From Candidatus Lokiarchaeota archaeon (GTDB lineage: Archaea; Asgardarchaeota; Thorarchaeia; Thorarchaeales; Thorarchaeaceae): a stretch of DNA of 58,968 nucleotides. The notes beneath the pieces are model-generated. The model saw only the letters and a program-made list of their open reading frames with translations, did no database searches and had not been told where the DNA came from. The DNA lies in assembly GCA_014730275.1 (NCBI GenBank), contig WJIL01000071.1, forward strand, positions 1-58,968. The letters run 5' to 3'. How positions within the stretch are numbered: the stretch's first letter is position 1; the number at the start of each line of letters is the position of its first letter. Made by a program: the position numbers and the translations under genes. Of this stretch, positions 1 to 58,968 are shown piece by piece.

Positions 1-332
1 AAGTAGCACTCATAGTAACATTTTTCGCCTCGAAGGCATACCCCAGTTGTGAATATAATATCACTGAGCTTGGCATCGTTAAAAGCAAAGTTCAACTGCT
101 TCAGGAAATTCCGAGACAAATCGCTAATTTCGACCCTAAGCAAATAGATGTCTTCACTCGCCACTGGAAATACTTTCAGTACCCGATCTTTGTGATGCAG
201 CACTGATAATGCGGCCTTCTCCCCTATGTCTGCGATAAACTTGGCTGGAAACTGTACCGGCTTGTCCTTATCAAAACGTAAGATTGCTGCTGAAGTTGCT
301 CCCTCGCGGTCTATACCCAAAGTTATCTTCAC
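1..332 (-). CDS. Hypothetical protein, cut off by the window edge
   Basis: An open minus-strand frame starts at GTG (332-330) and runs without a stop off the left edge, giving about 110 codons. The GTG overlaps the TGA of the small upstream gene in a GTGA arrangement, and AAAAGGA lies just before it, so translational coupling is likely. The N-terminus reads KITLGIDREG and a C-x5-C motif (CLRGEKC) lies near the visible end. I do not recognise the family. The protein-like composition and the coupled start make it a probable real gene; its function is unknown. Confidence 0.55.
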   Translation of the reverse strand, partial: MKITLGIDREGATSAAILRFDKDKPVQFPAKFIADIGEKAALSVLHHKDRVLKVFPVASEDIYLLRVEISDLSRNFLKQLNFAFNDAKLSDIIFTTGVCLRGEKCYYECY

Positions 333-511
333 TTCCTTTTTGCTGTATGTTCGGTGTACGTGCGGCTCCACTTAAATGATTCTATGATTTCGTAGTGGAA
401 TAGGGCATTTAAGTTGATATTTAGTACTGATACTTCATCAATAATACTTTTCGCTGACTCATTTTTCAGCTCTTCCAAGCTCCCATAATGTATAATTGTG
501 GTTTCTGACAT
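329..511 (-). CDS. Small hypothetical protein (60 aa)
   Basis: A 60-residue protein with no signal peptide or membrane segment. It is acidic in its first half and basic at its end (HTAKRK). Its stop overlaps the GTG of the following gene, so the two probably form an operon. Its ATG is only 15 nt from the ATG of the divergent gene at 527, so each promoter must lie inside the opposite gene or transcripts start very close to the ATG. No family recognised; it could be a leader partner of the downstream protein. Confidence 0.45.
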   Translation of the reverse strand: MSETTIIHYGSLEELKNESAKSIIDEVSVLNINLNALFHYEIIESFKWSRTYTEHTAKRK

Positions 512-526
512 GGTTGATTTCGGTTA

Positions 527-1243
527 ATGATGAATCCACGCGTGACTCAACTTATTGGTATGGTGCTCGTAATCTTGTCTGCTGCTATGACCATAGTGGT
601 TTGGAACGCAACTCTAGCCATAGAGGGTGTTTTTACTACAGTACTAGCTTCTGGATTGATTGTCTGGGGTATCCTGGCATTCCCGGAACTGGCAATTGGT
701 CTGTGGCTTATTGCAAAAGGGTCACGAAGTGCAAAGGTTGGGAAGATTCAGGATAGATTGGCTAGTCTTGTTCGGACCGAGGGAAGAATCAGCGTGGATG
801 AAGCTGCTCGCAGTCTTGAGTCCAATCGTCTGACTGTGGTTGAAGCTGCTGAAGAAATGGCAAAGAAGAAACTTCCATTAGTCTATCTGGACGTCAGTTC
901 AAACGAGATTGTTGACCCTCGTTCAGTAGAACTCGAAGAAAGCATTCTCCACCTTCTTCACGCAAGGCGGAGAATGTCATTTGCTGAAATTTCTGAAGTC
1001 ACAGAAGCAAATAGGGAACAGGTAGTTCAAGCATTGAACGAATTATCAAAATCTGGAAACTTCAGGGGTACCGTGGACACGGGTTCCAATGTTGTCTACA
1101 CCCAAGAAGCTGTTACGGAACTACCTCGAGCACTTACATTCTGTACACACTGTGGGGGTAAACTGCCAGAACCAGTCCTTCCTGGAGAAGAGGAGGAATG
1201 TCCTTACTGTGGGCGAATGAATGTCAATCGGCTTGATGTTTAA
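527..1243 (+). CDS. Membrane-anchored winged-helix and zinc-ribbon protein
   Basis: A 238-residue protein. Two hydrophobic helices occupy about residues 8-33 and 37-62, putting the rest in the cytosol. Two winged-helix-like units follow, at about 75-130 and 138-195, each with the A/E-rich helix-turn-helix pattern seen in PCI or wHTH modules. A C-terminal zinc ribbon holds CTHC and CPYC pairs about 15 residues apart. The layout suggests a membrane-tethered regulator or adaptor, but this is inference. An alternative ATG lies one codon downstream (530). Its TAA overlaps the stop of the convergent gene in TTAA (1240-1243). Confidence 0.75.
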   Translation: MMNPRVTQLIGMVLVILSAAMTIVVWNATLAIEGVFTTVLASGLIVWGILAFPELAIGLWLIAKGSRSAKVGKIQDRLASLVRTEGRISVDEAARSLESNRLTVVEAAEEMAKKKLPLVYLDVSSNEIVDPRSVELEESILHLLHARRRMSFAEISEVTEANREQVVQALNELSKSGNFRGTVDTGSNVVYTQEAVTELPRALTFCTHCGGKLPEPVLPGEEEECPYCGRMNVNRLDV

Positions 1244-2445
1244 CATTCATGTGCTTCAGAATGAAATGGGCTATCACTCAGACGTTCACGGTGAATCTTC
1301 CATTTCTGGGTGATTTCGCCTTTTTCCGACACATGATAGTGATTGAACAAGTTTGCTACAAGACAGGAGTGATTTGGAACGATTCTGATTTTGGAACCCG
1401 GTTCTAGACTCTGCAGTGCTGAGCCTTTCTGAAGGCGAATTTTGCCATGCTCTTGGGATAAGCTTTGTATTGATGCTTTGTCATCTAACTCACTCTTTTC
1501 ATAGCTTTCAATGACTTTCCCATATCCACATTCAGGAGCTACATGAACAGGACCCTGGTCCTTTGAGAGGGCCGTGGCCCCCGCGTCAACAACCACTCTT
1601 CCCTCGTAGACCCCGATTATGGTGGACATTACGCTAAGGGCGATATCGTTAATGTCGCAAGAGCCCAATATGGCTTGGGTGTAATCGAAGAAAACGTAAT
1701 TTCCCGGACGTATTTCTGTAATGCCGTCTTTGATTTCCCGCGTCTGAGTCATTGTTGGCGTTGAACCAATGCTCACAGTTTTTGGTTTAAGATAATGTCT
1801 AGCTTTTCCAAGATCGCGCGCAAATCGAATCATGACATCCTGTTCTTTCTTCGCGATTCTCTGAATCTCTGAAGCGGACATGGCGCCATATGAGTGACCT
1901 CCATGGGTCAGAATTCCTTCGAATACTAGATTATCTGCATTGTCGATGCTTTCTGCAACTCTAATACTCTCTGGACGCGATGGATCAACACCACAGCGGT
2001 GATATCCACAATCGACCTTCAAAAGCACCTTCAGAGTTATCTTTTCTTCTCTGGCCGCTTTTTGTAACCTTTTTACAGTTTGAGGATGATCAACAAGAAG
2101 ATTCAGCGAAACTTTCTTCGCGAGTTTGATTGATTCTTTCTCTTTTCCTAGAACAAATGGTTTGGCGAGTGTCAAATCATCAAAGCCAGCTTCAGCAAAT
2201 GCTAGTGCCTCACCCAGCGTTGCTACTGTGATTCCGTTACATCCGTACTTCTTCTGTATCCTCGCAATCTCGGAACATTTGTGAGTTTTCACATGTGGGC
2301 GCAAATTGACCCCATTCTTAGTAGCGAATTCTGCCATACTCGCGATATTCCGTTCTACTCGCTCCAAATCAACTACTGCTGCTGGTGTTAGAACATCATG
2401 AATATGCATGGATTTTGTTCTCCATTCGACTTGTTCATAGTTCAA
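1240..2445 (-). CDS. PLP-dependent D-serine dehydratase-like / D-threonine aldolase-like protein
   Basis: A 401-residue member of the alanine-racemase-fold group that includes eukaryotic-type D-serine dehydratase (DSD) and D-threonine aldolase. The N-terminal barrel carries the PLP-lysine motif HVKTHK (Lys about 53). Near residue 359 the motif PNHSC matches the His-x-Cys metal site of the DSD-like C-terminal domain. The likely reaction is elimination or retro-aldol cleavage of a D- or 3-hydroxy amino acid; the exact substrate is unknown. It starts with TTG inside the TGA of the radical SAM gene (TTGA overlap), so the two are translationally coupled. Whether it acts in the same pathway as that enzyme is open. 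Confidence 0.85.
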   Translation of the reverse strand: MNYEQVEWRTKSMHIHDVLTPAAVVDLERVERNIASMAEFATKNGVNLRPHVKTHKCSEIARIQKKYGCNGITVATLGEALAFAEAGFDDLTLAKPFVLGKEKESIKLAKKVSLNLLVDHPQTVKRLQKAAREEKITLKVLLKVDCGYHRCGVDPSRPESIRVAESIDNADNLVFEGILTHGGHSYGAMSASEIQRIAKKEQDVMIRFARDLGKARHYLKPKTVSIGSTPTMTQTREIKDGITEIRPGNYVFFDYTQAILGSCDINDIALSVMSTIIGVYEGRVVVDAGATALSKDQGPVHVAPECGYGKVIESYEKSELDDKASIQSLSQEHGKIRLQKGSALQSLEPGSKIRIVPNHSCLVANLFNHYHVSEKGEITQKWKIHRERLSDSPFHSEAHEC

Positions 2446-3884
2446 GTGATTCCGTGCTGATCCCCTTTGATTCGTCGTCTCAGTTTCAATCTCATCTCGT
2501 CAATCTTCTTTGAAACTCTGTTCTTCTCGGGCCAGAAAGGCTTGATTTCATCAAACCCCATAACATCGAAATATAGTGGACATGCCCCATAACAATACTG
2601 GAAATACTCACAAGACTTGCAGCCCTCTGGGGCAAATTCTTTTTCCCTCCAGAATTTTGCGGCTCTACTGTACCAGACTTCTTCAAAGCCATCATGAAGC
2701 AAATCACCCACCGGTTCACTGAAGCTCGAACAAGGCAGGAGATTGCCTTCTGCATCAACCGAGAGCAACCCCTCACAACATGCACAATGCTTGGCGCCCA
2801 GACCATGAGCGATGGGGTTGAAAAGGCATACGGGGGTTGGGGCATACCAGACAAACTCAATACCCTTCTTCTTGGCTCTCTTCTGTACCTTCTCTACTAT
2901 TTCCCCGATTTCCGAGAAAGTTATTTGCAGTTCATCACGGAGCTTGGCAGCTGAGCCAGTATAAATGACCATGTTCATCGAAAAATAGGTGAGGCCCAAT
3001 TCTTCAGCATGGAAATCCACCAGATTTTCTAAATCATGGACATTGAGCTTACAAATGGTTGTGTTGCAATGCGTATAGATGTCCGTCTCTCTTAGATTCC
3101 TAATTCCCTGCACTGTTTCCTCAAATGCTCCTGGAACCCCAACGATAGAGTCGTGAACTTCCGCATTCGACCCTTCTATGGATACCTGTGCGCTATGAAG
3201 TCCCGCTTCAACCAACTGTTCAACATACTGGCTGTCGCCGCATTTCCGCCCGTTCGTGATTAGATTCACTCTAAGTCCTTTCTTACGAGCATGTTGAATC
3301 AGTTCGAAAAGATCTGGTCTGAGTGTTGGTTCTCCCCCTGTAAATGAAAGACTTGGAACCTTTGCATCATCTACAATGATATCGATGACACGTTTGATTT
3401 CTTCAGTACTCATTTCGCCTGATTCCCGATAAGGAGAATATGCATAACAGAACTTGCACTTGTTGTTACAGCGGTATGTGACGGCTATTTCACTAAGCAC
3501 GGGGAATTTGGTCTCACCGTGCCCAAAGGGGACAATTTTCGCTGTACTGTATGTGTAAATGTTCTGGTTACCGCTTACCATTTCTCGAAGGTCGGTCACA
3601 AAATCTGCTAAATCGTTCAATACTTGCTGCCTTTCTGCACTCACATTCTTGATGAAGTAGTCTACAACGAATTTTGGGTCTTTTCCATCTAGGAGCATTT
3701 TCAGCATCTTCACGCCTGTCTGATTCAAATTCATTACCTTGTTGGGGCGTAGAATGAGAAGTTGGTCTTCTTCACGGACGTAGAAGTATTCACTAACCTC
3801 ACTCATGAATTTCGGAACCCATTGTAGATCCTCAAGCGTGTAAGCATATCCTTGACTGGTCATCAATGAGATACCCTGGAGCAT
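2442..3884 (-). CDS. Radical SAM/SPASM protein with N-terminal PqqD-like domain
   Basis: A 480-residue enzyme. Residues about 32-105 resemble PqqD, the peptide-binding RRE fold of RiPP pathways (LRPNKVMNLNQTG, then a helical bundle). The radical SAM core has C139-x3-C143-x2-C146 followed by Tyr, and GGEP at 183-186. The C-terminal SPASM region is rich in paired cysteines (CACC, CKSC and CYGAC groups), expected to hold auxiliary iron-sulfur clusters. Relatives such as PqqE and sactipeptide maturases modify peptide side chains. No short precursor peptide is visible next to it. The Cys/His-tailed protein encoded divergently 0.8 kb away is a candidate substrate (inference). Start could also be ATG 3863. 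Confidence 0.9.
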   Translation of the reverse strand: MLQGISLMTSQGYAYTLEDLQWVPKFMSEVSEYFYVREEDQLLILRPNKVMNLNQTGVKMLKMLLDGKDPKFVVDYFIKNVSAERQQVLNDLADFVTDLREMVSGNQNIYTYSTAKIVPFGHGETKFPVLSEIAVTYRCNNKCKFCYAYSPYRESGEMSTEEIKRVIDIIVDDAKVPSLSFTGGEPTLRPDLFELIQHARKKGLRVNLITNGRKCGDSQYVEQLVEAGLHSAQVSIEGSNAEVHDSIVGVPGAFEETVQGIRNLRETDIYTHCNTTICKLNVHDLENLVDFHAEELGLTYFSMNMVIYTGSAAKLRDELQITFSEIGEIVEKVQKRAKKKGIEFVWYAPTPVCLFNPIAHGLGAKHCACCEGLLSVDAEGNLLPCSSFSEPVGDLLHDGFEEVWYSRAAKFWREKEFAPEGCKSCEYFQYCYGACPLYFDVMGFDEIKPFWPEKNRVSKKIDEMRLKLRRRIKGDQHGIT

Positions 3885-3969
3885 CGACTTAAGAGTATTG
3901 GAGAAGACAAAGGCGATACGGCCGAAAACGCTATCTAGCTATTTTCCACCAGAGTGGTGAGGAAGATAG

Positions 3970-4371
3970 GTGTTTGATATGAGCAAAAAGACGACCTTGC
4001 CCTATGGCGAAGTGAAGGATAACAAGTTGATTATGGAATTCTCAGCATTTGATATGGATTTGCCTGTTATTGCGGCTGGAATCAGGGAGAGATCGGATGT
4101 GCTGCGAGAAATCGGCGTTATTTTTTCAGGCTTTGGAACCGAAGTCCCAGAGGAGCTTTCTAGACAGTCTCCAGCCAAAATCAGAGCCTTCTTTGAATAC
4201 GTAGGTCAGGGTAATGACGTACAGACTATTCTGAAGCGAGCATATCACCTTGTCTGGGGAGGGATGATTCAGGAGTTTCCTGATTTGGTGGATTGGGCTG
4301 AAGCAAAAGCAGACTTGTCGAGTCTGACATTTGCACAAGCGGAAATCCTGCGAGCTAGAAGAAGGGAATGA
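3970..4371 (+). CDS. Hypothetical protein, first gene of the divergent HSAC-tail operon
   Basis: A 133-residue soluble protein with no recognised family. The start is GTG at 3970, with GAGGA (3959-3963) 6 nt upstream; ATG 3979 is an alternative with poorer spacing. The first third is beta-like, while residues 60-130 look helical and contain an aromatic patch (FFEYVG, HLVWGG) and a basic end (RARRRE). It is followed after 15 nt by a second small gene and then by the HSAC-tailed membrane protein, so the three are probably co-transcribed. Its start is 85 nt from the divergent radical SAM gene, suggesting shared regulation. Function unknown. Confidence 0.65.
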   Translation: MFDMSKKTTLPYGEVKDNKLIMEFSAFDMDLPVIAAGIRERSDVLREIGVIFSGFGTEVPEELSRQSPAKIRAFFEYVGQGNDVQTILKRAYHLVWGGMIQEFPDLVDWAEAKADLSSLTFAQAEILRARRRE

Positions 4372-4386
4372 GAGAGGCACAAAAGG

Positions 4387-4713
4387 ATGCCTTCTGTCGA
4401 GATATCGTCAGTCATTTACGATCTGCTTGCAAACAGTATTGAACGGTCAGATGTATTTGAAGATGTGGACTCAACTGTGGAACAGGTGCTAAAGGGTTTT
4501 CTAGCAAAGCGAGACCTGTTCGGGCGTATGCATGCTCCATTTTCAACAATACTGATGAATTGTGTGGATGATTTGGTGGCTCTTCGGAAGCTGCTTGAGG
4601 GAGTGGATTGGCAAAGTAGAAGCAAACCAATCGAGGAAGCCACTGCCCGCCTGAAAGAAGCGGAAGACACCCTGCGTGAACAAGCCATAGAGTTGAATGA
4701 GGAGTACAAGTAA
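4387..4713 (+). CDS. Small helical hypothetical protein (108 aa)
   Basis: A 108-residue, mostly helical protein. The second half (about residues 70-108) is rich in Glu, Lys, Arg and Ala with a heptad-like pattern, consistent with a short coiled coil. It has no signal peptide, no membrane helix and no known motif. Its TAA is at 4711-4713, directly before the GGAGG that serves the next gene, which fits an operon with the HSAC-tail membrane protein. It could be a chaperone or scaffold for that protein, but nothing in the sequence proves it. Confidence 0.65.
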   Translation: MPSVEISSVIYDLLANSIERSDVFEDVDSTVEQVLKGFLAKRDLFGRMHAPFSTILMNCVDDLVALRKLLEGVDWQSRSKPIEEATARLKEAEDTLREQAIELNEEYK

Positions 4714-4729
4714 GGAGGATAGACACGCT

Positions 4730-6904
4730 TTGAGAATGAGTTCCAAGTGCCTAGTTTTTGTTGTTCTTTTGACAGTCATCTTGTCACCGGCAGTTAGTAC
4801 AGCTGGAAAACCAGCACAGGATACTGAAGTCAACATTGATGAAATATTGGTTGACGTTTTCGTGCTTCCAAATGGCCGAATCAACGTCACCTATTTTATG
4901 ACCTTTTCTGTGATAAGCGGTTCCATTGGTGGTTTCGATTTTTATGGCATTGAGGAATCCAATTATTATGACCAAGGGCGGGCGTATATCGAATATCAAG
5001 GGGAAACATACCCACTCGTTGTTACCCCGGTCTCAGAAGGATACAAGCTTGATTGGACACCACGAACACAAGAAGGTGAGTCTGTTACCGTTGTGTTCGG
5101 TTACGTGAGTACTGAACGGGTGATCGAACAAACCACCGCTACCCTTGAACTCGAGGGATCAGGGGAAGAAGTAACGTCTGACTTTGGAGTATTTAATTGG
5201 GCACCTGTTCAATGGAGCCTTCCAGTTGATTATGAGAATGTACGGGTAATCTATCCGATTACCATGAATTCTTCGTGGATTGAAACTGGGGGTGGCATTA
5301 CACCGGACGGAGCAGATTATGCTGGTTATGTGGAAGATTACAGGCAACAGATTGAAGCTTCTGGTGGTGCCGCAAGGGATTTCGACGAGGTAAATCTCCT
5401 CGCTTATCCATCTGATTCCTCCCCCCCGCACCGAAATTTCAGTGTCAGTCTGGAGTCTTCTGGTTTATTAGCTCAGGATCATTTTCGAGTATTCCACTAT
5501 ACAAACTGGAGCTTCTATGCACCATACTTGATGCCTGGTCAACTTGGAATTAATGTGGAACAGAATATCAATGTGGAAGGCGGACAGAATTTCGAGCTCC
5601 CAATAGATATATACAATATTGGCGATCAAGCATTGCAAGGTGTAACAGTTACCATATCTCTGTCAGAGAACCTCACTTTGGTTGATGGCGCGGGTTCAGA
5701 GTATATTGGCAGCTTGGTAGGTGGAGAGAGCGTACATCTGGTTTATACAATCAATGCGGAGAATGTACCTGCTATTCTAACAGTAACATTCCAAATTACC
5801 GCAACGAATCTCAATGAGACGGATTGGGTAACCAGTACCGCCAATATCTATGTACAAGAGTCTGTGCCCCCTCTAATCGACCCTGATATAGCAGCAGTAA
5901 TTGGAATATTTGGCGGTGGCTCGCTAGTTCTATTTGGTTTGGCTTTTTACGGATACAAGACAGCTACCGCTAGCTATGGTGCGAAATGGGATGCTGACGA
6001 AACAACAACGGTCGCCTATGAATCACCTGAGATTACCATTGAGACTTTTGGTGAACCCGGAACTGTAGCTGAACTGGATCCTATCGAGTCGGCTTTCTTC
6101 GTGAACAGACGACGTCAAGAACTCGTCACTATGATTATGATGTCATGCGTACGGAAAGGTGTCATCAGGATTATCTCAGATGAGCCGTTGAGACTCAGCA
6201 GAACTGGCATCAAGTTCGAAGACCTGACCTACTATGAGAAAATGTTCGTCGAGGCTATCGAGGACAATGAGCTGGACCCCGAAAAAGTAGATGCTATGAT
6301 AGACGAGTTAGCTGACAGGGTGCAGAAGAAATCGTGGGATGCGGATTTTGAAGCAACAAAAGAAGCCCATGAAGAGCGAGTGAACGGTGCATGGGAGGAA
6401 TTGGAATCACAGCCTACTGTGTCTGGACGGACGGATTATTATTTCGATGGCACCTATAGAGATCATGGTTGGTCATGGTACTGGATATATATGAACAAGC
6501 GCCATGATGATCTTCCTGATGCTGTCTCTCCAACTCCAGGTGATACTACTACACCTCAAATACCTGCATGGTTCCGTGATGTTTCTGATGCAACAGGACA
6601 CACCATAACTCAGATTGCCGAGGGTGCAGCAGCAATCGCTGAGACGACCGGAGAGATTATGACCAATGTCACTGAGACAATTGGAGATATCATGAAGAAT
6701 GTTGGTTCTATCATTACAGAGCCTCTGAGACCGATTGTGGAAGGTACCAGTCGCTGTGTGTCACACGATGCTTGCCACTCTGCGTGCGTATCCCATGATG
6801 CGTGTCATTCAGCTTGCCATTCAGCATGTCATAGTGCATGTGTCTGCCACTCCGCCTGTCATAGTGCTTGTCACTCAGCTTGTGTATCCGGTGGGTTCAG
6901 ATAG
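4730..6904 (+). CDS. DUF2207-like membrane protein with C-terminal HSAC-repeat tail
   Basis: About 724 residues from TTG 4730, which has GGAGG (4714-4718) 11 nt upstream; an in-frame ATG at 4697 lies inside the previous gene and ATG 4736 is an alternative. A signal peptide (VFVVLLTVILSP, cut near STAGK) is followed by an extracellular beta-rich region resembling DUF2207, a membrane helix at about 387-411, and a cytosolic part with a small alpha/beta domain (DPIESAFFVNRRRQE). The last ~49 residues, from about Cys676, form a tail with eleven Cys and nine His, including seven HSAC units, ending SGGFR. The tail should face the cytosol. It could bind metal or be modified by the nearby radical SAM enzyme. 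The DUF2207 assignment is moderate. Confidence 0.8.
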   Translation: MRMSSKCLVFVVLLTVILSPAVSTAGKPAQDTEVNIDEILVDVFVLPNGRINVTYFMTFSVISGSIGGFDFYGIEESNYYDQGRAYIEYQGETYPLVVTPVSEGYKLDWTPRTQEGESVTVVFGYVSTERVIEQTTATLELEGSGEEVTSDFGVFNWAPVQWSLPVDYENVRVIYPITMNSSWIETGGGITPDGADYAGYVEDYRQQIEASGGAARDFDEVNLLAYPSDSSPPHRNFSVSLESSGLLAQDHFRVFHYTNWSFYAPYLMPGQLGINVEQNINVEGGQNFELPIDIYNIGDQALQGVTVTISLSENLTLVDGAGSEYIGSLVGGESVHLVYTINAENVPAILTVTFQITATNLNETDWVTSTANIYVQESVPPLIDPDIAAVIGIFGGGSLVLFGLAFYGYKTATASYGAKWDADETTTVAYESPEITIETFGEPGTVAELDPIESAFFVNRRRQELVTMIMMSCVRKGVIRIISDEPLRLSRTGIKFEDLTYYEKMFVEAIEDNELDPEKVDAMIDELADRVQKKSWDADFEATKEAHEERVNGAWEELESQPTVSGRTDYYFDGTYRDHGWSWYWIYMNKRHDDLPDAVSPTPGDTTTPQIPAWFRDVSDATGHTITQIAEGAAAIAETTGEIMTNVTETIGDIMKNVGSIITEPLRPIVEGTSRCVSHDACHSACVSHDACHSACHSACHSACVCHSACHSACHSACVSGGFR
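6755..6883 (+). repeat. HSAC protein repeat tract (7 units plus 2 SHDAC units)
   Basis: The coding tract encodes CVSHDAC-HSAC, CVSHDAC-(HSAC)3 and VC-(HSAC)3 in succession. The seven HSAC units use different codons: His cac or cat, Ser tct, tca, agt or tcc, Ala gcg, gct, gca or gcc, Cys tgc or tgt. The switches between AGT and TCN for serine need more than one base change. The protein pattern is therefore kept while the DNA has diverged, which argues for selection on the residues rather than a young DNA expansion. Confidence 0.9.
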
Positions 6905-7261
6905 GGGTAGCACGGAACGCGAAACACCTTTGGGGGAATCCACTGAATAGCGAAAATCTTTCGGCAAAGATTGATGAGATGCTCGGCATCCTTAGAAAAC
7001 CAATAAACCGTTGCATTCCCTATTCGTTGATACATGGCCATTCGGGGCTGCGTATTCGTCCTTCAGATTGTAAGAGAGGAATCTAATTGGATTGTTAACT
7101 CGCAGTCTATCCGACTAAAGGATTTTTCATGTTCCTGCTTATCGTGTGTTCAGCACTGATTCGCTCGTGCTATCAACTAATGACTCGATTGCTTGAAAGG
7201 ATATTACACTGAAACACTGATATGCCGGGTTCTACATCGTGCCAATGTCCAGTGAATCGAC
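6905..7261. other. Intergenic region without a convincing gene
   Basis: No supported coding frame on either strand. A perfect 7-bp stem (AATCTTT/AAAGATT, 6955-6972) with a 4-nt loop sits about 50 nt after the HSAC-tail gene. It lacks a T-run, so it is only a weak terminator candidate. The rest presumably holds the promoter of the MinD-like gene. Confidence 0.4.
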
Positions 7262-8071
7262 ATGAAATCACTAGCATTGCATAGCTACAAGGGTGGAACC
7301 GGAAGGACGACAATTAGCGCCAATATAGCTGCTCTTCTTGCGAAGGATGGCAATAATGTAGCTATTCTTGACATGGATTTCTGGTCACCAACGATTCATA
7401 CAATATTCCGAACAAAATCCAAGTCAGCATTTGTCCACGAGTATCTGTCTGGAGAAATTGACTACCACGAGCTGTTTACAGATTTAACATCAGCTTTTGA
7501 CCTACCTGGAAGACTATTAGTAGGAGTTGGGGACTCACGAATAGATGTGATTCGACAGAATCTAGAGCATGATCGAGAGTGGTATCAGAATGCCTTGGCA
7601 CGTCTTCTGTATCTTAAAGAGAAACTAAGCGATGAAGGAATTGATTACTTCATCATGGATTGCTCTCCAGGCATTCATTCATGCACCGTAAACGCCATTG
7701 TGGCCTGTGATTTGACATTGGTCTTATGTAGAGTAAACAACTTCGACATCGATGGAACTATTCAGCTCCGAGAAGGACTCTATAACCGTCTTGATAAAGA
7801 AACCACATTGCTCTTCAATATGGTTCCTTCACAGATGATGCAAAAATCACGCCTGTCTCAAGTGGAGGAAACAATTGAGGAGTCTTGTGGTCAAGATTCT
7901 GTGATTTCGGGATATCTGCAGTACTATCCTGAAATTCCTCTTGGAATGGGAGTTGAGATTCATGCTCTGACCCAGCCTAGTCTTGGATTTGTAACAGATT
8001 TGAAAATGGTGGTGAGTAGACTCTCCATAGTGGCCAACTATGCTACAAGTGCAATTGGTGAACAGATTTGA
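7262..8071 (+). CDS. MinD/ParA-like P-loop ATPase with KGGTGRTT motif
   Basis: A 269-residue member of the SIMIBI (MinD/ParA) class. The deviant Walker A is SYKGGTGRTT (residues 8-17): the signature lysine is present, but the P-loop lysine is arginine. A switch-like LDMDFWSP and a Walker B-like FIMDCSPG follow. The arginine variant occurs in a known subgroup of ParA-like proteins, so it need not mean loss of function, though hydrolysis may be altered. No C-terminal amphipathic membrane helix typical of MinD is obvious. Its TGA overlaps the TTG start of the next gene, a longin/winged-helix protein, so the two are probably functional partners. Confidence 0.88.
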   Translation: MKSLALHSYKGGTGRTTISANIAALLAKDGNNVAILDMDFWSPTIHTIFRTKSKSAFVHEYLSGEIDYHELFTDLTSAFDLPGRLLVGVGDSRIDVIRQNLEHDREWYQNALARLLYLKEKLSDEGIDYFIMDCSPGIHSCTVNAIVACDLTLVLCRVNNFDIDGTIQLREGLYNRLDKETTLLFNMVPSQMMQKSRLSQVEETIEESCGQDSVISGYLQYYPEIPLGMGVEIHALTQPSLGFVTDLKMVVSRLSIVANYATSAIGEQI

Positions 8072-8679
8072 TTCGAGCGGTCTTCATTTTGACCGAGGGC
8101 GGTATATTGCTTTACTCCAAAACTTTCGATTCAAGCGAAACTGACCCTTTTATGGTGAGTAGCTTCATGTCTGCAATATCAAGTTTCAGCAGAGAAGCAG
8201 TTGGTAATCAGCTTCAAGGAATCGAGGCTGATGACCGCTATATATTTCATTTCACTCAGAATCCTGTTACCGTCGTAGTACTGGCTGATCACAGAAGAGA
8301 AATTCCTGGCAGAACTCTTGAACAGATTGCACTGAGTTTCATCAGCAAATTCGCTGGAGATATTAGAAATGGAGATTACAACTCTGATCAATTCAGTGAG
8401 TTTGATGAAGCGCTTGAAGATATGCTTCCTAGAAAACTAACGATACATGATTCGCCTTCGAAAATTGACCCACTTGACGGTTTGAGCATTGTCGAATCAC
8501 CAACTGAATTGCAAAACGTGGCAAAACTTGTTTTGCGAGAAAACGAGATATCTCCAGAACAGGTGGCAAAGACACTTCGTGTCGACTTAGTTACCGCCAC
8601 AGAACAACTAGATAAGTTGGTTGAATTAGGAAAAATCCAGGTTCGAAATTCGGCTGATGGAACAGTCTATCATATTTAA
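8068..8679 (+). CDS. Longin-like domain protein with C-terminal winged helix
   Basis: A 203-residue protein starting at TTG inside the stop of the MinD-like gene (TTGA). Residues 1-115 have the strand pattern of longin/roadblock-type domains: IRAVFILTEGGILLYSK, then a helix, then YIFHF and VTVVVLAD strands and a long helix. Residues about 140-203 form a winged helix (ISPEQVAKTLRVD, then a recognition-like helix and KIQVRN wing). Longin domains are abundant in Asgard archaea, usually linked to small GTPases. The coupling here to a MinD-like ATPase suggests the pair senses or positions something. The domain calls are by eye. Confidence 0.65.
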   Translation: MIRAVFILTEGGILLYSKTFDSSETDPFMVSSFMSAISSFSREAVGNQLQGIEADDRYIFHFTQNPVTVVVLADHRREIPGRTLEQIALSFISKFAGDIRNGDYNSDQFSEFDEALEDMLPRKLTIHDSPSKIDPLDGLSIVESPTELQNVAKLVLRENEISPEQVAKTLRVDLVTATEQLDKLVELGKIQVRNSADGTVYHI

Positions 8680-8745
8680 TCGGCCTACACGAATAACTAG
8701 ATTTGTATATGATTACTATTTCGTTTTGACTGGGATTCTACAACC

Positions 8746-9249
8746 ATGCCAGCAAGAAGGATTCTACTACTGGGCAATCCAAAACTGTATGCACAGTCCG
8801 ACCCCGTATCTAGGGAAGAACTCGGCGAAGTGAACGCGATTGTAGAAGACCTTCATGATACACTAATGGAGTTTAGAAATGAATGGGGGGCAGGTAGGGC
8901 AATTGCAGCACCACAAATTGGTGAATTCAAACGTACTGTCTACGTTAACATAGATGAACCTGTTGTATTGTTTAACCCGAAGATTGTGGATCGAAGCAAG
9001 GAAATGATTGAGCTATGGGATGACTGCATGTCATTTCCACATCTGCTGGTGAAAGTCAAGCGACATCGCAGAATCACGGTTGAGTATCGTGATACAGATT
9101 GGAAGCGAATCAGAGCGGAATACACAGATGATGAATCTGAGCTGCTCCAACATGAAATCGATCATCTAAACGGACTTCTTGCAACCCAGAGAGCATTAGA
9201 TTCCAAGTCTTTCGCTTTACGATCTCAACGGGACCTCTTACAACAATGA
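8746..9249 (+). CDS. Peptide deformylase-like metalloprotein
   Basis: A 167-residue protein matching the polypeptide deformylase fold. Motif 1 is IAAPQIG. Motif 2 is DDCMS instead of the usual EGCLS, keeping the metal-binding Cys. Motif 3 is HEIDH with both metal-binding His and the catalytic Glu. All catalytic residues are thus present. Deformylases remove formyl groups from bacterial N-termini; archaea generally start with unformylated Met, so the substrate here is unclear. No methionyl-tRNA formyltransferase is seen nearby. A bacterial origin by transfer is plausible. A TATA-like tttgtatatg lies about 40 nt upstream of the ATG. Confidence 0.85.
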   Translation: MPARRILLLGNPKLYAQSDPVSREELGEVNAIVEDLHDTLMEFRNEWGAGRAIAAPQIGEFKRTVYVNIDEPVVLFNPKIVDRSKEMIELWDDCMSFPHLLVKVKRHRRITVEYRDTDWKRIRAEYTDDESELLQHEIDHLNGLLATQRALDSKSFALRSQRDLLQQ

Positions 9250-9299
9250 TTTACATGTCGTTGCTTTCGTCAGATACTCCAAGGCAGTCTCTCATACTG

Positions 9300-9815
9300 C
9301 TACAAAGCATTATCATCAAAGATGCTTCTCAGAATTAGCTGTGCTTCTTCATGTCTTTCTCTGTCGATAGGGATTTTAAGCGGATTCTTGATATCGAAGC
9401 TATTAGTTATGATTTCAACTCTCGCGTTGAAGAAACCCAAATGCGCTTCTACGCTATCAATTTCACCATACTTTATTGAAAGCGACAATGGATGCATGGC
9501 CAAAATTTCCTCTGGGCTTTTGCCTTCAAATTGAGAACGACGCTCCCGTTTCTTCCGAATATACTCCTGGAGAGCAGGCGTCTCATAACCTATTGTCCCT
9601 TGGGGCATGTCGGTTTCTCCACACCAAACCACCCCACATATGAGGCGAAGATCAGTTATGAAAAGATCGTATTCAGGAATCTGTTTCTCTATCCGTTTCA
9701 TTCTTGCTACTTGGGTATATTCGTTTGAATTGCTCTCACTATTCTCATTGCTCTCTCTTCGATACAAATTGGGAAACTTCCGCGAGTTTCGAAATATCGC
9801 AATGATGGTTTCCAA
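9300..9815 (-). CDS. Hypothetical protein (up to 171 aa)
   Basis: An unrecognised soluble protein. The first 38 residues are rich in Asn, Ser and Glu and look unlike a folded domain. An internal ATG at MKRIEKQ (about residue 39) is an equally good start. The body contains YDLFITDLRLICGVVWCGE and a charged helix (KKRERRSQFEGKSPEEI), and ends with possible alpha/beta structure. The upstream region (9816-9942) is very AT-rich with several TATA-like runs that could drive it. No function can be assigned. Confidence 0.55.
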   Translation of the reverse strand: METIIAIFRNSRKFPNLYRRESNENSESNSNEYTQVARMKRIEKQIPEYDLFITDLRLICGVVWCGETDMPQGTIGYETPALQEYIRKKRERRSQFEGKSPEEILAMHPLSLSIKYGEIDSVEAHLGFFNARVEIITNSFDIKNPLKIPIDRERHEEAQLILRSIFDDNAL

Positions 9816-9981
9816 TAGCCTTTAGCCTCAATATATTGCTTAATTATTATTAATATATAAGGAGGATGTGGATGTAATACAGTTTTTCGCAATATGAGAT
9901 TGCGCACATTGCTTTCCAAAATCTATTTGTCATTACCTTTCGATGTATAATGCGAGTGATGGCAAAGAGGAGATGGACAAG

Positions 9982-10731
9982 ATGAGCAAGACTTCCATAT
10001 TTCATTTGAGCGATATTCACATCGGAGAACAGGGTGTCAACGTTGGCGAGTTTCAGCGTGCAGTTGATGAGGTAAGAGAACTTGCTTCTGAGACAGAATC
10101 ACCTTTGGTGCTTATCACAGGTGATTTGACTTCCGGTGGCCTACGGGAAGAGTATGAAAGCTTCGCTGCTGTAGTCGATAGTGTAGATGTACCAATGGTT
10201 ATAGTTCCTGGTAACCACGATGAACGAAACTACGGGGCCGCTCAGTTTGAGAAAATCTTCGGAGAGCGTTTCAAAACCTACCAGGACGAGAATATTGCCC
10301 TTTACGCCGCAGATAGTGCAGAACCGGACAATGATGCAGGTCATGTAGGGCGCGCGAAGTATAGAGAAATCCGGGAATTCTTTAGTGAGAGCGAGGGAAA
10401 AGTCAGAATATTTGCTCTACATCACCATCTTGTTCCAGTGCCTCACACCGGTCGAGAGCACAATGTTGTTGAAGACGCCGGTGATTTGTTGGGATTGCTT
10501 GACGAATCCAAATGCAACCTTGTCCTGAATGGTCACCGACATGTTCCCTGGATGTGGAGGCTCAATGATGTTGTTCATTATACTACGGGAACACTGCTTT
10601 CACGCAGAATTCGAGGGGCTAACACACAGGTCTATACCGTGGTTGAAGTGAGCCCTGAAGAAGCAAGATTCACCCTCCGCGAACGGGAAGGTGCATCCAA
10701 GAGTTTCGCCAGCTGCGAGCTTCGTAAATGA
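9982..10731 (+). CDS. Calcineurin-like metallophosphoesterase
   Basis: About 249 residues from ATG 9982. The GAGGAG at 9967-9972 is well spaced for this ATG, while in-frame ATGs at 9943 and 9973 fit it poorly. All dimetal phosphoesterase motifs are present: LSDIHIG (DxH), ITGDLTSGG (GD), VPGNHDE (GNHD), a single His in LHHHLVP, and NGHRHVP (GHxH). Relatives hydrolyse phosphodiesters such as cyclic nucleotides or nucleic acid ends. The size and lack of extra domains fit the cAMP phosphodiesterase-like or Icc-like subgroup, but the substrate is unknown. It is cytosolic with no signal peptide. Confidence 0.9.
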   Translation: MSKTSIFHLSDIHIGEQGVNVGEFQRAVDEVRELASETESPLVLITGDLTSGGLREEYESFAAVVDSVDVPMVIVPGNHDERNYGAAQFEKIFGERFKTYQDENIALYAADSAEPDNDAGHVGRAKYREIREFFSESEGKVRIFALHHHLVPVPHTGREHNVVEDAGDLLGLLDESKCNLVLNGHRHVPWMWRLNDVVHYTTGTLLSRRIRGANTQVYTVVEVSPEEARFTLREREGASKSFASCELRK

Positions 10732-10843
10732 TGCGCAACTGATTCAGTTAGACCATCTAAATCGCAATAAAGCCTATAGGCGGGGTATATCAACTTGACC
10801 TATAACGTGTTTGAACCAGTAAACCCTCGTTGGCGGAATATGT

Positions 10844-11776
10844 ATGATACTCGAGGCAATCTTGCTATCTCCACATAACACAGAACAGCTTCGACTCCGC
10901 CATTCCACTTTCTCTGTTGATTCCGATATGATTCTTGATTTGGTTGATCGAGCGGCCTCCGAAGAAAGCTACTCTGTAGATCCTGAACTGGGACCTCTCA
11001 GGGTGCCAACTTTCACCGAAACGTGTCAAGATGACATAACGCGGACTTTTGCAATTGCACTTGATGAAAACACAGCAATTGCTCTTGCCGGAGATGAAGG
11101 AGAATCGGAAGGGAAATTGAGAGTTCGTGCCGGTCTTATTCTAAAGGAGATTCAATCGCGATATGATGAATTCCGATATGATTCCCTTTCTGGAATTGAA
11201 AAGAGAGATCTTATCTCCGCGGTTAACGAATACATATTCGAACATACGAGAATAGTTCTATTTGGAGCAAGCGAGACCGGTAAGACATCAATCTTCCAGT
11301 TTGCTAGCACCGGTTCAGTTGTAACCAATTACTCCAAGACCACTAAGACCAACGTTGTCCCTAAACTCAATGAATACCGCCAGATTCTTGAGAAGCGCGT
11401 AACCGGTCCTCAGGATGAGTGGTTTCAAATCGCAAACCACTTGCTAATGCTGTATGATTTGCCGGGGGGTAAGCAATACAGGAACAGTTGGAAATCTTAT
11501 CTTTCCCGCGCAGATGTTGCAGCCCTTGTTGTGAAAAGCACGGAGGACGGAATAGTCGAAGGAAAGAAACTCCTTACAGAATTCGAAAATATATTACCAG
11601 ACCATGTGATTGCAATAGCAAATTTTCAAGATCTCGAAGATGCTATTCCTCCTCCCATTGTTGCAAGATTCTTGGGCGTCGAAACCCATGGTATGGTTGC
11701 AATTGATGTGGATCGTCACGATATTTTGCGTGATATGCTGAAAACAAGCGCTGTAACCGATTATCAGAGATATTAG
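10844..11776 (+). CDS. Longin-like domain fused to an Arf/Ras-type small GTPase
   Basis: A 310-residue two-domain protein. Residues 1-110 have a longin-like pattern of strands and helices (MILEAILLSP, FAIALDENTAIALAGDE, then a helix). A small GTPase domain follows: P-loop GASETGKTS (141-149), a switch II motif DLPGGKQYR (205-213) like the DxxGG of Arf or SRPRB, and NFQD (260-263) where NKxD is expected. The lost lysine in NKxD suggests weaker or altered guanine specificity. No lipidation Cys or membrane anchor is visible. Asgard archaea are known for many small GTPases and longin proteins; a covalent fusion is less usual. The GTPase call is firm, the longin call moderate. Confidence 0.78.
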   Translation: MILEAILLSPHNTEQLRLRHSTFSVDSDMILDLVDRAASEESYSVDPELGPLRVPTFTETCQDDITRTFAIALDENTAIALAGDEGESEGKLRVRAGLILKEIQSRYDEFRYDSLSGIEKRDLISAVNEYIFEHTRIVLFGASETGKTSIFQFASTGSVVTNYSKTTKTNVVPKLNEYRQILEKRVTGPQDEWFQIANHLLMLYDLPGGKQYRNSWKSYLSRADVAALVVKSTEDGIVEGKKLLTEFENILPDHVIAIANFQDLEDAIPPPIVARFLGVETHGMVAIDVDRHDILRDMLKTSAVTDYQRY

Positions 11777-11838
11777 TTTGCCATTATCCCAAGCGATGGA
11801 ACTATATTCTGCCCCTGTTCTCCAAAAACCGAAAGAAA

Positions 11839-13053
11839 ATGGGCATTGGTGAAAGTTTCCTAGAACTATGCGGCAGAGTAGGCAATCTTACAAAACAGAA
11901 AACAGGAATCAGTATAGTCGATGCTTATTTCGGTCCTGAGGAATTAAGACCTGAGCTGCAGGATACTCAACCTGTCGATGAACTGATTGCTGAATTGAAT
12001 AAACTGAATGACGTCATAAATGACGAAATCACCGATAATATACGGCGAGATTTTCTTGTGGGGGAGATTGCTTCACTACGTACTGTGGTCGATTGGCTTA
12101 CGGGTGGGGATATTCCCTATTCCAAACTTGTTAGTGAACTGTTTCATATTGATATCCAACATTTCTCGGAGCGGGACATAGATGAAGCTCAGGCCAATCT
12201 AGATCGTTTACTTCCGGGGGATGAGAGCCAGACACTAAAGGAACGGGTCTATCTCTATGAAGAAAAGGGAAAAGTGAGTGGAGCTGAATTACGGCAACTC
12301 ATAGAGGGGGAACTCCAAGAAAAGGCTACTGAGGTTGGCAACCTATTCAAGGAAAGGGTATTCTCTCTAATGGGTGATGATGTAACTGACAATGGCGTCA
12401 CCTACAAACCTGTCAAGGATGAGCCTTGGAGCGGCTACAATTACTATCAGGGTGATTTCAAGTCGATAAATGCCTTCAATACTGATAGATCCTTCAATAG
12501 ACACAATCTCCTAGGCGTTATTTACCATGAATATGAACACCATGTGTCGGGCCTTTGGAGAGAGAAAGCATTCCATGAGAAGGGCTGGACGGAGCTGAGT
12601 ATTGTACCTCTCCATACCGGTCGTTGCGTTATTTCTGAAGGTACTGCAGATACTGCCCGAGAGTTCCTTGAAATCAAGGAATCCGAAACGGAAGAGTTGG
12701 TTCGTGCCCTCTACAAGCTACGAAGGATGACTAGCATCAATGCAGCAGTTATGCTCAACGAAAAAGGAACTCCGAAAGATGAAGTAATCGAGTATTTGAT
12801 TGAAAGAGGTCTACGCAAACCAAAGTCGGCGAAGGGCTCGATTCAGTTCATTCATCCTGAGAAAGAAGATGGCACGCCAAACATATGGGCGCCCTATGTT
12901 TTCACCTATTACTTCGGCAGAAATAATTTCGTTTTCCCGACTTTCCAACGGGCAAAAGAGGAAGACGAGATGAAGCGCTTCTTCAGGACCCTTTATCTCA
13001 ATCCCTTCTCTGGATCTAGTGTTACGTGGAAAGAAGCTTACAATTGGCTCTAA
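11839..13053 (+). CDS. Putative HExxH zinc metallopeptidase
   Basis: A 404-residue soluble protein with HEYEH at residues 230-234 and a downstream Glu in SEGTAD (about 267), the arrangement of gluzincin-type zinc peptidases such as the DUF885-like group. The first 170 residues are helical and Glu/Leu-rich. The C-terminal part (WAPYVFTYYFGR) resembles the substrate-side region of such peptidases. It has no signal peptide, so it probably acts inside the cell, perhaps on peptides from the secreted proteases encoded elsewhere in the window. Its TAA overlaps the convergent gene's stop in CTAA (13050-13053). Confidence 0.75.
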   Translation: MGIGESFLELCGRVGNLTKQKTGISIVDAYFGPEELRPELQDTQPVDELIAELNKLNDVINDEITDNIRRDFLVGEIASLRTVVDWLTGGDIPYSKLVSELFHIDIQHFSERDIDEAQANLDRLLPGDESQTLKERVYLYEEKGKVSGAELRQLIEGELQEKATEVGNLFKERVFSLMGDDVTDNGVTYKPVKDEPWSGYNYYQGDFKSINAFNTDRSFNRHNLLGVIYHEYEHHVSGLWREKAFHEKGWTELSIVPLHTGRCVISEGTADTAREFLEIKESETEELVRALYKLRRMTSINAAVMLNEKGTPKDEVIEYLIERGLRKPKSAKGSIQFIHPEKEDGTPNIWAPYVFTYYFGRNNFVFPTFQRAKEEDEMKRFFRTLYLNPFSGSSVTWKEAYNWL

Positions 13054-14066
13054 ACCTGAAGTTTCCCGTCTTTCATTACGGTCAATTCAGTTCCATCGAT
13101 CAGCGTAATAACCACCGTGGGCTCATCGACAAGGAAATCCTGATGTGTGCCGGAGTTGTTTGCTGTCTCCCCAGGGTAGTCCATGTTGTTACCAAAGGCT
13201 ACATGGATGGCGTTTCCTAGTTTCTCGGATTCAAGAAATTCCTCAACAAGTCTGGCCTTTGGATTCAATCCAAATGCGAATTCGCCGACATGCTTAGCCA
13301 TTTCATCAGTATCTTGGGTTTCCCGTACAATCTGGAGAGCTTCTTCATCGTCACAGTCGAGATTCTGTACTTCTCCGTTTTCAAACTCAATGGTGAAAGT
13401 ACTGTCAATCGGCCCAATGCCCCCGATAGCAAGATCCGATACAAGCTTGCCTTCTCCTTGTGTTTCGACAGGCCCGACTAACACCTCGCCTGTCGGCAGG
13501 TTCATCCACTTCATATCGAGCCAGTTTAGCTTGGTATCGGTAAACCACTTACGACCCTTAACACTCAGGGTGAAATCTGAGCCGGAAGGTGAGGTGACAT
13601 GAACAGAAACCGAATCCTGTATCTTGGCCAGCAGTGATTCCGCTTCGCTCTGCATCTTTGCATGCTCTTTAGTTGTAAGGGCAAGTGCACCTTTGGTTAA
13701 CATGTCCATAGTGATACCTGGACAATGACCGAGTCTGGATCTACGCTTTCTCGTCTCAAGCTTGATGATTTGAATCCTGAATGGTGTTTCCTGCGCTGGT
13801 CCCCGAAGCGTATTGATGTAGATGTCTGGAGGATTGGGGGAGTTGGCGATTTCCACTAGGTGAGGTGGAACTGATTTGCGGTAGACACCTTCTTCGGTTT
13901 CCAAAACCAGTAACCTTGTCCATAGGCCGAGCTCAAGACCCCCTTGCGCGAAAGTCTCTCCTACCTCACTTCTTACATCATCTGTTACTACAAGCAAGGA
14001 CTCGCCAGGTTTTCCTTCTAACACGGCTTGTATGGCATTGGCAGCAGCTTGTTTCGCATCCATCAT
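13050..14066 (-). CDS. M29-like aminopeptidase
   Basis: A 338-residue protein resembling the M29 (AmpS/PepS) aminopeptidases and their archaeal relatives. The LPTGEV motif contains the metal-binding Glu, GEFAFGLNP follows, and HVAFGNN with the later SGTHQD supplies the His and Asp ligands. Together these make the dimetal site of the family. It probably removes N-terminal residues from peptides in the cytosol. It faces the HExxH peptidase gene tail to tail with a 4-bp stop overlap. The N-terminal half (TDDVRSEVG, WTRLLVLET) fits the family's regulatory domain. Confidence 0.78.
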   Translation of the reverse strand: MMDAKQAAANAIQAVLEGKPGESLLVVTDDVRSEVGETFAQGGLELGLWTRLLVLETEEGVYRKSVPPHLVEIANSPNPPDIYINTLRGPAQETPFRIQIIKLETRKRRSRLGHCPGITMDMLTKGALALTTKEHAKMQSEAESLLAKIQDSVSVHVTSPSGSDFTLSVKGRKWFTDTKLNWLDMKWMNLPTGEVLVGPVETQGEGKLVSDLAIGGIGPIDSTFTIEFENGEVQNLDCDDEEALQIVRETQDTDEMAKHVGEFAFGLNPKARLVEEFLESEKLGNAIHVAFGNNMDYPGETANNSGTHQDFLVDEPTVVITLIDGTELTVMKDGKLQV

Positions 14067-14167
14067 GTTACACTCTTCTAAAACATCACATGCATGGCTT
14101 AAAACATTGAAGTATCATGGCAATTACGATGCCAAGCTATTTACGAGGAGAATGTATATTCTGAAGT

Positions 14168-14662
14168 ATGGTTGAAGGAAGAAAATTGATTGATGTCCTG
14201 CATTGCGAAGAAGGTCGCATATTCTGTAGAGCAAAGAAGGTCATGCTTGCAGTGGACGGAAGTGACGCTTCTGCGCGAGCGGCTACTGTGGCTTTCGAGG
14301 TCTGCGAACTAACAGGTTCCAAGCTCTTAGTTATTCACGTTGTGCCAACTCCTTCCGTTGACCAGGTTGCCATTATGTCCGAATTGAGTCGGGAAGAAAT
14401 CATGAGAAAATATCGCAATAACGGAATGAGTCTCATTGAGGGATATGAGAAAGAGGCTGAGGAATACGATCTTGAAGTAGAGGGTATCCTCGATGAAGGA
14501 CTTCCTTCTTCTCGAATTATTCGGCAGGCAAAAGACAGAGATGTCGATCTCATTGTCATGGGTTCACTGGGTAGAGGCGGAGGTCAGAAGAAAACCGGCA
14601 TAGGTAGCTCTACCGAACGAGTTATCGAAGGTTCCGACTGTCCGGTTCTTGTTACTAAGTGA
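14168..14662 (+). CDS. Universal stress protein (UspA family)
   Basis: A 164-residue single-domain Usp. It has the strand-loop KKVMLAVDGSD, a long variable helix region, DLIVMGSLGRGG and the ATP-type tail G-x2-G-x9-G-S/T-T (MGSLGRGG...GIGSSTERV), ending in CPVLVTK. The motif suggests the nucleotide-binding kind of Usp. About 18 residues precede the usual domain start, so the true start could be a little downstream. It ends 11 nt from the convergent small-gene cluster. Usp proteins help cells under stress, usually by unknown partner interactions. Confidence 0.92.
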   Translation: MVEGRKLIDVLHCEEGRIFCRAKKVMLAVDGSDASARAATVAFEVCELTGSKLLVIHVVPTPSVDQVAIMSELSREEIMRKYRNNGMSLIEGYEKEAEEYDLEVEGILDEGLPSSRIIRQAKDRDVDLIVMGSLGRGGGQKKTGIGSSTERVIEGSDCPVLVTK

Positions 14663-14673
14663 GTGCTTGAGAA

Positions 14674-14916
14674 TCACTCCATCTTTCGAGCCATACTCAT
14701 CATATTCCGTACTGAGAGTGCTTCTTCGGCAGACTTAACGTAGGCTTCAGCTACTTCTGTTGCTGCCTCGGACGGCACACCAAATTCCTCAAGCTTCCTC
14801 CGAAGTACGTCTTTGCCTTTCTTTACTCTTCTCTTTGCTCTCCAGATAGCAAGACTGGTTTTGGCGAGTAGCTTTCCACTCCCCAAGATGGCCCGCAGGG
14901 CTGTCCGAGCGGACAT
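14674..14916 (-). CDS. Small basic helical protein (80 aa)
   Basis: An 80-residue, strongly helical protein. The first half is basic (IWRAKRRVKKGKDVLRRK), the second contains a helix-turn FGVPSEAATEVAEAYV. It starts 8 nt after the previous small gene and is probably its operon partner. It has no recognised family. The basic amphipathic N-terminal region could bind membranes or nucleic acid; that is only a guess. Confidence 0.55.
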   Translation of the reverse strand: MSARTALRAILGSGKLLAKTSLAIWRAKRRVKKGKDVLRRKLEEFGVPSEAATEVAEAYVKSAEEALSVRNMMSMARKME

Positions 14917-14924
14917 TTTTCTGC

Positions 14925-15230
14925 TTACTCCTCGATTTCCGCTGAGATATCGATTTCTTCCCCTTGTTGAGCCATATCCATTATTTTGCCAAAGTCAAGA
15001 GCTGAAGCGTATTGCTTGGTCATCTTGAGCGCAACTTCGTCTGGCAGACCTTGTTCTTTCAATTTCGCGTAGAAGCCACCTATGGCTTCAGCCATCTTCG
15101 CTGCTGCTTCAGGACTGTAAACACTATTCACTAGGCCCGATATCAGTTTGGGTATCGATTCATTCAGTGCTGAAAAAATCTCTCGGATTTCTTCTGCTTC
15201 TTCTTTTGGAGTTTGCTTATCTTCCTTCAT
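14925..15230 (-). CDS. Small acidic helical protein (101 aa)
   Basis: A 101-residue protein, acidic at both ends (KEEAEEIREIF, EIDISAEIEE) and helical between. The phrase LPDEVALKMTKQYA parallels the VPSEAATEVAEAYV of the next gene, so the two may be distant paralogues with opposite charge. They are 8 nt apart and may form a complex. Both probably belong to one transcription unit with the winged-helix gene upstream (15324-15815). No family or function recognised. Confidence 0.6.
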   Translation of the reverse strand: MKEDKQTPKEEAEEIREIFSALNESIPKLISGLVNSVYSPEAAAKMAEAIGGFYAKLKEQGLPDEVALKMTKQYASALDFGKIMDMAQQGEEIDISAEIEE

Positions 15231-15323
15231 TGTATTTCACATGCCCTAATAGTGTGGTCACTTCATAATAGCATTCTGAGTAAAAGTGAACAGATTTTAT
15301 GCACATACTACCCAAATATAGCC

Positions 15324-15815
15324 TTACTTATTCGTGCCGGCCAAATCATAGTATGTTGCCCGATCATCATCAGTATCAACAGTAATCAGTATCCCTCTGT
15401 CAAGTAGGTTCTTCACCCGCTGCCGAACTATTCGTCTTGAAGCAGTTCCTCTCTGTCTGCGGACTCCGGCAGTGATCTGACTGATATTCAAAGGCCCTCG
15501 TTCATCAAGTGTTTTTATCATTGCCCAAGCTATATCGTCTTTCTTCAAATCGCCATATCTGGATTCTAACCGTTCAGCTCGTGTGAATTTGCTCATCAGG
15601 CTTACCATACTGTCGTAAAATTCGAAACCTTCTCTGATGACCTGTGCTGATTCTGAAACCTCTTCTATTCGAGGGTCTATGCTTTCAATCAACGATTCGA
15701 CGCGTTCAAGCCGTCGGGATATCTGGTCAAGCCGGTCTTGTATCTCTTCGATGCCAGGCTTCTGTTCTGATACATCGGTATCATTTTCGGACTTGCCGGT
15801 GCTATCCTTTTTCAA
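15324..15815 (-). CDS. Coiled-coil and winged-helix regulator
   Basis: A 163-residue protein. After a disordered polar start, residues 20-60 form a heptad-like coiled coil (IEEIQDRLDQISRRLERVESLIESI). Residues about 90-160 make a winged helix (LNISQITAGVRRQRGTASRRIVRQRVKNLLDRGIL, with a wing ending in YYDLAG), the kind used by archaeal MarR/TrmB-like DNA-binding proteins. The coiled coil probably dimerises it. It is encoded upstream of two small helical proteins, which it may control, and back to back with a surface subtilase gene. Confidence 0.7.
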   Translation of the reverse strand: MKKDSTGKSENDTDVSEQKPGIEEIQDRLDQISRRLERVESLIESIDPRIEEVSESAQVIREGFEFYDSMVSLMSKFTRAERLESRYGDLKKDDIAWAMIKTLDERGPLNISQITAGVRRQRGTASRRIVRQRVKNLLDRGILITVDTDDDRATYYDLAGTNK

Positions 15816-16017
15816 TAAGAACCACGATTCTCTTGAGGTTGACTACGGTGATAAATATTGGTGATGAATACTTCAAGACGAGAGTTACGAAAAATCGTTC
15901 TTTGACTGCCCAGTGAATGCTTTAATATGATAAACTCCCAGTATCCTATGTTCAGTTTGTTCTATTTATTGTCAGGGCAAATCACTGAATCATATCACGC
16001 TAAAAGAGGTCAACAGC

Positions 16018-19000
16018 TTGAAAAAATTCGTCATTTGCACGCTTCTGATATTTGTGTTAGCACTATCGACTGCTAGTTCTGATGTGCGTTCACCTAATGC
16101 TCTTAAGAATTCGATGCCGCGCGATCAAGCTCGACAGAAACTCGATTTGGATTACCTAACGGATGAGTATGGAGCGAAGATACCTATTGTTGCTCGGATT
16201 GAAAGAGAAATCGATAGTGACACGATTGCGTTTATGGACCAAGCTGGAGTAGTATTCGGTTTGGTTTCACCTGAGAAAAGCAGCATAGGGAATCACTTTC
16301 TTCTCGAAGGTCCCGCGGGAGGCTTTGAAAAGTGCTTGGAGCATGGCATCATTTCAGACTGGAGTCTCCAAACCTCACCTGAACAGCTTCATGCTACAAG
16401 GGATGTTTCCATGTCGGAAATAAACGCAACCAATGCCTGGAATCAGCTAGATCGTCTTGACAGGAATGTGACCGGCGAGGATATTCTCATAGCAGATTTG
16501 GATTCGGGTGTTGATTGGACGCATCCTGATTTATGGTTTGCAGATGGTGGTACTTTTGATTGGAAAGAGAGTGGTCCTGCTAACGCTGTATTTGACAATG
16601 GTACGGATTATGTCGATTTGGATGGGGACGATAACCCTGACACAGGAGAGGAACTCTATGCAATCGACCTTGATCGGGATGGCAGCTACAATTGCTCTAC
16701 TGACTGGCTATGGGCTGATAATGTTACTCAGGATGGTATTCCTCAGATAGGGGAACCCTACTTCGTTGTCAATGATACAAACGGTGATGACCAGCTTCAG
16801 CTGGGCGAGCCACTTACTATGCTGGCTACTCCGAAAACCAAGTACATTGTTGAGGAAGATGGATTTGATAATCTCCAAGTATGGATGAGAGGAAAGAATC
16901 TCACACAGAGTACTCACGAGGATACAGATGGCCATGGCACAGCTGTTTCGGGTATTCTACTAGGGGGTCAAATTGGTTTTAGAAAATACGTGGGCGCCGC
17001 ACCTAGCGCAGAACTGATGATGATTAAAGTACTCGGTTCTGGTGGCACAAGCCTTACAGTTGAGAAGGCGCTCATGTATGCTCGCAATCAAGGCGCTGAT
17101 GTCATTCTCACTGAGTTTGGATCATGGACCTATCATTACCTGGATGGTTCTTCTCCGGCTGCAGGCTTGATAGATGATCTTGTCGACGACGGTGTACCTG
17201 TGATTTCACCAAGTGGAAATCTGGGTGACAAAGAGAAGCATGCAAATGCTACAGTTGCACCCGATACGCCCTATGATATAGACTTCCATATTCCTACGCC
17301 AGCAGCTGATCCTTATCTAGAGGGTGATATCGAGGATGTCTACATCACTGTTCTTAGCGTAAATGATACCGATTTCAGTACCTGTAACTTCAGTCTGGTC
17401 ATCGATTTCACGAGCTGGTCCGGTCCTGCCAGCCATACCATCTATCTCCATCCTGGAGCTGGGAAGGACAATTGGAATGGCGAAGCGCCTGTAGCCTTTG
17501 GTGGATCGACTCTAATCGTTGAGTCTTACATATCTGTTTCAAGCCGTTCTACAAAGATGCTCGCAATTCACATTTTCACTTCAGGTGGTGGTTCACTTCC
17601 AACCACCGCGGTAGGCGGACCATATCATCAGCTCAATATCACGGCTCCTACAATTACTACTTTTCATGCCTATATTTCCGACGACAAAACCTCGTGGACT
17701 GGTGGGGCTATTTGGACAAGTGATGTGTTTGATTACTATCACATAACTTGGCCATCAACTGCTGATTCGGCTGTAAGTGTTGCTAGCTATCATTCCCGAG
17801 ATCTCTTGGGTGGAACAATTGGCGACATAGCAGATTTCTCATCGAGAGGTCCCCGAATCGATGAGGTTCAAAAACAGGCTGTGGCAGCACCGGGAGGATA
17901 TGACATAATTAGTGATTACTCAAATGCTTCCACATGGTATGGATGGTACAACGATTATGGGAGCCTTCCGTTCGATAACAGATTCGCCAGCTATCAGCTC
18001 TTCAGTGGTACAAGTGCTTCAGGCCCGCACGTAGCTGGGTGCGCCGCTTTGATGTTACAGATTTCACCCTCTCTTGGTTCTGAGGTTGGTGACTACATCA
18101 AATCGACGGCAAGAAACGATTCATTTACTGGCGCGGTACCCAATCCGACGTGGGGATATGGGAAGCTCGATGTGCTTGCGGCCGTACTGAGCATAGACGT
18201 TGAAGCGCCAGTGATTCACTCATTTGAGAGGAATCCGCTTTCTGTTGAGTACTATCAAAGTGTGACAGTAGAAGCAAATGTGAGTGATAATTCGGATTTT
18301 GTGAATGTGTACTTGAAATACAATGCCACAGGCTGGGTTGAAAACAAGACCGTATTGATGACTGAACAGCCCAGCGGCAATTACACTGTGGAAATCGGTC
18401 CTTTCAATTATTCCCAGTCGATTTACTACAGCGTTTTCGCTAATGACACGGGAGGTAATGGAAATGAAACCAGCTGGGTGATGTTTTCAGTCGGTGACAC
18501 TGTAAAACCAGATATGGTGAATCCTTGGAGAAATGCGACTTCACCTGGGGCCAATCGAGATGTAGCTATTTCCATTGACGTTCTAGAGCCTGCAGGTGCT
18601 GCTGGAGTAGACACTGTTCTGCTCAACTATACTACGAATGATTGGTCTAACTTCACTGTGTTGACTATGCAGGGGACTCAGGATACATATTCTGTGGTGA
18701 TACCTGGACAGTCGCTAGATACTTCTGTAGAGTACTTCTTCTGGGCAAATGATACTGAAGGTAATACTAACTACACCTCTATCTACAACTATACAACGAT
18801 TTCTCCTGAAAGCAACCCACCGACTATTGGTACTCCAAATCGAACGCCAGAAAGTCCCAACAGTCAAGAAAATGTCACCATTACCGTATTTGTTTCTGAT
18901 GATACTGAAGTAGACACCGTTATCCTCTCCTATAATGATGGCACGGATTGGCACAACACCACTATGACCAAAGAGGATTCAACATACACTGGCGTGATTC

Positions 19001-19287
19001 CTGGATTACCAGGAGGAACAGAAGTATCATACAGAATCTTCGCGAGCGATGTACTTGGTAACTGGGAGATTTCTAGTATTTACACCTACACGGTTGAGAG
19101 CGAGACAACTACCACAACGACGACTACCACAACTACAACCTCGCCTACGAGTACACCCACCACGACTACAACGACTCCTACAACACCAGGACTGACACCC
19201 GATTATCTGCGACTGGCCATAATGATTTCTCTCATTGTTGTTATGGTCATAGTATGGATTGCATACCAAAGGTACAGGTCCAAATAG
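16018..19287 (+). CDS. Cell-surface subtilisin-like (S8) serine protease, 1089 aa
   Basis: The start is TTG (16018). A signal peptide (FVICTLLIFVLALSTASS) is followed by a prodomain-like stretch. The S8 triad is Asp162 (DLDSGVD), His306 (GHGTAVSG) and Ser666 (FSGTSASGPHVAG), with the oxyanion Asn in SPSGNLGD. About 140 residues are inserted between Asp and His, with Asp-rich, probably calcium-binding segments (DLDGDDNPDTG). Two further beta-rich modules and several Ig-like repeats (about 735-1030) precede a Thr-rich linker, a membrane helix and a short basic end (YQRYRSK). It is therefore a membrane-anchored extracellular protease, likely used for protein digestion or surface maturation. Confidence 0.92.
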   Translation: MKKFVICTLLIFVLALSTASSDVRSPNALKNSMPRDQARQKLDLDYLTDEYGAKIPIVARIEREIDSDTIAFMDQAGVVFGLVSPEKSSIGNHFLLEGPAGGFEKCLEHGIISDWSLQTSPEQLHATRDVSMSEINATNAWNQLDRLDRNVTGEDILIADLDSGVDWTHPDLWFADGGTFDWKESGPANAVFDNGTDYVDLDGDDNPDTGEELYAIDLDRDGSYNCSTDWLWADNVTQDGIPQIGEPYFVVNDTNGDDQLQLGEPLTMLATPKTKYIVEEDGFDNLQVWMRGKNLTQSTHEDTDGHGTAVSGILLGGQIGFRKYVGAAPSAELMMIKVLGSGGTSLTVEKALMYARNQGADVILTEFGSWTYHYLDGSSPAAGLIDDLVDDGVPVISPSGNLGDKEKHANATVAPDTPYDIDFHIPTPAADPYLEGDIEDVYITVLSVNDTDFSTCNFSLVIDFTSWSGPASHTIYLHPGAGKDNWNGEAPVAFGGSTLIVESYISVSSRSTKMLAIHIFTSGGGSLPTTAVGGPYHQLNITAPTITTFHAYISDDKTSWTGGAIWTSDVFDYYHITWPSTADSAVSVASYHSRDLLGGTIGDIADFSSRGPRIDEVQKQAVAAPGGYDIISDYSNASTWYGWYNDYGSLPFDNRFASYQLFSGTSASGPHVAGCAALMLQISPSLGSEVGDYIKSTARNDSFTGAVPNPTWGYGKLDVLAAVLSIDVEAPVIHSFERNPLSVEYYQSVTVEANVSDNSDFVNVYLKYNATGWVENKTVLMTEQPSGNYTVEIGPFNYSQSIYYSVFANDTGGNGNETSWVMFSVGDTVKPDMVNPWRNATSPGANRDVAISIDVLEPAGAAGVDTVLLNYTTNDWSNFTVLTMQGTQDTYSVVIPGQSLDTSVEYFFWANDTEGNTNYTSIYNYTTISPESNPPTIGTPNRTPESPNSQENVTITVFVSDDTEVDTVILSYNDGTDWHNTTMTKEDSTYTGVIPGLPGGTEVSYRIFASDVLGNWEISSIYTYTVESETTTTTTTTTTTTSPTSTPTTTTTTPTTPGLTPDYLRLAIMISLIVVMVIVWIAYQRYRSK

Positions 19288-19404
19288 GAGATTTGAAAAA
19301 CGACAGGTTGTTGTCATATCATGATACAAGATGTTTTGTGCCTAGAGCCTTCACTTAATAACGGGGCGCAATCTTTATCGACAATAGAGACAATCAGCGA
19401 GTGA

Positions 19405-19779
19405 ATGATTCCTATGACCGAGCAGCTCGGAAGCTTCGATGTACCCTTGCCCGATAGCCTAGCGGGCATTAACAAATCAGCAGACTCTATGCCAATTGAA
19501 GTATTGTTAGAAGATGGCAACACTGTAGTGTCTATTGATTGCAGTTGCTGTTCAGAGCTGCTATCTAGCCGTCTACCCGGCGGAGTGTTGATTCCTATTG
19601 CCTCTGCTCTCAAAACCTTCTTCGAACGTAGCGGTATGCGTAATCTCGACGTAGAAGTTAGGGGCAATATCATGAGACGGATTTATGAAGGTGAAATGGA
19701 GGCTTCTATGGTTGAAACTATGGCTTCGAGAGTGAAGCATTCAGTTAAGGAATTTGCAAGGAAACGGAATAATACTTGA
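19405..19779 (+). CDS. Hypothetical protein with CSCC motif (124 aa)
   Basis: A 124-residue soluble protein of unknown family. A central CSCC motif (VSIDCSCCSELL) could bind metal. The second half is a long helix with many Glu, Met and Arg. ATG 19405 gives MIPMTEQ; ATG 19414 is a possible alternative. It sits between the subtilase and the convergent serC, with its own short upstream gap. Nothing else indicates its role. Confidence 0.6.
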   Translation: MIPMTEQLGSFDVPLPDSLAGINKSADSMPIEVLLEDGNTVVSIDCSCCSELLSSRLPGGVLIPIASALKTFFERSGMRNLDVEVRGNIMRRIYEGEMEASMVETMASRVKHSVKEFARKRNNT

Positions 19780-19877
19780 CTGCACTCATCCAATGTAGGT
19801 TTGCTCATTCTTCATAATCAGAATCACAATAGATGTGTTAATCTCTATCAGATTGAGATAGCAAAAAATGAAAAACA

Positions 19878-19898
19878 AGCGGGGAATGAATCCCCGCT
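19878..19898 (-). terminator. Hairpin terminator downstream of serC
   Basis: A perfect 8-bp stem AGCGGGGA/TCCCCGCT with a 5-nt loop lies 11 nt beyond the serC stop. On the minus strand it is followed by two T-runs (TTTTT and TTTTTT), a good archaeal intrinsic terminator. Confidence 0.8.
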
Positions 19899-19908
19899 CC
19901 GCTTTATA

Positions 19909-20994
19909 CTACTGGTTTTCTTCTTGAAATTCCTTGAGGAAGTCACAGAGAGTCTCTACTCCTTCAATGCTCATCGCATTGTAAATCGAAGCTCTCATTC
20001 CGCCTATTGATCTGTGACCGCTGAGTCCTATCAGACCGCGTTCCTCGCCTTCTTTGATGCACTTCTTCTCGAGCTCTTCAGTTGGCAAGTTGAACGTGAC
20101 GTTCATGATGCTTCTGTCTTCTTTCACAATGTGTCCTTTGTAGAAACCATTGGACTCATCAATCACATCATAGAGCATACCGGCCTTCTTTCGGTTCCTC
20201 TTCTCAAGTGCTTCAACACCCCCGAGTTCGTCGTAGTATTCAAGCACAAGCTTGCACATGTATATGGGGAATACAGGCGGTGTGTTGAACAACGAGTCTC
20301 GGTTGACGTGGGTTTTCCACTTCTGCAAAGTGGGTGTATCTTCCGGAACTCGATCAAGTAGATGCTCCCTGACCGCAACCATGGTGACACCGGCTGGTCC
20401 AAGATTCTTCTGAGCTCCAGCAAAGATGACGCCGAAATAGTCTGGGTCAATCTCTCTTGCCATAATGTCCGATGACATATCGCAGACAACGGGAACACCT
20501 TCAGGTACTTCGGGCCAGTTGAAAATTTGGCTACCGTTCACTGTGTTGTTGCTGGTCATATACGCAAAGGCCGCATCATCATCGAAGTCTATGTCTTTCG
20601 GGATGTATTCGTAGTCGTCCTCTTCAGACGAAGCAACCACATTCACATCGCCATACAATTTGGCTTCTTTGATGAACTTCGCTGACCATCTTCCGGCGTG
20701 AAGAACGTCTATGGGTTTGCCTGGTATCTGCAGGTTCAGTGGGGCCATCCAGAATTGTGTCGATGCCCCGCCCTGAAGCCAGAGAACTTTGAAGTCATCA
20801 GGCAGGTCCATTAGATCGCTAACTAGTTCCATTGCTCGGTAATGAATCTCTTCGTATTGATCGGACCTATGAGATATCTCCATAACGGACATACCATTTC
20901 CATCATAGTTCAGCAATTTTTCCTTTGCTTTCTTGAGTACTGGCAGAGGAAGCGTTGCCGGTCCGGGATAGAAGTTGTATACTCGCTCAACCAT
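19909..20994 (-). CDS. serC: Phosphoserine aminotransferase
   Basis: A 361-residue class V PLP aminotransferase. The N-terminus YNFYPGPATLP, the segment LWLQGGASTQF, the lysine motif AGAQKNLGP (Schiff-base Lys) and the C-terminal GHRSIGGMRAS are diagnostic of SerC. It converts 3-phosphohydroxypyruvate and glutamate to phosphoserine and 2-oxoglutarate in serine synthesis; the same enzyme can serve pyridoxal phosphate synthesis in bacteria. Full family length. It is monocistronic here, with a strong terminator. A 2-hydroxyacid dehydrogenase (49703-50686) and a DUF1015 gene (29135-30475) in the same window may belong to the same pathway. Confidence 0.95.
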   Translation of the reverse strand: MVERVYNFYPGPATLPLPVLKKAKEKLLNYDGNGMSVMEISHRSDQYEEIHYRAMELVSDLMDLPDDFKVLWLQGGASTQFWMAPLNLQIPGKPIDVLHAGRWSAKFIKEAKLYGDVNVVASSEEDDYEYIPKDIDFDDDAAFAYMTSNNTVNGSQIFNWPEVPEGVPVVCDMSSDIMAREIDPDYFGVIFAGAQKNLGPAGVTMVAVREHLLDRVPEDTPTLQKWKTHVNRDSLFNTPPVFPIYMCKLVLEYYDELGGVEALEKRNRKKAGMLYDVIDESNGFYKGHIVKEDRSIMNVTFNLPTEELEKKCIKEGEERGLIGLSGHRSIGGMRASIYNAMSIEGVETLCDFLKEFQEENQ

Positions 20995-21220
20995 GTTTTA
21001 CCACAACCATTTGTTCTGTTGCAACTCTCCGGAGCTTCAGCTATGAAACCACCTACACTTCGAAGGTTGACATGATGCCGCTGTTCGCCCCCGGTAATAA
21101 GCTGTTCGATATGCTTAGGATTTGACGAAAAAGTCGAGAATCTGTATGGCTGCATCAAAACCGTGGACCTACTCCTCACCCTAACAACAGAATAGCCCGA
21201 CCAGAAACCAACGGCCTGAG

Positions 21221-21230
21221 ATTTATAATA
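21221..21230 (+). promoter_or_regulatory. TATA-box candidate for the 21252 membrane-protein gene
   Basis: atttataata lies about 26 nt before GTG 21252, the spacing from TATA box to transcript start in archaea. The mRNA may therefore be leaderless, starting at this GTG; no ribosome-binding site is seen. Confidence 0.5.
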
Positions 21231-21251
21231 ACCCCCCTCCTAGTCCGAATA

Positions 21252-21947
21252 GTGGTAATCTCAGTGAAGACACGTATTCGTATCTTGGCGATTATTAGCT
21301 TGGCCATGTTTATCAGCATGGGCGTCATATCGGTTCTGTTTCCCGTCTCAGAACTGCAATTTGGAAGCTCTATGGACACAATTGCCTATGAGACGGTGGC
21401 GATTCGAGATTCAAGCGGGAACCTCTCAACAACCAATGATGATATCTATACTCTAGGGATGGGGGATTTCAATCTATCAATCGCAAGTATCAATATTTCA
21501 ATTGACGACGATGTTGAGTCTATTCGTGTAAAGTCCGTCTTGCACAGGGAAGTGATGTATGAATCTGACCAGCTTTTGAATATTTCATTTTCAGAAGAAT
21601 TGAGCATATACTATGAGAATGATAGCATCACGAAGCAGTTGCCTGAAGGCTCCATGCTTTTGGAGAGCGAAGTCACAACATCATCAACTAAGCCCCTAGA
21701 ACTTACTCTTGACAAATCCACTATTGACAACTTTACTATATCGAACATAAGCATTCAGAATGAGTTTGCATTTCGCGTTGCAGCTTCTGCGGACTATACC
21801 ATCAATTACGTAGTTTACATGGAAGTTATCCAGGTTCTAAAGGAGTCTCCGCCGATGTACGTATCTTTTCTGCAAATCCTGTTACCGGTGGTCGGCATAT
21901 TCTCAGCCGCGATGCTTCTCATTGATCTGGAGCGATCAGAAACATAA
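21252..21947 (+). CDS. Two-helix membrane protein with extracellular domain
   Basis: A 231-residue protein. A signal anchor (residues about 8-30, ILAIISLAMFISMGVISVLF) and a second membrane helix near the C-terminus (about 202-224) bracket an extracellular domain of some 170 residues. That domain is rich in Ser, Asn and Ile, with many N-x-S/T sites, and looks like a beta-sandwich. No family is recognised. It may be leaderless from GTG 21252 or start at GTG 21264. It could be a surface sensor or assembly factor. Confidence 0.65.
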   Translation: MVISVKTRIRILAIISLAMFISMGVISVLFPVSELQFGSSMDTIAYETVAIRDSSGNLSTTNDDIYTLGMGDFNLSIASINISIDDDVESIRVKSVLHREVMYESDQLLNISFSEELSIYYENDSITKQLPEGSMLLESEVTTSSTKPLELTLDKSTIDNFTISNISIQNEFAFRVAASADYTINYVVYMEVIQVLKESPPMYVSFLQILLPVVGIFSAAMLLIDLERSET

Positions 21948-22071
21948 ATGGTAGAGTGGGCTGGTTGCCTCAACTCGTCTACCTTTTCACTCTATTTCTC
22001 TGAGGACTTGAGTATGTTTATCGTAAAGCCGATGTGCTGAGAATTTCAAGAAAAGTAACTTGCGATAGAAG

Positions 22072-22560
22072 ATGATACTCCGCCAAAGAATACAAGAACC
22101 CAAAGTGTATGCTATGGGGTTGGTTGTAATGGGCATATTTTCACCGCAAGCTGACCTGATTTATGATATCAATCTACTAGTGCAGAGTGTTCTAGTCGCC
22201 CTGCTTGTGCTTGGCTGGATAAACAGCAAATCATACAAAACACACGGTACTATTATGGCAACAGCAACCCTGATTCAGATTATTACAATTGTCACAATTA
22301 TGGTTCCATCATTGGTGCTGAACTTGGGTGCTCTGGTCCCCTTCGAGGGCAAACCGGGTCAAATCATCACAATTGTTCACAGCACCGTGGGCACTATAGC
22401 AGTGATACTAGGTTGCATGCTCAGTTTGAAATTTCTTAAGGCATTAAGAAACACAGAGCCTCTGTCTTGCGGTGTGAAGGAGACGATGTATGCCACTCTA
22501 TCTCTGTGGTTGCTTTCATTTCTCGGCGGTTTCGTATTCTACATCTACTACTATCTATAG
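22072..22560 (+). CDS. Multi-pass membrane protein, DUF420-like
   Basis: A 162-residue protein with four or five membrane helices. Conserved-looking residues include HGTIMATAT at the start of the third helix and IVHSTVGTIAVILG in the fourth; paired His in neighbouring helices resembles DUF420 or cytochrome b561-type proteins, so haem or metal binding is possible. It stands alone, with a hairpin terminator candidate 30 nt downstream. The family call is tentative. Confidence 0.6.
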   Translation: MILRQRIQEPKVYAMGLVVMGIFSPQADLIYDINLLVQSVLVALLVLGWINSKSYKTHGTIMATATLIQIITIVTIMVPSLVLNLGALVPFEGKPGQIITIVHSTVGTIAVILGCMLSLKFLKALRNTEPLSCGVKETMYATLSLWLLSFLGGFVFYIYYYL

Positions 22561-22589
22561 TGGGATTGCCGTTTTCAAAAACAAAGAAC

Positions 22590-22636
22590 AGAGCCGGGTT
22601 TCGAATCAAATTGCTGCAAAACCCAGCTCTATTTTT
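22590..22636 (+). terminator. Hairpin terminator candidate after the 22072 gene
   Basis: AGAGC-C-GGGTTT (22590-22601) pairs with AAACCC-A-GCTCT (22619-22630) with one mismatch, and ATTTTTG follows. It begins 30 nt after the stop of the membrane-protein gene. Confidence 0.5.
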
Positions 22637-23310
22637 GAACCACATTCGTTTAGGGAGTCTGATTCTATGACTTGAGGACGATGATTAGGAAGATAATGCC
22701 TAGGCTTCTGGAATTGGATGTGCAACCCGAAGCATATCGAGGGAATTACATGGAATGCCCCAACCTCGGAATCCAAGATGAGGATCAAGAGCTAGTGCCT
22801 ACATTTGCAGTTCTTTCTTTTTCGAACTGCTTCTCCACGGGATTTTGCATTGAGAGCACCAACTAAAGTAGCACCGACAGCTGCGCCAAACAGCGATTAC
22901 ATGGATACAGACAGAGGATGACATCTGTATGGAATAGGTGGATACAACGAAGCAATAGAAGATCTGCAAAAGCTATTTAAATTGATGATATGCGCCTATT
23001 AGCTTACAGAAGGGGGCTTCTCCCAGATGACAATACTTAGATGAAGGCAAGAGGCCCTATTTCACTTTAACTGGGACTTATTGTGCTCCGGGGTATCTTT
23101 GACGTTCAATAGTGAAACGAATTTGAGGAAGAAGAGATTCTGCCTGTTTGGGGACAGCCTCTTCGAGATGGGACTCTACAGGCATACTATTGCGGCAATA
23201 TATCCCGAACTAATGTTGACCGGCTTGAGACCTTTGACAATCTCATAGCCGGTGACCTGCTATTCATTGTGGCTGATTTTGGATTTGTCCGGAGTAGTAC
23301 ATCGAGGAGA
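22637..23310. other. Intergenic region with gene remnants
   Basis: No intact gene. It holds two short protein-like fragments without start codons, listed separately. A 64-codon plus-strand frame from TTG 22672 has unconvincing composition. The rest shows no repeat or RNA gene that I can see. Confidence 0.4.
22792..22896 (-). pseudogene. Fragment of a glycine-zipper-like membrane protein
   Basis: A minus-strand stretch of 34 codons reads SLFGAAVGATLVGAL followed by a basic Cys-containing end (RKRKNCKCRH). A TAA blocks it directly upstream and an ATG lies just beyond that stop in another phase. The GxxxG-like helix plus basic tail is typical of small membrane proteins, so this may be a frameshifted remnant. 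Chance cannot be excluded. Confidence 0.25.
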
Positions 23311-23337
23311 TTAGTACTCGGTAACAACCCACTCTAA
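23116..23337 (+). pseudogene. Protein-like remnant without start codon
   Basis: A 73-codon open frame between TGA 23113 and TAA 23335 encodes plausible protein (EEEILPVWGQPL, then TFDNLIAGDLLFIVADFGF), but has no ATG, GTG or TTG near its beginning. Its end overlaps the convergent protease gene by 27 nt. I read it as the tail of a decayed gene; the family is unknown. Confidence 0.25.
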
Positions 23338-24942
23338 TCTATCTCGCCAACTGCTACAAGCATAATGAGGGCTCGTCCAATCGATGTAGTTCCATCCATA
23401 TTGATCGTCCGCATAGACATCTGTCTTGTATCCAGTGTAATCATCCATAGCTTGAGTGTGGCCGAATTCATGCATTATTATCCATACTCTCTTGTCTTCA
23501 AGCGACTCACCTGGCATGAATTCTTCAGATGTTTCATCACCAATAACAAATCTCTGGTAATTGAACTGTGCCCACCCCCAAGCACCTGCCACGTAGTGTC
23601 CAAATAGTCCCCACGCCCATCGGTCTTGTCCCATATGGTCAAAATGATTATTGTAAAGTGCATCAACTTCTGAATAGTGGAGAGTATTGTCATATGGAAT
23701 ATTCGTCTCATCAACATGAAACGATATTCTTCGATAGTCATGTACTTGATAATATGATTCTACCCTATCAAATACAATCCCGGGTTGCTGATGATTGCTC
23801 ATCGAATCACACTCTATGTCCAGATAATGATATGACACGTACAGCTGCTTGAGTGACTTGGGATAGTAACCATACCAAAAATCGCCTGGCTCTAACAGGA
23901 GTTTGAGCTCCGTTATGATTGGTGAACCTATATCCAAGAGATCTACAGTGAAGGAACCAGGTGACAATACACGTGTGACGTACATACCGCCGACGTAAAT
24001 GTATATATACCGGTCGAATGGATCATGACAGTTCTCAGTTTCGATATGCAGTTTTGTATCTGGGCCCATTGCAACATCGAATACTAACTCCGAAGAATGC
24101 TCCTTTCTAAATTGCTGGTAGTCGGTTCGATCATATTGATTATAACCTTCCCCGTCCGGTTGTGTCATACGCCAGTGTTTCAAGTACCAGCCCTTGTCAA
24201 CATGACCACCAAAGTTGATTTCGAGGATGATGTAGTACGATCCAGATGCCCACCCATTCGGAACATCGACCTCTGCAGAATAATAATCATCGTTCCTCTC
24301 GATAGTGTGCTCTTTTAGACAGTGCCTTCCAAGATATAGCCGGAAATAACGTGCGTAAGTATCTGCACCCCGTTCCACACGGAAATGGAAAGTCGTGTCG
24401 TCAGTAACGGACGCTTGGTATATTATTCTTGAATACGAAGCTTTCGGAAACCAGTTACCCTCAAGACAACGAGCAACGGGTGGTGCTTCAACGTGCCTGT
24501 TATCTGTATCATATTCCCAAGTCCAACTATGACCGGAGAAGTAGCTCGTGGCGGTTGATTGTGTCAGCGAATCGTAGCTTTCCAGACTAGTCCCGTTTTC
24601 GTAGCTCTTGGCTGGAACCATTGGAGGCGCTGCCATTGAGGGGGCAGACTCAGGATAGAAATCCACAGTGGAATTGTGAATGGCAATCTCATTCTCTGAA
24701 AAGATATCTGTTTTCCAAGTTGTATTCATGAACAATTGAGTCGCAGCGTCATTTGGAGCATCAGTCCTTGATGACGAAATGGTTTTCTCGGGTAATTTGG
24801 CGTGCTGTATGCCTTCCGACTTGTTCGAACTATGAAAGCCTTGTAAACTACTAGCTTGAACGACGGTAAAAGGCGTTGTTGCGAAAATCAAAAGCACAAG
24901 AAATGACATTGCTGCAATATGAATAGATAATACTTTCTTCAA
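23311..24942 (-). CDS. Secreted metzincin-like zinc metalloprotease
   Basis: A 543-residue protein starting at TTG (24942). It has a signal peptide (IHIAAMSFLVLLIFATTPF), then a disordered Ser/Thr-rich stretch and two beta-sandwich-like regions (about 150-390). The C-terminal catalytic domain carries HEFGHTQAMDD (491-501), fitting HExxHxxGxxD with Gly replaced by Ala. This is the metzincin pattern with an Asp third ligand, as in snapalysin. The active domain sits at the very C-terminus with only about 40 residues after it. No membrane anchor is seen, so the protein is probably released. Its promoter is a TATA-like box 20-30 nt upstream. Confidence 0.75.
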   Translation of the reverse strand: MKKVLSIHIAAMSFLVLLIFATTPFTVVQASSLQGFHSSNKSEGIQHAKLPEKTISSSRTDAPNDAATQLFMNTTWKTDIFSENEIAIHNSTVDFYPESAPSMAAPPMVPAKSYENGTSLESYDSLTQSTATSYFSGHSWTWEYDTDNRHVEAPPVARCLEGNWFPKASYSRIIYQASVTDDTTFHFRVERGADTYARYFRLYLGRHCLKEHTIERNDDYYSAEVDVPNGWASGSYYIILEINFGGHVDKGWYLKHWRMTQPDGEGYNQYDRTDYQQFRKEHSSELVFDVAMGPDTKLHIETENCHDPFDRYIYIYVGGMYVTRVLSPGSFTVDLLDIGSPIITELKLLLEPGDFWYGYYPKSLKQLYVSYHYLDIECDSMSNHQQPGIVFDRVESYYQVHDYRRISFHVDETNIPYDNTLHYSEVDALYNNHFDHMGQDRWAWGLFGHYVAGAWGWAQFNYQRFVIGDETSEEFMPGESLEDKRVWIIMHEFGHTQAMDDYTGYKTDVYADDQYGWNYIDWTSPHYACSSWRDRLEWVVTEY

Positions 24943-24957
24943 ATCTTCCTACCCCAA

Positions 24958-24972
24958 CATTATATTTAATCC
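24958..24972 (-). promoter_or_regulatory. TATA-box candidate for the secreted metalloprotease gene
   Basis: On the minus strand ggattaaatataatg contains TTAAATATAA about 20-28 nt before TTG 24942. The transcript probably has a very short leader or none. Confidence 0.5.
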
Positions 24973-25391
24973 ATTCCTAATAAACTTTGCTGCGGATTAT
25001 ATCATATTGTTGCTTGTATTACGTCGGTTTTCTAGTCCCCTCCTTAAAAGAACGGGACATGAATAAGTTGAACCCGCCTTGTATCTATTCTTTCATTGAT
25101 ATCGCCTTTTCTAGCGATATTTTGAGTGCCCACTTCTAGAGCTTTTGATTATTGCCACGAGAAGGCAAATAGAAATCCAAAAGATGGTATATTGCTTTCA
25201 CTTCCAGAACATTCTCATGATATGAACACTCTGTGAAAAATGTGAAATAGGATATTGTGCTGTTAGCACTTAGTAACCCCAAAGCATTATCTCCCTATTG
25301 GATACTCTATTGCAAGGCTTGTTGCGTTTGGTAGCCTATGAACATGATTGAATATGAAATAGAGACTCATTTGATTACAGCAACCCTATCA
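24973..25391. other. Intergenic region
   Basis: No coding frame can be supported. A 7-bp inverted repeat ATATCGC/GCGATAT (25099-25120, 8-nt loop) followed by TTTT on the plus strand is the only structure seen; its role is unclear. Confidence 0.35.
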
Positions 25392-27188
25392 TCACGCATT
25401 TTTTGCTCGAATTAACACAACAATGAATAATCCCACTACAACGACAGCGCTAATGAATACATGAAGAAATGCATTTTGCCCATTTGGATACCAGTCAATA
25501 CTTGACGCATCTCCTCCAACCAGATATGGTCCCCAGCCCCCATAGTTGCTCCAGTAGTTGCCACCAGTTGTAGAGTTGTACCAGGTATTCTCTATCCCGT
25601 AGTCTACTGCGAGTGGGATTCTATCGGCGGTGAAGCTATTTCCGTAGATGAAGTTGTTTGTACAAGACGGTAAGAGGGTAATACACGATTGCATGATTTC
25701 CCGGAACTGGTTTTGCGCTATGGTGGATGAGTTGCAGTTGACCATATGGACGCCATAAGAGAATCCGGATATGTTGTTGCGACAAATGGAAACCTCATTC
25801 ATGCCATGGATAGCTACACCAGATCTATAGTAGGGTACTGGCGTAAGTTTCGGAATGAACGGATCAATTTTATTGCTGCCTCCACCAGCCCAATTCGACT
25901 TTGTTTCGAGGTTTTGTAGGCTCATTTGGTTGTTCGTGAGATTCCTATCCAAATGCATTGAATTGTTGAGAGCAGAAAGCCCAGTGGAGTAATATGCCCA
26001 GATGCCGCTTGCACGCAAAACGCCTGGCACCAAGTCGAGATCATTCATTGATATTGTACAATCGGATCCGTTAACAAGAGAGAAGCCCTGATTGCAGGCT
26101 GAGAATTGGTTCTCACTGGCTGTGAACGATTCAGACGTAGTCACCTCAACAGCAACACCGCAGGACTGCGTTGCAGTATTCTTGACGCTGCAATTATCTG
26201 ATTCGTGAATCCACACTCCCGAATGTGAATACGAAATGACACTATCTATCACACTGCACCCCGGTGAGAACGCGAGCAGAGCAGCGGTTGATACATTTTT
26301 GAAATCACCATCTCTCAGGGTAATGCTTTCTGAATCAACTATGATTATCTGAGAATAATTGCTGCACGCCAACACTCGCTTATGATTCTCACGGAGATAG
26401 AGAATCTTGCGCCCTCCAACCTCATTTCCTTCAATTTCATGCTCGAAATACCGCAGAGGATTCTCGTCAAATCTAGCAAATTCTATTCCCCCGCTTGTCA
26501 TTTTATTGTTGATAATGCCACAGGCCGTTGTTTGAGAGACGTAAATCGCGGACTGGGTACAATTCAATAGCGTGTTTTCGCATACTTGTGATGAAGCTGT
26601 TTCTTGGAGACCGATTCCGTAAAACGAATCACTAATGTCGCTGTTGCGAACAACGCATGACGTAGAATTTTCCAGAAGGATTCCACATCCTGAGAGCGTA
26701 ATCGAACTATTCATAACTCTGCAATATTCCGAATTATGCAGGGCAATACCAACAGAGGTATTACTCGTGGAGCAATTCACTATCTTCCCGTTGCTAACAT
26801 TGTCTAGAACAACAATTGCTTCTTGAGAAGATACAGAGAAGAAGTAATTCAATAGATACATATCGTGAAAACCATCTCCAACAAAACTACAGTTTCTAAG
26901 AATGAAATGGTAGCTAGTATTCTCAAATACCAGTGCAGGGACCACGCTGGTTATGTTGAACCCGTCAATCATGTAGGGGTTCTCTTCGGTCCCGTTTCCA
27001 CTCGATGACCATAATTCGAAATCAGACTTTGAAGAGATAATGATTGCATCTTCAGTTTCTATGTAGGACGTATTTGAGCCAACCGAAAAAGACCCGTTCC
27101 TTACGGATACTGTGGCTCTTGTCCGTATATGTATATTCAGCAGTGTCACCGAAACTAGTACCAATAAAAGGCAAACCCTAGTTCTCAA
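25392..27188 (-). CDS. Surface right-handed beta-helix (NosD/PbH1-type) protein
   Basis: A 598-residue protein from TTG 27188, with AGGGAGG just upstream. A signal peptide (VCLLLVLVSVTLLNIHI) leads into a motif seen at the head of such proteins, GNGTEENPYMIDGFNI. About 20 parallel beta-helix rungs follow, with the recurring N-x-I/S pattern (SGCGILLENSTSCVVRNS-like turns). The GGNYWSNYGG motif near residue 548 typically ends archaeal NosD-like repeats. A C-terminal membrane helix (VFISAVVVVGLFIVVLI) anchors it outside the cell. Such helices often bind or cleave carbohydrate; no catalytic residues can be named. Confidence 0.88.
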   Translation of the reverse strand: MRTRVCLLLVLVSVTLLNIHIRTRATVSVRNGSFSVGSNTSYIETEDAIIISSKSDFELWSSSGNGTEENPYMIDGFNITSVVPALVFENTSYHFILRNCSFVGDGFHDMYLLNYFFSVSSQEAIVVLDNVSNGKIVNCSTSNTSVGIALHNSEYCRVMNSSITLSGCGILLENSTSCVVRNSDISDSFYGIGLQETASSQVCENTLLNCTQSAIYVSQTTACGIINNKMTSGGIEFARFDENPLRYFEHEIEGNEVGGRKILYLRENHKRVLACSNYSQIIIVDSESITLRDGDFKNVSTAALLAFSPGCSVIDSVISYSHSGVWIHESDNCSVKNTATQSCGVAVEVTTSESFTASENQFSACNQGFSLVNGSDCTISMNDLDLVPGVLRASGIWAYYSTGLSALNNSMHLDRNLTNNQMSLQNLETKSNWAGGGSNKIDPFIPKLTPVPYYRSGVAIHGMNEVSICRNNISGFSYGVHMVNCNSSTIAQNQFREIMQSCITLLPSCTNNFIYGNSFTADRIPLAVDYGIENTWYNSTTGGNYWSNYGGWGPYLVGGDASSIDWYPNGQNAFLHVFISAVVVVGLFIVVLIRAKNA

Positions 27189-27219
27189 TTTCCTCCCTAA
27201 TTCACTTTTGGTTTCATCT

Positions 27220-27228
27220 AAATATAAA
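27220..27228 (-). promoter_or_regulatory. TATA-box candidate for the beta-helix protein gene
   Basis: On the minus strand tttatattt lies about 32-40 nt before TTG 27188, leaving a short leader that contains the AGGGAGG ribosome-binding site. Confidence 0.5.
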
Positions 27229-27374
27229 CTCTGTGGCCGGATTCCTTAGCAATGTTTTACGCGCATGAAAAGTGAAGATTAACAAAACAAGCATAAATTC
27301 CTTTTCAAGTTTATACACCCAAGTACATCGAGGATGATGGAACGTGCCCCCACTGGGAACGAGACGACCAGTTC

Positions 27375-27527
27375 ATGATAGACTTCCCAGAAGTGGCCGA
27401 GCAGTATCTTAGAGATATAGAAACGGATGGGGAGATCTGTGCTCACTGTCTCTGGTATGCAGTTGACATGACAGGGGAGACCATATGCCTCTATGAAGAT
27501 GATGAGGGAGATGATAACCGTGACTGA
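27375..27527 (+). CDS. Small Cys-containing protein, possibly 5' truncated
   Basis: From ATG 27375 the frame encodes 50 residues (MIDFPEVAEQYL, then CAHCLWYAVD) and stops at TGA 27525. The same frame stays open upstream to about 27297 and there encodes TCPHWERDD, so a CxxH plus CxxC zinc site would be complete only with an earlier start; no ATG, GTG or TTG exists there. Either the 5' end has an indel or the shorter product is real. The next gene's GTG overlaps its stop by 8 nt, which supports translation. Family unknown. Confidence 0.45.
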   Translation: MIDFPEVAEQYLRDIETDGEICAHCLWYAVDMTGETICLYEDDEGDDNRD

Positions 27528-27729
27528 TACTGACGAGTATGTAGACCTATTGGGCAGGTTCTATAGAGGGCATCTTCAGGAAATGCTATCTATAGATGAA
27601 TTGATAGAAGCTTTCAACGCGTTTCTAGAGGAACACCTAGACAGTGATATCGAACCTGTCACCCGGGTCAATATGTACAGTATCCTTCCGGCCTACAGCA
27701 AACGTCTACGCAACTCGACACCTTGTTAA
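27520..27729 (+). CDS. Small acidic helical protein (69 aa)
   Basis: GTG 27520 is chosen because GAGGGAG (27504-27510) lies 9 nt upstream; in-frame ATGs at 27493-27511 are upstream alternatives. The product (MTDTDEYVDLLGRFYRG) is acidic and helical, with LSIDELIEAFNAFLEEHLDSD in the middle. It overlaps the preceding gene's stop and is followed closely by a zinc-finger gene, so it is part of a compact accessory operon. No family recognised. Confidence 0.5.
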   Translation: MTDTDEYVDLLGRFYRGHLQEMLSIDELIEAFNAFLEEHLDSDIEPVTRVNMYSILPAYSKRLRNSTPC

Positions 27730-27745
27730 GGTATGACGAGAGACC

Positions 27746-28165
27746 ATGATTATGCCTCGTGACAAGAAAGGGAGTAAGGTGTACAAGCGCAGCATCATTC
27801 TGGATCGTACAGTCAAGGGTAGGAAGTATTTCAAGAGCTCCATCCCCCCCGCTCTTGTGCGAGAGGTTCAGGATGGTGCCGCTGATTTTGTTCCCTTTGT
27901 TGGACTTGTAACGGAAGACGATATCCTGTTCTTTGAGGAGATGCCAACTCAGACGTTGCGCTGCCCCTTCTGCGATGTTGAGATTGACCCCCATGAAGTG
28001 GATGAGTGTTCCTGTGGTGCGGGGGTATCGCTTGAAGAGACACCCGATGCTGTGGGTGTTCCCAACTACGAACCGGTCTCAGGGCTTGTGTATCCGCTGT
28101 TACCTGATGATGTGGTTGATAGGATACAAGGTACGGGACTCGTTACTGTCTACTTTTCTCGGTGA
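27746..28165 (+). CDS. Zinc-ribbon protein with basic N-terminal domain (139 aa)
   Basis: A 139-residue protein. The basic beginning (MPRDKKGSKVYKRSIILDRTVKGRKYFKSSIPP, written here only as its outline: Lys/Arg-rich, strand-like) could bind nucleic acid. A treble-clef-like zinc site CPFC...CSCG lies at about 71-93. The C-terminal half is acidic and Pro/Val-rich. ATG 27746 or 27752 may be the start. Its neighbours are similarly small orphans, a setting typical of viral or plasmid-derived genes, though no integrase is visible. Confidence 0.55.
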   Translation: MIMPRDKKGSKVYKRSIILDRTVKGRKYFKSSIPPALVREVQDGAADFVPFVGLVTEDDILFFEEMPTQTLRCPFCDVEIDPHEVDECSCGAGVSLEETPDAVGVPNYEPVSGLVYPLLPDDVVDRIQGTGLVTVYFSR

Positions 28166-28273
28166 GTTCGCTGATTTTCGATTTTGCGAAAGGTATCGGA
28201 CCCATGGTTCCATATATGGCAATATTCGGCTGAATAATGGCGAGCTTAAATACTAACCCCGACACAAGACAGC

Positions 28274-28633
28274 ATGAGGCACAGAATAGCTAACGCGGTA
28301 CTTACAAAGAAGCAGAACGATATCGAGTATAACGGCTTTTGGAAACCAGCCAACACGAAGCCCGACGGAGAGTATGTCCTTGTCTGGGTTTCGGACTGGC
28401 TCAAGCAGGATTGGGGGTTCTACTGTTACATCTCACTTGATGCGTACAGGCAGGACCTTGATGGGATTCACGGCGTGATTGAAGAGCTCAACTTTCGTGG
28501 AACCGATGTATACGTTGAGATGGTTGACCATTCGCCCGGGTTGAAGGAGTTCTACAGCAAGGAATACAGCAGAAGCAAGATTTCACACTATCATATCCTT
28601 AAGCCGGAAACATGGGCGGGTGCTGCAAGATGA
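28274..28633 (+). CDS. Hypothetical protein (119 aa) of the accessory island
   Basis: A 119-residue soluble alpha/beta protein with many aromatic residues (FWKPAN, WVSDWLKQDWGFYCY, HYHILKPETW). No motif identifies it. It begins 108 nt after the zinc-ribbon gene, behind an AT-rich stretch (gcttaaatac) that may be a TATA box. It is followed by a very small gene. It looks like a real gene by composition; function unknown. Confidence 0.55.
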   Translation: MRHRIANAVLTKKQNDIEYNGFWKPANTKPDGEYVLVWVSDWLKQDWGFYCYISLDAYRQDLDGIHGVIEELNFRGTDVYVEMVDHSPGLKEFYSKEYSRSKISHYHILKPETWAGAAR

Positions 28634-28663
28634 GATTACACGAGATTGGTAGGAGATGAATGT

Positions 28664-28792
28664 ATGGCGGAAAAACTGACAGATGAACAACGAGATGAAC
28701 CAAAGCACAATATCAAAGAAGCCTTGGGCTACAACGATTTCGTATCGGATGAAATCATCGCTATTGGTAAGAGCGAGGGGATCAGTGATTAG
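28664..28792 (+). CDS. Very small acidic protein (42 aa)
   Basis: ATG 28664 follows AGGAG (28651-28655) by 8 nt. The product is 42 residues: MAEKLTDEQRDEP at the start and IIAIGKSEGISD at the end, helical and acidic. It begins 30 nt after the preceding gene. The good ribosome-binding site and protein-like composition support it; the function is unknown. Confidence 0.4.
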   Translation: MAEKLTDEQRDEPKHNIKEALGYNDFVSDEIIAIGKSEGISD

Positions 28793-29134
28793 ATTGACAA
28801 TCTAGTTTCCAAATCGATGATACATATAGAACGTATCTCCAAACACCTGAGAAGAATCAGGACATTGGTCATCAAAACAGCATAAGCAACCGATAGGGAT
28901 ATCTGTGGTTGGTATCCTTGCCCTTCTATTTTTCTGATTTGATTTGGATGATGTGCCTCATCATGCCACTTTGATTGACCCATGGTCGCATACCCCGATT
29001 GCTACCCACAGCTCCATAACTTGAGCTTTGTGCAGACTGAAGTTAAACAAGGTACATCCTTAGTCCGGGTTGGAGGAGTTTAGTTGTGTTCATATCCTCA
29101 AACCCGGGATGTATCCAGGTAGTGGACGAGATTG
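28793..29134. other. Intergenic region with a long imperfect hairpin
   Basis: No convincing gene. A 64-codon minus-strand frame (28789-28983) has no ribosome-binding site or family. The notable structure is the hairpin at 29051-29116, listed separately. Confidence 0.4.
29051..29116 (-). terminator. Long hairpin downstream of the DUF1015 gene
   Basis: Positions 29065-29077 pair with 29095-29107 (13 bp, one mismatch, 17-nt loop). An outer stem joins 29051-29058 to 29108-29116 with one bulged base. It starts 18 nt beyond the stop of the minus-strand gene and is followed by TTGTTTAACTT, so it may end that transcript. It could instead be a small element remnant. Confidence 0.4.
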
Positions 29135-30475
29135 TTAATCTGGCAACTCAAGTACATTAATAGTAAAGCCAGAATAGCATTTTGGCGCGAAAAACGTGCT
29201 CTTACTCGGCATACATTCGAAGTTCTTTGATACAGCCTCAACTTCCTCGACTTTCGTGGGGTTCATGAAGAAGACGGCTTGATACTCGTTGTTGACTGCT
29301 TCAATGGATTCCTCTACGGCGTCACCGATATCTTTGATGTACTCCACATATCCACCACCCGAAATCGAACTCTCTGCCAGCTTGTCCTTGCCTATTCCGA
29401 GCAACCTGTCGAGGATGAGAGCATGGAGAATACTCACATCGAGCTTTCTCAGTTCTTCTGACTTATCTGTCAGCATTTCGTCCATCACATCTTCATCTTT
29501 GAGAGTCAGAGTATAGAAGTTGCCATCGTCCATATAGAGACCGAACGCGTGTTTGCCTTTCTCAAATTGCTTTTCCATCAATTCAAACATCCTTTCCTTG
29601 TCGGGGGAGACATGCACATCGAAGTAGACCTTGAGCTTATCCAGAAGCTTGCTCTTCGAGAACCCCTCAACATTCTGAACGAGCCTGTGAGTTGGTAACA
29701 CGACGAGGCCGGGGTTATCTATGTTGACAAACGTGAGCATTCGGTACTTCGCTGCTTCGAGGTCTGGATTCTCCCGCATAAGCGCGAGAGCTGTTTTGTA
29801 CCGGTGGTGCCCGTCTGCGATGATGACGTACTTGTCGTCCATGTGTTTTTGAATCGCATCTTTGGATTCATTATTGCTGATTTTCCAGATTCTGTGTCGT
29901 ACACCTTCGTTGTCCGTTATGTCAATGACGGCGTTGTTATCCATTGCGCCTTCTAGAACACTATCGACATTGCCTTCGTGATCTGGATAGATAACAAAGA
30001 TTTGGCCAAACTGGGCCATGCACTGCCTGCTGAGGTTGAGCCGATCCTGGATGTCCTTTGGCATGGTCTCCTCATGTTGCAACACCCCGGCGAATGACCC
30101 TTCTTCTGGCTCTTCTGTGGCGAAATCCTCAAGCCGGAGAAGACCGATGAAACCAAATCTGAACATTTCCTTCCCGTGGACTTCAAAATTCTGGCCATAC
30201 ACGTAGAAGGATTCTTCATCTTCCTGTTTCAAGATATCCTTCTCAATCCACCTATGAAGAATATCTCGTGCCCTAGTATACTGGTTATCCGATTCCGTGT
30301 CGTTTTTTCTTGGTTTGTTCTTGATAACCCAGGCGATATTGTATTCCGACTTGTTCTGAAGCTTGTCGACTTTTTCACCTTCGATAACATCATACGGAGG
30401 GGAAACCACATTGGAAAGATCCTCGACTTTTTCTTTGTTGTATCTGTGCGCTTTGAAAGGAACCACTTTGACCAT
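29135..30475 (-). CDS. DUF1015 family protein
   Basis: A 446-residue protein of the DUF1015 family, sometimes mislabelled SpoOJ/ParB-like. Typical features are the start VKVVPFKAHRYN, VSPPYDVI, FIGLLRLEDF, and the motif IIADGHHRYKTALA around residue 225, which holds conserved Asp, His and Arg residues. DUF1015 genes are often found beside serC and serA in bacteria, which suggests a role in serine metabolism; that neighbourhood is from general knowledge and the biochemical role remains uncertain to me. Here serC lies 9 kb away. The protein is soluble and full length. Confidence 0.85.
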   Translation of the reverse strand: MVKVVPFKAHRYNKEKVEDLSNVVSPPYDVIEGEKVDKLQNKSEYNIAWVIKNKPRKNDTESDNQYTRARDILHRWIEKDILKQEDEESFYVYGQNFEVHGKEMFRFGFIGLLRLEDFATEEPEEGSFAGVLQHEETMPKDIQDRLNLSRQCMAQFGQIFVIYPDHEGNVDSVLEGAMDNNAVIDITDNEGVRHRIWKISNNESKDAIQKHMDDKYVIIADGHHRYKTALALMRENPDLEAAKYRMLTFVNIDNPGLVVLPTHRLVQNVEGFSKSKLLDKLKVYFDVHVSPDKERMFELMEKQFEKGKHAFGLYMDDGNFYTLTLKDEDVMDEMLTDKSEELRKLDVSILHALILDRLLGIGKDKLAESSISGGGYVEYIKDIGDAVEESIEAVNNEYQAVFFMNPTKVEEVEAVSKNFECMPSKSTFFAPKCYSGFTINVLELPD

Positions 30476-30698
30476 AATCTACCGCATCCTAGTACGTATC
30501 TTGCTGTTTGACTTCAATCCAAGGGATGGCTATCTTAAGCTTTTCTTAGTATTCATTGAATAACATGCGATGCTTTGATTCATGAATCAAGCTGAAATTC
30601 TCAGCGTAGTGATAGAACCCGCCTGATTTCTATTCCCAAACGTCAAACTTAAATGCTAAAAATATAGCACACGTAAAGCCAAACTAATCCGGGGAGAT

Positions 30699-30980
30699 GT
30701 GACAAGTACTTTGAAGTTCTGTGACAAGTGTGGGGCCTTAATGCTGCCTGTTCGCGAAAATGAGAATAAGAAAACGAAGCTATTCAGATGCCGTGAGTGT
30801 GGTCATGAACAACGCGTTCGGAAAGCGCCTGAATATCGGATAGAACACCGGATAGAGCATGGTCCTCGGGAGAAGATTGTTGTTGTTGAAGAAGACCGAA
30901 CGATTAAGCGGGAGATGACCGAGGACGAAAAGCGGGAACGCCGGAAGCAAATCTACGAGCATTTCGATGCAGAAAGTTGA
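30699..30980 (+). CDS. RPB9/TFS-type zinc-ribbon protein
   Basis: A 93-residue protein. The N-terminal zinc ribbon FCDKCG...FRCRECGHEQ (C-x2-C-x18-C-x2-C) matches the N-terminal ribbon of archaeal RNA polymerase subunit M, TFS and RPB9. The second half is not the TFIIS-type ribbon with a DE catalytic pair but a charged helix (EMTEDEKRERRKQIYEHF). It therefore cannot cleave transcripts as TFS does and is better called an RPOL9-like protein. The start is GTG 30699 or TTG 30711, neither with ideal spacing from GGGGAG (30691-30696). Confidence 0.75.
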   Translation: MTSTLKFCDKCGALMLPVRENENKKTKLFRCRECGHEQRVRKAPEYRIEHRIEHGPREKIVVVEEDRTIKREMTEDEKRERRKQIYEHFDAES

Positions 30981-31116
30981 GGCCCGCCTAGGATAACTTT
31001 ATGTTTCGCACCTTAATATTGCAAATGTGATGCAAAGGGACTGTGTAGGACCGGCCACTTTTTCTTTGGTGGCAATCTTTTGCAGGCACATCGGCTATGA
31101 ACCTGGAGGTGCTTAC

Positions 31117-31995
31117 TTGACAAGAATAGAATTGCATCGTGATTGTACTGATTTTGTGCTGTCTGAAGGGAGCGTTGCTGACAAACTCAGACTATTTGTT
31201 GCTGGGTTTGAAATGCCCGACGGAATGCTCGAGGATCTCTTTGGGGAAATCAATGACATCCAGAATCCTGATGGTGGTATTCCCTTTGAACTTTGGAACG
31301 AAAACCCGAGTTCAGTAAAACAAACTGCTGAGTTGCTTTCCCTTATTTGTAAATCCGGGAAGGCTCCCGACGTTCTCAAGAATGCAATGGCCGGGTTTCT
31401 GGTTTCTCGCCAAAAGAAGGATGGTGGATTCGGAGAGGCACTCAATCTAGACACCTTGATTGAAGATCGCTGGGGCAACAGCAGCGGGCGAGAATGGTAC
31501 CCAGTAGGCGTCAGCATTACTTGGTTGACTGGAAAAGCACTTGAGGCCCTCTGTTGTATCGATTATGAAGAAGAACACCGCCTTCGAAAAGCAAGAGATT
31601 TTCTCATATATAATCAGAATGAGGACGGTCATTGGCCCAACTACAAAGAATCAAAGACCTCTGATCCTCTTGGCACTGGCAATATCTTGCCAGCTTTGAG
31701 GGCTGTTGGAGTTCATGAAGACCACGATGCCCTACAAGATGGCAAAGCGGCACTTCTTCATCATCTCAAAACCTCAATAGAAGAAGAAAACGTTTGTGAC
31801 ATGGTGGATATTGTCTCTGTAGGGAAACCTGAGACAAAAAGTGAGAAAGCACTGCTCAAAGATGCACTAGAACTCATAGCGGAAAAACAGCGTGAAAATG
31901 GTTGCTGGGCATACATCGGACTCAACAAAAGCGACCCAGAGCTGAGTTCTCTTCTCGCTTATGCATTCAAAGTAGTTGCAGATCGCTACTTGTGA
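31117..31995 (+). CDS. Prenyltransferase/terpene-cyclase-like alpha-alpha toroid protein
   Basis: The start TTG 31117 is chosen because GGAGGTG (31105-31111) lies 7 nt upstream; the in-frame GTG 31027 and ATG 31030 lack such a site. The 292-residue product contains QW-like repeats: IQNPDGGIPFELW, QKKDGGFGEA, NQNEDGHWPNY and QRENGCWAYIG. These repeats form the toroid of squalene-hopene cyclases and protein prenyltransferases. The DxDD of cyclases is not seen, and the protein is about half the size of a full cyclase. It may be a single-barrel prenyltransferase-like enzyme or binding protein; the substrate is unknown. Confidence 0.75.
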   Translation: MTRIELHRDCTDFVLSEGSVADKLRLFVAGFEMPDGMLEDLFGEINDIQNPDGGIPFELWNENPSSVKQTAELLSLICKSGKAPDVLKNAMAGFLVSRQKKDGGFGEALNLDTLIEDRWGNSSGREWYPVGVSITWLTGKALEALCCIDYEEEHRLRKARDFLIYNQNEDGHWPNYKESKTSDPLGTGNILPALRAVGVHEDHDALQDGKAALLHHLKTSIEEENVCDMVDIVSVGKPETKSEKALLKDALELIAEKQRENGCWAYIGLNKSDPELSSLLAYAFKVVADRYL

Positions 31996-32146
31996 GGCCT
32001 TATCGGGTTCGCTATATGCTCTGTGAACCTGCTTAAACTCTCACTTCAACCGAACAAAAAGCGCCACCGTTTCCCACAAACACAACACTTTACATGGGCT
32101 TCGCAATTAAGAAAATTGCTGGTACATCGGAGCGTGCGATTCAAGC

Positions 32147-32629
32147 TTGAATCTGAAAGTCAGAAGAAATGGAGAAATCATTGAGTTACGAAAGGTCGAG
32201 TTGGAGCCACTTTCTCCACCACTATACCAATGCACGATAGGCTACAATTCACTCCGCCGTTTGGGTTTTTCCATATCGTTCATTCGACCCAAGAAAAAGG
32301 CTTCTGGCAAGTTTGAAAGAATCAAGTACAGCTTCATTGAAAGAGGTCATATGACCAAGCAACTTGAGAAAGACCTTGATCCCGATATGAAACGTGGGAT
32401 CCTCAACCAGTTGCCCCGTGGAGATTTCAATATCCACTTACTTCTTACACAAGTTCCCCGGCGTGGAGTCAATATTCGTTTAGATAAGTTCACCTACGAG
32501 TTTACCAGCTGTATTCTGATGCGGAAAAACCAGGTCCTTGATGTTGTGATGGACACCGATACGACTCGACAGATTATGATGCCAACCTACGAAGAGGGCT
32601 CCGGAGGCGGCGCTGAATCAGCTGTATAA
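32147..32629 (+). CDS. Hypothetical beta-rich protein (160 aa)
   Basis: TTG 32147 gives MNLKVRRNGEIIELRKVELEPL. The 160-residue product is basic and strand-rich (YQCTIGYNSL, FSISFIRPKKKASG, FNIHLLLTQVP), ending in a Gly/Ser/Glu linker. It has no signal peptide and no known family. It faces the small membrane-protein gene on the other strand with a 4-nt gap between the stops. Confidence 0.55.
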   Translation: MNLKVRRNGEIIELRKVELEPLSPPLYQCTIGYNSLRRLGFSISFIRPKKKASGKFERIKYSFIERGHMTKQLEKDLDPDMKRGILNQLPRGDFNIHLLLTQVPRRGVNIRLDKFTYEFTSCILMRKNQVLDVVMDTDTTRQIMMPTYEEGSGGGAESAV

Positions 32630-32633
32630 GAAC

Positions 32634-32792
32634 CTACAGTTCTCGTGTGAAGGGTGTGGATTCTTCCTCAAGAGCTTGAAGCTCTTCTCTCTTCTTTTTC
32701 GTTTTGTAAGCTTCCAGTCCTGCCTTGCCAACGAGGATAATCATCGGCAGGAAATACCAAATGAATAATAGCGTTAGGTCCAATTGTAGCAT
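32634..32792 (-). CDS. Small single-pass membrane protein (52 aa)
   Basis: A 52-residue protein on the minus strand from ATG 32792. Residues 4-26 form one membrane helix (LDLTLLFIWYFLPMIILVG), followed by a basic and Glu-rich helix (YKTKKKREELQALEEE). No ribosome-binding site is seen, but a TATA-like CTTAAA lies about 35 nt upstream, so the transcript may be leaderless. The N-out, charged-helix-in layout is typical of small membrane regulators. The function is unknown. Confidence 0.5.
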   Translation of the reverse strand: MLQLDLTLLFIWYFLPMIILVGKAGLEAYKTKKKREELQALEEESTPFTREL

Positions 32793-32902
32793 CGTCAACA
32801 AATTTCAGGAATATTTTGCTGGTTTAAGCGTATTGCCTAAGGCATCGGCCGCATCCTTTATTTCGGCTAGCAACTGATACTGGTTTGTTGTGGAGATTCA
32901 CC

Positions 32903-34606
32903 TTGACCCCCAGATTCAGAGGAGTTCCCAAGAAAGTAGCTCAATTTGGTGAGGACCAATTCAATGAAACCGGAGCCCAGCGGGTTGATGTTCTTCGCGT
33001 TAAAGCATCAACCATGCGAAAGCACTTCAAGCAATTGAGAGGAATAACCTACTTGGTAGGTGTTGTCAGTCTGGATAGAGTTCGGGTATATTTCTTTGAT
33101 TCTCAAGGTCGATTGCTTGTTGGCGAGAATCTGGATCCCTCTGATTACGAAAAGGTGCAAAAACAGTCTCGCTTACTCACGAGTTATGAGAAGCCAACTC
33201 CACCAACTGAAGAAGAGTTGCGGATGGAGGCCACGGAAGAAACACGAACCATACTCTCAAAGGCAATACGGAAGGTGTCACGCGAGCTTGCCCAGAGTGA
33301 GCCTGAATTTCCCGAGCTGTATGTTACAGCAGAGGAAACTTCCGATGAGTCACAGAATTTCGGTATGACCTTTGAAGAAGACGGAGCTCTCATTTTTGAG
33401 GAGTCAGCTGTTCGAACTGAATGGGCTGAAGGTGTATGTCTGAGAGCAGCTTTTCTCCTTCTTGTAGATTCTACAAAACGTGATATACCATTCGTGCAGT
33501 GTATCGGAAATGGAATCGCCTTCTCACATATTGGTACAAAGAAAAAAGAAAGCTGGTTTGCGAAGTGGATGAAAATCTCCAAAGATTCCCGCTTCCTGCC
33601 TTTGCTCAATCATTTGGTTCGACATACTCAGGCTTATTCTACAGGAGGCTTTGAGACAATACTTGAAATGATACGGAATGCGCCACAAGATGTAACCCTG
33701 AAACTGTGGCTTGAAGGTCTTGAAACTATCCACGACTACATTGAGGTCCCGTTGGAGACCGGCGACTATCACGTTATGCGTAGGTTCTGCCAGCGCATTG
33801 GTGATATTTCCGCGCTACGGAAACGAAAGGATGTTCTGCCAAAGGTTCATTTAGGAGCCCGAGCGATTTGTAATCCAAAACCACTTGACTTGCCCCTCAG
33901 TATGATTGATGGGGAAGAAGACTCTGAGTCTGATTGCTGGTTATCTGTTCAGTACATACATGGAAACCGGGTGAAAAGCCTCACTGCAGGAGCATTTGAA
34001 GCTAAGCCGGTTGATTCCGTTACATACGTTCTCAACCTCGATGATTTGACCCCGAAGCCCGGTGGGATTCAACCGAGGATGAAAGACATTGTCAGATGGG
34101 CGCTTAATCGACTTGGTCTTCAAAGCGGTTGGGATGGCACATTCAAGAAAAGCATCGTATTTGAGGACAAGGAGCTGGGAACTACGGAGTCTGCTGTTCT
34201 CGAACGACTGATGACTGGCGATGAAAAAATCCTTTCAAACACCCTCCTAGGTTCGCCTGAAACTGTGAGAACACTGGTAGAAACTGGATGTATGATCTTG
34301 CTTCCTTCGTTTAACCATTTAGGAATCAGACCGAATTACTTGCTGAAAGGAAATCCACAGGAAATCCAGAATCTTGTAGAATCGTGTGCCCTTGAGGCGA
34401 CCGTTTTCGTTTCTGAGGGAATGGCGTATTCGATTGTTTCTTGCCCTGCAGCTTATGGAAGAGAAATGGTATCACGTAGTATCGATTTGGAAAAAAGTGA
34501 GATTTACCCTCTTGCAGGTGTGAGCTCGAATCAACGCATCCTTCGTGATGAGACAATCTATAGAACTGATGCTAACTGGTTTTCGTGGGCATTTACCGAT
34601 TTTTGA
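32903..34606 (+). CDS. Large hypothetical protein (567 aa)
   Basis: TTG 32903 is preferred because GGAG (32892-32895) sits 7 nt upstream; TTG 32885 is also in frame. The 567-residue product is soluble. The first 100 residues look like an alpha/beta domain (GVVSLDRVRVYFFDSQGRLL), then a Glu-rich region, and a helical middle (LLNHLVRHTQAYSTGGFE, and ETGDYHVMRRFCQRIG). I recognise no family and no catalytic motif. It stands alone, with its own promoter region and a TATA-like element shared with nothing obvious. It appears to be a lineage-specific protein. Confidence 0.7.
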   Translation: MTPRFRGVPKKVAQFGEDQFNETGAQRVDVLRVKASTMRKHFKQLRGITYLVGVVSLDRVRVYFFDSQGRLLVGENLDPSDYEKVQKQSRLLTSYEKPTPPTEEELRMEATEETRTILSKAIRKVSRELAQSEPEFPELYVTAEETSDESQNFGMTFEEDGALIFEESAVRTEWAEGVCLRAAFLLLVDSTKRDIPFVQCIGNGIAFSHIGTKKKESWFAKWMKISKDSRFLPLLNHLVRHTQAYSTGGFETILEMIRNAPQDVTLKLWLEGLETIHDYIEVPLETGDYHVMRRFCQRIGDISALRKRKDVLPKVHLGARAICNPKPLDLPLSMIDGEEDSESDCWLSVQYIHGNRVKSLTAGAFEAKPVDSVTYVLNLDDLTPKPGGIQPRMKDIVRWALNRLGLQSGWDGTFKKSIVFEDKELGTTESAVLERLMTGDEKILSNTLLGSPETVRTLVETGCMILLPSFNHLGIRPNYLLKGNPQEIQNLVESCALEATVFVSEGMAYSIVSCPAAYGREMVSRSIDLEKSEIYPLAGVSSNQRILRDETIYRTDANWFSWAFTDF

Positions 34607-34733
34607 CCATAATGAGACATTTAACCATTCCAAGCCACCGATATATGATAAAGATACGAAGATGTACCGTCTTGTGAAAAAGCATATCAAGCTGCTACAA
34701 CTCTCATGAGAACATTCCTACCGAGGACTCAGT

Positions 34734-37700
34734 ATGTACAAAGCCTACGCTATTATCCTTCTTGTATTATGCCCAACTGTACCGTTGATAGTAACTCCAG
34801 AAGCCGGGATTGCTAGCGTCAGATTTGAGTCAGATACCGGACCCTATCTTGAGTCATTTCTTCGACATAATCTGAAATCCCATCAAGGGAGTATTGGAGC
34901 TGGAGTGGCATCTCAGCGAGCTGTGCTACAATTCAAGGATTCCCTAACTCCTCGTGAAACTGCTTTTGCTGAGGGTCTTGGTATACAATTCAGAAGAAGG
35001 AATCAACAGCCTATTCGCGTGGGAAGTACATACCTTTGTGATGTTCCAACTATCGATGCTCTTGAACGCCTTTCTACTATTGGACTCAAGAGAGCTACTT
35101 CAGGCGAGAAGAAGTTCTATCCATCTCTCGAAACCTCTGTACCCGCCATGAACACACCATCGGTGTGGAACAATTTGGAAAAAGAAGGTACGCGGATAGA
35201 TGGTTCTGGTGTTACAGTAGCTGTTATCGATACAGGTGCAAGCTGGTTGCATCCTACTTTCTGGCGAGCAACAAAGAATAACATTAATGTCATTGAAAAT
35301 AATGGTGAATTCTACGCTGATCTCGATGATGATAGTATTGCTGATAATAACGAGGGCCCATTGAAACAAACTGAGGAACAGTCTACAGGGACCATTGAAG
35401 TCAGCAATGAGTATCTATTCATCGATGTTGGTGATGATGACCAATTTTCCTATGGCGCTGGAGATCGATGGGTGGGCGGCATCGATGCAAACGATGATGG
35501 TATTCTCACCTTGCCCACAGAAAACGTTGCGCTTCTCGGAGAATCAAAAGTAAAGATGTTCTATGACCAAGGTGAGAATGAGGTCTTTGTTCGGGGCGTC
35601 AATCTGACTTCCAGTGTATTACATGGTGGAGATGATAATGGACACGGAACTCACGTAGCCTCAACAATAGCAGGCGGACAGATCGGGCTAACCTCGATGG
35701 TCGGTGTCGCACCAGGGGTTGACCTCATAGTCATCAAAAGCCCCCTGACATCAGCATCTATTATCGATGGCATTCACTTTGCTACTGCTCATGACGCAGA
35801 TGTCATCAATATGTCATTTTCAAGTTACCTTGGTTTCCTTGATGGAACAGATTTGGAGGACCTGGCTGCAACTGATGCCTTTCTTCAAAACGACACGTTG
35901 TGCGTCGCAGCAGCAGGTAACCTCGGGGGCCGTTCGAAACATAGTAGGTTTAGTGTTCCTGCTGGCGATGATGCCGGAACTACCCTCTCTGTATCGAATC
36001 CACCGGATTACTCATTTTTGAATGTGATTTGGTATAGTTCTAATCAAGATGAGTCGGTCACTCTGTCACCCCCTGATGGAGGCGAAGATGTAACTCTTGG
36101 GCCTATCGGGGAAATGGTGGGATCAGCCTATTCTGTGACAACCAGTGATATTAACGCATATGCCTTTGTAGATGTGAGTTCGCGAGGCTTCAATCGGTTG
36201 ATTATCCAGGTCTCAGAGAGTGAACACAATTGGACTTCAGGAGTATGGACTGTTACTGTTGAAAATCCGAGTGGAGAAGAAATTACTGTAGACGCTTATG
36301 CGTGGGACAATGCTTGGTCCGGCGGCTCGCTTCGCTTCACATCAAGGATTGATAATTCACACACTATCAGTTGTCCAGCAACAGCAGATTTCGCGGTGGC
36401 AGTGTCTTCTTACAGCGAGGCGAGGGAAAGTATTAGTCCAACCTCGAGCAATGGCCCTCGAATAGATGGCAACATTAAACCAGAACTCTCAGCACCTGGT
36501 GCATCAGTTGAAGCAGCTTCTAGATTCACCAGTATCTCTACTTCTCTCTGGATCTCACGAACGGGCACAAGTATGGCGACCCCACATGTTGCTGGCGCAC
36601 TTGCACTGAGCTATCAAAGCTCACAGTCCAATAGTGCATGGGATGATTTGAGTGCGTTATTCGAAGGGGCCGGTGGTTTTGACGCTCACAATTCACTTCC
36701 GACTAATGATGCAGGTTTTGGCCTTTGCGACTCCCTTCATACAGTTCGTCATGTTCTTGATGTACCCCTAGAAAACGGAACGTCACTATCGGATTGGGTA
36801 GGAATTCCTCCCTTGGTTGATGGCCACGAAAACATCACTCTGGATGGTAAGCTGGACATACTATCATTTTCTGCATATCATGATGAGAATCAGGTTGGTG
36901 CTGCCATAACAGTACGGAACGCCCCCTCTTGGGAGTCTTTCAATCTTTCATTGGAATTAAACCTGGACAACAATGAAGGTACAGGATATCTGGGAACTGA
37001 TTCTGTGGTTAACATGACTATGGGTTCTCTCCAGCTCTATCGCTGGAACGAGGGTTGGGTTGAAGCAGCCGAGAATGAAGCTGAATGGTGGAATAGCTCG
37101 GCTACGATTTTCATCAGAGTGAATGCAGATTCAGTAGCTGATAGATTCTCGATTAACACCTATACGTACAACAGTACTGATTCGACCGTGGATTTCTTAC
37201 AGGACATGACCCTAGAGAATATGTGGCGACCGCTGTTCAAAAACATCGAATTTGGTGCCACTGCGGGAACTTATTCTTTGAACATCTCGATTAAAGACAG
37301 AGATACCCAATCAGATAGTATCAATCTAGGTTGGCGTCTAGTATTTGGCCAAGACTCCATCCTGCAAACAGATACCGCAAGTGGTTCGAAGAACTATTTC
37401 CTTACATTCAATTCCACATCGTGGGATACTACCTATGTTGTAAGCGTTCTGCTGAATGTCAGCGATGGACATGACACACTTCATCTCAATTCTCTGATGT
37501 TGGAACGAACAGCTTCTGGTGTTCTAGAGATTTCAAGTGCTTCACTTGATAGCAATACTGCACGTGTTGGTCCATTCGTTCAAGACATGATTACGGGCAG
37601 AATCGTGGTTGAGGGATACCTGAAGGCCAGTGAGGTTGGAATTTCCTTTGCGGGTGGGACAAGCAACCCCTTGAATTTCTCGCTCACTGGTACTGACGGC

Positions 37701-37919
37701 GTCTATGAAATCCGTGTAAGACCATCTGGTTTGTCACCAGGTGAATATAGTGTCTATGCATATGCAATTAGTAGAACGGGGCAACGTATAGAAGAAAGAT
37801 TTGCCACACTAGATGTCATTCAAGACTATACCATATTGATTATAGGTGCTGTTGCTGTCGGAGGGATGCTTGCAATCCTTATGCTTGTGAGTAGATACTT
37901 CAGGAAGGATGGTGAATAG
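34734..37919 (+). CDS. Cell-surface subtilisin-like (S8) serine protease, 1061 aa
   Basis: A signal peptide (AIILLVLCPTVPLIV) and a prodomain-like segment precede the catalytic domain. The triad is Asp166 (VIDTGAS), His304 (NGHGTHVAS) and Ser613 (GTSMATPHVAG). Between Asp and His lie about 135 extra residues with Asp/Asn-rich, calcium-site-like loops (DLDDDSIADNN, DANDDG). Two beta-rich modules follow (about 690-1020), then a membrane helix (TILIIGAVAVGGMLAILMLV) and a short basic tail. The architecture resembles the 16018 protease. Its stop lies 3 nt from the next start, so it shares a transcript with a flavoprotein, an unusual partner for a surface protease. Confidence 0.92.
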   Translation: MYKAYAIILLVLCPTVPLIVTPEAGIASVRFESDTGPYLESFLRHNLKSHQGSIGAGVASQRAVLQFKDSLTPRETAFAEGLGIQFRRRNQQPIRVGSTYLCDVPTIDALERLSTIGLKRATSGEKKFYPSLETSVPAMNTPSVWNNLEKEGTRIDGSGVTVAVIDTGASWLHPTFWRATKNNINVIENNGEFYADLDDDSIADNNEGPLKQTEEQSTGTIEVSNEYLFIDVGDDDQFSYGAGDRWVGGIDANDDGILTLPTENVALLGESKVKMFYDQGENEVFVRGVNLTSSVLHGGDDNGHGTHVASTIAGGQIGLTSMVGVAPGVDLIVIKSPLTSASIIDGIHFATAHDADVINMSFSSYLGFLDGTDLEDLAATDAFLQNDTLCVAAAGNLGGRSKHSRFSVPAGDDAGTTLSVSNPPDYSFLNVIWYSSNQDESVTLSPPDGGEDVTLGPIGEMVGSAYSVTTSDINAYAFVDVSSRGFNRLIIQVSESEHNWTSGVWTVTVENPSGEEITVDAYAWDNAWSGGSLRFTSRIDNSHTISCPATADFAVAVSSYSEARESISPTSSNGPRIDGNIKPELSAPGASVEAASRFTSISTSLWISRTGTSMATPHVAGALALSYQSSQSNSAWDDLSALFEGAGGFDAHNSLPTNDAGFGLCDSLHTVRHVLDVPLENGTSLSDWVGIPPLVDGHENITLDGKLDILSFSAYHDENQVGAAITVRNAPSWESFNLSLELNLDNNEGTGYLGTDSVVNMTMGSLQLYRWNEGWVEAAENEAEWWNSSATIFIRVNADSVADRFSINTYTYNSTDSTVDFLQDMTLENMWRPLFKNIEFGATAGTYSLNISIKDRDTQSDSINLGWRLVFGQDSILQTDTASGSKNYFLTFNSTSWDTTYVVSVLLNVSDGHDTLHLNSLMLERTASGVLEISSASLDSNTARVGPFVQDMITGRIVVEGYLKASEVGISFAGGTSNPLNFSLTGTDGVYEIRVRPSGLSPGEYSVYAYAISRTGQRIEERFATLDVIQDYTILIIGAVAVGGMLAILMLVSRYFRKDGE

Positions 37920-37922
37920 CGT

Positions 37923-39206
37923 ATGAAGCTAGTTGTTATTGGAATGGGCCCTGGCGGGGCATCAGTCGCATCAACAGTCAGTACCTTTGATCGTGAAGCT
38001 GATGTGGAAATCATTACTCAGGAGACAGAACCAGCTCACCGGAAGCCAGGTGCTTCTTTGGCTTTTGAGACACCGAATACCGATGAACTTGCCATTGAGG
38101 ATTGGTCCTTGGAAAAGCTGAATGAACAAGGTGTTCGAGTACGACTGGGGACCCGTGTGGGGAATGTAAATCTGGATGACAAAGCATTGACCATTCGCGG
38201 ACCTGATGGAACTACTTCAGAAGTAGAATTTGATAAGCTGGTTTTGGCTACGGGCGGTCTTCCCAACATACCCGATATCCCGGGAGCTGATTTGGAAGGA
38301 ACCTATACGATTCAAAGCAGAGATGATGCTGCAGCTTTAGGTGAACGCCTATCATCTCTAAGTAAGATAGCCATAATTGGTGCCGGCTTCAGTGGTTTGG
38401 AAATTGCAGATCATCTTCATAAGATTGGCAAAGAAGTACATCTGATTGTTCGTTCACGCTTTATGCGACGTCTACTCGAGCCCAGTATGAGTTTAGAGCT
38501 TGAATCAAGAATACCGGCTGATATGATTCTTCACAAGGGCAAGGCTCCAACTGCCATAACTGGATCGAAAGAGGTTGAAGGTGTAGAGATTGGCGATGAG
38601 GTTGTGCATTGTGATGCAGTTCTTTTCATGACTGGCGTCATACCTAATGTCTTATTGGCGGAGGAAATGGGTTTGGACATCGGACCGAGTGGTGCTATTG
38701 TCGTAGATGAACATATGGAGACTTCAGCTGAAGATGTCTATGCAGTAGGCGATTGTGCGGAAATGTCCGACTTCTTGACAGGTGAACCTGTTGTAATGCC
38801 CATTGGGAGTACAGCAGCGCGAGCCGGTAAGCAGGCAGGCCTGGCTATCGTCGGACGAGACAAGACATTCAAAGACGTCAATCTACGTCTGCAATATGAT
38901 CGTATTCTCGATACAGACATTGTTTGTGTAGGCCACTCCTCAGAAACTGCGCGTCGCATGGACATCAAGACCGATGTGACTTTTCTAGACGACGATGCGG
39001 AATTCGCAAAGATTGCCCTTGTTACGGACAAGGACGGTATCCTCATTGGAGGACAAGTAATTGCGCCTCGTCTCGGTTCTAGATGGGCATATCAGATACT
39101 GGAGCGTGTAGATGAACGAGCGAATCTCAAGGAATCGCCCCTGCTCCCCCCTCAACATGATCGGATGGAAGGTCTGCTAGAAGACCAATATGGTCCTATT
39201 CGATAA
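37923..39206 (+). CDS. FAD/NAD-dependent oxidoreductase (NADH oxidase/CoA-disulfide-reductase-like)
   Basis: A 427-residue two-dinucleotide-binding flavoprotein. The FAD Rossmann motif is GMGPGGASVAS, the NAD motif is IIGAGFSGLEIADHL, ATGGLPNIPDIPG links them and VYAVGDCAEM binds FAD. The active-site Cys of NADH oxidases and CoA-disulfide reductases, expected around residue 42, is missing: the region reads HRKPGASLAF. The enzyme therefore probably does not use a redox Cys; ferredoxin-reductase-like or other electron transfer is possible. It starts 3 nt after the subtilase stop and its end overlaps the convergent protease gene by 11 nt. Confidence 0.85.
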   Translation: MKLVVIGMGPGGASVASTVSTFDREADVEIITQETEPAHRKPGASLAFETPNTDELAIEDWSLEKLNEQGVRVRLGTRVGNVNLDDKALTIRGPDGTTSEVEFDKLVLATGGLPNIPDIPGADLEGTYTIQSRDDAAALGERLSSLSKIAIIGAGFSGLEIADHLHKIGKEVHLIVRSRFMRRLLEPSMSLELESRIPADMILHKGKAPTAITGSKEVEGVEIGDEVVHCDAVLFMTGVIPNVLLAEEMGLDIGPSGAIVVDEHMETSAEDVYAVGDCAEMSDFLTGEPVVMPIGSTAARAGKQAGLAIVGRDKTFKDVNLRLQYDRILDTDIVCVGHSSETARRMDIKTDVTFLDDDAEFAKIALVTDKDGILIGGQVIAPRLGSRWAYQILERVDERANLKESPLLPPQHDRMEGLLEDQYGPIR

Positions 39207-42081
39207 GGGGACCTTCATCCTCTTCTACCTCTATTTCCCAGCCCGAATCTAGTTTATCCCGCACATTGAATTTGACGGCAGCTACATACACTAAGCCAAC
39301 AAGAACAATGGCGATGAAGAGGATAGTAACAATGGTCGTAAGTTTTTGTTCGGGACTGCTTATGGGAACCAAGAAAATTTTCTTTGCGATTCTAGTATTT
39401 CCGCTTGCATCTGTTGCGGTTACTGATACTTCATAGAAACCACCATTGGTTACGTTCAGGGAGGCAACGAATTTGTAACCTAACTCTTCGCTCACTTCAG
39501 GTTCGAGAACCTCATCATTAGGGCCAGAGATTCTCATTGTGACATCTTCCAAGTCATTATCAAATACATAGGTCACTATGTTTGTGATTTCGCCCACTTG
39601 ATCCACATCAAACTCAATGTCGAAGACCCTTGGTCTTTCAGGAATCAATGATCCTGCTATGTTCCGAAGGAGCCTCAGATTGTCTGCTCCTCCACGAATA
39701 GCATCGTAGAGAATATTATCATAAAGCGTGGAACCATCTGACATTGCAATAACACGTCCATCACCATACTCTGCCTTAGCGATGAGTGCATGTTCTTTGT
39801 CAGAACTATACCAGAAGAGACCTTGGGCACCAGCCACCGATGAGTTAATCGACAGAGTGCTTCCCGATAGGACATACAGATTCTCCACGCCCTCTGTCAG
39901 AGTGTCATTCTCTACAACTCCTCCATAATCCTCTCCATAGAATTCACCTGTTTGGTCATCTGGCCCCCTTCCAATTTCAAACTCCTCGCATTGGATTCCA
40001 TAGGGTTCGAGTATCATATTGTAGTAGTCAATACCGAAGCTAGCGCTTCCTGTTTGGCTATCGTAGAACTCTGAAAGAATAAAGAGCGTACCTCCGTTCT
40101 CAACGAATTCGTGGATTGCTTCAATTTCTCTCTCAGCGTAGGGCGTTTCTGTATCCATTATCATGAAGGTTTCAGTTGTTGATAGAATTCCTGTATCAAT
40201 AGTACTGCTTCCCGAATCACTTGGAAACTCAGATAGTAGAATCCCTTGGTTCTTCAGATACTCGGTGAAGTATCTGTAGTATGATGGATCATCAGCATCT
40301 TCTGCTGAATGATGGGCCATATCAACCATCAATTTCCCGCCGTAACTTGTGATGGAGAAGTCCAGTTCGATTGAAGTTATGTTATTGCTTGGTGTCGCAA
40401 GGACAAGCTCTCCTGAATAATCTCCTATCGAACTCAATGGCAAGTCCTTAGGTATGCTTAGAGATATACCAAAATAGGAGTAACCTTCCTGAACGTTTAC
40501 TGATTCAGGTACTCGAACGAATTGGCTTGCGTTACCATAGGTTTGGATATTGAGGTTTCCTCTGTCATCCGTTGACAACACAGACACATTCTGTCCTTCT
40601 CTATCTTCTCCAACTATGAGGACTTTCTTGCTACCCGGCAGGGTTGGATAGCTTCTTGGTGTCATCAACGTGAATGTGTCGATAGAATCAAGCAAGATGT
40701 CCGATCTGGTTACGTTGGCTAGCCCCCATCCTTGTTCCATAGGGTCTTGGTCAAAATCAGTTGCGCCGGCCATGATTGCTGTTTTTGATTCGATAGGTCG
40801 TAAATACGGATACTTGCTCATTAATAGTGCAACGAGCCCAGCTATCTGGGGTGTTGATGCAGAGGTTCCAGAGAATTGGGTGTAGTGGGAACCATATTGG
40901 CTATAGTTGTAAATTGGGTACTCAAAAGAGCCAGCACTATCAGCCCTTCCAGACATTACATTCAGGCCAGGGGCTATGATATCTGGCTTCGCAAAAATTC
41001 CGTTTGGTTCAGCATACTGTCTGTTTACTGGACCTCTGCTGCTGAAAGCTACAACACCAGTTCCATCAGCAGAAGAGCCTACTGTAATAGCTTCTTCGAG
41101 GACTCCTGGAGAATTGATTGTGTATGCTGCGGGGCCGGTGTTACCCGCTGCGATCACTACAGTCACTCCTTCCTGAATAGCAGACTCTACAGCTAGCATG
41201 GACGGGTCTTCATTGGATATGTCAGCCATGGGCCCTCCCAAACTCAGTGAGATGACATCTGAGCCACTATTTACGGCAAATTCTATGCCCTGAGCGATGA
41301 CTGAATCCTCACCAGCGCCATCTGCATCTAATACCTTGACGATGAGAAGCTTGGCTCCTGGGGCCATTCCTGTGTAGTTTCCCCCATTCATTTCTCCTGT
41401 GCCAGCAACGAGCCAAGAACACGCAGTACCATGTCCATTATCGTCATAGGCATCTACACCATCTGATGGTTCCATATCATCTTGATTGGAATCACTTACG
41501 AAGTCCTTGAATCCAACAAGCTGGTCCTCCAAATCTGGGTGATCTCCCTGGGCACCGCTATCTAGAACCGCTACCTTGATTCCTGTTCCATTGAATCCGT
41601 TTTCTATCAATGAATCGGTATCCAGAATCTCATCAGGATGGGTATAACCAAGATTTCCATCGTTATTAACCGCAATCTTCTCATTGCCTAACGTAACTTG
41701 GAGTTTGGAATCGAAATCCACCCGATCTATTAATGGGAAGCTCGCTAATTCCTTGATGGCACTCTTTTCTGCGTACAAGGACACAACCGGAATAAGTGAG
41801 AAGACATGTCTAATCACAATCTTCTCTAAGTCCGATTCATGCAAGAACTCACTCATTTCACGCTGAGAATACCCCTCTGGAAACTTCACCACAATGGGGA
41901 TTTTCTCTTCGTTAGGAACCGAGTTCATTTTTTGGAGTAGTTCTGGTTCAATTTTGGGATGCTTTTCTGAAAAGTCAGCCTGAACTTCGTAAGACTGGGC
42001 CGGGACCATAGGCAGAAAAAGCAAGACTAGTATTCCAATCGCTAGAACAGTTAATTTAGGCCTAGGTGGTTGCTGCTTCAA
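39196..42081 (-). CDS. Cell-surface subtilisin-like (S8) protease with GATase-like domain, 961 aa
   Basis: A signal peptide (VLAIGILVLLFLPMV) is followed by an I9-type prodomain (EKIPIVVKFPEG). The catalytic domain is compact: Asp174 (VLDSGAQGDHPDL), His218 (NGHGTACSW), the oxyanion Asn (AAGNTGPA) and Ser near 405 (FSGTSASTPQIAG). It lacks the large insertion of the other three proteases. Residues about 590-790 resemble a DUF4350/GATase-like module (HEFVENGGTLFILSEF, then GDGRVIAMSDGS). A beta domain and a C-terminal membrane helix (TIVTILFIAIVLVGLVYVAAV) with an acidic tail follow. It is surface-anchored. Confidence 0.92.
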   Translation of the reverse strand: MKQQPPRPKLTVLAIGILVLLFLPMVPAQSYEVQADFSEKHPKIEPELLQKMNSVPNEEKIPIVVKFPEGYSQREMSEFLHESDLEKIVIRHVFSLIPVVSLYAEKSAIKELASFPLIDRVDFDSKLQVTLGNEKIAVNNDGNLGYTHPDEILDTDSLIENGFNGTGIKVAVLDSGAQGDHPDLEDQLVGFKDFVSDSNQDDMEPSDGVDAYDDNGHGTACSWLVAGTGEMNGGNYTGMAPGAKLLIVKVLDADGAGEDSVIAQGIEFAVNSGSDVISLSLGGPMADISNEDPSMLAVESAIQEGVTVVIAAGNTGPAAYTINSPGVLEEAITVGSSADGTGVVAFSSRGPVNRQYAEPNGIFAKPDIIAPGLNVMSGRADSAGSFEYPIYNYSQYGSHYTQFSGTSASTPQIAGLVALLMSKYPYLRPIESKTAIMAGATDFDQDPMEQGWGLANVTRSDILLDSIDTFTLMTPRSYPTLPGSKKVLIVGEDREGQNVSVLSTDDRGNLNIQTYGNASQFVRVPESVNVQEGYSYFGISLSIPKDLPLSSIGDYSGELVLATPSNNITSIELDFSITSYGGKLMVDMAHHSAEDADDPSYYRYFTEYLKNQGILLSEFPSDSGSSTIDTGILSTTETFMIMDTETPYAEREIEAIHEFVENGGTLFILSEFYDSQTGSASFGIDYYNMILEPYGIQCEEFEIGRGPDDQTGEFYGEDYGGVVENDTLTEGVENLYVLSGSTLSINSSVAGAQGLFWYSSDKEHALIAKAEYGDGRVIAMSDGSTLYDNILYDAIRGGADNLRLLRNIAGSLIPERPRVFDIEFDVDQVGEITNIVTYVFDNDLEDVTMRISGPNDEVLEPEVSEELGYKFVASLNVTNGGFYEVSVTATDASGNTRIAKKIFLVPISSPEQKLTTIVTILFIAIVLVGLVYVAAVKFNVRDKLDSGWEIEVEEDEGPLIE

Positions 42082-42244
42082 CTCAATCGAATCCTATCGC
42101 ATGGAGTGAGTTCAATCATCTTATGAGTTTATTCTTGGAGGTGGTTTACTGATTGGAGTCCAGATGTTACTCGGAAAGTACGAGAGAGAAATCCAATAGC
42201 ATTTTCGTGGATTTCTACTTGAAGAGAACACAAGGTGTTCAATC

Positions 42245-42535
42245 ATGAGTAATAATAAGAAATGGAAATACAAGCGGCGTTTGCAGCTCAAGCATTTCTA
42301 CGACGATGAATCCGGGAAGACGAGAAGAACCTGGATGGAGATACAATATCAGCCTCCTAAGAAAAGTCAGGAAGGCTGGGTAAATGATGGCAAAGTTAGA
42401 ATCTCCCTTGGCGAAGATCGAGATGTGAAAGGTGCTTTCTTGCTTTCAATCGAGGAAGTGTGCCGACTTTTCAACTCCTTGAAAATGATCGCCGCAGAAC
42501 ATGAAGAGGAAAAGGCGAAACTCTGGGATCAGTAG
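42245..42535 (+). CDS. Small charged hypothetical protein (96 aa)
   Basis: A 96-residue soluble protein with a basic first half (NKKWKYKRRLQLKHFY) and an acidic helical end (MIAAEHEEEKAKLW). AAGGTG lies just before the ATG. The middle looks like beta strands (TWMEIQYQPP, KVRISLGEDRDV), a possible small nucleic-acid-binding or whirly-type fold, but this is a guess. It stands alone between a convergent protease and the coiled-coil membrane-protein gene. Confidence 0.6.
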   Translation: MSNNKKWKYKRRLQLKHFYDDESGKTRRTWMEIQYQPPKKSQEGWVNDGKVRISLGEDRDVKGAFLLSIEEVCRLFNSLKMIAAEHEEEKAKLWDQ

Positions 42536-42664
42536 CCATAGACTTCAATGTCTATTCCTCTTTGAGGTGGATTTCCCCCTCATATACTATGGCAGAGACC
42601 TGTCAATAAAACATATTTAACATGCGGATTACATAGGTATCTTGCTCAAAGAGGAGGTCCAACA

Positions 42665-43795
42665 TTGGTCATCCCAGACTCGTATATGATACTACAGCCG
42701 ACAATTGATTTCGTTTTTCCTGCTAGTGATTTGATAGCCGTCTTACCATACGTGTTCCCGTTGATTTTTCTAGGCACTCTTTTGCTTCTATATCAACGAT
42801 ATCTCCCTAGAGACGACATGAAGCGAAACTTACTCGTTCTTGTAGGTTTAGGAAGCTTCTTGGTCTCGATTCTTGCGATTCTCTATGCAGGATTCGGTTC
42901 AGTATGGTGGGGGCCAAGTGAATTGACATTTGGTTCTTGGTGGCCGTTGATACGCCGCTTGCAGCTAGTCACCGATATCGTGTTCGGTTCGGTGGTTATA
43001 GGCGTCGTTTATGTAGCAGCAGTAAGCGTGGTTCTTGGCTTGCTTTCTACTAGGATGGTTTCACCACCTGATTTAGACGCTGCAAAAATACAGCAGCAGA
43101 CGAGTGAGATGAGAAAAGCATACACAAAAATGGAAGAAAGCTTCTCAGAGATTGAAGCTGAGAATAAACGCCTGAACGAGTTTCTTGGTGAACGTGAAGA
43201 AAAACTTCAGGACTTGCAGAATCAGGTTGAATCTCTACAAGCTGAGCTTGAAAATCGAGAAGAGACCCTCGCTGAGATGGAAGAGCAACTAGAGGCTGCA
43301 GCTGAGGTTGAAGTTGAACCCGAATATGATGTGGAAGAGATAATCCAAGAAGAGGTTAAGGAGAAGGAAGAAAAAATCCAAGCTCTTGAGGAACAGATTG
43401 AGAAGCTCAAAGAGGAACAGCCTGAGGGTGAAAAGACCATTCCCAAGGATGTTATGGAGAAGCTAAGTAGTATCCAACAAGAACTCAAGGAACGGGATCA
43501 GCGCCTTGATGAAATCGGTCGGCGTTCAGAAACAGCTTCTGAAGTGGCTGATAGTATAATATCTGACTTGGCTGAGCTTATTTCGAAAATTGAAGATAGC
43601 GCTCTTGAAACGCCCGCTAAGAAAGCACTGATCAAACTGCTTGAGGACATTGGAAGATCTATGAGCCGAATATCAGAAGAGGCGGAATCTGCTGAGAAAA
43701 AAGAAGGCAACGTAGAGATGATAGGGGCTGTTATGATGGTACACGAAATGGTTGATCGCATCAAACGAATGACTCGAAAAGAGTCATCTGCTTAA
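42665..43795 (+). CDS. Membrane protein with long cytosolic coiled coil (376 aa)
   Basis: TTG 42665 follows GAGGAGG closely. Three membrane helices (about 23-42, 55-75 and 99-127) are followed by a Glu/Lys/Gln-rich coiled coil from about 135 to 270, then a helical, Ser/Ala-rich end. The coiled coil has clear heptads (LQDLQNQVESLQAELENREETL). The layout resembles cell-envelope scaffolds or tethering proteins. No family is recognised. In an Asgard archaeon a membrane-tethered coiled coil could link surface and cytoskeleton, which is speculation. Confidence 0.75.
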   Translation: MVIPDSYMILQPTIDFVFPASDLIAVLPYVFPLIFLGTLLLLYQRYLPRDDMKRNLLVLVGLGSFLVSILAILYAGFGSVWWGPSELTFGSWWPLIRRLQLVTDIVFGSVVIGVVYVAAVSVVLGLLSTRMVSPPDLDAAKIQQQTSEMRKAYTKMEESFSEIEAENKRLNEFLGEREEKLQDLQNQVESLQAELENREETLAEMEEQLEAAAEVEVEPEYDVEEIIQEEVKEKEEKIQALEEQIEKLKEEQPEGEKTIPKDVMEKLSSIQQELKERDQRLDEIGRRSETASEVADSIISDLAELISKIEDSALETPAKKALIKLLEDIGRSMSRISEEAESAEKKEGNVEMIGAVMMVHEMVDRIKRMTRKESSA

Positions 43796-44173
43796 TTGCG
43801 GGACATCAACTGATTTCCGCTAAGGCTACGAGTGCTGGGATAGCCATCTGGGAATCGACCTTTGCAACCTCCTCTTTGGGCTCTTGTGTTTCTGTAAGCT
43901 TACATACCCCCTCTGCCCCCCTTTGACTCCTTTCTGAAAAGATAAAACGTATATCCAATTACTCGTAAGGCTTAATAGGGGAGTGATATCTAAATCAGAT
44001 AATCACAAACGTTGTGGAGAACGCGGAAGAGGAGATGTGCTTGTGAGCCCTCATACCAATTCATGCTCGCAGGTACTAGAGGTTTAGACCCAGAGAGTGT
44101 GCTATCTCACATTTGATGGCCAACTCTGTGGAATTATGTTTTCCACATAACTTTAGTGAGGATTGATTAAGAG
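43796..44173. other. Promoter and leader region of the large subtilase gene
   Basis: No supported gene. TATA-like stretches occur at about 43946-43956 (acgtatatcc) and nearby, which would give a long leader. The final part carries a hairpin (see the separate entry) and a GAGGA site before ATG 44174. Confidence 0.4.
44127..44147 (+). promoter_or_regulatory. Leader hairpin or operator upstream of the 1590-aa subtilase
   Basis: TGTGGAA (44127-44133) and TTCCACA (44141-44147) form a perfect 7-bp inverted repeat with a 7-nt loop, 26 nt before the ATG. It may be an operator or a stabilising 5' hairpin in the mRNA. Confidence 0.45.
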
Positions 44174-47100
44174 ATGAAGAAAAAGAATATTGCTCTCGTT
44201 CTGTTTCTTGTCGCAGCCATGAGCATATCGATGTTTTATGCTCCATCGGCTCCCGCGGCACAGACCGAGGTCAACACTCCTCCCGAATTCTCGCCTGAAG
44301 AGGTTGACGAAATTAACGACTTCTACGATGTCGTTAATCAGCCTAACTTCAGGCCAGAAGTCGATCCTCTACTTGCGTCTTGGCGTGAAACCCAAGAGCT
44401 TGATAGTAGAGTGGTCGAATTTAATGGGAAACCGAGTGTTTTGATTTTCGGTACTCCCGCGATGGACATGGACAGTATTGAAGAGATCGCAGAGGTCAGC
44501 TGGAGTGCTGATCTGCGGGTATTCAGTGTTGTGAAGGCATACTTGCCTACTACCGCTGCACTGAGTCACCTTGTCAAAATCGATGGTGTTACAACCGTCA
44601 AGGCTGACGAGGCCGCCATGTCACTAGGTAACGATTTGCAAAAGAACCTAGTGAAGTCAGAGGCACCACCTGCAGAAGTCTCCCCTGACATGTTCGAAAT
44701 CCGCGAAGTTGTGGGTGCAACTGGTACCACCGCTAGTGGTTTCACTGGTGATGGTGTTGTTGTAGGCCACTTGGACACTGGTGCGGACTTCGGTCAACCT
44801 GATCTGCAAGACGCGTATCATGAGGATTCATACGATCCGACTGGTTACGGTTTGACGTTGAGTAACTATCATGCAAACTCAACCAACGTTGCTAACGTAA
44901 CCGAGTGGCTTGCTGGTGGTAACCTGCTTACCTACGAGAAGGGTGGCAAGTACTACCTGAATGTCGCTGGTTGGGACCCTGTTGTGAACAACAACGGCGG
45001 TGGCCGACACCTGATGGGGCTTCTACCTCCATATGGTAATGGCTATCCATACGGGTCCGTAGTTGGTTTCATTGGATTGTATGAGTGGGCATATGGCCTA
45101 GAAGGACAAGGCATTTCAGAATTCATTGCAAATGAAATCTGGAAGGACTGGGAGATTCCTGATCCTGCAAATGTGCAGGGCAACTACAGCTTTGGTTGGG
45201 TCTTCCAGCAGAGACAGAGTCCTTACACAAAGGCTTTCGCTCCGACCCTTGTATTCAATTCTACAGCTGATGACAACTATCATCTTGTCGTTGACTGGGA
45301 AGGTGCAGAAGGTTGGACAGCCATGTGGAACGGCGCCATATACTACGAGTCCCTGAACCTTGATACCTATGCAGACAGGGCTCAGATCAAAGCCCTATTT
45401 GACTGGAGTTTCGTCGATGACTTTGAAGAAGAGACCTACCATGAAGGCAATCTGATTGTTGCCACCGATTATACTGGTGACGGCATTGATGATTTCAGCC
45501 TAGGTTCTCTCTGTTGGACACTGGATCCCGGCTTCTTTGCCGACGAGCCCATGTTCAAGTACTTCAGGTCAGACGGTGACGCATTCGCGCTATACTTCGA
45601 TGCTGGTACACACGGTACCGCAACAGCCGGACACGTGGCTGCTCAAGGTACTTATGAGTACTACAACACCGACAACGGTACATCCTTCACGATGACAGGT
45701 ATCGCACCTGACGCGAAGGTATTGTCCGTCAAGGCGATTACTTCAGCATCTGAGTTCGGTTCATACTTGTGGTCCTGCGGCTTTGACTACAATGCTACAA
45801 CTGGAAAGTTCTACTATTCTGGGCATCACCAGGCAGACTTGGTTACCAACTCTTGGGGTTGGATCACTGAACCATTCAGTGAATTCGACTATCTATCCAT
45901 GAGCTGGACTATTCTATCTGTACCAGACTACCTTGCTACTGGTTACCCCGGCGTTCTTCACGTATTTTCTGCGGGTAACGAAGGCTCTGGTTTCATGACA
46001 GGTGGTCCACCAGGATGCTCAGCGGGCGTATTGTCAGTTGGTGCATCAACAACCAGTCACTGGCTTGACTATCTCTATGGTCCTGACCAGGACCTCCAAG
46101 GCATCGCGAGCTTTACAAGCAAAGGTCCGGCAACTTCTGGCTACAACAAGCCTGATGTCGTTGCACCTGGTCTTGCTGGGTACTCGATTATGCCATGGTA
46201 CGGTCAGTACTTCTATCCGTACTTCTATTGGGGTCCATACTGGTCTGGCACTGTACCTGATTACACACTATTCAGTGGTACAAGTCAGGCGGCACCTGTT
46301 GCTGCTGGTGTAACTGCTCTCGTGATTGAGGCGCTAGGCGATAATACGCCTGGTTTAGTAAAGACAATCATTCAGAGCACTGCTGATGATATGGGTTACG
46401 ATCCAGCTACTCAGGGCTTTGGTCAAATCAACGCTGAAGCTGCCTGCGATTTCGTTGTGAACAATGCAGGTTGGCACACATGGAATTACGACTCCTTCAA
46501 CAACTTGGCCGCGATTCTTGATGGACCGTGGTACAAGTGGGGTGTACTACCTCAGAGCTATTATGGTGGAGTCACAGTTGACAATGAGAACGAAACCCAT
46601 CCAAGAGACATGCCTGATGGTGGACTCTACTTTGGTCAGCTTATGCCAGGAGAGAGCGCAACTATTGGTATGAATCTCTACGATGACTTGGGTACCATGG
46701 TCACGAGTCCTGCTGTTTCTACACAGGGCAAATACATGCGCGAGGCTGGTACATTCACCTTCACCAACGAGACATTCGTATACATGGACACTGTCGTTGA
46801 TGGTGAAATGATGTACGGATATTACAACCTACGTGATCAGCTTGGGGACACTGACTACAATACGGTCATGAGCTCTAGCTACATGACAGTTAGTGTGGCC
46901 TTTGATGGTACCGAGGTTGCCGGTGCAGAACCATGGATGTTCTTGTATGATTGGTATGACCACAACAATGATGGTATGCCTAACCTGTTCAATGCCTCCT
47001 ATGCTAACGTCACGGAGCTAACACGGGTTACAAGTGCAAGCGATCCCAGCAACACCAATATGATGCCAGCTGCAGTTCCAACTGGTACGCTGGGTGATAC

Positions 47101-48946
47101 AACTGATGGTAATGCAACACTGGTGATACACGATCCAGTGTTTGACGCCGATCCAACAGCAGCGGGTCACAACTTCACTTGTTCAGTGACCTACTGGGAA
47201 GAAGTCAACACCGGTATGATTACTGCTGTTGATGACACAACAGACACCAACACGTTCAATGTCACTCTTACCGCGCCTGCTGATGCCGAGCCTGGTATCC
47301 ACCAGGGTTACTTCGAGATTGATGGCGGCGCTCTGAGGGTACCTTGGAGCTACATGGTTGTCAAGAACATCACAGCAGCTGAAGGCGATGTCAACGTAAT
47401 TACCGACGGTTGGGGCGCTGAGCTCGAGCCATACGATCAAGCAATGTACGGTTGCATGGGCTCTGACCCAGACGACTGGGACTTCAGGACTTATGCTATC
47501 CACAACCCGAACGAAAATGCTACCCACCTTGGGTTCAGAACCGTTTGGGGTGCTACAGGCAACGCAATGCACATGTCTGTCTACGATTCTAATGGTACAC
47601 TGCTTGCTGAGAACGGCGCTGAGTTTGCTACGAGCACAGCAGTCATCGCTGACATCAGTGACTATGGCGAAGGCATGTTCTACCTCATGGTGCACCCGAC
47701 AGCTCTGAACGGCACAGTTTACATGCCGGTCAACTACACGATGCACGTGATGTGGTACGAGGAGCTGACCACACAGGATCTCCAGCTCACCTGGACATCC
47801 AATGATCAGACAACACCACAGACCCTAGAGGATGGCGATGTGGCTACAGGCGATCACGTTGTGGTGAACGCGACCTACCCAGAGTTCAACTTGCCTAACC
47901 TGCCAGAGTACGAGGTTACATCCATCATGTCAGAGTTCCTTTCAGGACTCTACGAGACTAGGACTGGAGACCTTGTCATTCCAACATCCGGGTACGATCC
48001 ATTCTCAGGCGCCATCGAGCTTGATGAATTCGCTTGGGAGATTGTGGACGGTATCAAGGAAGGCGACACCGTGAAAATCACAGGTGATTTCACCAATGGT
48101 GACTGTGACTTTATGGTGTGGCAGTACGGCACAGACAACTCCACCTGGACCTACGGCAACAACTTGATGGCAGACGATATGGCCACTGGTGACGTACCTG
48201 AGAAGGGCCAGTTCACAGCCGACTTTACCGGAGCTATTGCTATCGGTATCTTCGACTATGATGGTCAGCCTGGACAATACGAAGTCACAGTCGATACACT
48301 GGCTGGTGACTCCGCAACTAATCCGGCTGGAGCAATGGTGACATACGACACCTACTACCTAGTCAAGAACGGTACATTCCAGGTCAGAATCTCAGCTACA
48401 ACCGGTACTAACATCAATCTAGAAGTGATGAACGACGGCATTACTTTCAACAACTTCTTTGCCCCTGACATCACCGATGTAAGCGTGACCGGTAGCGGCG
48501 CTGAGAAGCTTATCGAGTGGACTCCATACGATCTTAATGCGGGCGACGAGCACGAGTTTGAGGTACTCGTCTCTGCAGATGGAGGCACGACCTATCAGCT
48601 GCTAGCCAAGGAGCTGACTGTGACCAACTACACTTGGGACTCAACTGGATTCGAGGAACTCGACACTTACAAGATTCAAGTTCGTGTCGTTGACAACGAT
48701 CCATCGATCAATCGTACGATCTACGAGTTACCAGGAGGTAACTGGCCAGGCCTCACAGGTAGAGGCTTCTCCGATACCTTCTCGGCTGGTACGGTGACAG
48801 TCACTGAGCCTACTGAGACAACAACCACTACAACCCCGCCTGGTCCTGGACCAGTACCTATCGATCCACTCATTCTCGGTTTGGTTGCTGGTATCGGTGC
48901 TGGCGTCGTAGTTGTGCTGATTCTCTTCTTAGTGAAGAGAAGGTAG
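44174..48946 (+). CDS. Large S8 serine protease, probable surface-layer component (1590 aa)
   Basis: A signal peptide (IALVLFLVAAMSISMFYAPS) leads into an S8 domain with Asp201 (GHLDTGADF), His480 (GTHGTATAG), an oxyanion Asn (FSAGNEGSG) and Ser704 (FSGTSQAAPVAAG). Some 270 residues, rich in aromatics, separate Asp and His. The remaining 850 residues are beta-sandwich modules with many N-x-T/S sites, then a Thr/Pro linker and a membrane helix (ILGLVAGIGAGVVVVLILFLV) with basic end KRR. Codon choice differs from neighbours: tac, aac, gac and ggt are strongly favoured, as in highly expressed genes. With its tight terminator this suggests an abundant surface protein; the S-layer role is inference. 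Confidence 0.9.
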   Translation: MKKKNIALVLFLVAAMSISMFYAPSAPAAQTEVNTPPEFSPEEVDEINDFYDVVNQPNFRPEVDPLLASWRETQELDSRVVEFNGKPSVLIFGTPAMDMDSIEEIAEVSWSADLRVFSVVKAYLPTTAALSHLVKIDGVTTVKADEAAMSLGNDLQKNLVKSEAPPAEVSPDMFEIREVVGATGTTASGFTGDGVVVGHLDTGADFGQPDLQDAYHEDSYDPTGYGLTLSNYHANSTNVANVTEWLAGGNLLTYEKGGKYYLNVAGWDPVVNNNGGGRHLMGLLPPYGNGYPYGSVVGFIGLYEWAYGLEGQGISEFIANEIWKDWEIPDPANVQGNYSFGWVFQQRQSPYTKAFAPTLVFNSTADDNYHLVVDWEGAEGWTAMWNGAIYYESLNLDTYADRAQIKALFDWSFVDDFEEETYHEGNLIVATDYTGDGIDDFSLGSLCWTLDPGFFADEPMFKYFRSDGDAFALYFDAGTHGTATAGHVAAQGTYEYYNTDNGTSFTMTGIAPDAKVLSVKAITSASEFGSYLWSCGFDYNATTGKFYYSGHHQADLVTNSWGWITEPFSEFDYLSMSWTILSVPDYLATGYPGVLHVFSAGNEGSGFMTGGPPGCSAGVLSVGASTTSHWLDYLYGPDQDLQGIASFTSKGPATSGYNKPDVVAPGLAGYSIMPWYGQYFYPYFYWGPYWSGTVPDYTLFSGTSQAAPVAAGVTALVIEALGDNTPGLVKTIIQSTADDMGYDPATQGFGQINAEAACDFVVNNAGWHTWNYDSFNNLAAILDGPWYKWGVLPQSYYGGVTVDNENETHPRDMPDGGLYFGQLMPGESATIGMNLYDDLGTMVTSPAVSTQGKYMREAGTFTFTNETFVYMDTVVDGEMMYGYYNLRDQLGDTDYNTVMSSSYMTVSVAFDGTEVAGAEPWMFLYDWYDHNNDGMPNLFNASYANVTELTRVTSASDPSNTNMMPAAVPTGTLGDTTDGNATLVIHDPVFDADPTAAGHNFTCSVTYWEEVNTGMITAVDDTTDTNTFNVTLTAPADAEPGIHQGYFEIDGGALRVPWSYMVVKNITAAEGDVNVITDGWGAELEPYDQAMYGCMGSDPDDWDFRTYAIHNPNENATHLGFRTVWGATGNAMHMSVYDSNGTLLAENGAEFATSTAVIADISDYGEGMFYLMVHPTALNGTVYMPVNYTMHVMWYEELTTQDLQLTWTSNDQTTPQTLEDGDVATGDHVVVNATYPEFNLPNLPEYEVTSIMSEFLSGLYETRTGDLVIPTSGYDPFSGAIELDEFAWEIVDGIKEGDTVKITGDFTNGDCDFMVWQYGTDNSTWTYGNNLMADDMATGDVPEKGQFTADFTGAIAIGIFDYDGQPGQYEVTVDTLAGDSATNPAGAMVTYDTYYLVKNGTFQVRISATTGTNINLEVMNDGITFNNFFAPDITDVSVTGSGAEKLIEWTPYDLNAGDEHEFEVLVSADGGTTYQLLAKELTVTNYTWDSTGFEELDTYKIQVRVVDNDPSINRTIYELPGGNWPGLTGRGFSDTFSAGTVTVTEPTETTTTTTPPGPGPVPIDPLILGLVAGIGAGVVVVLILFLVKRR

Positions 48947-48962
48947 TCTTACAGTTTAAAAC

Positions 48963-48997
48963 GGGGACTTCGGTCCCCTATTCTTACTTTTTTTTTT
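48963..48997 (+). terminator. Strong intrinsic terminator with UUCG tetraloop
   Basis: The stem GGGGAC/GTCCCC closes a C(TTCG)G tetraloop (48963-48978). A run of ten T follows at 48988-48997. It lies 16 nt after the stop of the 1590-residue protease gene and is the best terminator in the window. Confidence 0.88.
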
Positions 48998-49176
48998 GGC
49001 TTCTTCTCGACATCTACGTTATCCATCATCAGAGAATCAACTTCTCGATTTTACAGGTCAACATGTTATACGGACCTGGAATTTGGACTTTCAATGCATT
49101 GTGCTCTGTGTGGAGCTTAGAATGTGTTGAATTACAAAATGAGCTTTAACACTTGGGGGAGGGTGGGTTTCTGCGT

Positions 49177-49701
49177 CTAATCGACTTCAATCACGACTTC
49201 GGAAAGCGGTTTTCTACCTGTTTTGGTTTGTGGAGTCCCTTTGCCAAGTGGAATAATCGAAACGGGCCTGAACTCCTGAGATAGATCAAGAACTTCAGAA
49301 ACCGTGTTCTCGTCGAATGCACCTACCCAGCATCCGGCATATCCTTTGAAGTGCGCGGCGAGCAAAACACCATATGTGAGAGCAGCCGTATCTTGAATCG
49401 AATACAACTCTCTACCGCGTTGCCCATATCTTTGAGCTGATTCTGAGGGTACGGCACATATTACTAAGGTTACAGGAGCTTGGCTAACAAAGCGCTGTCC
49501 ATAGGCTGCTTCTGCCAGTTTTCTCTTCTTCGTATTGCCCTTTACAACAATAATTCTCCATGGTTGCCTATTACCTGCCGAAGGGGATTGTAGACCGGCT
49601 TTAAGAATCTCGTTGAGAATCTCCTTTGGTATGTCTTCATCAGAGAAGTTTCTCACTGAAGATCGTGACTTCAGCAGCTCAATGGCCTCGTTATCACTCA
49701 T
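49177..49701 (-). CDS. Nitroreductase family protein
   Basis: A 174-residue FMN-dependent nitroreductase-like protein. The N-terminal SRSSVRNFSDEDI binds FMN phosphate, LQSPSAGNRQPWRIIVV is the family core motif, and IQDTAALTYGVLLAAHFKGYAGCWVGAF and IIPLGKG complete the fold. Members reduce quinones, nitro compounds or flavins with NAD(P)H; the small size fits the group found in archaea and clostridia. Its ATG lies 1 nt beyond the stop of the 2-hydroxyacid dehydrogenase gene, so the two share an operon and perhaps a redox task. Confidence 0.92.
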   Translation of the reverse strand: MSDNEAIELLKSRSSVRNFSDEDIPKEILNEILKAGLQSPSAGNRQPWRIIVVKGNTKKRKLAEAAYGQRFVSQAPVTLVICAVPSESAQRYGQRGRELYSIQDTAALTYGVLLAAHFKGYAGCWVGAFDENTVSEVLDLSQEFRPVSIIPLGKGTPQTKTGRKPLSEVVIEVD

Positions 49702-49702
49702 G

Positions 49703-50686
49703 TCATAACACCTCTGGGTTCACTAGATTAGGAGGTTTTTCCCCCTTTAATCCCTTGCTCAAATTCTCCGCACATATCTCTGCCATTTTCGATCTTGTAG
49801 CAAGTGTTGCACTTCCTACATGTGGGGCTAGAACAACGTTATTGAGCTGGAGTAGAGGATTGTCGTGTTTAATAGGTTCGTTGTGAAAAACATCTAGTCC
49901 AGCTGCGAAGAGATGTCTATTCTTCAAGGCATTGAAGAGAGCCGCTTCATCGACTACCTCCCCCCTTGAAGTGTTAATCAGAATTGCCCCCTCCTTCATC
50001 ATGGCAAATTCCCTTTTGCCTATCATTCCTTTCGTTTCAGAGGTCAATGGAACATGCAGAGATATGATATCAGACTTCTCTAGAATCATATCTAGTTCTA
50101 CTTTTTGTGTATCAAGTTCTTGTCTGATAGTCTCTGTACGTTCCGTTTCTGATCTGGTATGAAATAGTACATCCATAGAGAATCCTTTTGCTCTTCGTGC
50201 TACAGCAGTTCCAATCCTGCCAAGTCCGATGATGCCAAGGGTAGCACCTGTAATGTCCTTTCCGAGAAGCATCTTGGGTCCCCATGCAACTTTCCATTTT
50301 CTTTCTCTGACATATGCATCAGCTTCGACAACTCTCCTGGCTGCTGCCATAATGAGTGCCCAGGTAAAATCTGCAGTTGCATCGGTAAGAACCCCTGGTG
50401 TATTTGTAACCATGATTCCTTTGCTAGTAGCTGTTTTCACATCTATGTTGTCATATCCTACGGCATATTGCACTATGATTGACAACTCATCGAGTTCATT
50501 CAGTACTGCGGAATCTATTGGATCTGACAATAGCGTAACCAAACCATGACATCCCTGTGCCTTTTCGATAATCTCCTTCTTCGTTGGGGGGTGATCTGGT
50601 TTCCATACATCTGTTACGAATTCTTTTTTGATGCGTTCTAGCCCTGCGTCCGGAATCTCTCGTGTAACAAATACCATCTTGTTCAA
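49703..50686 (-). CDS. D-2-hydroxyacid dehydrogenase (glyoxylate reductase/3-phosphoglycerate dehydrogenase-like)
   Basis: TTG 50686 is chosen: AAGGAGG (50704-50698) lies 11 nt upstream, whereas ATG 50677 is 20 nt away and the longer reading from 50734 starts before that site. The 327-residue protein has the NAD motif LGIIGLGRIGTAVARR, catalytic Arg in LINTSRGEVVDEAA, the Glu in FHNEPIKHDNPL and the His in LAPHVGSAT. Length without an ACT domain matches GyaR or hydroxypyruvate reductase; a SerA role with the window's serC is possible. It starts the operon with the nitroreductase gene. Confidence 0.9.
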   Translation of the reverse strand: MNKMVFVTREIPDAGLERIKKEFVTDVWKPDHPPTKKEIIEKAQGCHGLVTLLSDPIDSAVLNELDELSIIVQYAVGYDNIDVKTATSKGIMVTNTPGVLTDATADFTWALIMAAARRVVEADAYVRERKWKVAWGPKMLLGKDITGATLGIIGLGRIGTAVARRAKGFSMDVLFHTRSETERTETIRQELDTQKVELDMILEKSDIISLHVPLTSETKGMIGKREFAMMKEGAILINTSRGEVVDEAALFNALKNRHLFAAGLDVFHNEPIKHDNPLLQLNNVVLAPHVGSATLATRSKMAEICAENLSKGLKGEKPPNLVNPEVL

Positions 50687-50883
50687 GATATTTCTTGCCT
50701 CCTTAGTGATATGAAGCAATAGCCTTGCCCACACTGGGCTTTCTCATTCTTCCACGCCTAGGAGTTCTGATAAGTCCTCGGCCCGGTACAATATTTAGTG
50801 CGTTCATGTATTTGCTTATATGCAAAAAGAGAGTAAAGTAGAAATAGAAGAAAGTTTCCAAAATATGATGGAGAGAAAAAGCT

Positions 50884-51150
50884 GTGTCACTTGAGCTCCC
50901 CAAGAGTGCTATAGTCGTCCTTAATAAGTTGAGTAAAGAGGGCCCGATGACTCCTAAGGACATAAGCAAAGAGGTCGACCTGGCTCCGAGGACAGTTAGT
51001 TTTGCGTTGCGAAAACTGATGGGGAGAAAGCTTTGTCGTAAGATTCCGAACTTGCAGGATATGCGACAGCCATTGTATCTTGCCGACACCGATCGAGCAA
51101 AAGAGATACGGACAAAGTTCAATCATGTGTTCAGGCAGTTCTTACAATAG
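50884..51150 (+). CDS. MarR-like winged-helix regulator (88 aa)
   Basis: An 88-residue single winged helix from GTG 50884. The helix-turn-helix is MTPKDISKEVDLAPRTVSFALRKL, with a basic wing (GRKLCRKIPNLQDMRQPLYLA). It is divergent from the dehydrogenase-nitroreductase operon, with about 200 bp between starts that includes AT-rich promoter elements. It may regulate that operon. It has no ligand domain. Confidence 0.78.
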   Translation: MSLELPKSAIVVLNKLSKEGPMTPKDISKEVDLAPRTVSFALRKLMGRKLCRKIPNLQDMRQPLYLADTDRAKEIRTKFNHVFRQFLQ

Positions 51151-51237
51151 TTTTGTTCTACTGTAACTCGATGATACCCTCCCTTTGAGCAGGTCATAAC
51201 TACATTTAACAAGCAGTACTAAGGCCATTTGCTATGA

Positions 51238-51432
51238 GTGAGCATAATGGCGCATGAAGGAATGAGTATTGCCTTAGTAGTTCTGGGGTTATTGCTGTTG
51301 ATCATCTACTACTTTGGTCCACGAACTGAGGTTCGCGAAGTGAAACGACAAGAGGGCTTCATTATGTTGATACCTTCAGCCATAATTCTCTTTGTAATAG
51401 CGGCCATAGTTTTCAGCGGTATCATAGGCTAA
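51238..51432 (+). CDS. Small two-helix membrane protein (64 aa)
   Basis: A 64-residue protein (GTG 51238 or ATG 51247) with two membrane helices (IALVVLGLLLLIIYYFG and LIPSAIILFVIAAIVFSG) joined by a charged loop (PRTEVREVKRQEGF). This hairpin resembles small DUF131-type archaeal membrane proteins, although I cannot confirm the family. Its TAA overlaps the convergent CitG-like gene's stop in CTAA. Confidence 0.65.
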   Translation: MSIMAHEGMSIALVVLGLLLLIIYYFGPRTEVREVKRQEGFIMLIPSAIILFVIAAIVFSGIIG

Positions 51433-52391
51433 TTGAATTCTCTATCTACTAACCAGCACATGATTGCAGCCGCCATGAAATCAGCTGTTGTTCCAGGGTT
51501 GATTTCATCTGGAATATTCTTCTCTAAATAGGTGGTAGCTTCATCTAGCCTTTGATCCAAATCATACTTGAGTAGTGTCTTCTTTGCGTTTTCCTGTACC
51601 AGTTCGGCCATTTTCTTGCCATTCCTTCTCAAGATATGCCCATCCAGTTTCTGCGAGAGCAGCCAAATGAACACCTTGACGACAGCTTCCTCGATTGAAT
51701 CGATTTCCTCCGCCTTCTTCAGAAGCTGGGGATATAGCCTCTCCAAGACCAATGGATATGCTTCACTTATCTCTCTGCATAACGGATCAACTGGTGCCGA
51801 AATCTCGAATAACTCAGTAAGCGTCAGATGATCTTCTCGAATATTGTTCTCAATATGGGGACTAGTTATGTCATACCTATCATGGATGATTTTCCAGCCC
51901 CTACCTTTCTTGTTCTCGTGGTTCTCAAGATCAAGTATCTGAAAGGCCTGTGAGAAGGTTAGGGCATCATTTACGGTTGTTTCTTCAACAAGATTACGGA
52001 CATGCCGTTTTACCAGTTTGGGTTCCATAATTCGTTTTTCAAATATGGTTGCACCGATTGCTACGGTAAGGGGAATCAACAACAGAACACTTCCAAAAAT
52101 CGTATTTCGACCAACAAATCCTCCGAGGATCTCCTTTTCAGAGGACAGAATGAGTTCTCCTAGATTTGCTTCATCATACCTCAGATTACCTTCCGCTATT
52201 GATATTCCTACCTGTGCACCCCGGAAGAATCCCTTTCCTGCCTGAGCGGCACTAGAAAGGAAATGGCGGTACTGGGTATCGGAAAAACTTTGGATTCTAT
52301 TAACATTGCCAGGTTTGGGTGCACTTGCCTCAATCAGCAACGCAAGCTGGCCACAAGAGCTGAGTCTCCAAGCCACATTCGTCTTCTTCAT
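51429..52391 (-). CDS. CitG-like triphosphoribosyl-dephospho-CoA synthase family protein
   Basis: A 320-residue protein with the CitG hallmark LIEASAPKPGNVNR, then SSAAQAGKGFFRGAQVGISIAEG, NTIFGSVLLLIPL and, near the end, NPGTTADFMAAAIMCWLV. In bacteria CitG makes the citrate lyase prosthetic group precursor. No citrate lyase genes are visible here, and archaeal members of this family act in other, mostly unknown, pathways. The protein is full length and cytosolic. The name should be read as family membership rather than function. Confidence 0.85.
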   Translation of the reverse strand: MKKTNVAWRLSSCGQLALLIEASAPKPGNVNRIQSFSDTQYRHFLSSAAQAGKGFFRGAQVGISIAEGNLRYDEANLGELILSSEKEILGGFVGRNTIFGSVLLLIPLTVAIGATIFEKRIMEPKLVKRHVRNLVEETTVNDALTFSQAFQILDLENHENKKGRGWKIIHDRYDITSPHIENNIREDHLTLTELFEISAPVDPLCREISEAYPLVLERLYPQLLKKAEEIDSIEEAVVKVFIWLLSQKLDGHILRRNGKKMAELVQENAKKTLLKYDLDQRLDEATTYLEKNIPDEINPGTTADFMAAAIMCWLVDREFN

Positions 52392-52467
52392 GAATTACCA
52401 CCCTGTTCTCTGTTTTAGACCAAAAAGACTTATTCATGTCTTTCCTCACCCCAACAGGGTTGAATGT

Positions 52468-52806
52468 ATGGAAAACATCTCAGCTAGGTTAACATTTTCG
52501 CAGGTTGGAATATTTGTTTCTGCTATTGTATATTTGGCTGTTAGGGGTGGCTTGGTCATGCTTACAATCAACGGTCCATTATGGATTGTTCAGGGCGGCT
52601 GGCTTGCGATAGCCTTGCCGATTATTCCTGTAATCGTGATGGGCTTTACTGCATGTTGCGTATCGTATGCCTATTCGTATGTCGGTCTTTGGATGATGGA
52701 TAATGACTTATACTTGCTAGGAATAGTCACTATATTCCTTTCAGTCATTATAGCCCCTGGGATTTTCGCTGCATACTCATGGTTCGGCTTCGAAATCATA
52801 ATCTAA
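52468..52806 (+). CDS. Small multi-pass membrane protein (112 aa)
   Basis: ATG 52468 (MENISARLTFSQVG) is taken as the start; a longer frame from 52306 would overlap the 5' end of the divergent CitG-like gene and encode unlikely sequence. The 112-residue product has three or four membrane helices (VGIFVSAIVYLAVRG, AIALPIIPVIVMGFTACC, GIVTIFLSVIIAPGIFAAY). No family recognised. Its stop overlaps that of the sirtuin gene by 4 bp. Confidence 0.6.
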   Translation: MENISARLTFSQVGIFVSAIVYLAVRGGLVMLTINGPLWIVQGGWLAIALPIIPVIVMGFTACCVSYAYSYVGLWMMDNDLYLLGIVTIFLSVIIAPGIFAAYSWFGFEIII

Positions 52807-53543
52807 ACGATTCGAGGCATTATGTCCGCAGCTCTACCCTCAAGCAGGATATCTGCTACCCCTTTGCGGTTGTTGCCATTCAGATTAACAAGTATGATTC
52901 TTGCATCCGACTTCTTGGCCAGATGCGGCAAATAGGCAGCGGGATAGACTTGTAAACTGGTTCCAATAACAAGCATGAGATCCGTCTTTCGACAGATACC
53001 TATTGCTTCTGACATGGCGTCCTGAGGTAGGGGTTCTCCAAAGAGTATGGCTTCGGATTTGAGGATACCATCGCATTCATCACACTTGGGTGGTATTTCG
53101 CCTTCCACTACTCGTCGCTGTATCTTCTCGCCCACATATTTTTTCCCGCACTCAAGGCAATAGGCTCTAAGATAATTCCCATGGAGTTCGACTACTTTCT
53201 GATTGCCCGCCTGTTGGTGTAGGTTATCGATATTCTGAGTAATAATTCCCAGAAGCTTGCTTCTCTCCTCCAACTTGGCTAGGGCCCTGTGAGCTTCGTT
53301 CGGATGGGCATCAAGAATAACCTCAGCTAGCTCTTGCCCCATCTCCCAGAACTTACTTGGATCCCTCATGAAACTGTCATAGGTGGCATATTCATTTGGA
53401 TTATATTTTTCCCATAAACCCCCTTCTGAACGGAAATCCGGTATTCCTGAATCTACGCTGATTCCCGCTCCAGTCAGTGCTGAGATATTTTCCGCTTCTT
53501 CAACCCATTTCCTAGCCTTGGAAATTGCCTCATCTAATGACAT
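52803..53543 (-). CDS. Sir2-family NAD-dependent protein deacylase (sirtuin)
   Basis: A sirtuin of about 246 residues from ATG 53543 (MSLDEAI). A longer frame from 53735 would add a 64-residue Lys/Ser-rich leader and overlap the GrpE leader; the family start favours 53543. Motifs: LTGAGISVDSGIPDFRS, TQNIDNLHQQAG, catalytic His in ELHGN, zinc cysteines CLEC and CDEC, and GTSLQVYPAA. It removes acyl groups from lysine using NAD. In archaea sirtuins act on chromatin proteins such as Alba and on enzymes. It is transcribed away from the grpE operon. Confidence 0.92.
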   Translation of the reverse strand: MSLDEAISKARKWVEEAENISALTGAGISVDSGIPDFRSEGGLWEKYNPNEYATYDSFMRDPSKFWEMGQELAEVILDAHPNEAHRALAKLEERSKLLGIITQNIDNLHQQAGNQKVVELHGNYLRAYCLECGKKYVGEKIQRRVVEGEIPPKCDECDGILKSEAILFGEPLPQDAMSEAIGICRKTDLMLVIGTSLQVYPAAYLPHLAKKSDARIILVNLNGNNRKGVADILLEGRAADIMPRIV

Positions 53544-53771
53544 AGCCTTTGTATTCGTATCAGCCCAAATGTTACTTTCGGTTTTTTCACTTTCTTCACT
53601 CTTTGATGGGCTTTTCGAAAAGTTTTTCTTGGTTAGAACGCGACTGGCGGCGAGAGTCACCAATGGGGATGCGGCCCGAGCGGTCGTTTTGCAGCCGATG
53701 TAGATTATCGGCTTGCTTCTGTGCATGTTTGCCAATCAGAGTCAATCTTGAATAATCAGGGTGACCGAACA

Positions 53772-54380
53772 ATGCAGGATGAAGAGGAAACTGTGATGGA
53801 TAGCTCAGATACACCTGAAAACGACGCTGAGCCAGAAGCATTTGAGCTGACACCTGAAAATGAGCTCGAAAGAAAACTCACAGAGCACAAGGAGAAGACG
53901 GATGATTTGACAGATAGACTTCAGCGTCTCCAAGCAGAATTCGAGAACTATAAGAAACGAATGAACAAGAGAATCGACGACATACGAGGAGTCGCTGGTG
54001 AATCTATTCTCCTCAAGCTCTTGGAAGTATATGATAACGTTGAAAGAGCTCTTGAAGTTGATTTTGAAGAGAATCCCGAAGCTGCCGAGGAAGGAGTTGC
54101 AGCTATACGCAAACAACTTGGGAAGCTATTTACACATGAAGGGGTTCGTCCCATTGAATGTGATGGGAAACAATTCGACCCTTACTACCAACATGCAGTT
54201 CAAAAGGTACATAATCCGGATAAACCTGATGGTGTCGTCCTAGAAGAATACCAGAAAGGCTACATGTTGAAGAACAAGGTGTTGCGTCCTGCACTTGTTT
54301 GCGTCAACAGACACAAGATTGATGAAGAGGATTCATCGGACAATAATGATGATAGCAAAAATGATGATACTGGTGAGTGA
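53772..54380 (+). CDS. grpE: GrpE, nucleotide exchange factor of DnaK
   Basis: A 202-residue GrpE from ATG 53772 (MQDEEETV); an in-frame ATG at 53721 is less likely. The acidic N-terminus leads into the long dimerisation helix ([22 protein letters not shown]), and the beta domain has [22 protein letters not shown] and [19 protein letters not shown]. It drives ADP release from DnaK. The last part is an Asp/Asn/Ser-rich tail. Its TGA overlaps the GTG start of dnaK, so grpE, dnaK and dnaJ form an operon of bacterial type, as in other archaea that acquired it. Confidence 0.95.
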
Positions 54381-56275
54381 TTAGAGTGACCGTAGTTGGC
54401 ATAGATTTAGGCACTACAAATAGTGGAATAGCCTATATGGAAGGAGGAAAGCCCCAGATTATTCCCAATGCGGAGGGCAAAAGGCTTACTCCCTCTGTTG
54501 TAGGCATTACAGAAAAAGGCGAGATTATTGTGGGAGAATTGGCCAAAAGGCAGGCAATTTCAATGCCTGGTAGGACTATCAGATCAATCAAGCGACATAT
54601 GGGTGAAGATTACACCGTTGAGATTGACGACAAGCAATACACCCCTCAAGAAATCTCCGCCATGATACTTAGAAAACTGAAGAGTGATGCAGAGGACTAC
54701 CTTGATGAGGAAATTGAACAAGCCGTTATCACGGTACCTGCGTACTTCAATGATAGCCAGCGACAGGCAACAAAGGATGCAGGTCGTATTGCTGGCCTAG
54801 ACGTTCTTAGGATCGTGAATGAACCCACCGCATCAACCCTCGCTTACGGGCTTGGCAAGAAGGAAGAGATGAAGGTATTAGTCTACGATCTTGGTGGAGG
54901 AACATTCGACGTTTCCATACTCGATATAGCTGAAGATGTTTACGAGGTTATGTCCACAGCCGGAGACACCAAGCTAGGTGGCGATGATTGGGATCAGCGT
55001 ATCATGGACTGGATTGTGGAGGAATTCAAGAAAGAGCATGGTGTCGATCTCTCAGATAGTTTGGAGGCCATGCAGAGGATAAAAGAAGCAGCCGAACAGG
55101 CGAAAATTGAACTCTCCACAGTAAAGGAGACGAACATCAATCTGCCTTACATTACTGCTGATGAGAGTGGCCCGAAGCATATCGATTTGGATCTTACAAG
55201 AGCAAAATTCGAACAAATGACAGATGACCTAGTTCAGAAAACAATGGGTCCTCTCCGTCGTGCGTTGTCTGATGCTAAGTTAGAGCCTGAAGAGGTGGAC
55301 AAAATCCTCCTTGTGGGTGGCGCTACCCGCATGCCCATGATTCAACAAAGTGTACGCGGCATCTTCGGAAAGGAAGGTGAGAAAAGCATCAATCCAGACG
55401 AAGTTGTGGCACTAGGCGCTGCTGTTCAAGCAGGAGTGCTTTCTGGTGAAACGAAAGATATCTTATTACTGGATGTAACCCCTCTAACACTGGCTATTGA
55501 AACACTAGGTGGCAAAGCTACGCCTCTCATCCCCCGGAACACCACTATTCCAACCAAGAAGAGCAAGGTATTCACTACCGCGGCGGATGGTCAGACAGCT
55601 GTTGATATTCACGTTGTGCAGGGTGAGCGACCTCTGGCGAAAGATAATATGAGCCTTGGCAAGTTCCAGCTTGTGGGTATACCCCCTGCCCCAAGAGGGA
55701 CTCCACAGATTGAAGTTACATTTGACATTGATGCGGATGGTATAGTGAATGTGAAGGCTGAGGATAAGGCTACGGGCAATGAACAGTCCATTACAATAAA
55801 GGCTACAACGAACCTCTCTGAAGAAGAAATCGAGGAGATGGTCGAAGAAGCTGAGGAGTACGCTGAGGAAGACAAGAAGCGTGAAGCCATTATTGACGCG
55901 AAAAATACAGCTGATCAGATGATATACCAGGGTCAGAAACTCGTAAAGGATTTCGAAGACAAAGTGCCTGACGACTTGAAAGAGAAGCTCGAAAAAGAAT
56001 CAGCGACACTTAAGCAAGCCATCGAGGAAGAGGATCTTGAAAAGATGAAATCTGGTACCGAGAAAGTGAAAGAGATTATCTACGAAATCTCACAGAAGGC
56101 TTATGGTGGCGCGGGGCCAGGCGCTCAAGGTTTCGACCCGAGTCAAATGGGTGCCGCAGGCTTTGATCCCAGCCAGATGGGAGCTCAAGGTGCACCTGGG
56201 GCTGAGGCATCATCGAGTGAGGAAGACATTGACGACGAAGATGTTGTTGATGTAGACTTTGAAGATCTCGACTAG
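54377..56275 (+). CDS. dnaK: DnaK, Hsp70 chaperone
   Basis: A 632-residue Hsp70. The start is GTG 54377, overlapping the grpE stop; GTG 54386 is an alternative. The nucleotide-binding domain has [49 protein letters not shown] and [12 protein letters not shown]. The substrate-binding domain follows with [16 protein letters not shown], and a helical lid leads to a Gly/Gln/Pro-rich repeat (GFDPSQMG twice) and an acidic [10 protein letters not shown] end. It folds and protects proteins with DnaJ and GrpE. The sequence is of the bacterial type, presumably an old acquisition. Confidence 0.97.
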
Positions 56276-56293
56276 GCTCTAAACGTTTGGTGA

Positions 56294-57328
56294 ATGGGCT
56301 TGGCTGAAGATGACTACTACGACATCTTAGGTGTCGACAGAAACGCTACCCAAGACGAGATAAAGCGAGCCTACCGTAGGCTTGCCAAGAAGTACCATCC
56401 GGACCGGAATCCTGACAACAAGCAAGCTGAAGAGAAGCTTAAGGAGATAAACAAAGCCTATGAGGTTCTAAAAGACCCGGAAAAGAGAGCCAACTACGAT
56501 CGATTCGGAACCGCTGAAACTGATGGTATCAGAATGGATGGCCTTGGAGATCTTTTCAGACAATTCTTTGGTGGTTTTGGTGGTTTTGGAAGAAGTCGTA
56601 GAAGTGGCCCACCACCAGGCGAAGACCTACGTATACGAATCAATTTGACATTCGAAGAGGCCTTTTTCGGAACTAAAAAGAAAATTGCTTTTCAACGGAA
56701 AGTCAAGTGTGATGAATGCGGAGGAACAGGAGCGGCTGAGGGGACTTCCCCCAGGACATGTTCTCAGTGCCATGGGCGCGGCCAAGTTATGCGTTCAATG
56801 GGTGGTTTCATGCGGGTTTCGCAAACGTGTCCACGTTGTCATGGTTCCGGAGAGATAATTGACACGCCTTGTTCCGAATGTGATGGATCCGGCCTAAAGA
56901 CTGAAAGAAAGGAAATTGAGATACCTATCCCAGCAGGCGTGGAAGACGGAATGGGTCAGAGAATAAGGGGGGCAGGTAACGCGGGGGCGCGAGGTGGCGC
57001 CTATGGCGATTTGATTATCATGTTTTCTGTTGATTCACATGATCAATTTGTCCGCCGTGGCCTTCATGTGTATACTGAGATGGATATCCCGTTCTCAGTA
57101 GCAGTACTTGGTGGTGAGATTGAAATCCCAACAATGTATGGGACGAGCAAAATGGATATCCCATCTGGTACAGAGGGCGGGAAGCTCTTCAGAATGCGTG
57201 GGAAGGGCGTTCATGCTGATGATGGAAGAGAAGGGGATCAATTAGTCCGGGTTCACATCGACATCCCTGAGAATCTAAGCGATCAACAACGCGAATACCT
57301 AGAGAAATTCGGGAAACTCTTTGATTAG
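56294..57328 (+). CDS. dnaJ: DnaJ, Hsp40 co-chaperone
   Basis: A 344-residue type I DnaJ. The J domain has [16 protein letters not shown] and the HPD motif in [10 protein letters not shown] Gly/Phe-rich linker (GGFGGFGR) follows, then four zinc-finger CxxCxGxG modules ([32 protein letters not shown]) and the two C-terminal substrate domains ([15 protein letters not shown]). It delivers unfolded proteins to DnaK and stimulates its ATPase. It is slightly shorter than bacterial DnaJ at its end. It begins 18 nt after dnaK and overlaps the convergent gene by 4 bp at the stop. Confidence 0.96.
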
Positions 57329-57915
57329 AAATCTCTTGGCTTGCATAGACAGCATCGCATTTTCAAATCGGGAAATGCACTCGTATTGGCGGGCTGTATT
57401 ACCCACGCTGTATCTGCTCCTCTACCAGTACCTCCGATGCAGATTACGTCTTCATCTACACGCGCTAGTCCCGCATCAGCAGCCATCAGTGCTATTTCTG
57501 CACAAACTTTGGTTCCTTGTCCGAACGTACGAAAAGCAACAGCCATCAGTTCAGTTGCAGTCCAAGTGCCAAGCTGTTTCCTAAAACTTCTGGCAATTCC
57601 TGCTAGAGCATGGGTGGTTGTGAGGATTTCAGCCCCGTTTTCTTCTATCTTTTCCCTATTTGAAGGCTTGAGCTCGTTCTTATTCGGTTCTGAGAAGCCG
57701 GTCATATGGGTGACCACAATAACATCACTATCTGAAAACAACTCAGCCGCTTTCGCACCAGTTGAACCTTCTGTTGTGGCTACTAGAACACGCTTGATTT
57801 GAGAATTTTCTCTAAGATAGCCTTTCACGATATCAAGCACTGTGTCCGTATGCTCAGATGACGCATGGTCAAAACAGTGTGTATTCTTAGACATACTCCT
57901 ATCTTGAGCTGTCAT
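57325..57915 (-). CDS. Pyruvate-kinase C-terminal-domain-like protein
   Basis: About 196 residues from ATG 57915 (MTAQDRSM); ATG 57894 is an alternative, and the longer frame from 58026 would run through the upstream gene. The fold resembles the stand-alone pyruvate kinase alpha/beta C-terminal domain found in archaea: [41 protein letters not shown] and [15 protein letters not shown]. In real pyruvate kinase this domain binds effectors; the free-standing form has no known reaction. The end is Cys-rich ([11 protein letters not shown]). It probably shares a transcript with the HAAS membrane protein and PadR. Confidence 0.75.
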
Positions 57916-57929
57916 TATATCAAGGTTAC

Positions 57930-58394
57930 CTACTCTTCCTTTTCGTGGAAGATGAAGATTCCGCCTTGATACAACTTGATTAACCATTCGATTACCGTGA
58001 AGAAAAGCAGAATCAAGAAGAACCAAGGGAACATGATAGATGGGAACCTGTCAGAAACAACTACGCTGGCTAGAAAGACAACAAGAAAGACTACTACGAA
58101 TCGCCCTATCATATAGAGCATTCTCTTTCGTTTGGCAGTCCAGACTGCGCTTTCAGGTAACTCTTTCCGGTATTCAGCAGCAATCTCCCTTGGGGATCCC
58201 AAATTGGCCAGTGTTTCCTCAAGGAGCATCATAGAGGATTCAGAAGGTCTCTTTTCAATTTTGTCCGAAAGCGCATCATTAATGTGCACTCTTAACTCAT
58301 CTATCACTTCCCCTCTCTCTACCCCTTCTGGAAGGAGGTCTCTTACCCTATCAAGGTAATCATCAATTCGATCTTGTACTTCTCTACTCTCCAT
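57930..58394 (-). CDS. HAAS-domain membrane protein (PadR partner)
   Basis: A 154-residue protein. The N-terminal 75 residues match the HAAS (DUF1700/permease-prefix type) helical domain: YLDRVRDLLPEGVERGEVIDELRVHI, then LANLGSPREIAAEY. Two membrane helices follow (VVVFLVVFLASVVVS and FPWFFLILLFFTVIEWLI), with a short C-terminal end. Proteins of this kind are encoded beside PadR regulators, which bind or sense through the HAAS domain. The start overlaps the PadR stop by 11 nt, so the two are coupled. Confidence 0.85.
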   Translation of the reverse strand: MESREVQDRIDDYLDRVRDLLPEGVERGEVIDELRVHINDALSDKIEKRPSESSMMLLEETLANLGSPREIAAEYRKELPESAVWTAKRKRMLYMIGRFVVVFLVVFLASVVVSDRFPSIMFPWFFLILLFFTVIEWLIKLYQGGIFIFHEKEE

Positions 58395-58743
58395 CTCTAA
58401 GCAACTCCAACTTCTCCATCATTTCTTCGAGGATTACTTCCATTGCCCGTAGAACCCTGTCTCCTTCGGCTGTGAGTACATACACCTTCCGTTTTGGACC
58501 TGCATCCGATTTTTCGGTGTGAACGTTGAGAAGACGCTCGTTCCTTAGTCTATGCAGAATTGGATATAACGTTCCGTCTTTGACTTCAAGGACGCCGCTG
58601 GTCTTTGCCTCGAGTTCCTTGGCGATTCCATAGCCATGAATACCGTTTTGATTATTCTTTACGATTGCTAGAATCGCATATTGAAGTATTCCTCTCCGCA
58701 TTTCAACCTTCCAGCTATCCTCAAAGCTTTGTGTCTTGTTCAA
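58384..58743 (-). CDS. PadR-family transcriptional regulator
   Basis: A 119-residue PadR protein. The winged helix is GYGIAKELEAKTSGVLEVKDGTLYPILHRLRNERLLNV, with a wing containing KRKVYVLTAEGDRVL and a C-terminal dimerisation helix (VILEEMMEKLELL). PadR proteins usually repress their own operon and respond to stress or membrane signals. A perfect 8-bp palindrome lies 36 nt upstream, a likely operator. It leads an operon with the HAAS membrane protein and the pyruvate-kinase-like gene. Confidence 0.92.
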   Translation of the reverse strand: MNKTQSFEDSWKVEMRRGILQYAILAIVKNNQNGIHGYGIAKELEAKTSGVLEVKDGTLYPILHRLRNERLLNVHTEKSDAGPKRKVYVLTAEGDRVLRAMEVILEEMMEKLELLRDGE

Positions 58744-58968
58744 CGATGGCCATCCTCTAACTCAGCATTCATGTAAGGTACCTAGCGATGCTAGGTATTA
58801 TCGATATGGTATTGTGAGAATTTAAGCTTTGTGAGCAAGTGGGCCCTGTGTAAAAAGTCATACTGATATATCGGATTGACACACATTACTGTTCCGGATT
58901 GTCTGTATTCGTGCATAGGAATAGAGAATTAACTACTCATCTTGTCTTCTCACACTGATTCGGGCGAC
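58744..58968. other. Right edge of window: PadR promoter region and a possible gene end
   Basis: It contains the palindrome at 58779-58797. At the far end a minus-strand frame reads VARISVRRQDE before a TAG at 58934-58936, which may be the tail of an upstream gene; it is too short to call. Confidence 0.3.
58779..58797. promoter_or_regulatory. Palindromic operator candidate for PadR
   Basis: TACCTAGC and GCTAGGTA form a perfect 8-bp inverted repeat around GAT, 36 nt before the PadR ATG. The position, overlapping the expected promoter, suits autorepression. Confidence 0.6.

Follow-up and report, generated by a model that had tools for sequence, protein, structure and literature searches.

A candidate RRE-guided radical SAM system acting on Cys-rich cytosolic tails of membrane proteins in Asgard archaea and other prokaryotes

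Organization of the locus

The window analysed here is a complete contig of an Asgard archaeal genome (G000:C71), 58,968 nucleotides in length, and the features of interest are collected in Table 1. The genes for two small proteins, SM1 and SM2, and for a membrane protein form one operon, which is divergent from the gene for a radical SAM enzyme; a PLP enzyme gene lies downstream of the latter. A sequence-only reading of this DNA had described a PqqD-bearing radical SAM/SPASM enzyme facing the operon, and the Pfam domains and motifs confirm this. The order radical SAM, SM1, (SM2), membrane protein is kept in nearly all loci that are sufficiently long; in one genome the enzyme lies about 6 kb off. 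No further conserved Cys-rich gene was seen in the operon, nor does the locus hold a gene for a short conserved Cys-rich peptide, so that it lacks the short precursor with removable leader of a classical RiPP system. A gene for a membrane/zinc-ribbon protein (527-1243) flanks the cassette and is conserved in most loci of family f1. Beyond the membrane protein, on its other side, lie genes for a MinD/ParA-like ATPase (7262-8071), for a protein resembling a Longin domain, below the Pfam cut-off and with a possible winged-helix similarity at its C-terminus (8068-8679), and for a member of the peptide deformylase family (8746-9249; Pfam 2.8e-36), here in an archaeon.

Table 1. Genes and features of the cassette, with positions in the window
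Feature	Position	Strand	Remarks
PLP enzyme (D-threonine aldolase / D-serine dehydratase fold family)	1240..2445	-	accessory
Radical SAM/SPASM enzyme, N-terminal PqqD-like RRE	2442..3884	-	
SPASM auxiliary cluster region (C367, C385, C422, C425, C431, C435)	2580..2786	-	invariant Cys; Pfam SPASM
CX3CX2C radical SAM cluster motif (C139, C143, C146)	3447..3470	-	invariant, 24 aligned family members
PqqD/RRE domain, residues 44-101	3582..3755	-	Pfam PqqD; TfuB1 match
SM1, 130 aa	3979..4371	+	constant partner
SM2, 108 aa	4387..4713	+	detected in 10/20 loci
Membrane protein, 735 residues	4697..6904	+	true start probably 4730 or 4736
Long predicted helix before tail, residues 624-683	6566..6745	+	low-confidence model
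C-terminal tail rich in Cys and His (residues 687-735); region proposed as substrate (core)	6755..6901	+	

The two small orphan proteins noted in the sequence-only reading differ in how constant they are. SM1, a cytosolic protein without Cys, is present in all 20 informative loci, and its AlphaFold model (pLDDT 75) has no PDB match at E ≤ 0.001. SM2 has no Pfam match and is detectable in only half of these loci. By eye, its N-terminus resembles a ribbon-helix-helix DNA-binding motif. The PLP enzyme (domains Ala_racemase_N and D-ser_dehydrat, likely start at residue 13) had been read as coupled to the radical SAM enzyme. It is indeed adjacent and of the D-ser_dehydrat type, but we rejected it as a core component, as 7 of 17 informative loci lack it and none was detected at the CACA-type loci described below. 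Its presence in only 10 of the 17 makes it accessory or a frequent passenger, and dispensable.

The membrane protein and its tail

From its N-terminus, the membrane protein consists of a signal peptide, an ectodomain rich in beta structure (residues 44-387), one TM helix (396-424) and a cytosolic part made up of a winged-helix-like domain (462-570), the long predicted helix and the tail. This topology, with the ectodomain outside and the tail in the cytosol, is inferred from the signal peptide and the single TM helix. Judging from where its relatives begin, the protein more likely starts at 4730 or 4736 than at 4697. The earlier label of "DUF2207-like" is a fair description, but the DUF2207_C score of 13.8 bits stays below the Pfam gathering cut-off of 33, thus membership is not met and only a distant likeness remains. 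The protein has no NCBIfam match at E ≤ 1, hence no TIGR04222 domain, and the nine genes of the window that were scanned include no MNIO (DUF692) enzyme. The predicted helix at residues 624-683 has a pLDDT below 50 and lies within the stretch that hhalign aligned to the CA-tail proteins; we regard it as a candidate recognition (leader-like) segment, a role that is inferred. In Foldseek the predicted ectodomain (4826-5857) matches ribophorin I/Ost1 of the eukaryotic oligosaccharyltransferase (E 4e-10). The whole-chain TM-scores are low, and we take the match as a weak lead, though an interesting one in an Asgard archaeon.

The tail reads CVSHDACHSACVSHDACHSACHSACHSACVCHSACHSACHSACVSGGFR and holds 11 Cys and 9 His in 49 residues, which bears out the count in HSAC units made earlier. 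It is disordered in the predicted model (pLDDT about 30). The only place in the genome where the CHSACHSAC pattern occurs at DNA level is the membrane-protein gene, and a reversed-pattern control gave zero occurrences, so the tail is not a product of chance. Each genome bearing the tail has one such gene. The membrane protein was found in 24 of the first 59 relatives searched, all 24 in family f1, and wherever a match extends to the C-terminus, the protein closes with this tail, of which one copy is shorter by one repeat pair. Among 20 aligned homologues the mean pairwise identity is 98% in the tail versus 57% in the rest of the protein. At codons for an unchanged residue, the frequency of silent differences is 0.597 in the tail and 0.598 elsewhere. 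The tail is thus nearly invariant as protein while its codons differ silently as often as the background, which means that selection acts on its amino acids. The Ala and Ser of the tail are as invariant as its Cys and His, which argues that the core is chemically defined: mere binding of metal would tolerate variation at the positions between the Cys.

The radical SAM enzyme

Pfam recognizes a PqqD domain (27.6 bits against a cut-off of 23.4), a Radical_SAM domain (3.3e-29) and a SPASM domain (1.2e-5) in the enzyme. The SPASM cysteines, CX2CX5CX3C at residues 422-435, are invariant in the family alignment, as is the radical SAM motif. With motif, SPASM cysteines and RRE, the enzyme meets the tested criteria for an RRE-bearing radical SAM/SPASM peptide maturase. 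The solved structures closest to the family profile are SkfB, PqqE and SuiB, the match to SuiB spanning RRE, core and SPASM; the RRE protein TfuB1 (6jx3) is also matched (E 1.3e-6), and YydG is a far weaker match than these maturases. SkfB is a sactipeptide maturase that makes thioethers; PqqE and SuiB form C-C bonds.

The NCBIfam matches of the enzyme are all far below the family cut-offs, the best being AhbD with 157 bits against 500, so the enzyme belongs to no curated family. The NCBIfam equivalog level is not reached, and no NCBIfam or Pfam model covers the system. In a phylogenetic tree the HSAC-type enzymes form one clade with 100/100 support, the control SPASM enzymes form a separate one, and the deep root is weak (49/92). 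The enzyme of a second HSAC lineage (G108, see below) falls within the HSAC-type clade, thus the enzyme clade tracks the tail type.

Co-occurrence of tail and enzyme

The sequence-only reading could be checked by looking for tails in genomes without such an enzyme, and we did this in 228 Asgard genomes. With the enzyme family defined at E ≤ 1e-60 (75 genomes), tail and enzyme were found together in 66 genomes, the tail alone in 4, the enzyme alone in 9 and neither in 149; 66 of the 70 tail-bearing genomes therefore have the enzyme. The associated Fisher p of 4e-42 overstates the independence of the genomes, which share ancestry. CACA tails were found in 39 of the 228 genomes, CHSAC tails in 32 and both in one. 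For two of the four genomes with only a tail the tail gene lies at a contig end, and G024 shows the first residues of the enzyme. We rejected G022, another of the four, as a case of a tail without enzyme, as its ORF is a chimera across a run of N and is uninformative. The nine genomes with only the enzyme have no tail matching our patterns.

Co-occurrence also holds in two families, f9 and f28, whose enzyme and tail genes lie on different contigs, thus the association cannot be put down to linkage alone. The proposal that enzyme and tail form a protein-modification system is therefore supported by co-occurrence even when the two are unlinked. A conserved core in a ribosomal product that co-occurs with a maturase is itself a criterion for a RiPP system, and it is met.

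Related tails in other archaea and bacteria

In another Asgard family a distant relative of the enzyme directly adjoins a membrane protein ending CACACACAGCACACAGGGR. The DNA of CACACAGGG was searched in 84,980 GTDB species without using the enzyme in the query, which gave at least 118 stretches, and 80 loci were examined. The (CA)n tail DNA occurs in at least ten phyla. The bacterial loci include Chloroflexota, Bacillota, Planctomycetota, Armatimonadota, Zixibacteria, Aminicenantes, Krumholzibacteria and others, and the archaeal ones Asgard, Bathyarchaeota, Thermoproteota, Thermoplasmatota and Methanocella. In the loci examined, the in-frame matches are mostly C-terminal and mostly end in GGGR. 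Two pattern matches, L110 (Kitasatospora) and L120 (Plautia symbiont), were discarded as chance, as they are not C-terminal membrane-protein tails and have no closely related enzyme.

These tails also allowed adjacency to be checked from DNA alone. Among the matches listed, 32 tails were flanked on either side by 1.5 kb or more, and 30 of these have a related radical SAM gene within 2.5 kb. One of the two exceptions is a Sigynarchaeon with the enzyme on another contig; the other, a Clostridia MAG (L162), has no enzyme beside the tail and no profile match elsewhere in its genome.

HSAC and (CA)n tails are related, the HSAC form being a single variant within a far larger family with (CA)n tails. 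The cytosolic domains that precede the two kinds of tail are homologous (hhalign probability 99.9, E 2.4e-35). A hybrid tail in family f26 (G133; L237, G133:C1:12000-29059, ORF 6143-7465) combines CHSAC repeats and CACACACAGGGW within a single protein, ending CHSACHDACHSACHSACVSCACACACAGGGW (also cited as …CHSACHSACVSCACACACAGGGW), with the enzyme near. In the second HSAC lineage (G108, family f21) the CHSAC tail closes with GGGH, and the enzyme is directly adjacent.

Several further features were seen in these loci. Bacillota tails (e.g. L104, L123 and L139) read CAHSSCACACACACAGGGRAGCSxKDFY, with a conserved extension past GGGR, and adjoin radical SAM enzymes of a clade of their own. The relationship of the Bacillota enzymes to the family is distant (about 280 bits versus 176-250 for the controls), and they may represent a separate recruitment. 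About 28 CACA loci of archaea and bacteria have a gene for a class I SAM methyltransferase next to the enzyme (for example L241:8796-9521, L245:8351-9115 and L239:5203-5988); the HSAC loci lack it. At Chloroflexota-type loci, among them L089, L114, L131, L144 and L146, the maturase is often accompanied by another radical SAM-like protein that consistently lacks CX3CX2C; this pseudo-enzyme is possibly a heterodimer partner of the maturase.

A proposed tail-modification system

We consider it likely that the locus encodes a membrane-anchored, RiPP-like system in which an RRE-guided maturase modifies the cytosolic tail of the membrane protein. The case for the tail as substrate is strong, whereas the modification and its chemistry are inferred. 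In this model the RRE would dock on the conserved cytosolic segment ahead of the tail, and the enzyme would then act on the Cys-rich repeat. The favoured chemistry, at slightly less than even odds, is cross-linking of Cys by thioethers to carbons of adjacent Ser, Ala or His, as in sactipeptides and ranthipeptides. The modified tail would stay on the membrane protein, and a part in handling metals or redox is a guess. In other archaea and bacteria the same enzyme family would serve the (CA)nGGGR tails.

Several points weigh against this model. It has no observed modified peptide behind it, the genomes compared share ancestry, nine Asgard genomes have the enzyme only, L162 has the tail only, and the Bacillota enzymes are distant. 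Moreover, thioethers are not an obvious fit for a strict alternation of Cys and Ala, so epimerisation or a different reaction is possible.

Three rival readings were weighed. In the first, which we hold to be unlikely, the tail is an unmodified metal-binding or cluster scaffold (Zn, Cu or Fe-S) and the enzyme has some other substrate in the pathway. The Cys/His-rich composition, the disordered model and the Gly/Ser-rich cytosolic tails normal for DUF2207 proteins (PMC10457818) speak for it; the invariant Ala and Ser, the RRE, the peptide maturases as nearest solved relatives and the lack of another conserved peptide substrate nearby speak against it. In the second, a less likely but serious alternative, the tail is the substrate but is epimerised (as by PoyD or YydG) or changed in another way without thioethers, with the methyltransferase of the CACA loci adding methyl groups. 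The alternating Cys-Ala, this methyltransferase and the D-amino-acid-type PLP enzyme beside some HSAC enzymes favour it. The better matches to SkfB, PqqE and SuiB, the HSAC repeats, which do not alternate by two, and the absence of the methyltransferase from HSAC loci disfavour it. In the third, which is very unlikely, the enzyme belongs to a heme pathway (AhbD/NirJ-like) and is beside the tail gene by accident. It rests on the AhbD score, which is far below the cut-off; those families are not known to have a fused RRE, and the conserved linkage and unlinked co-occurrence across phyla disfavour it.

On a broader reading, more likely than not in our view, there is a pan-prokaryotic class of RRE-bearing radical SAM/SPASM maturases for Cys-rich cytosolic tails of membrane proteins, with (CA)nGGGR as the usual tail, the CHSAC repeat as an Asgard variant, and the modified tails kept as lasting parts of the protein instead of being released. 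RiPP maturation is usually regarded as a source of small secreted peptides; a maturase family found in Asgard archaea, Bathyarchaeota, Thermoplasmatota, Chloroflexota, Bacillota and others and tied to large membrane proteins would mean that radical chemistry makes a permanent and widely conserved component of the cell envelope. Cultured bacteria with relatives are Ornatilinea apprima (L131, genes at 2118-6412, methyltransferase at 1361-2131) and, for the more distant enzyme, Gemmiger formicilis.

Relation to known systems

Among the papers accessible to the search, which include few from subscription journals, none describes this pairing of tail and radical SAM enzyme, so an earlier account may exist. 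The nearest published idea concerns TIGR04222 membrane proteins with Cys-rich C-terminal tails beside MNIO (DUF692) enzymes (PMC12452194). There too a low-complexity Cys-rich end of an integral membrane protein is the proposed substrate of a neighbouring metalloenzyme. The enzyme and the membrane protein are different ones, however, the tail is predicted to be periplasmic instead of cytosolic, the proteins come mostly from Actinomycetota, and the association is looser: of 1,372 genomes with the protein, 490 have no MNIO gene.

The maturases of sactipeptides, ranthipeptides, PQQ and streptide (SkfB, PqqE, SuiB) share the architecture of RRE (fused or as a partner), radical SAM and SPASM, and several target Cys or its neighbours. 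Their substrates are short precursor peptides, whereas the candidate here is the end of a 735-residue membrane protein, with the core at the C-terminus and no evident cleavage. The His-Xaa-Ser (Hxs) system likewise pairs a repeat protein with radical SAM enzymes, but the enzyme scores only 110 bits for HxsC against a cut-off of 268, and repeat, partners and membrane architecture are different, so we rejected membership. DUF2207 membrane proteins such as SMU.243 (PMC10457818) resemble the present one in their large extracellular N-terminus, TM segment and cytosolic C-terminus with a low-complexity tail; that tail is usually rich in Gly and Ser, and we know of no maturase for it.
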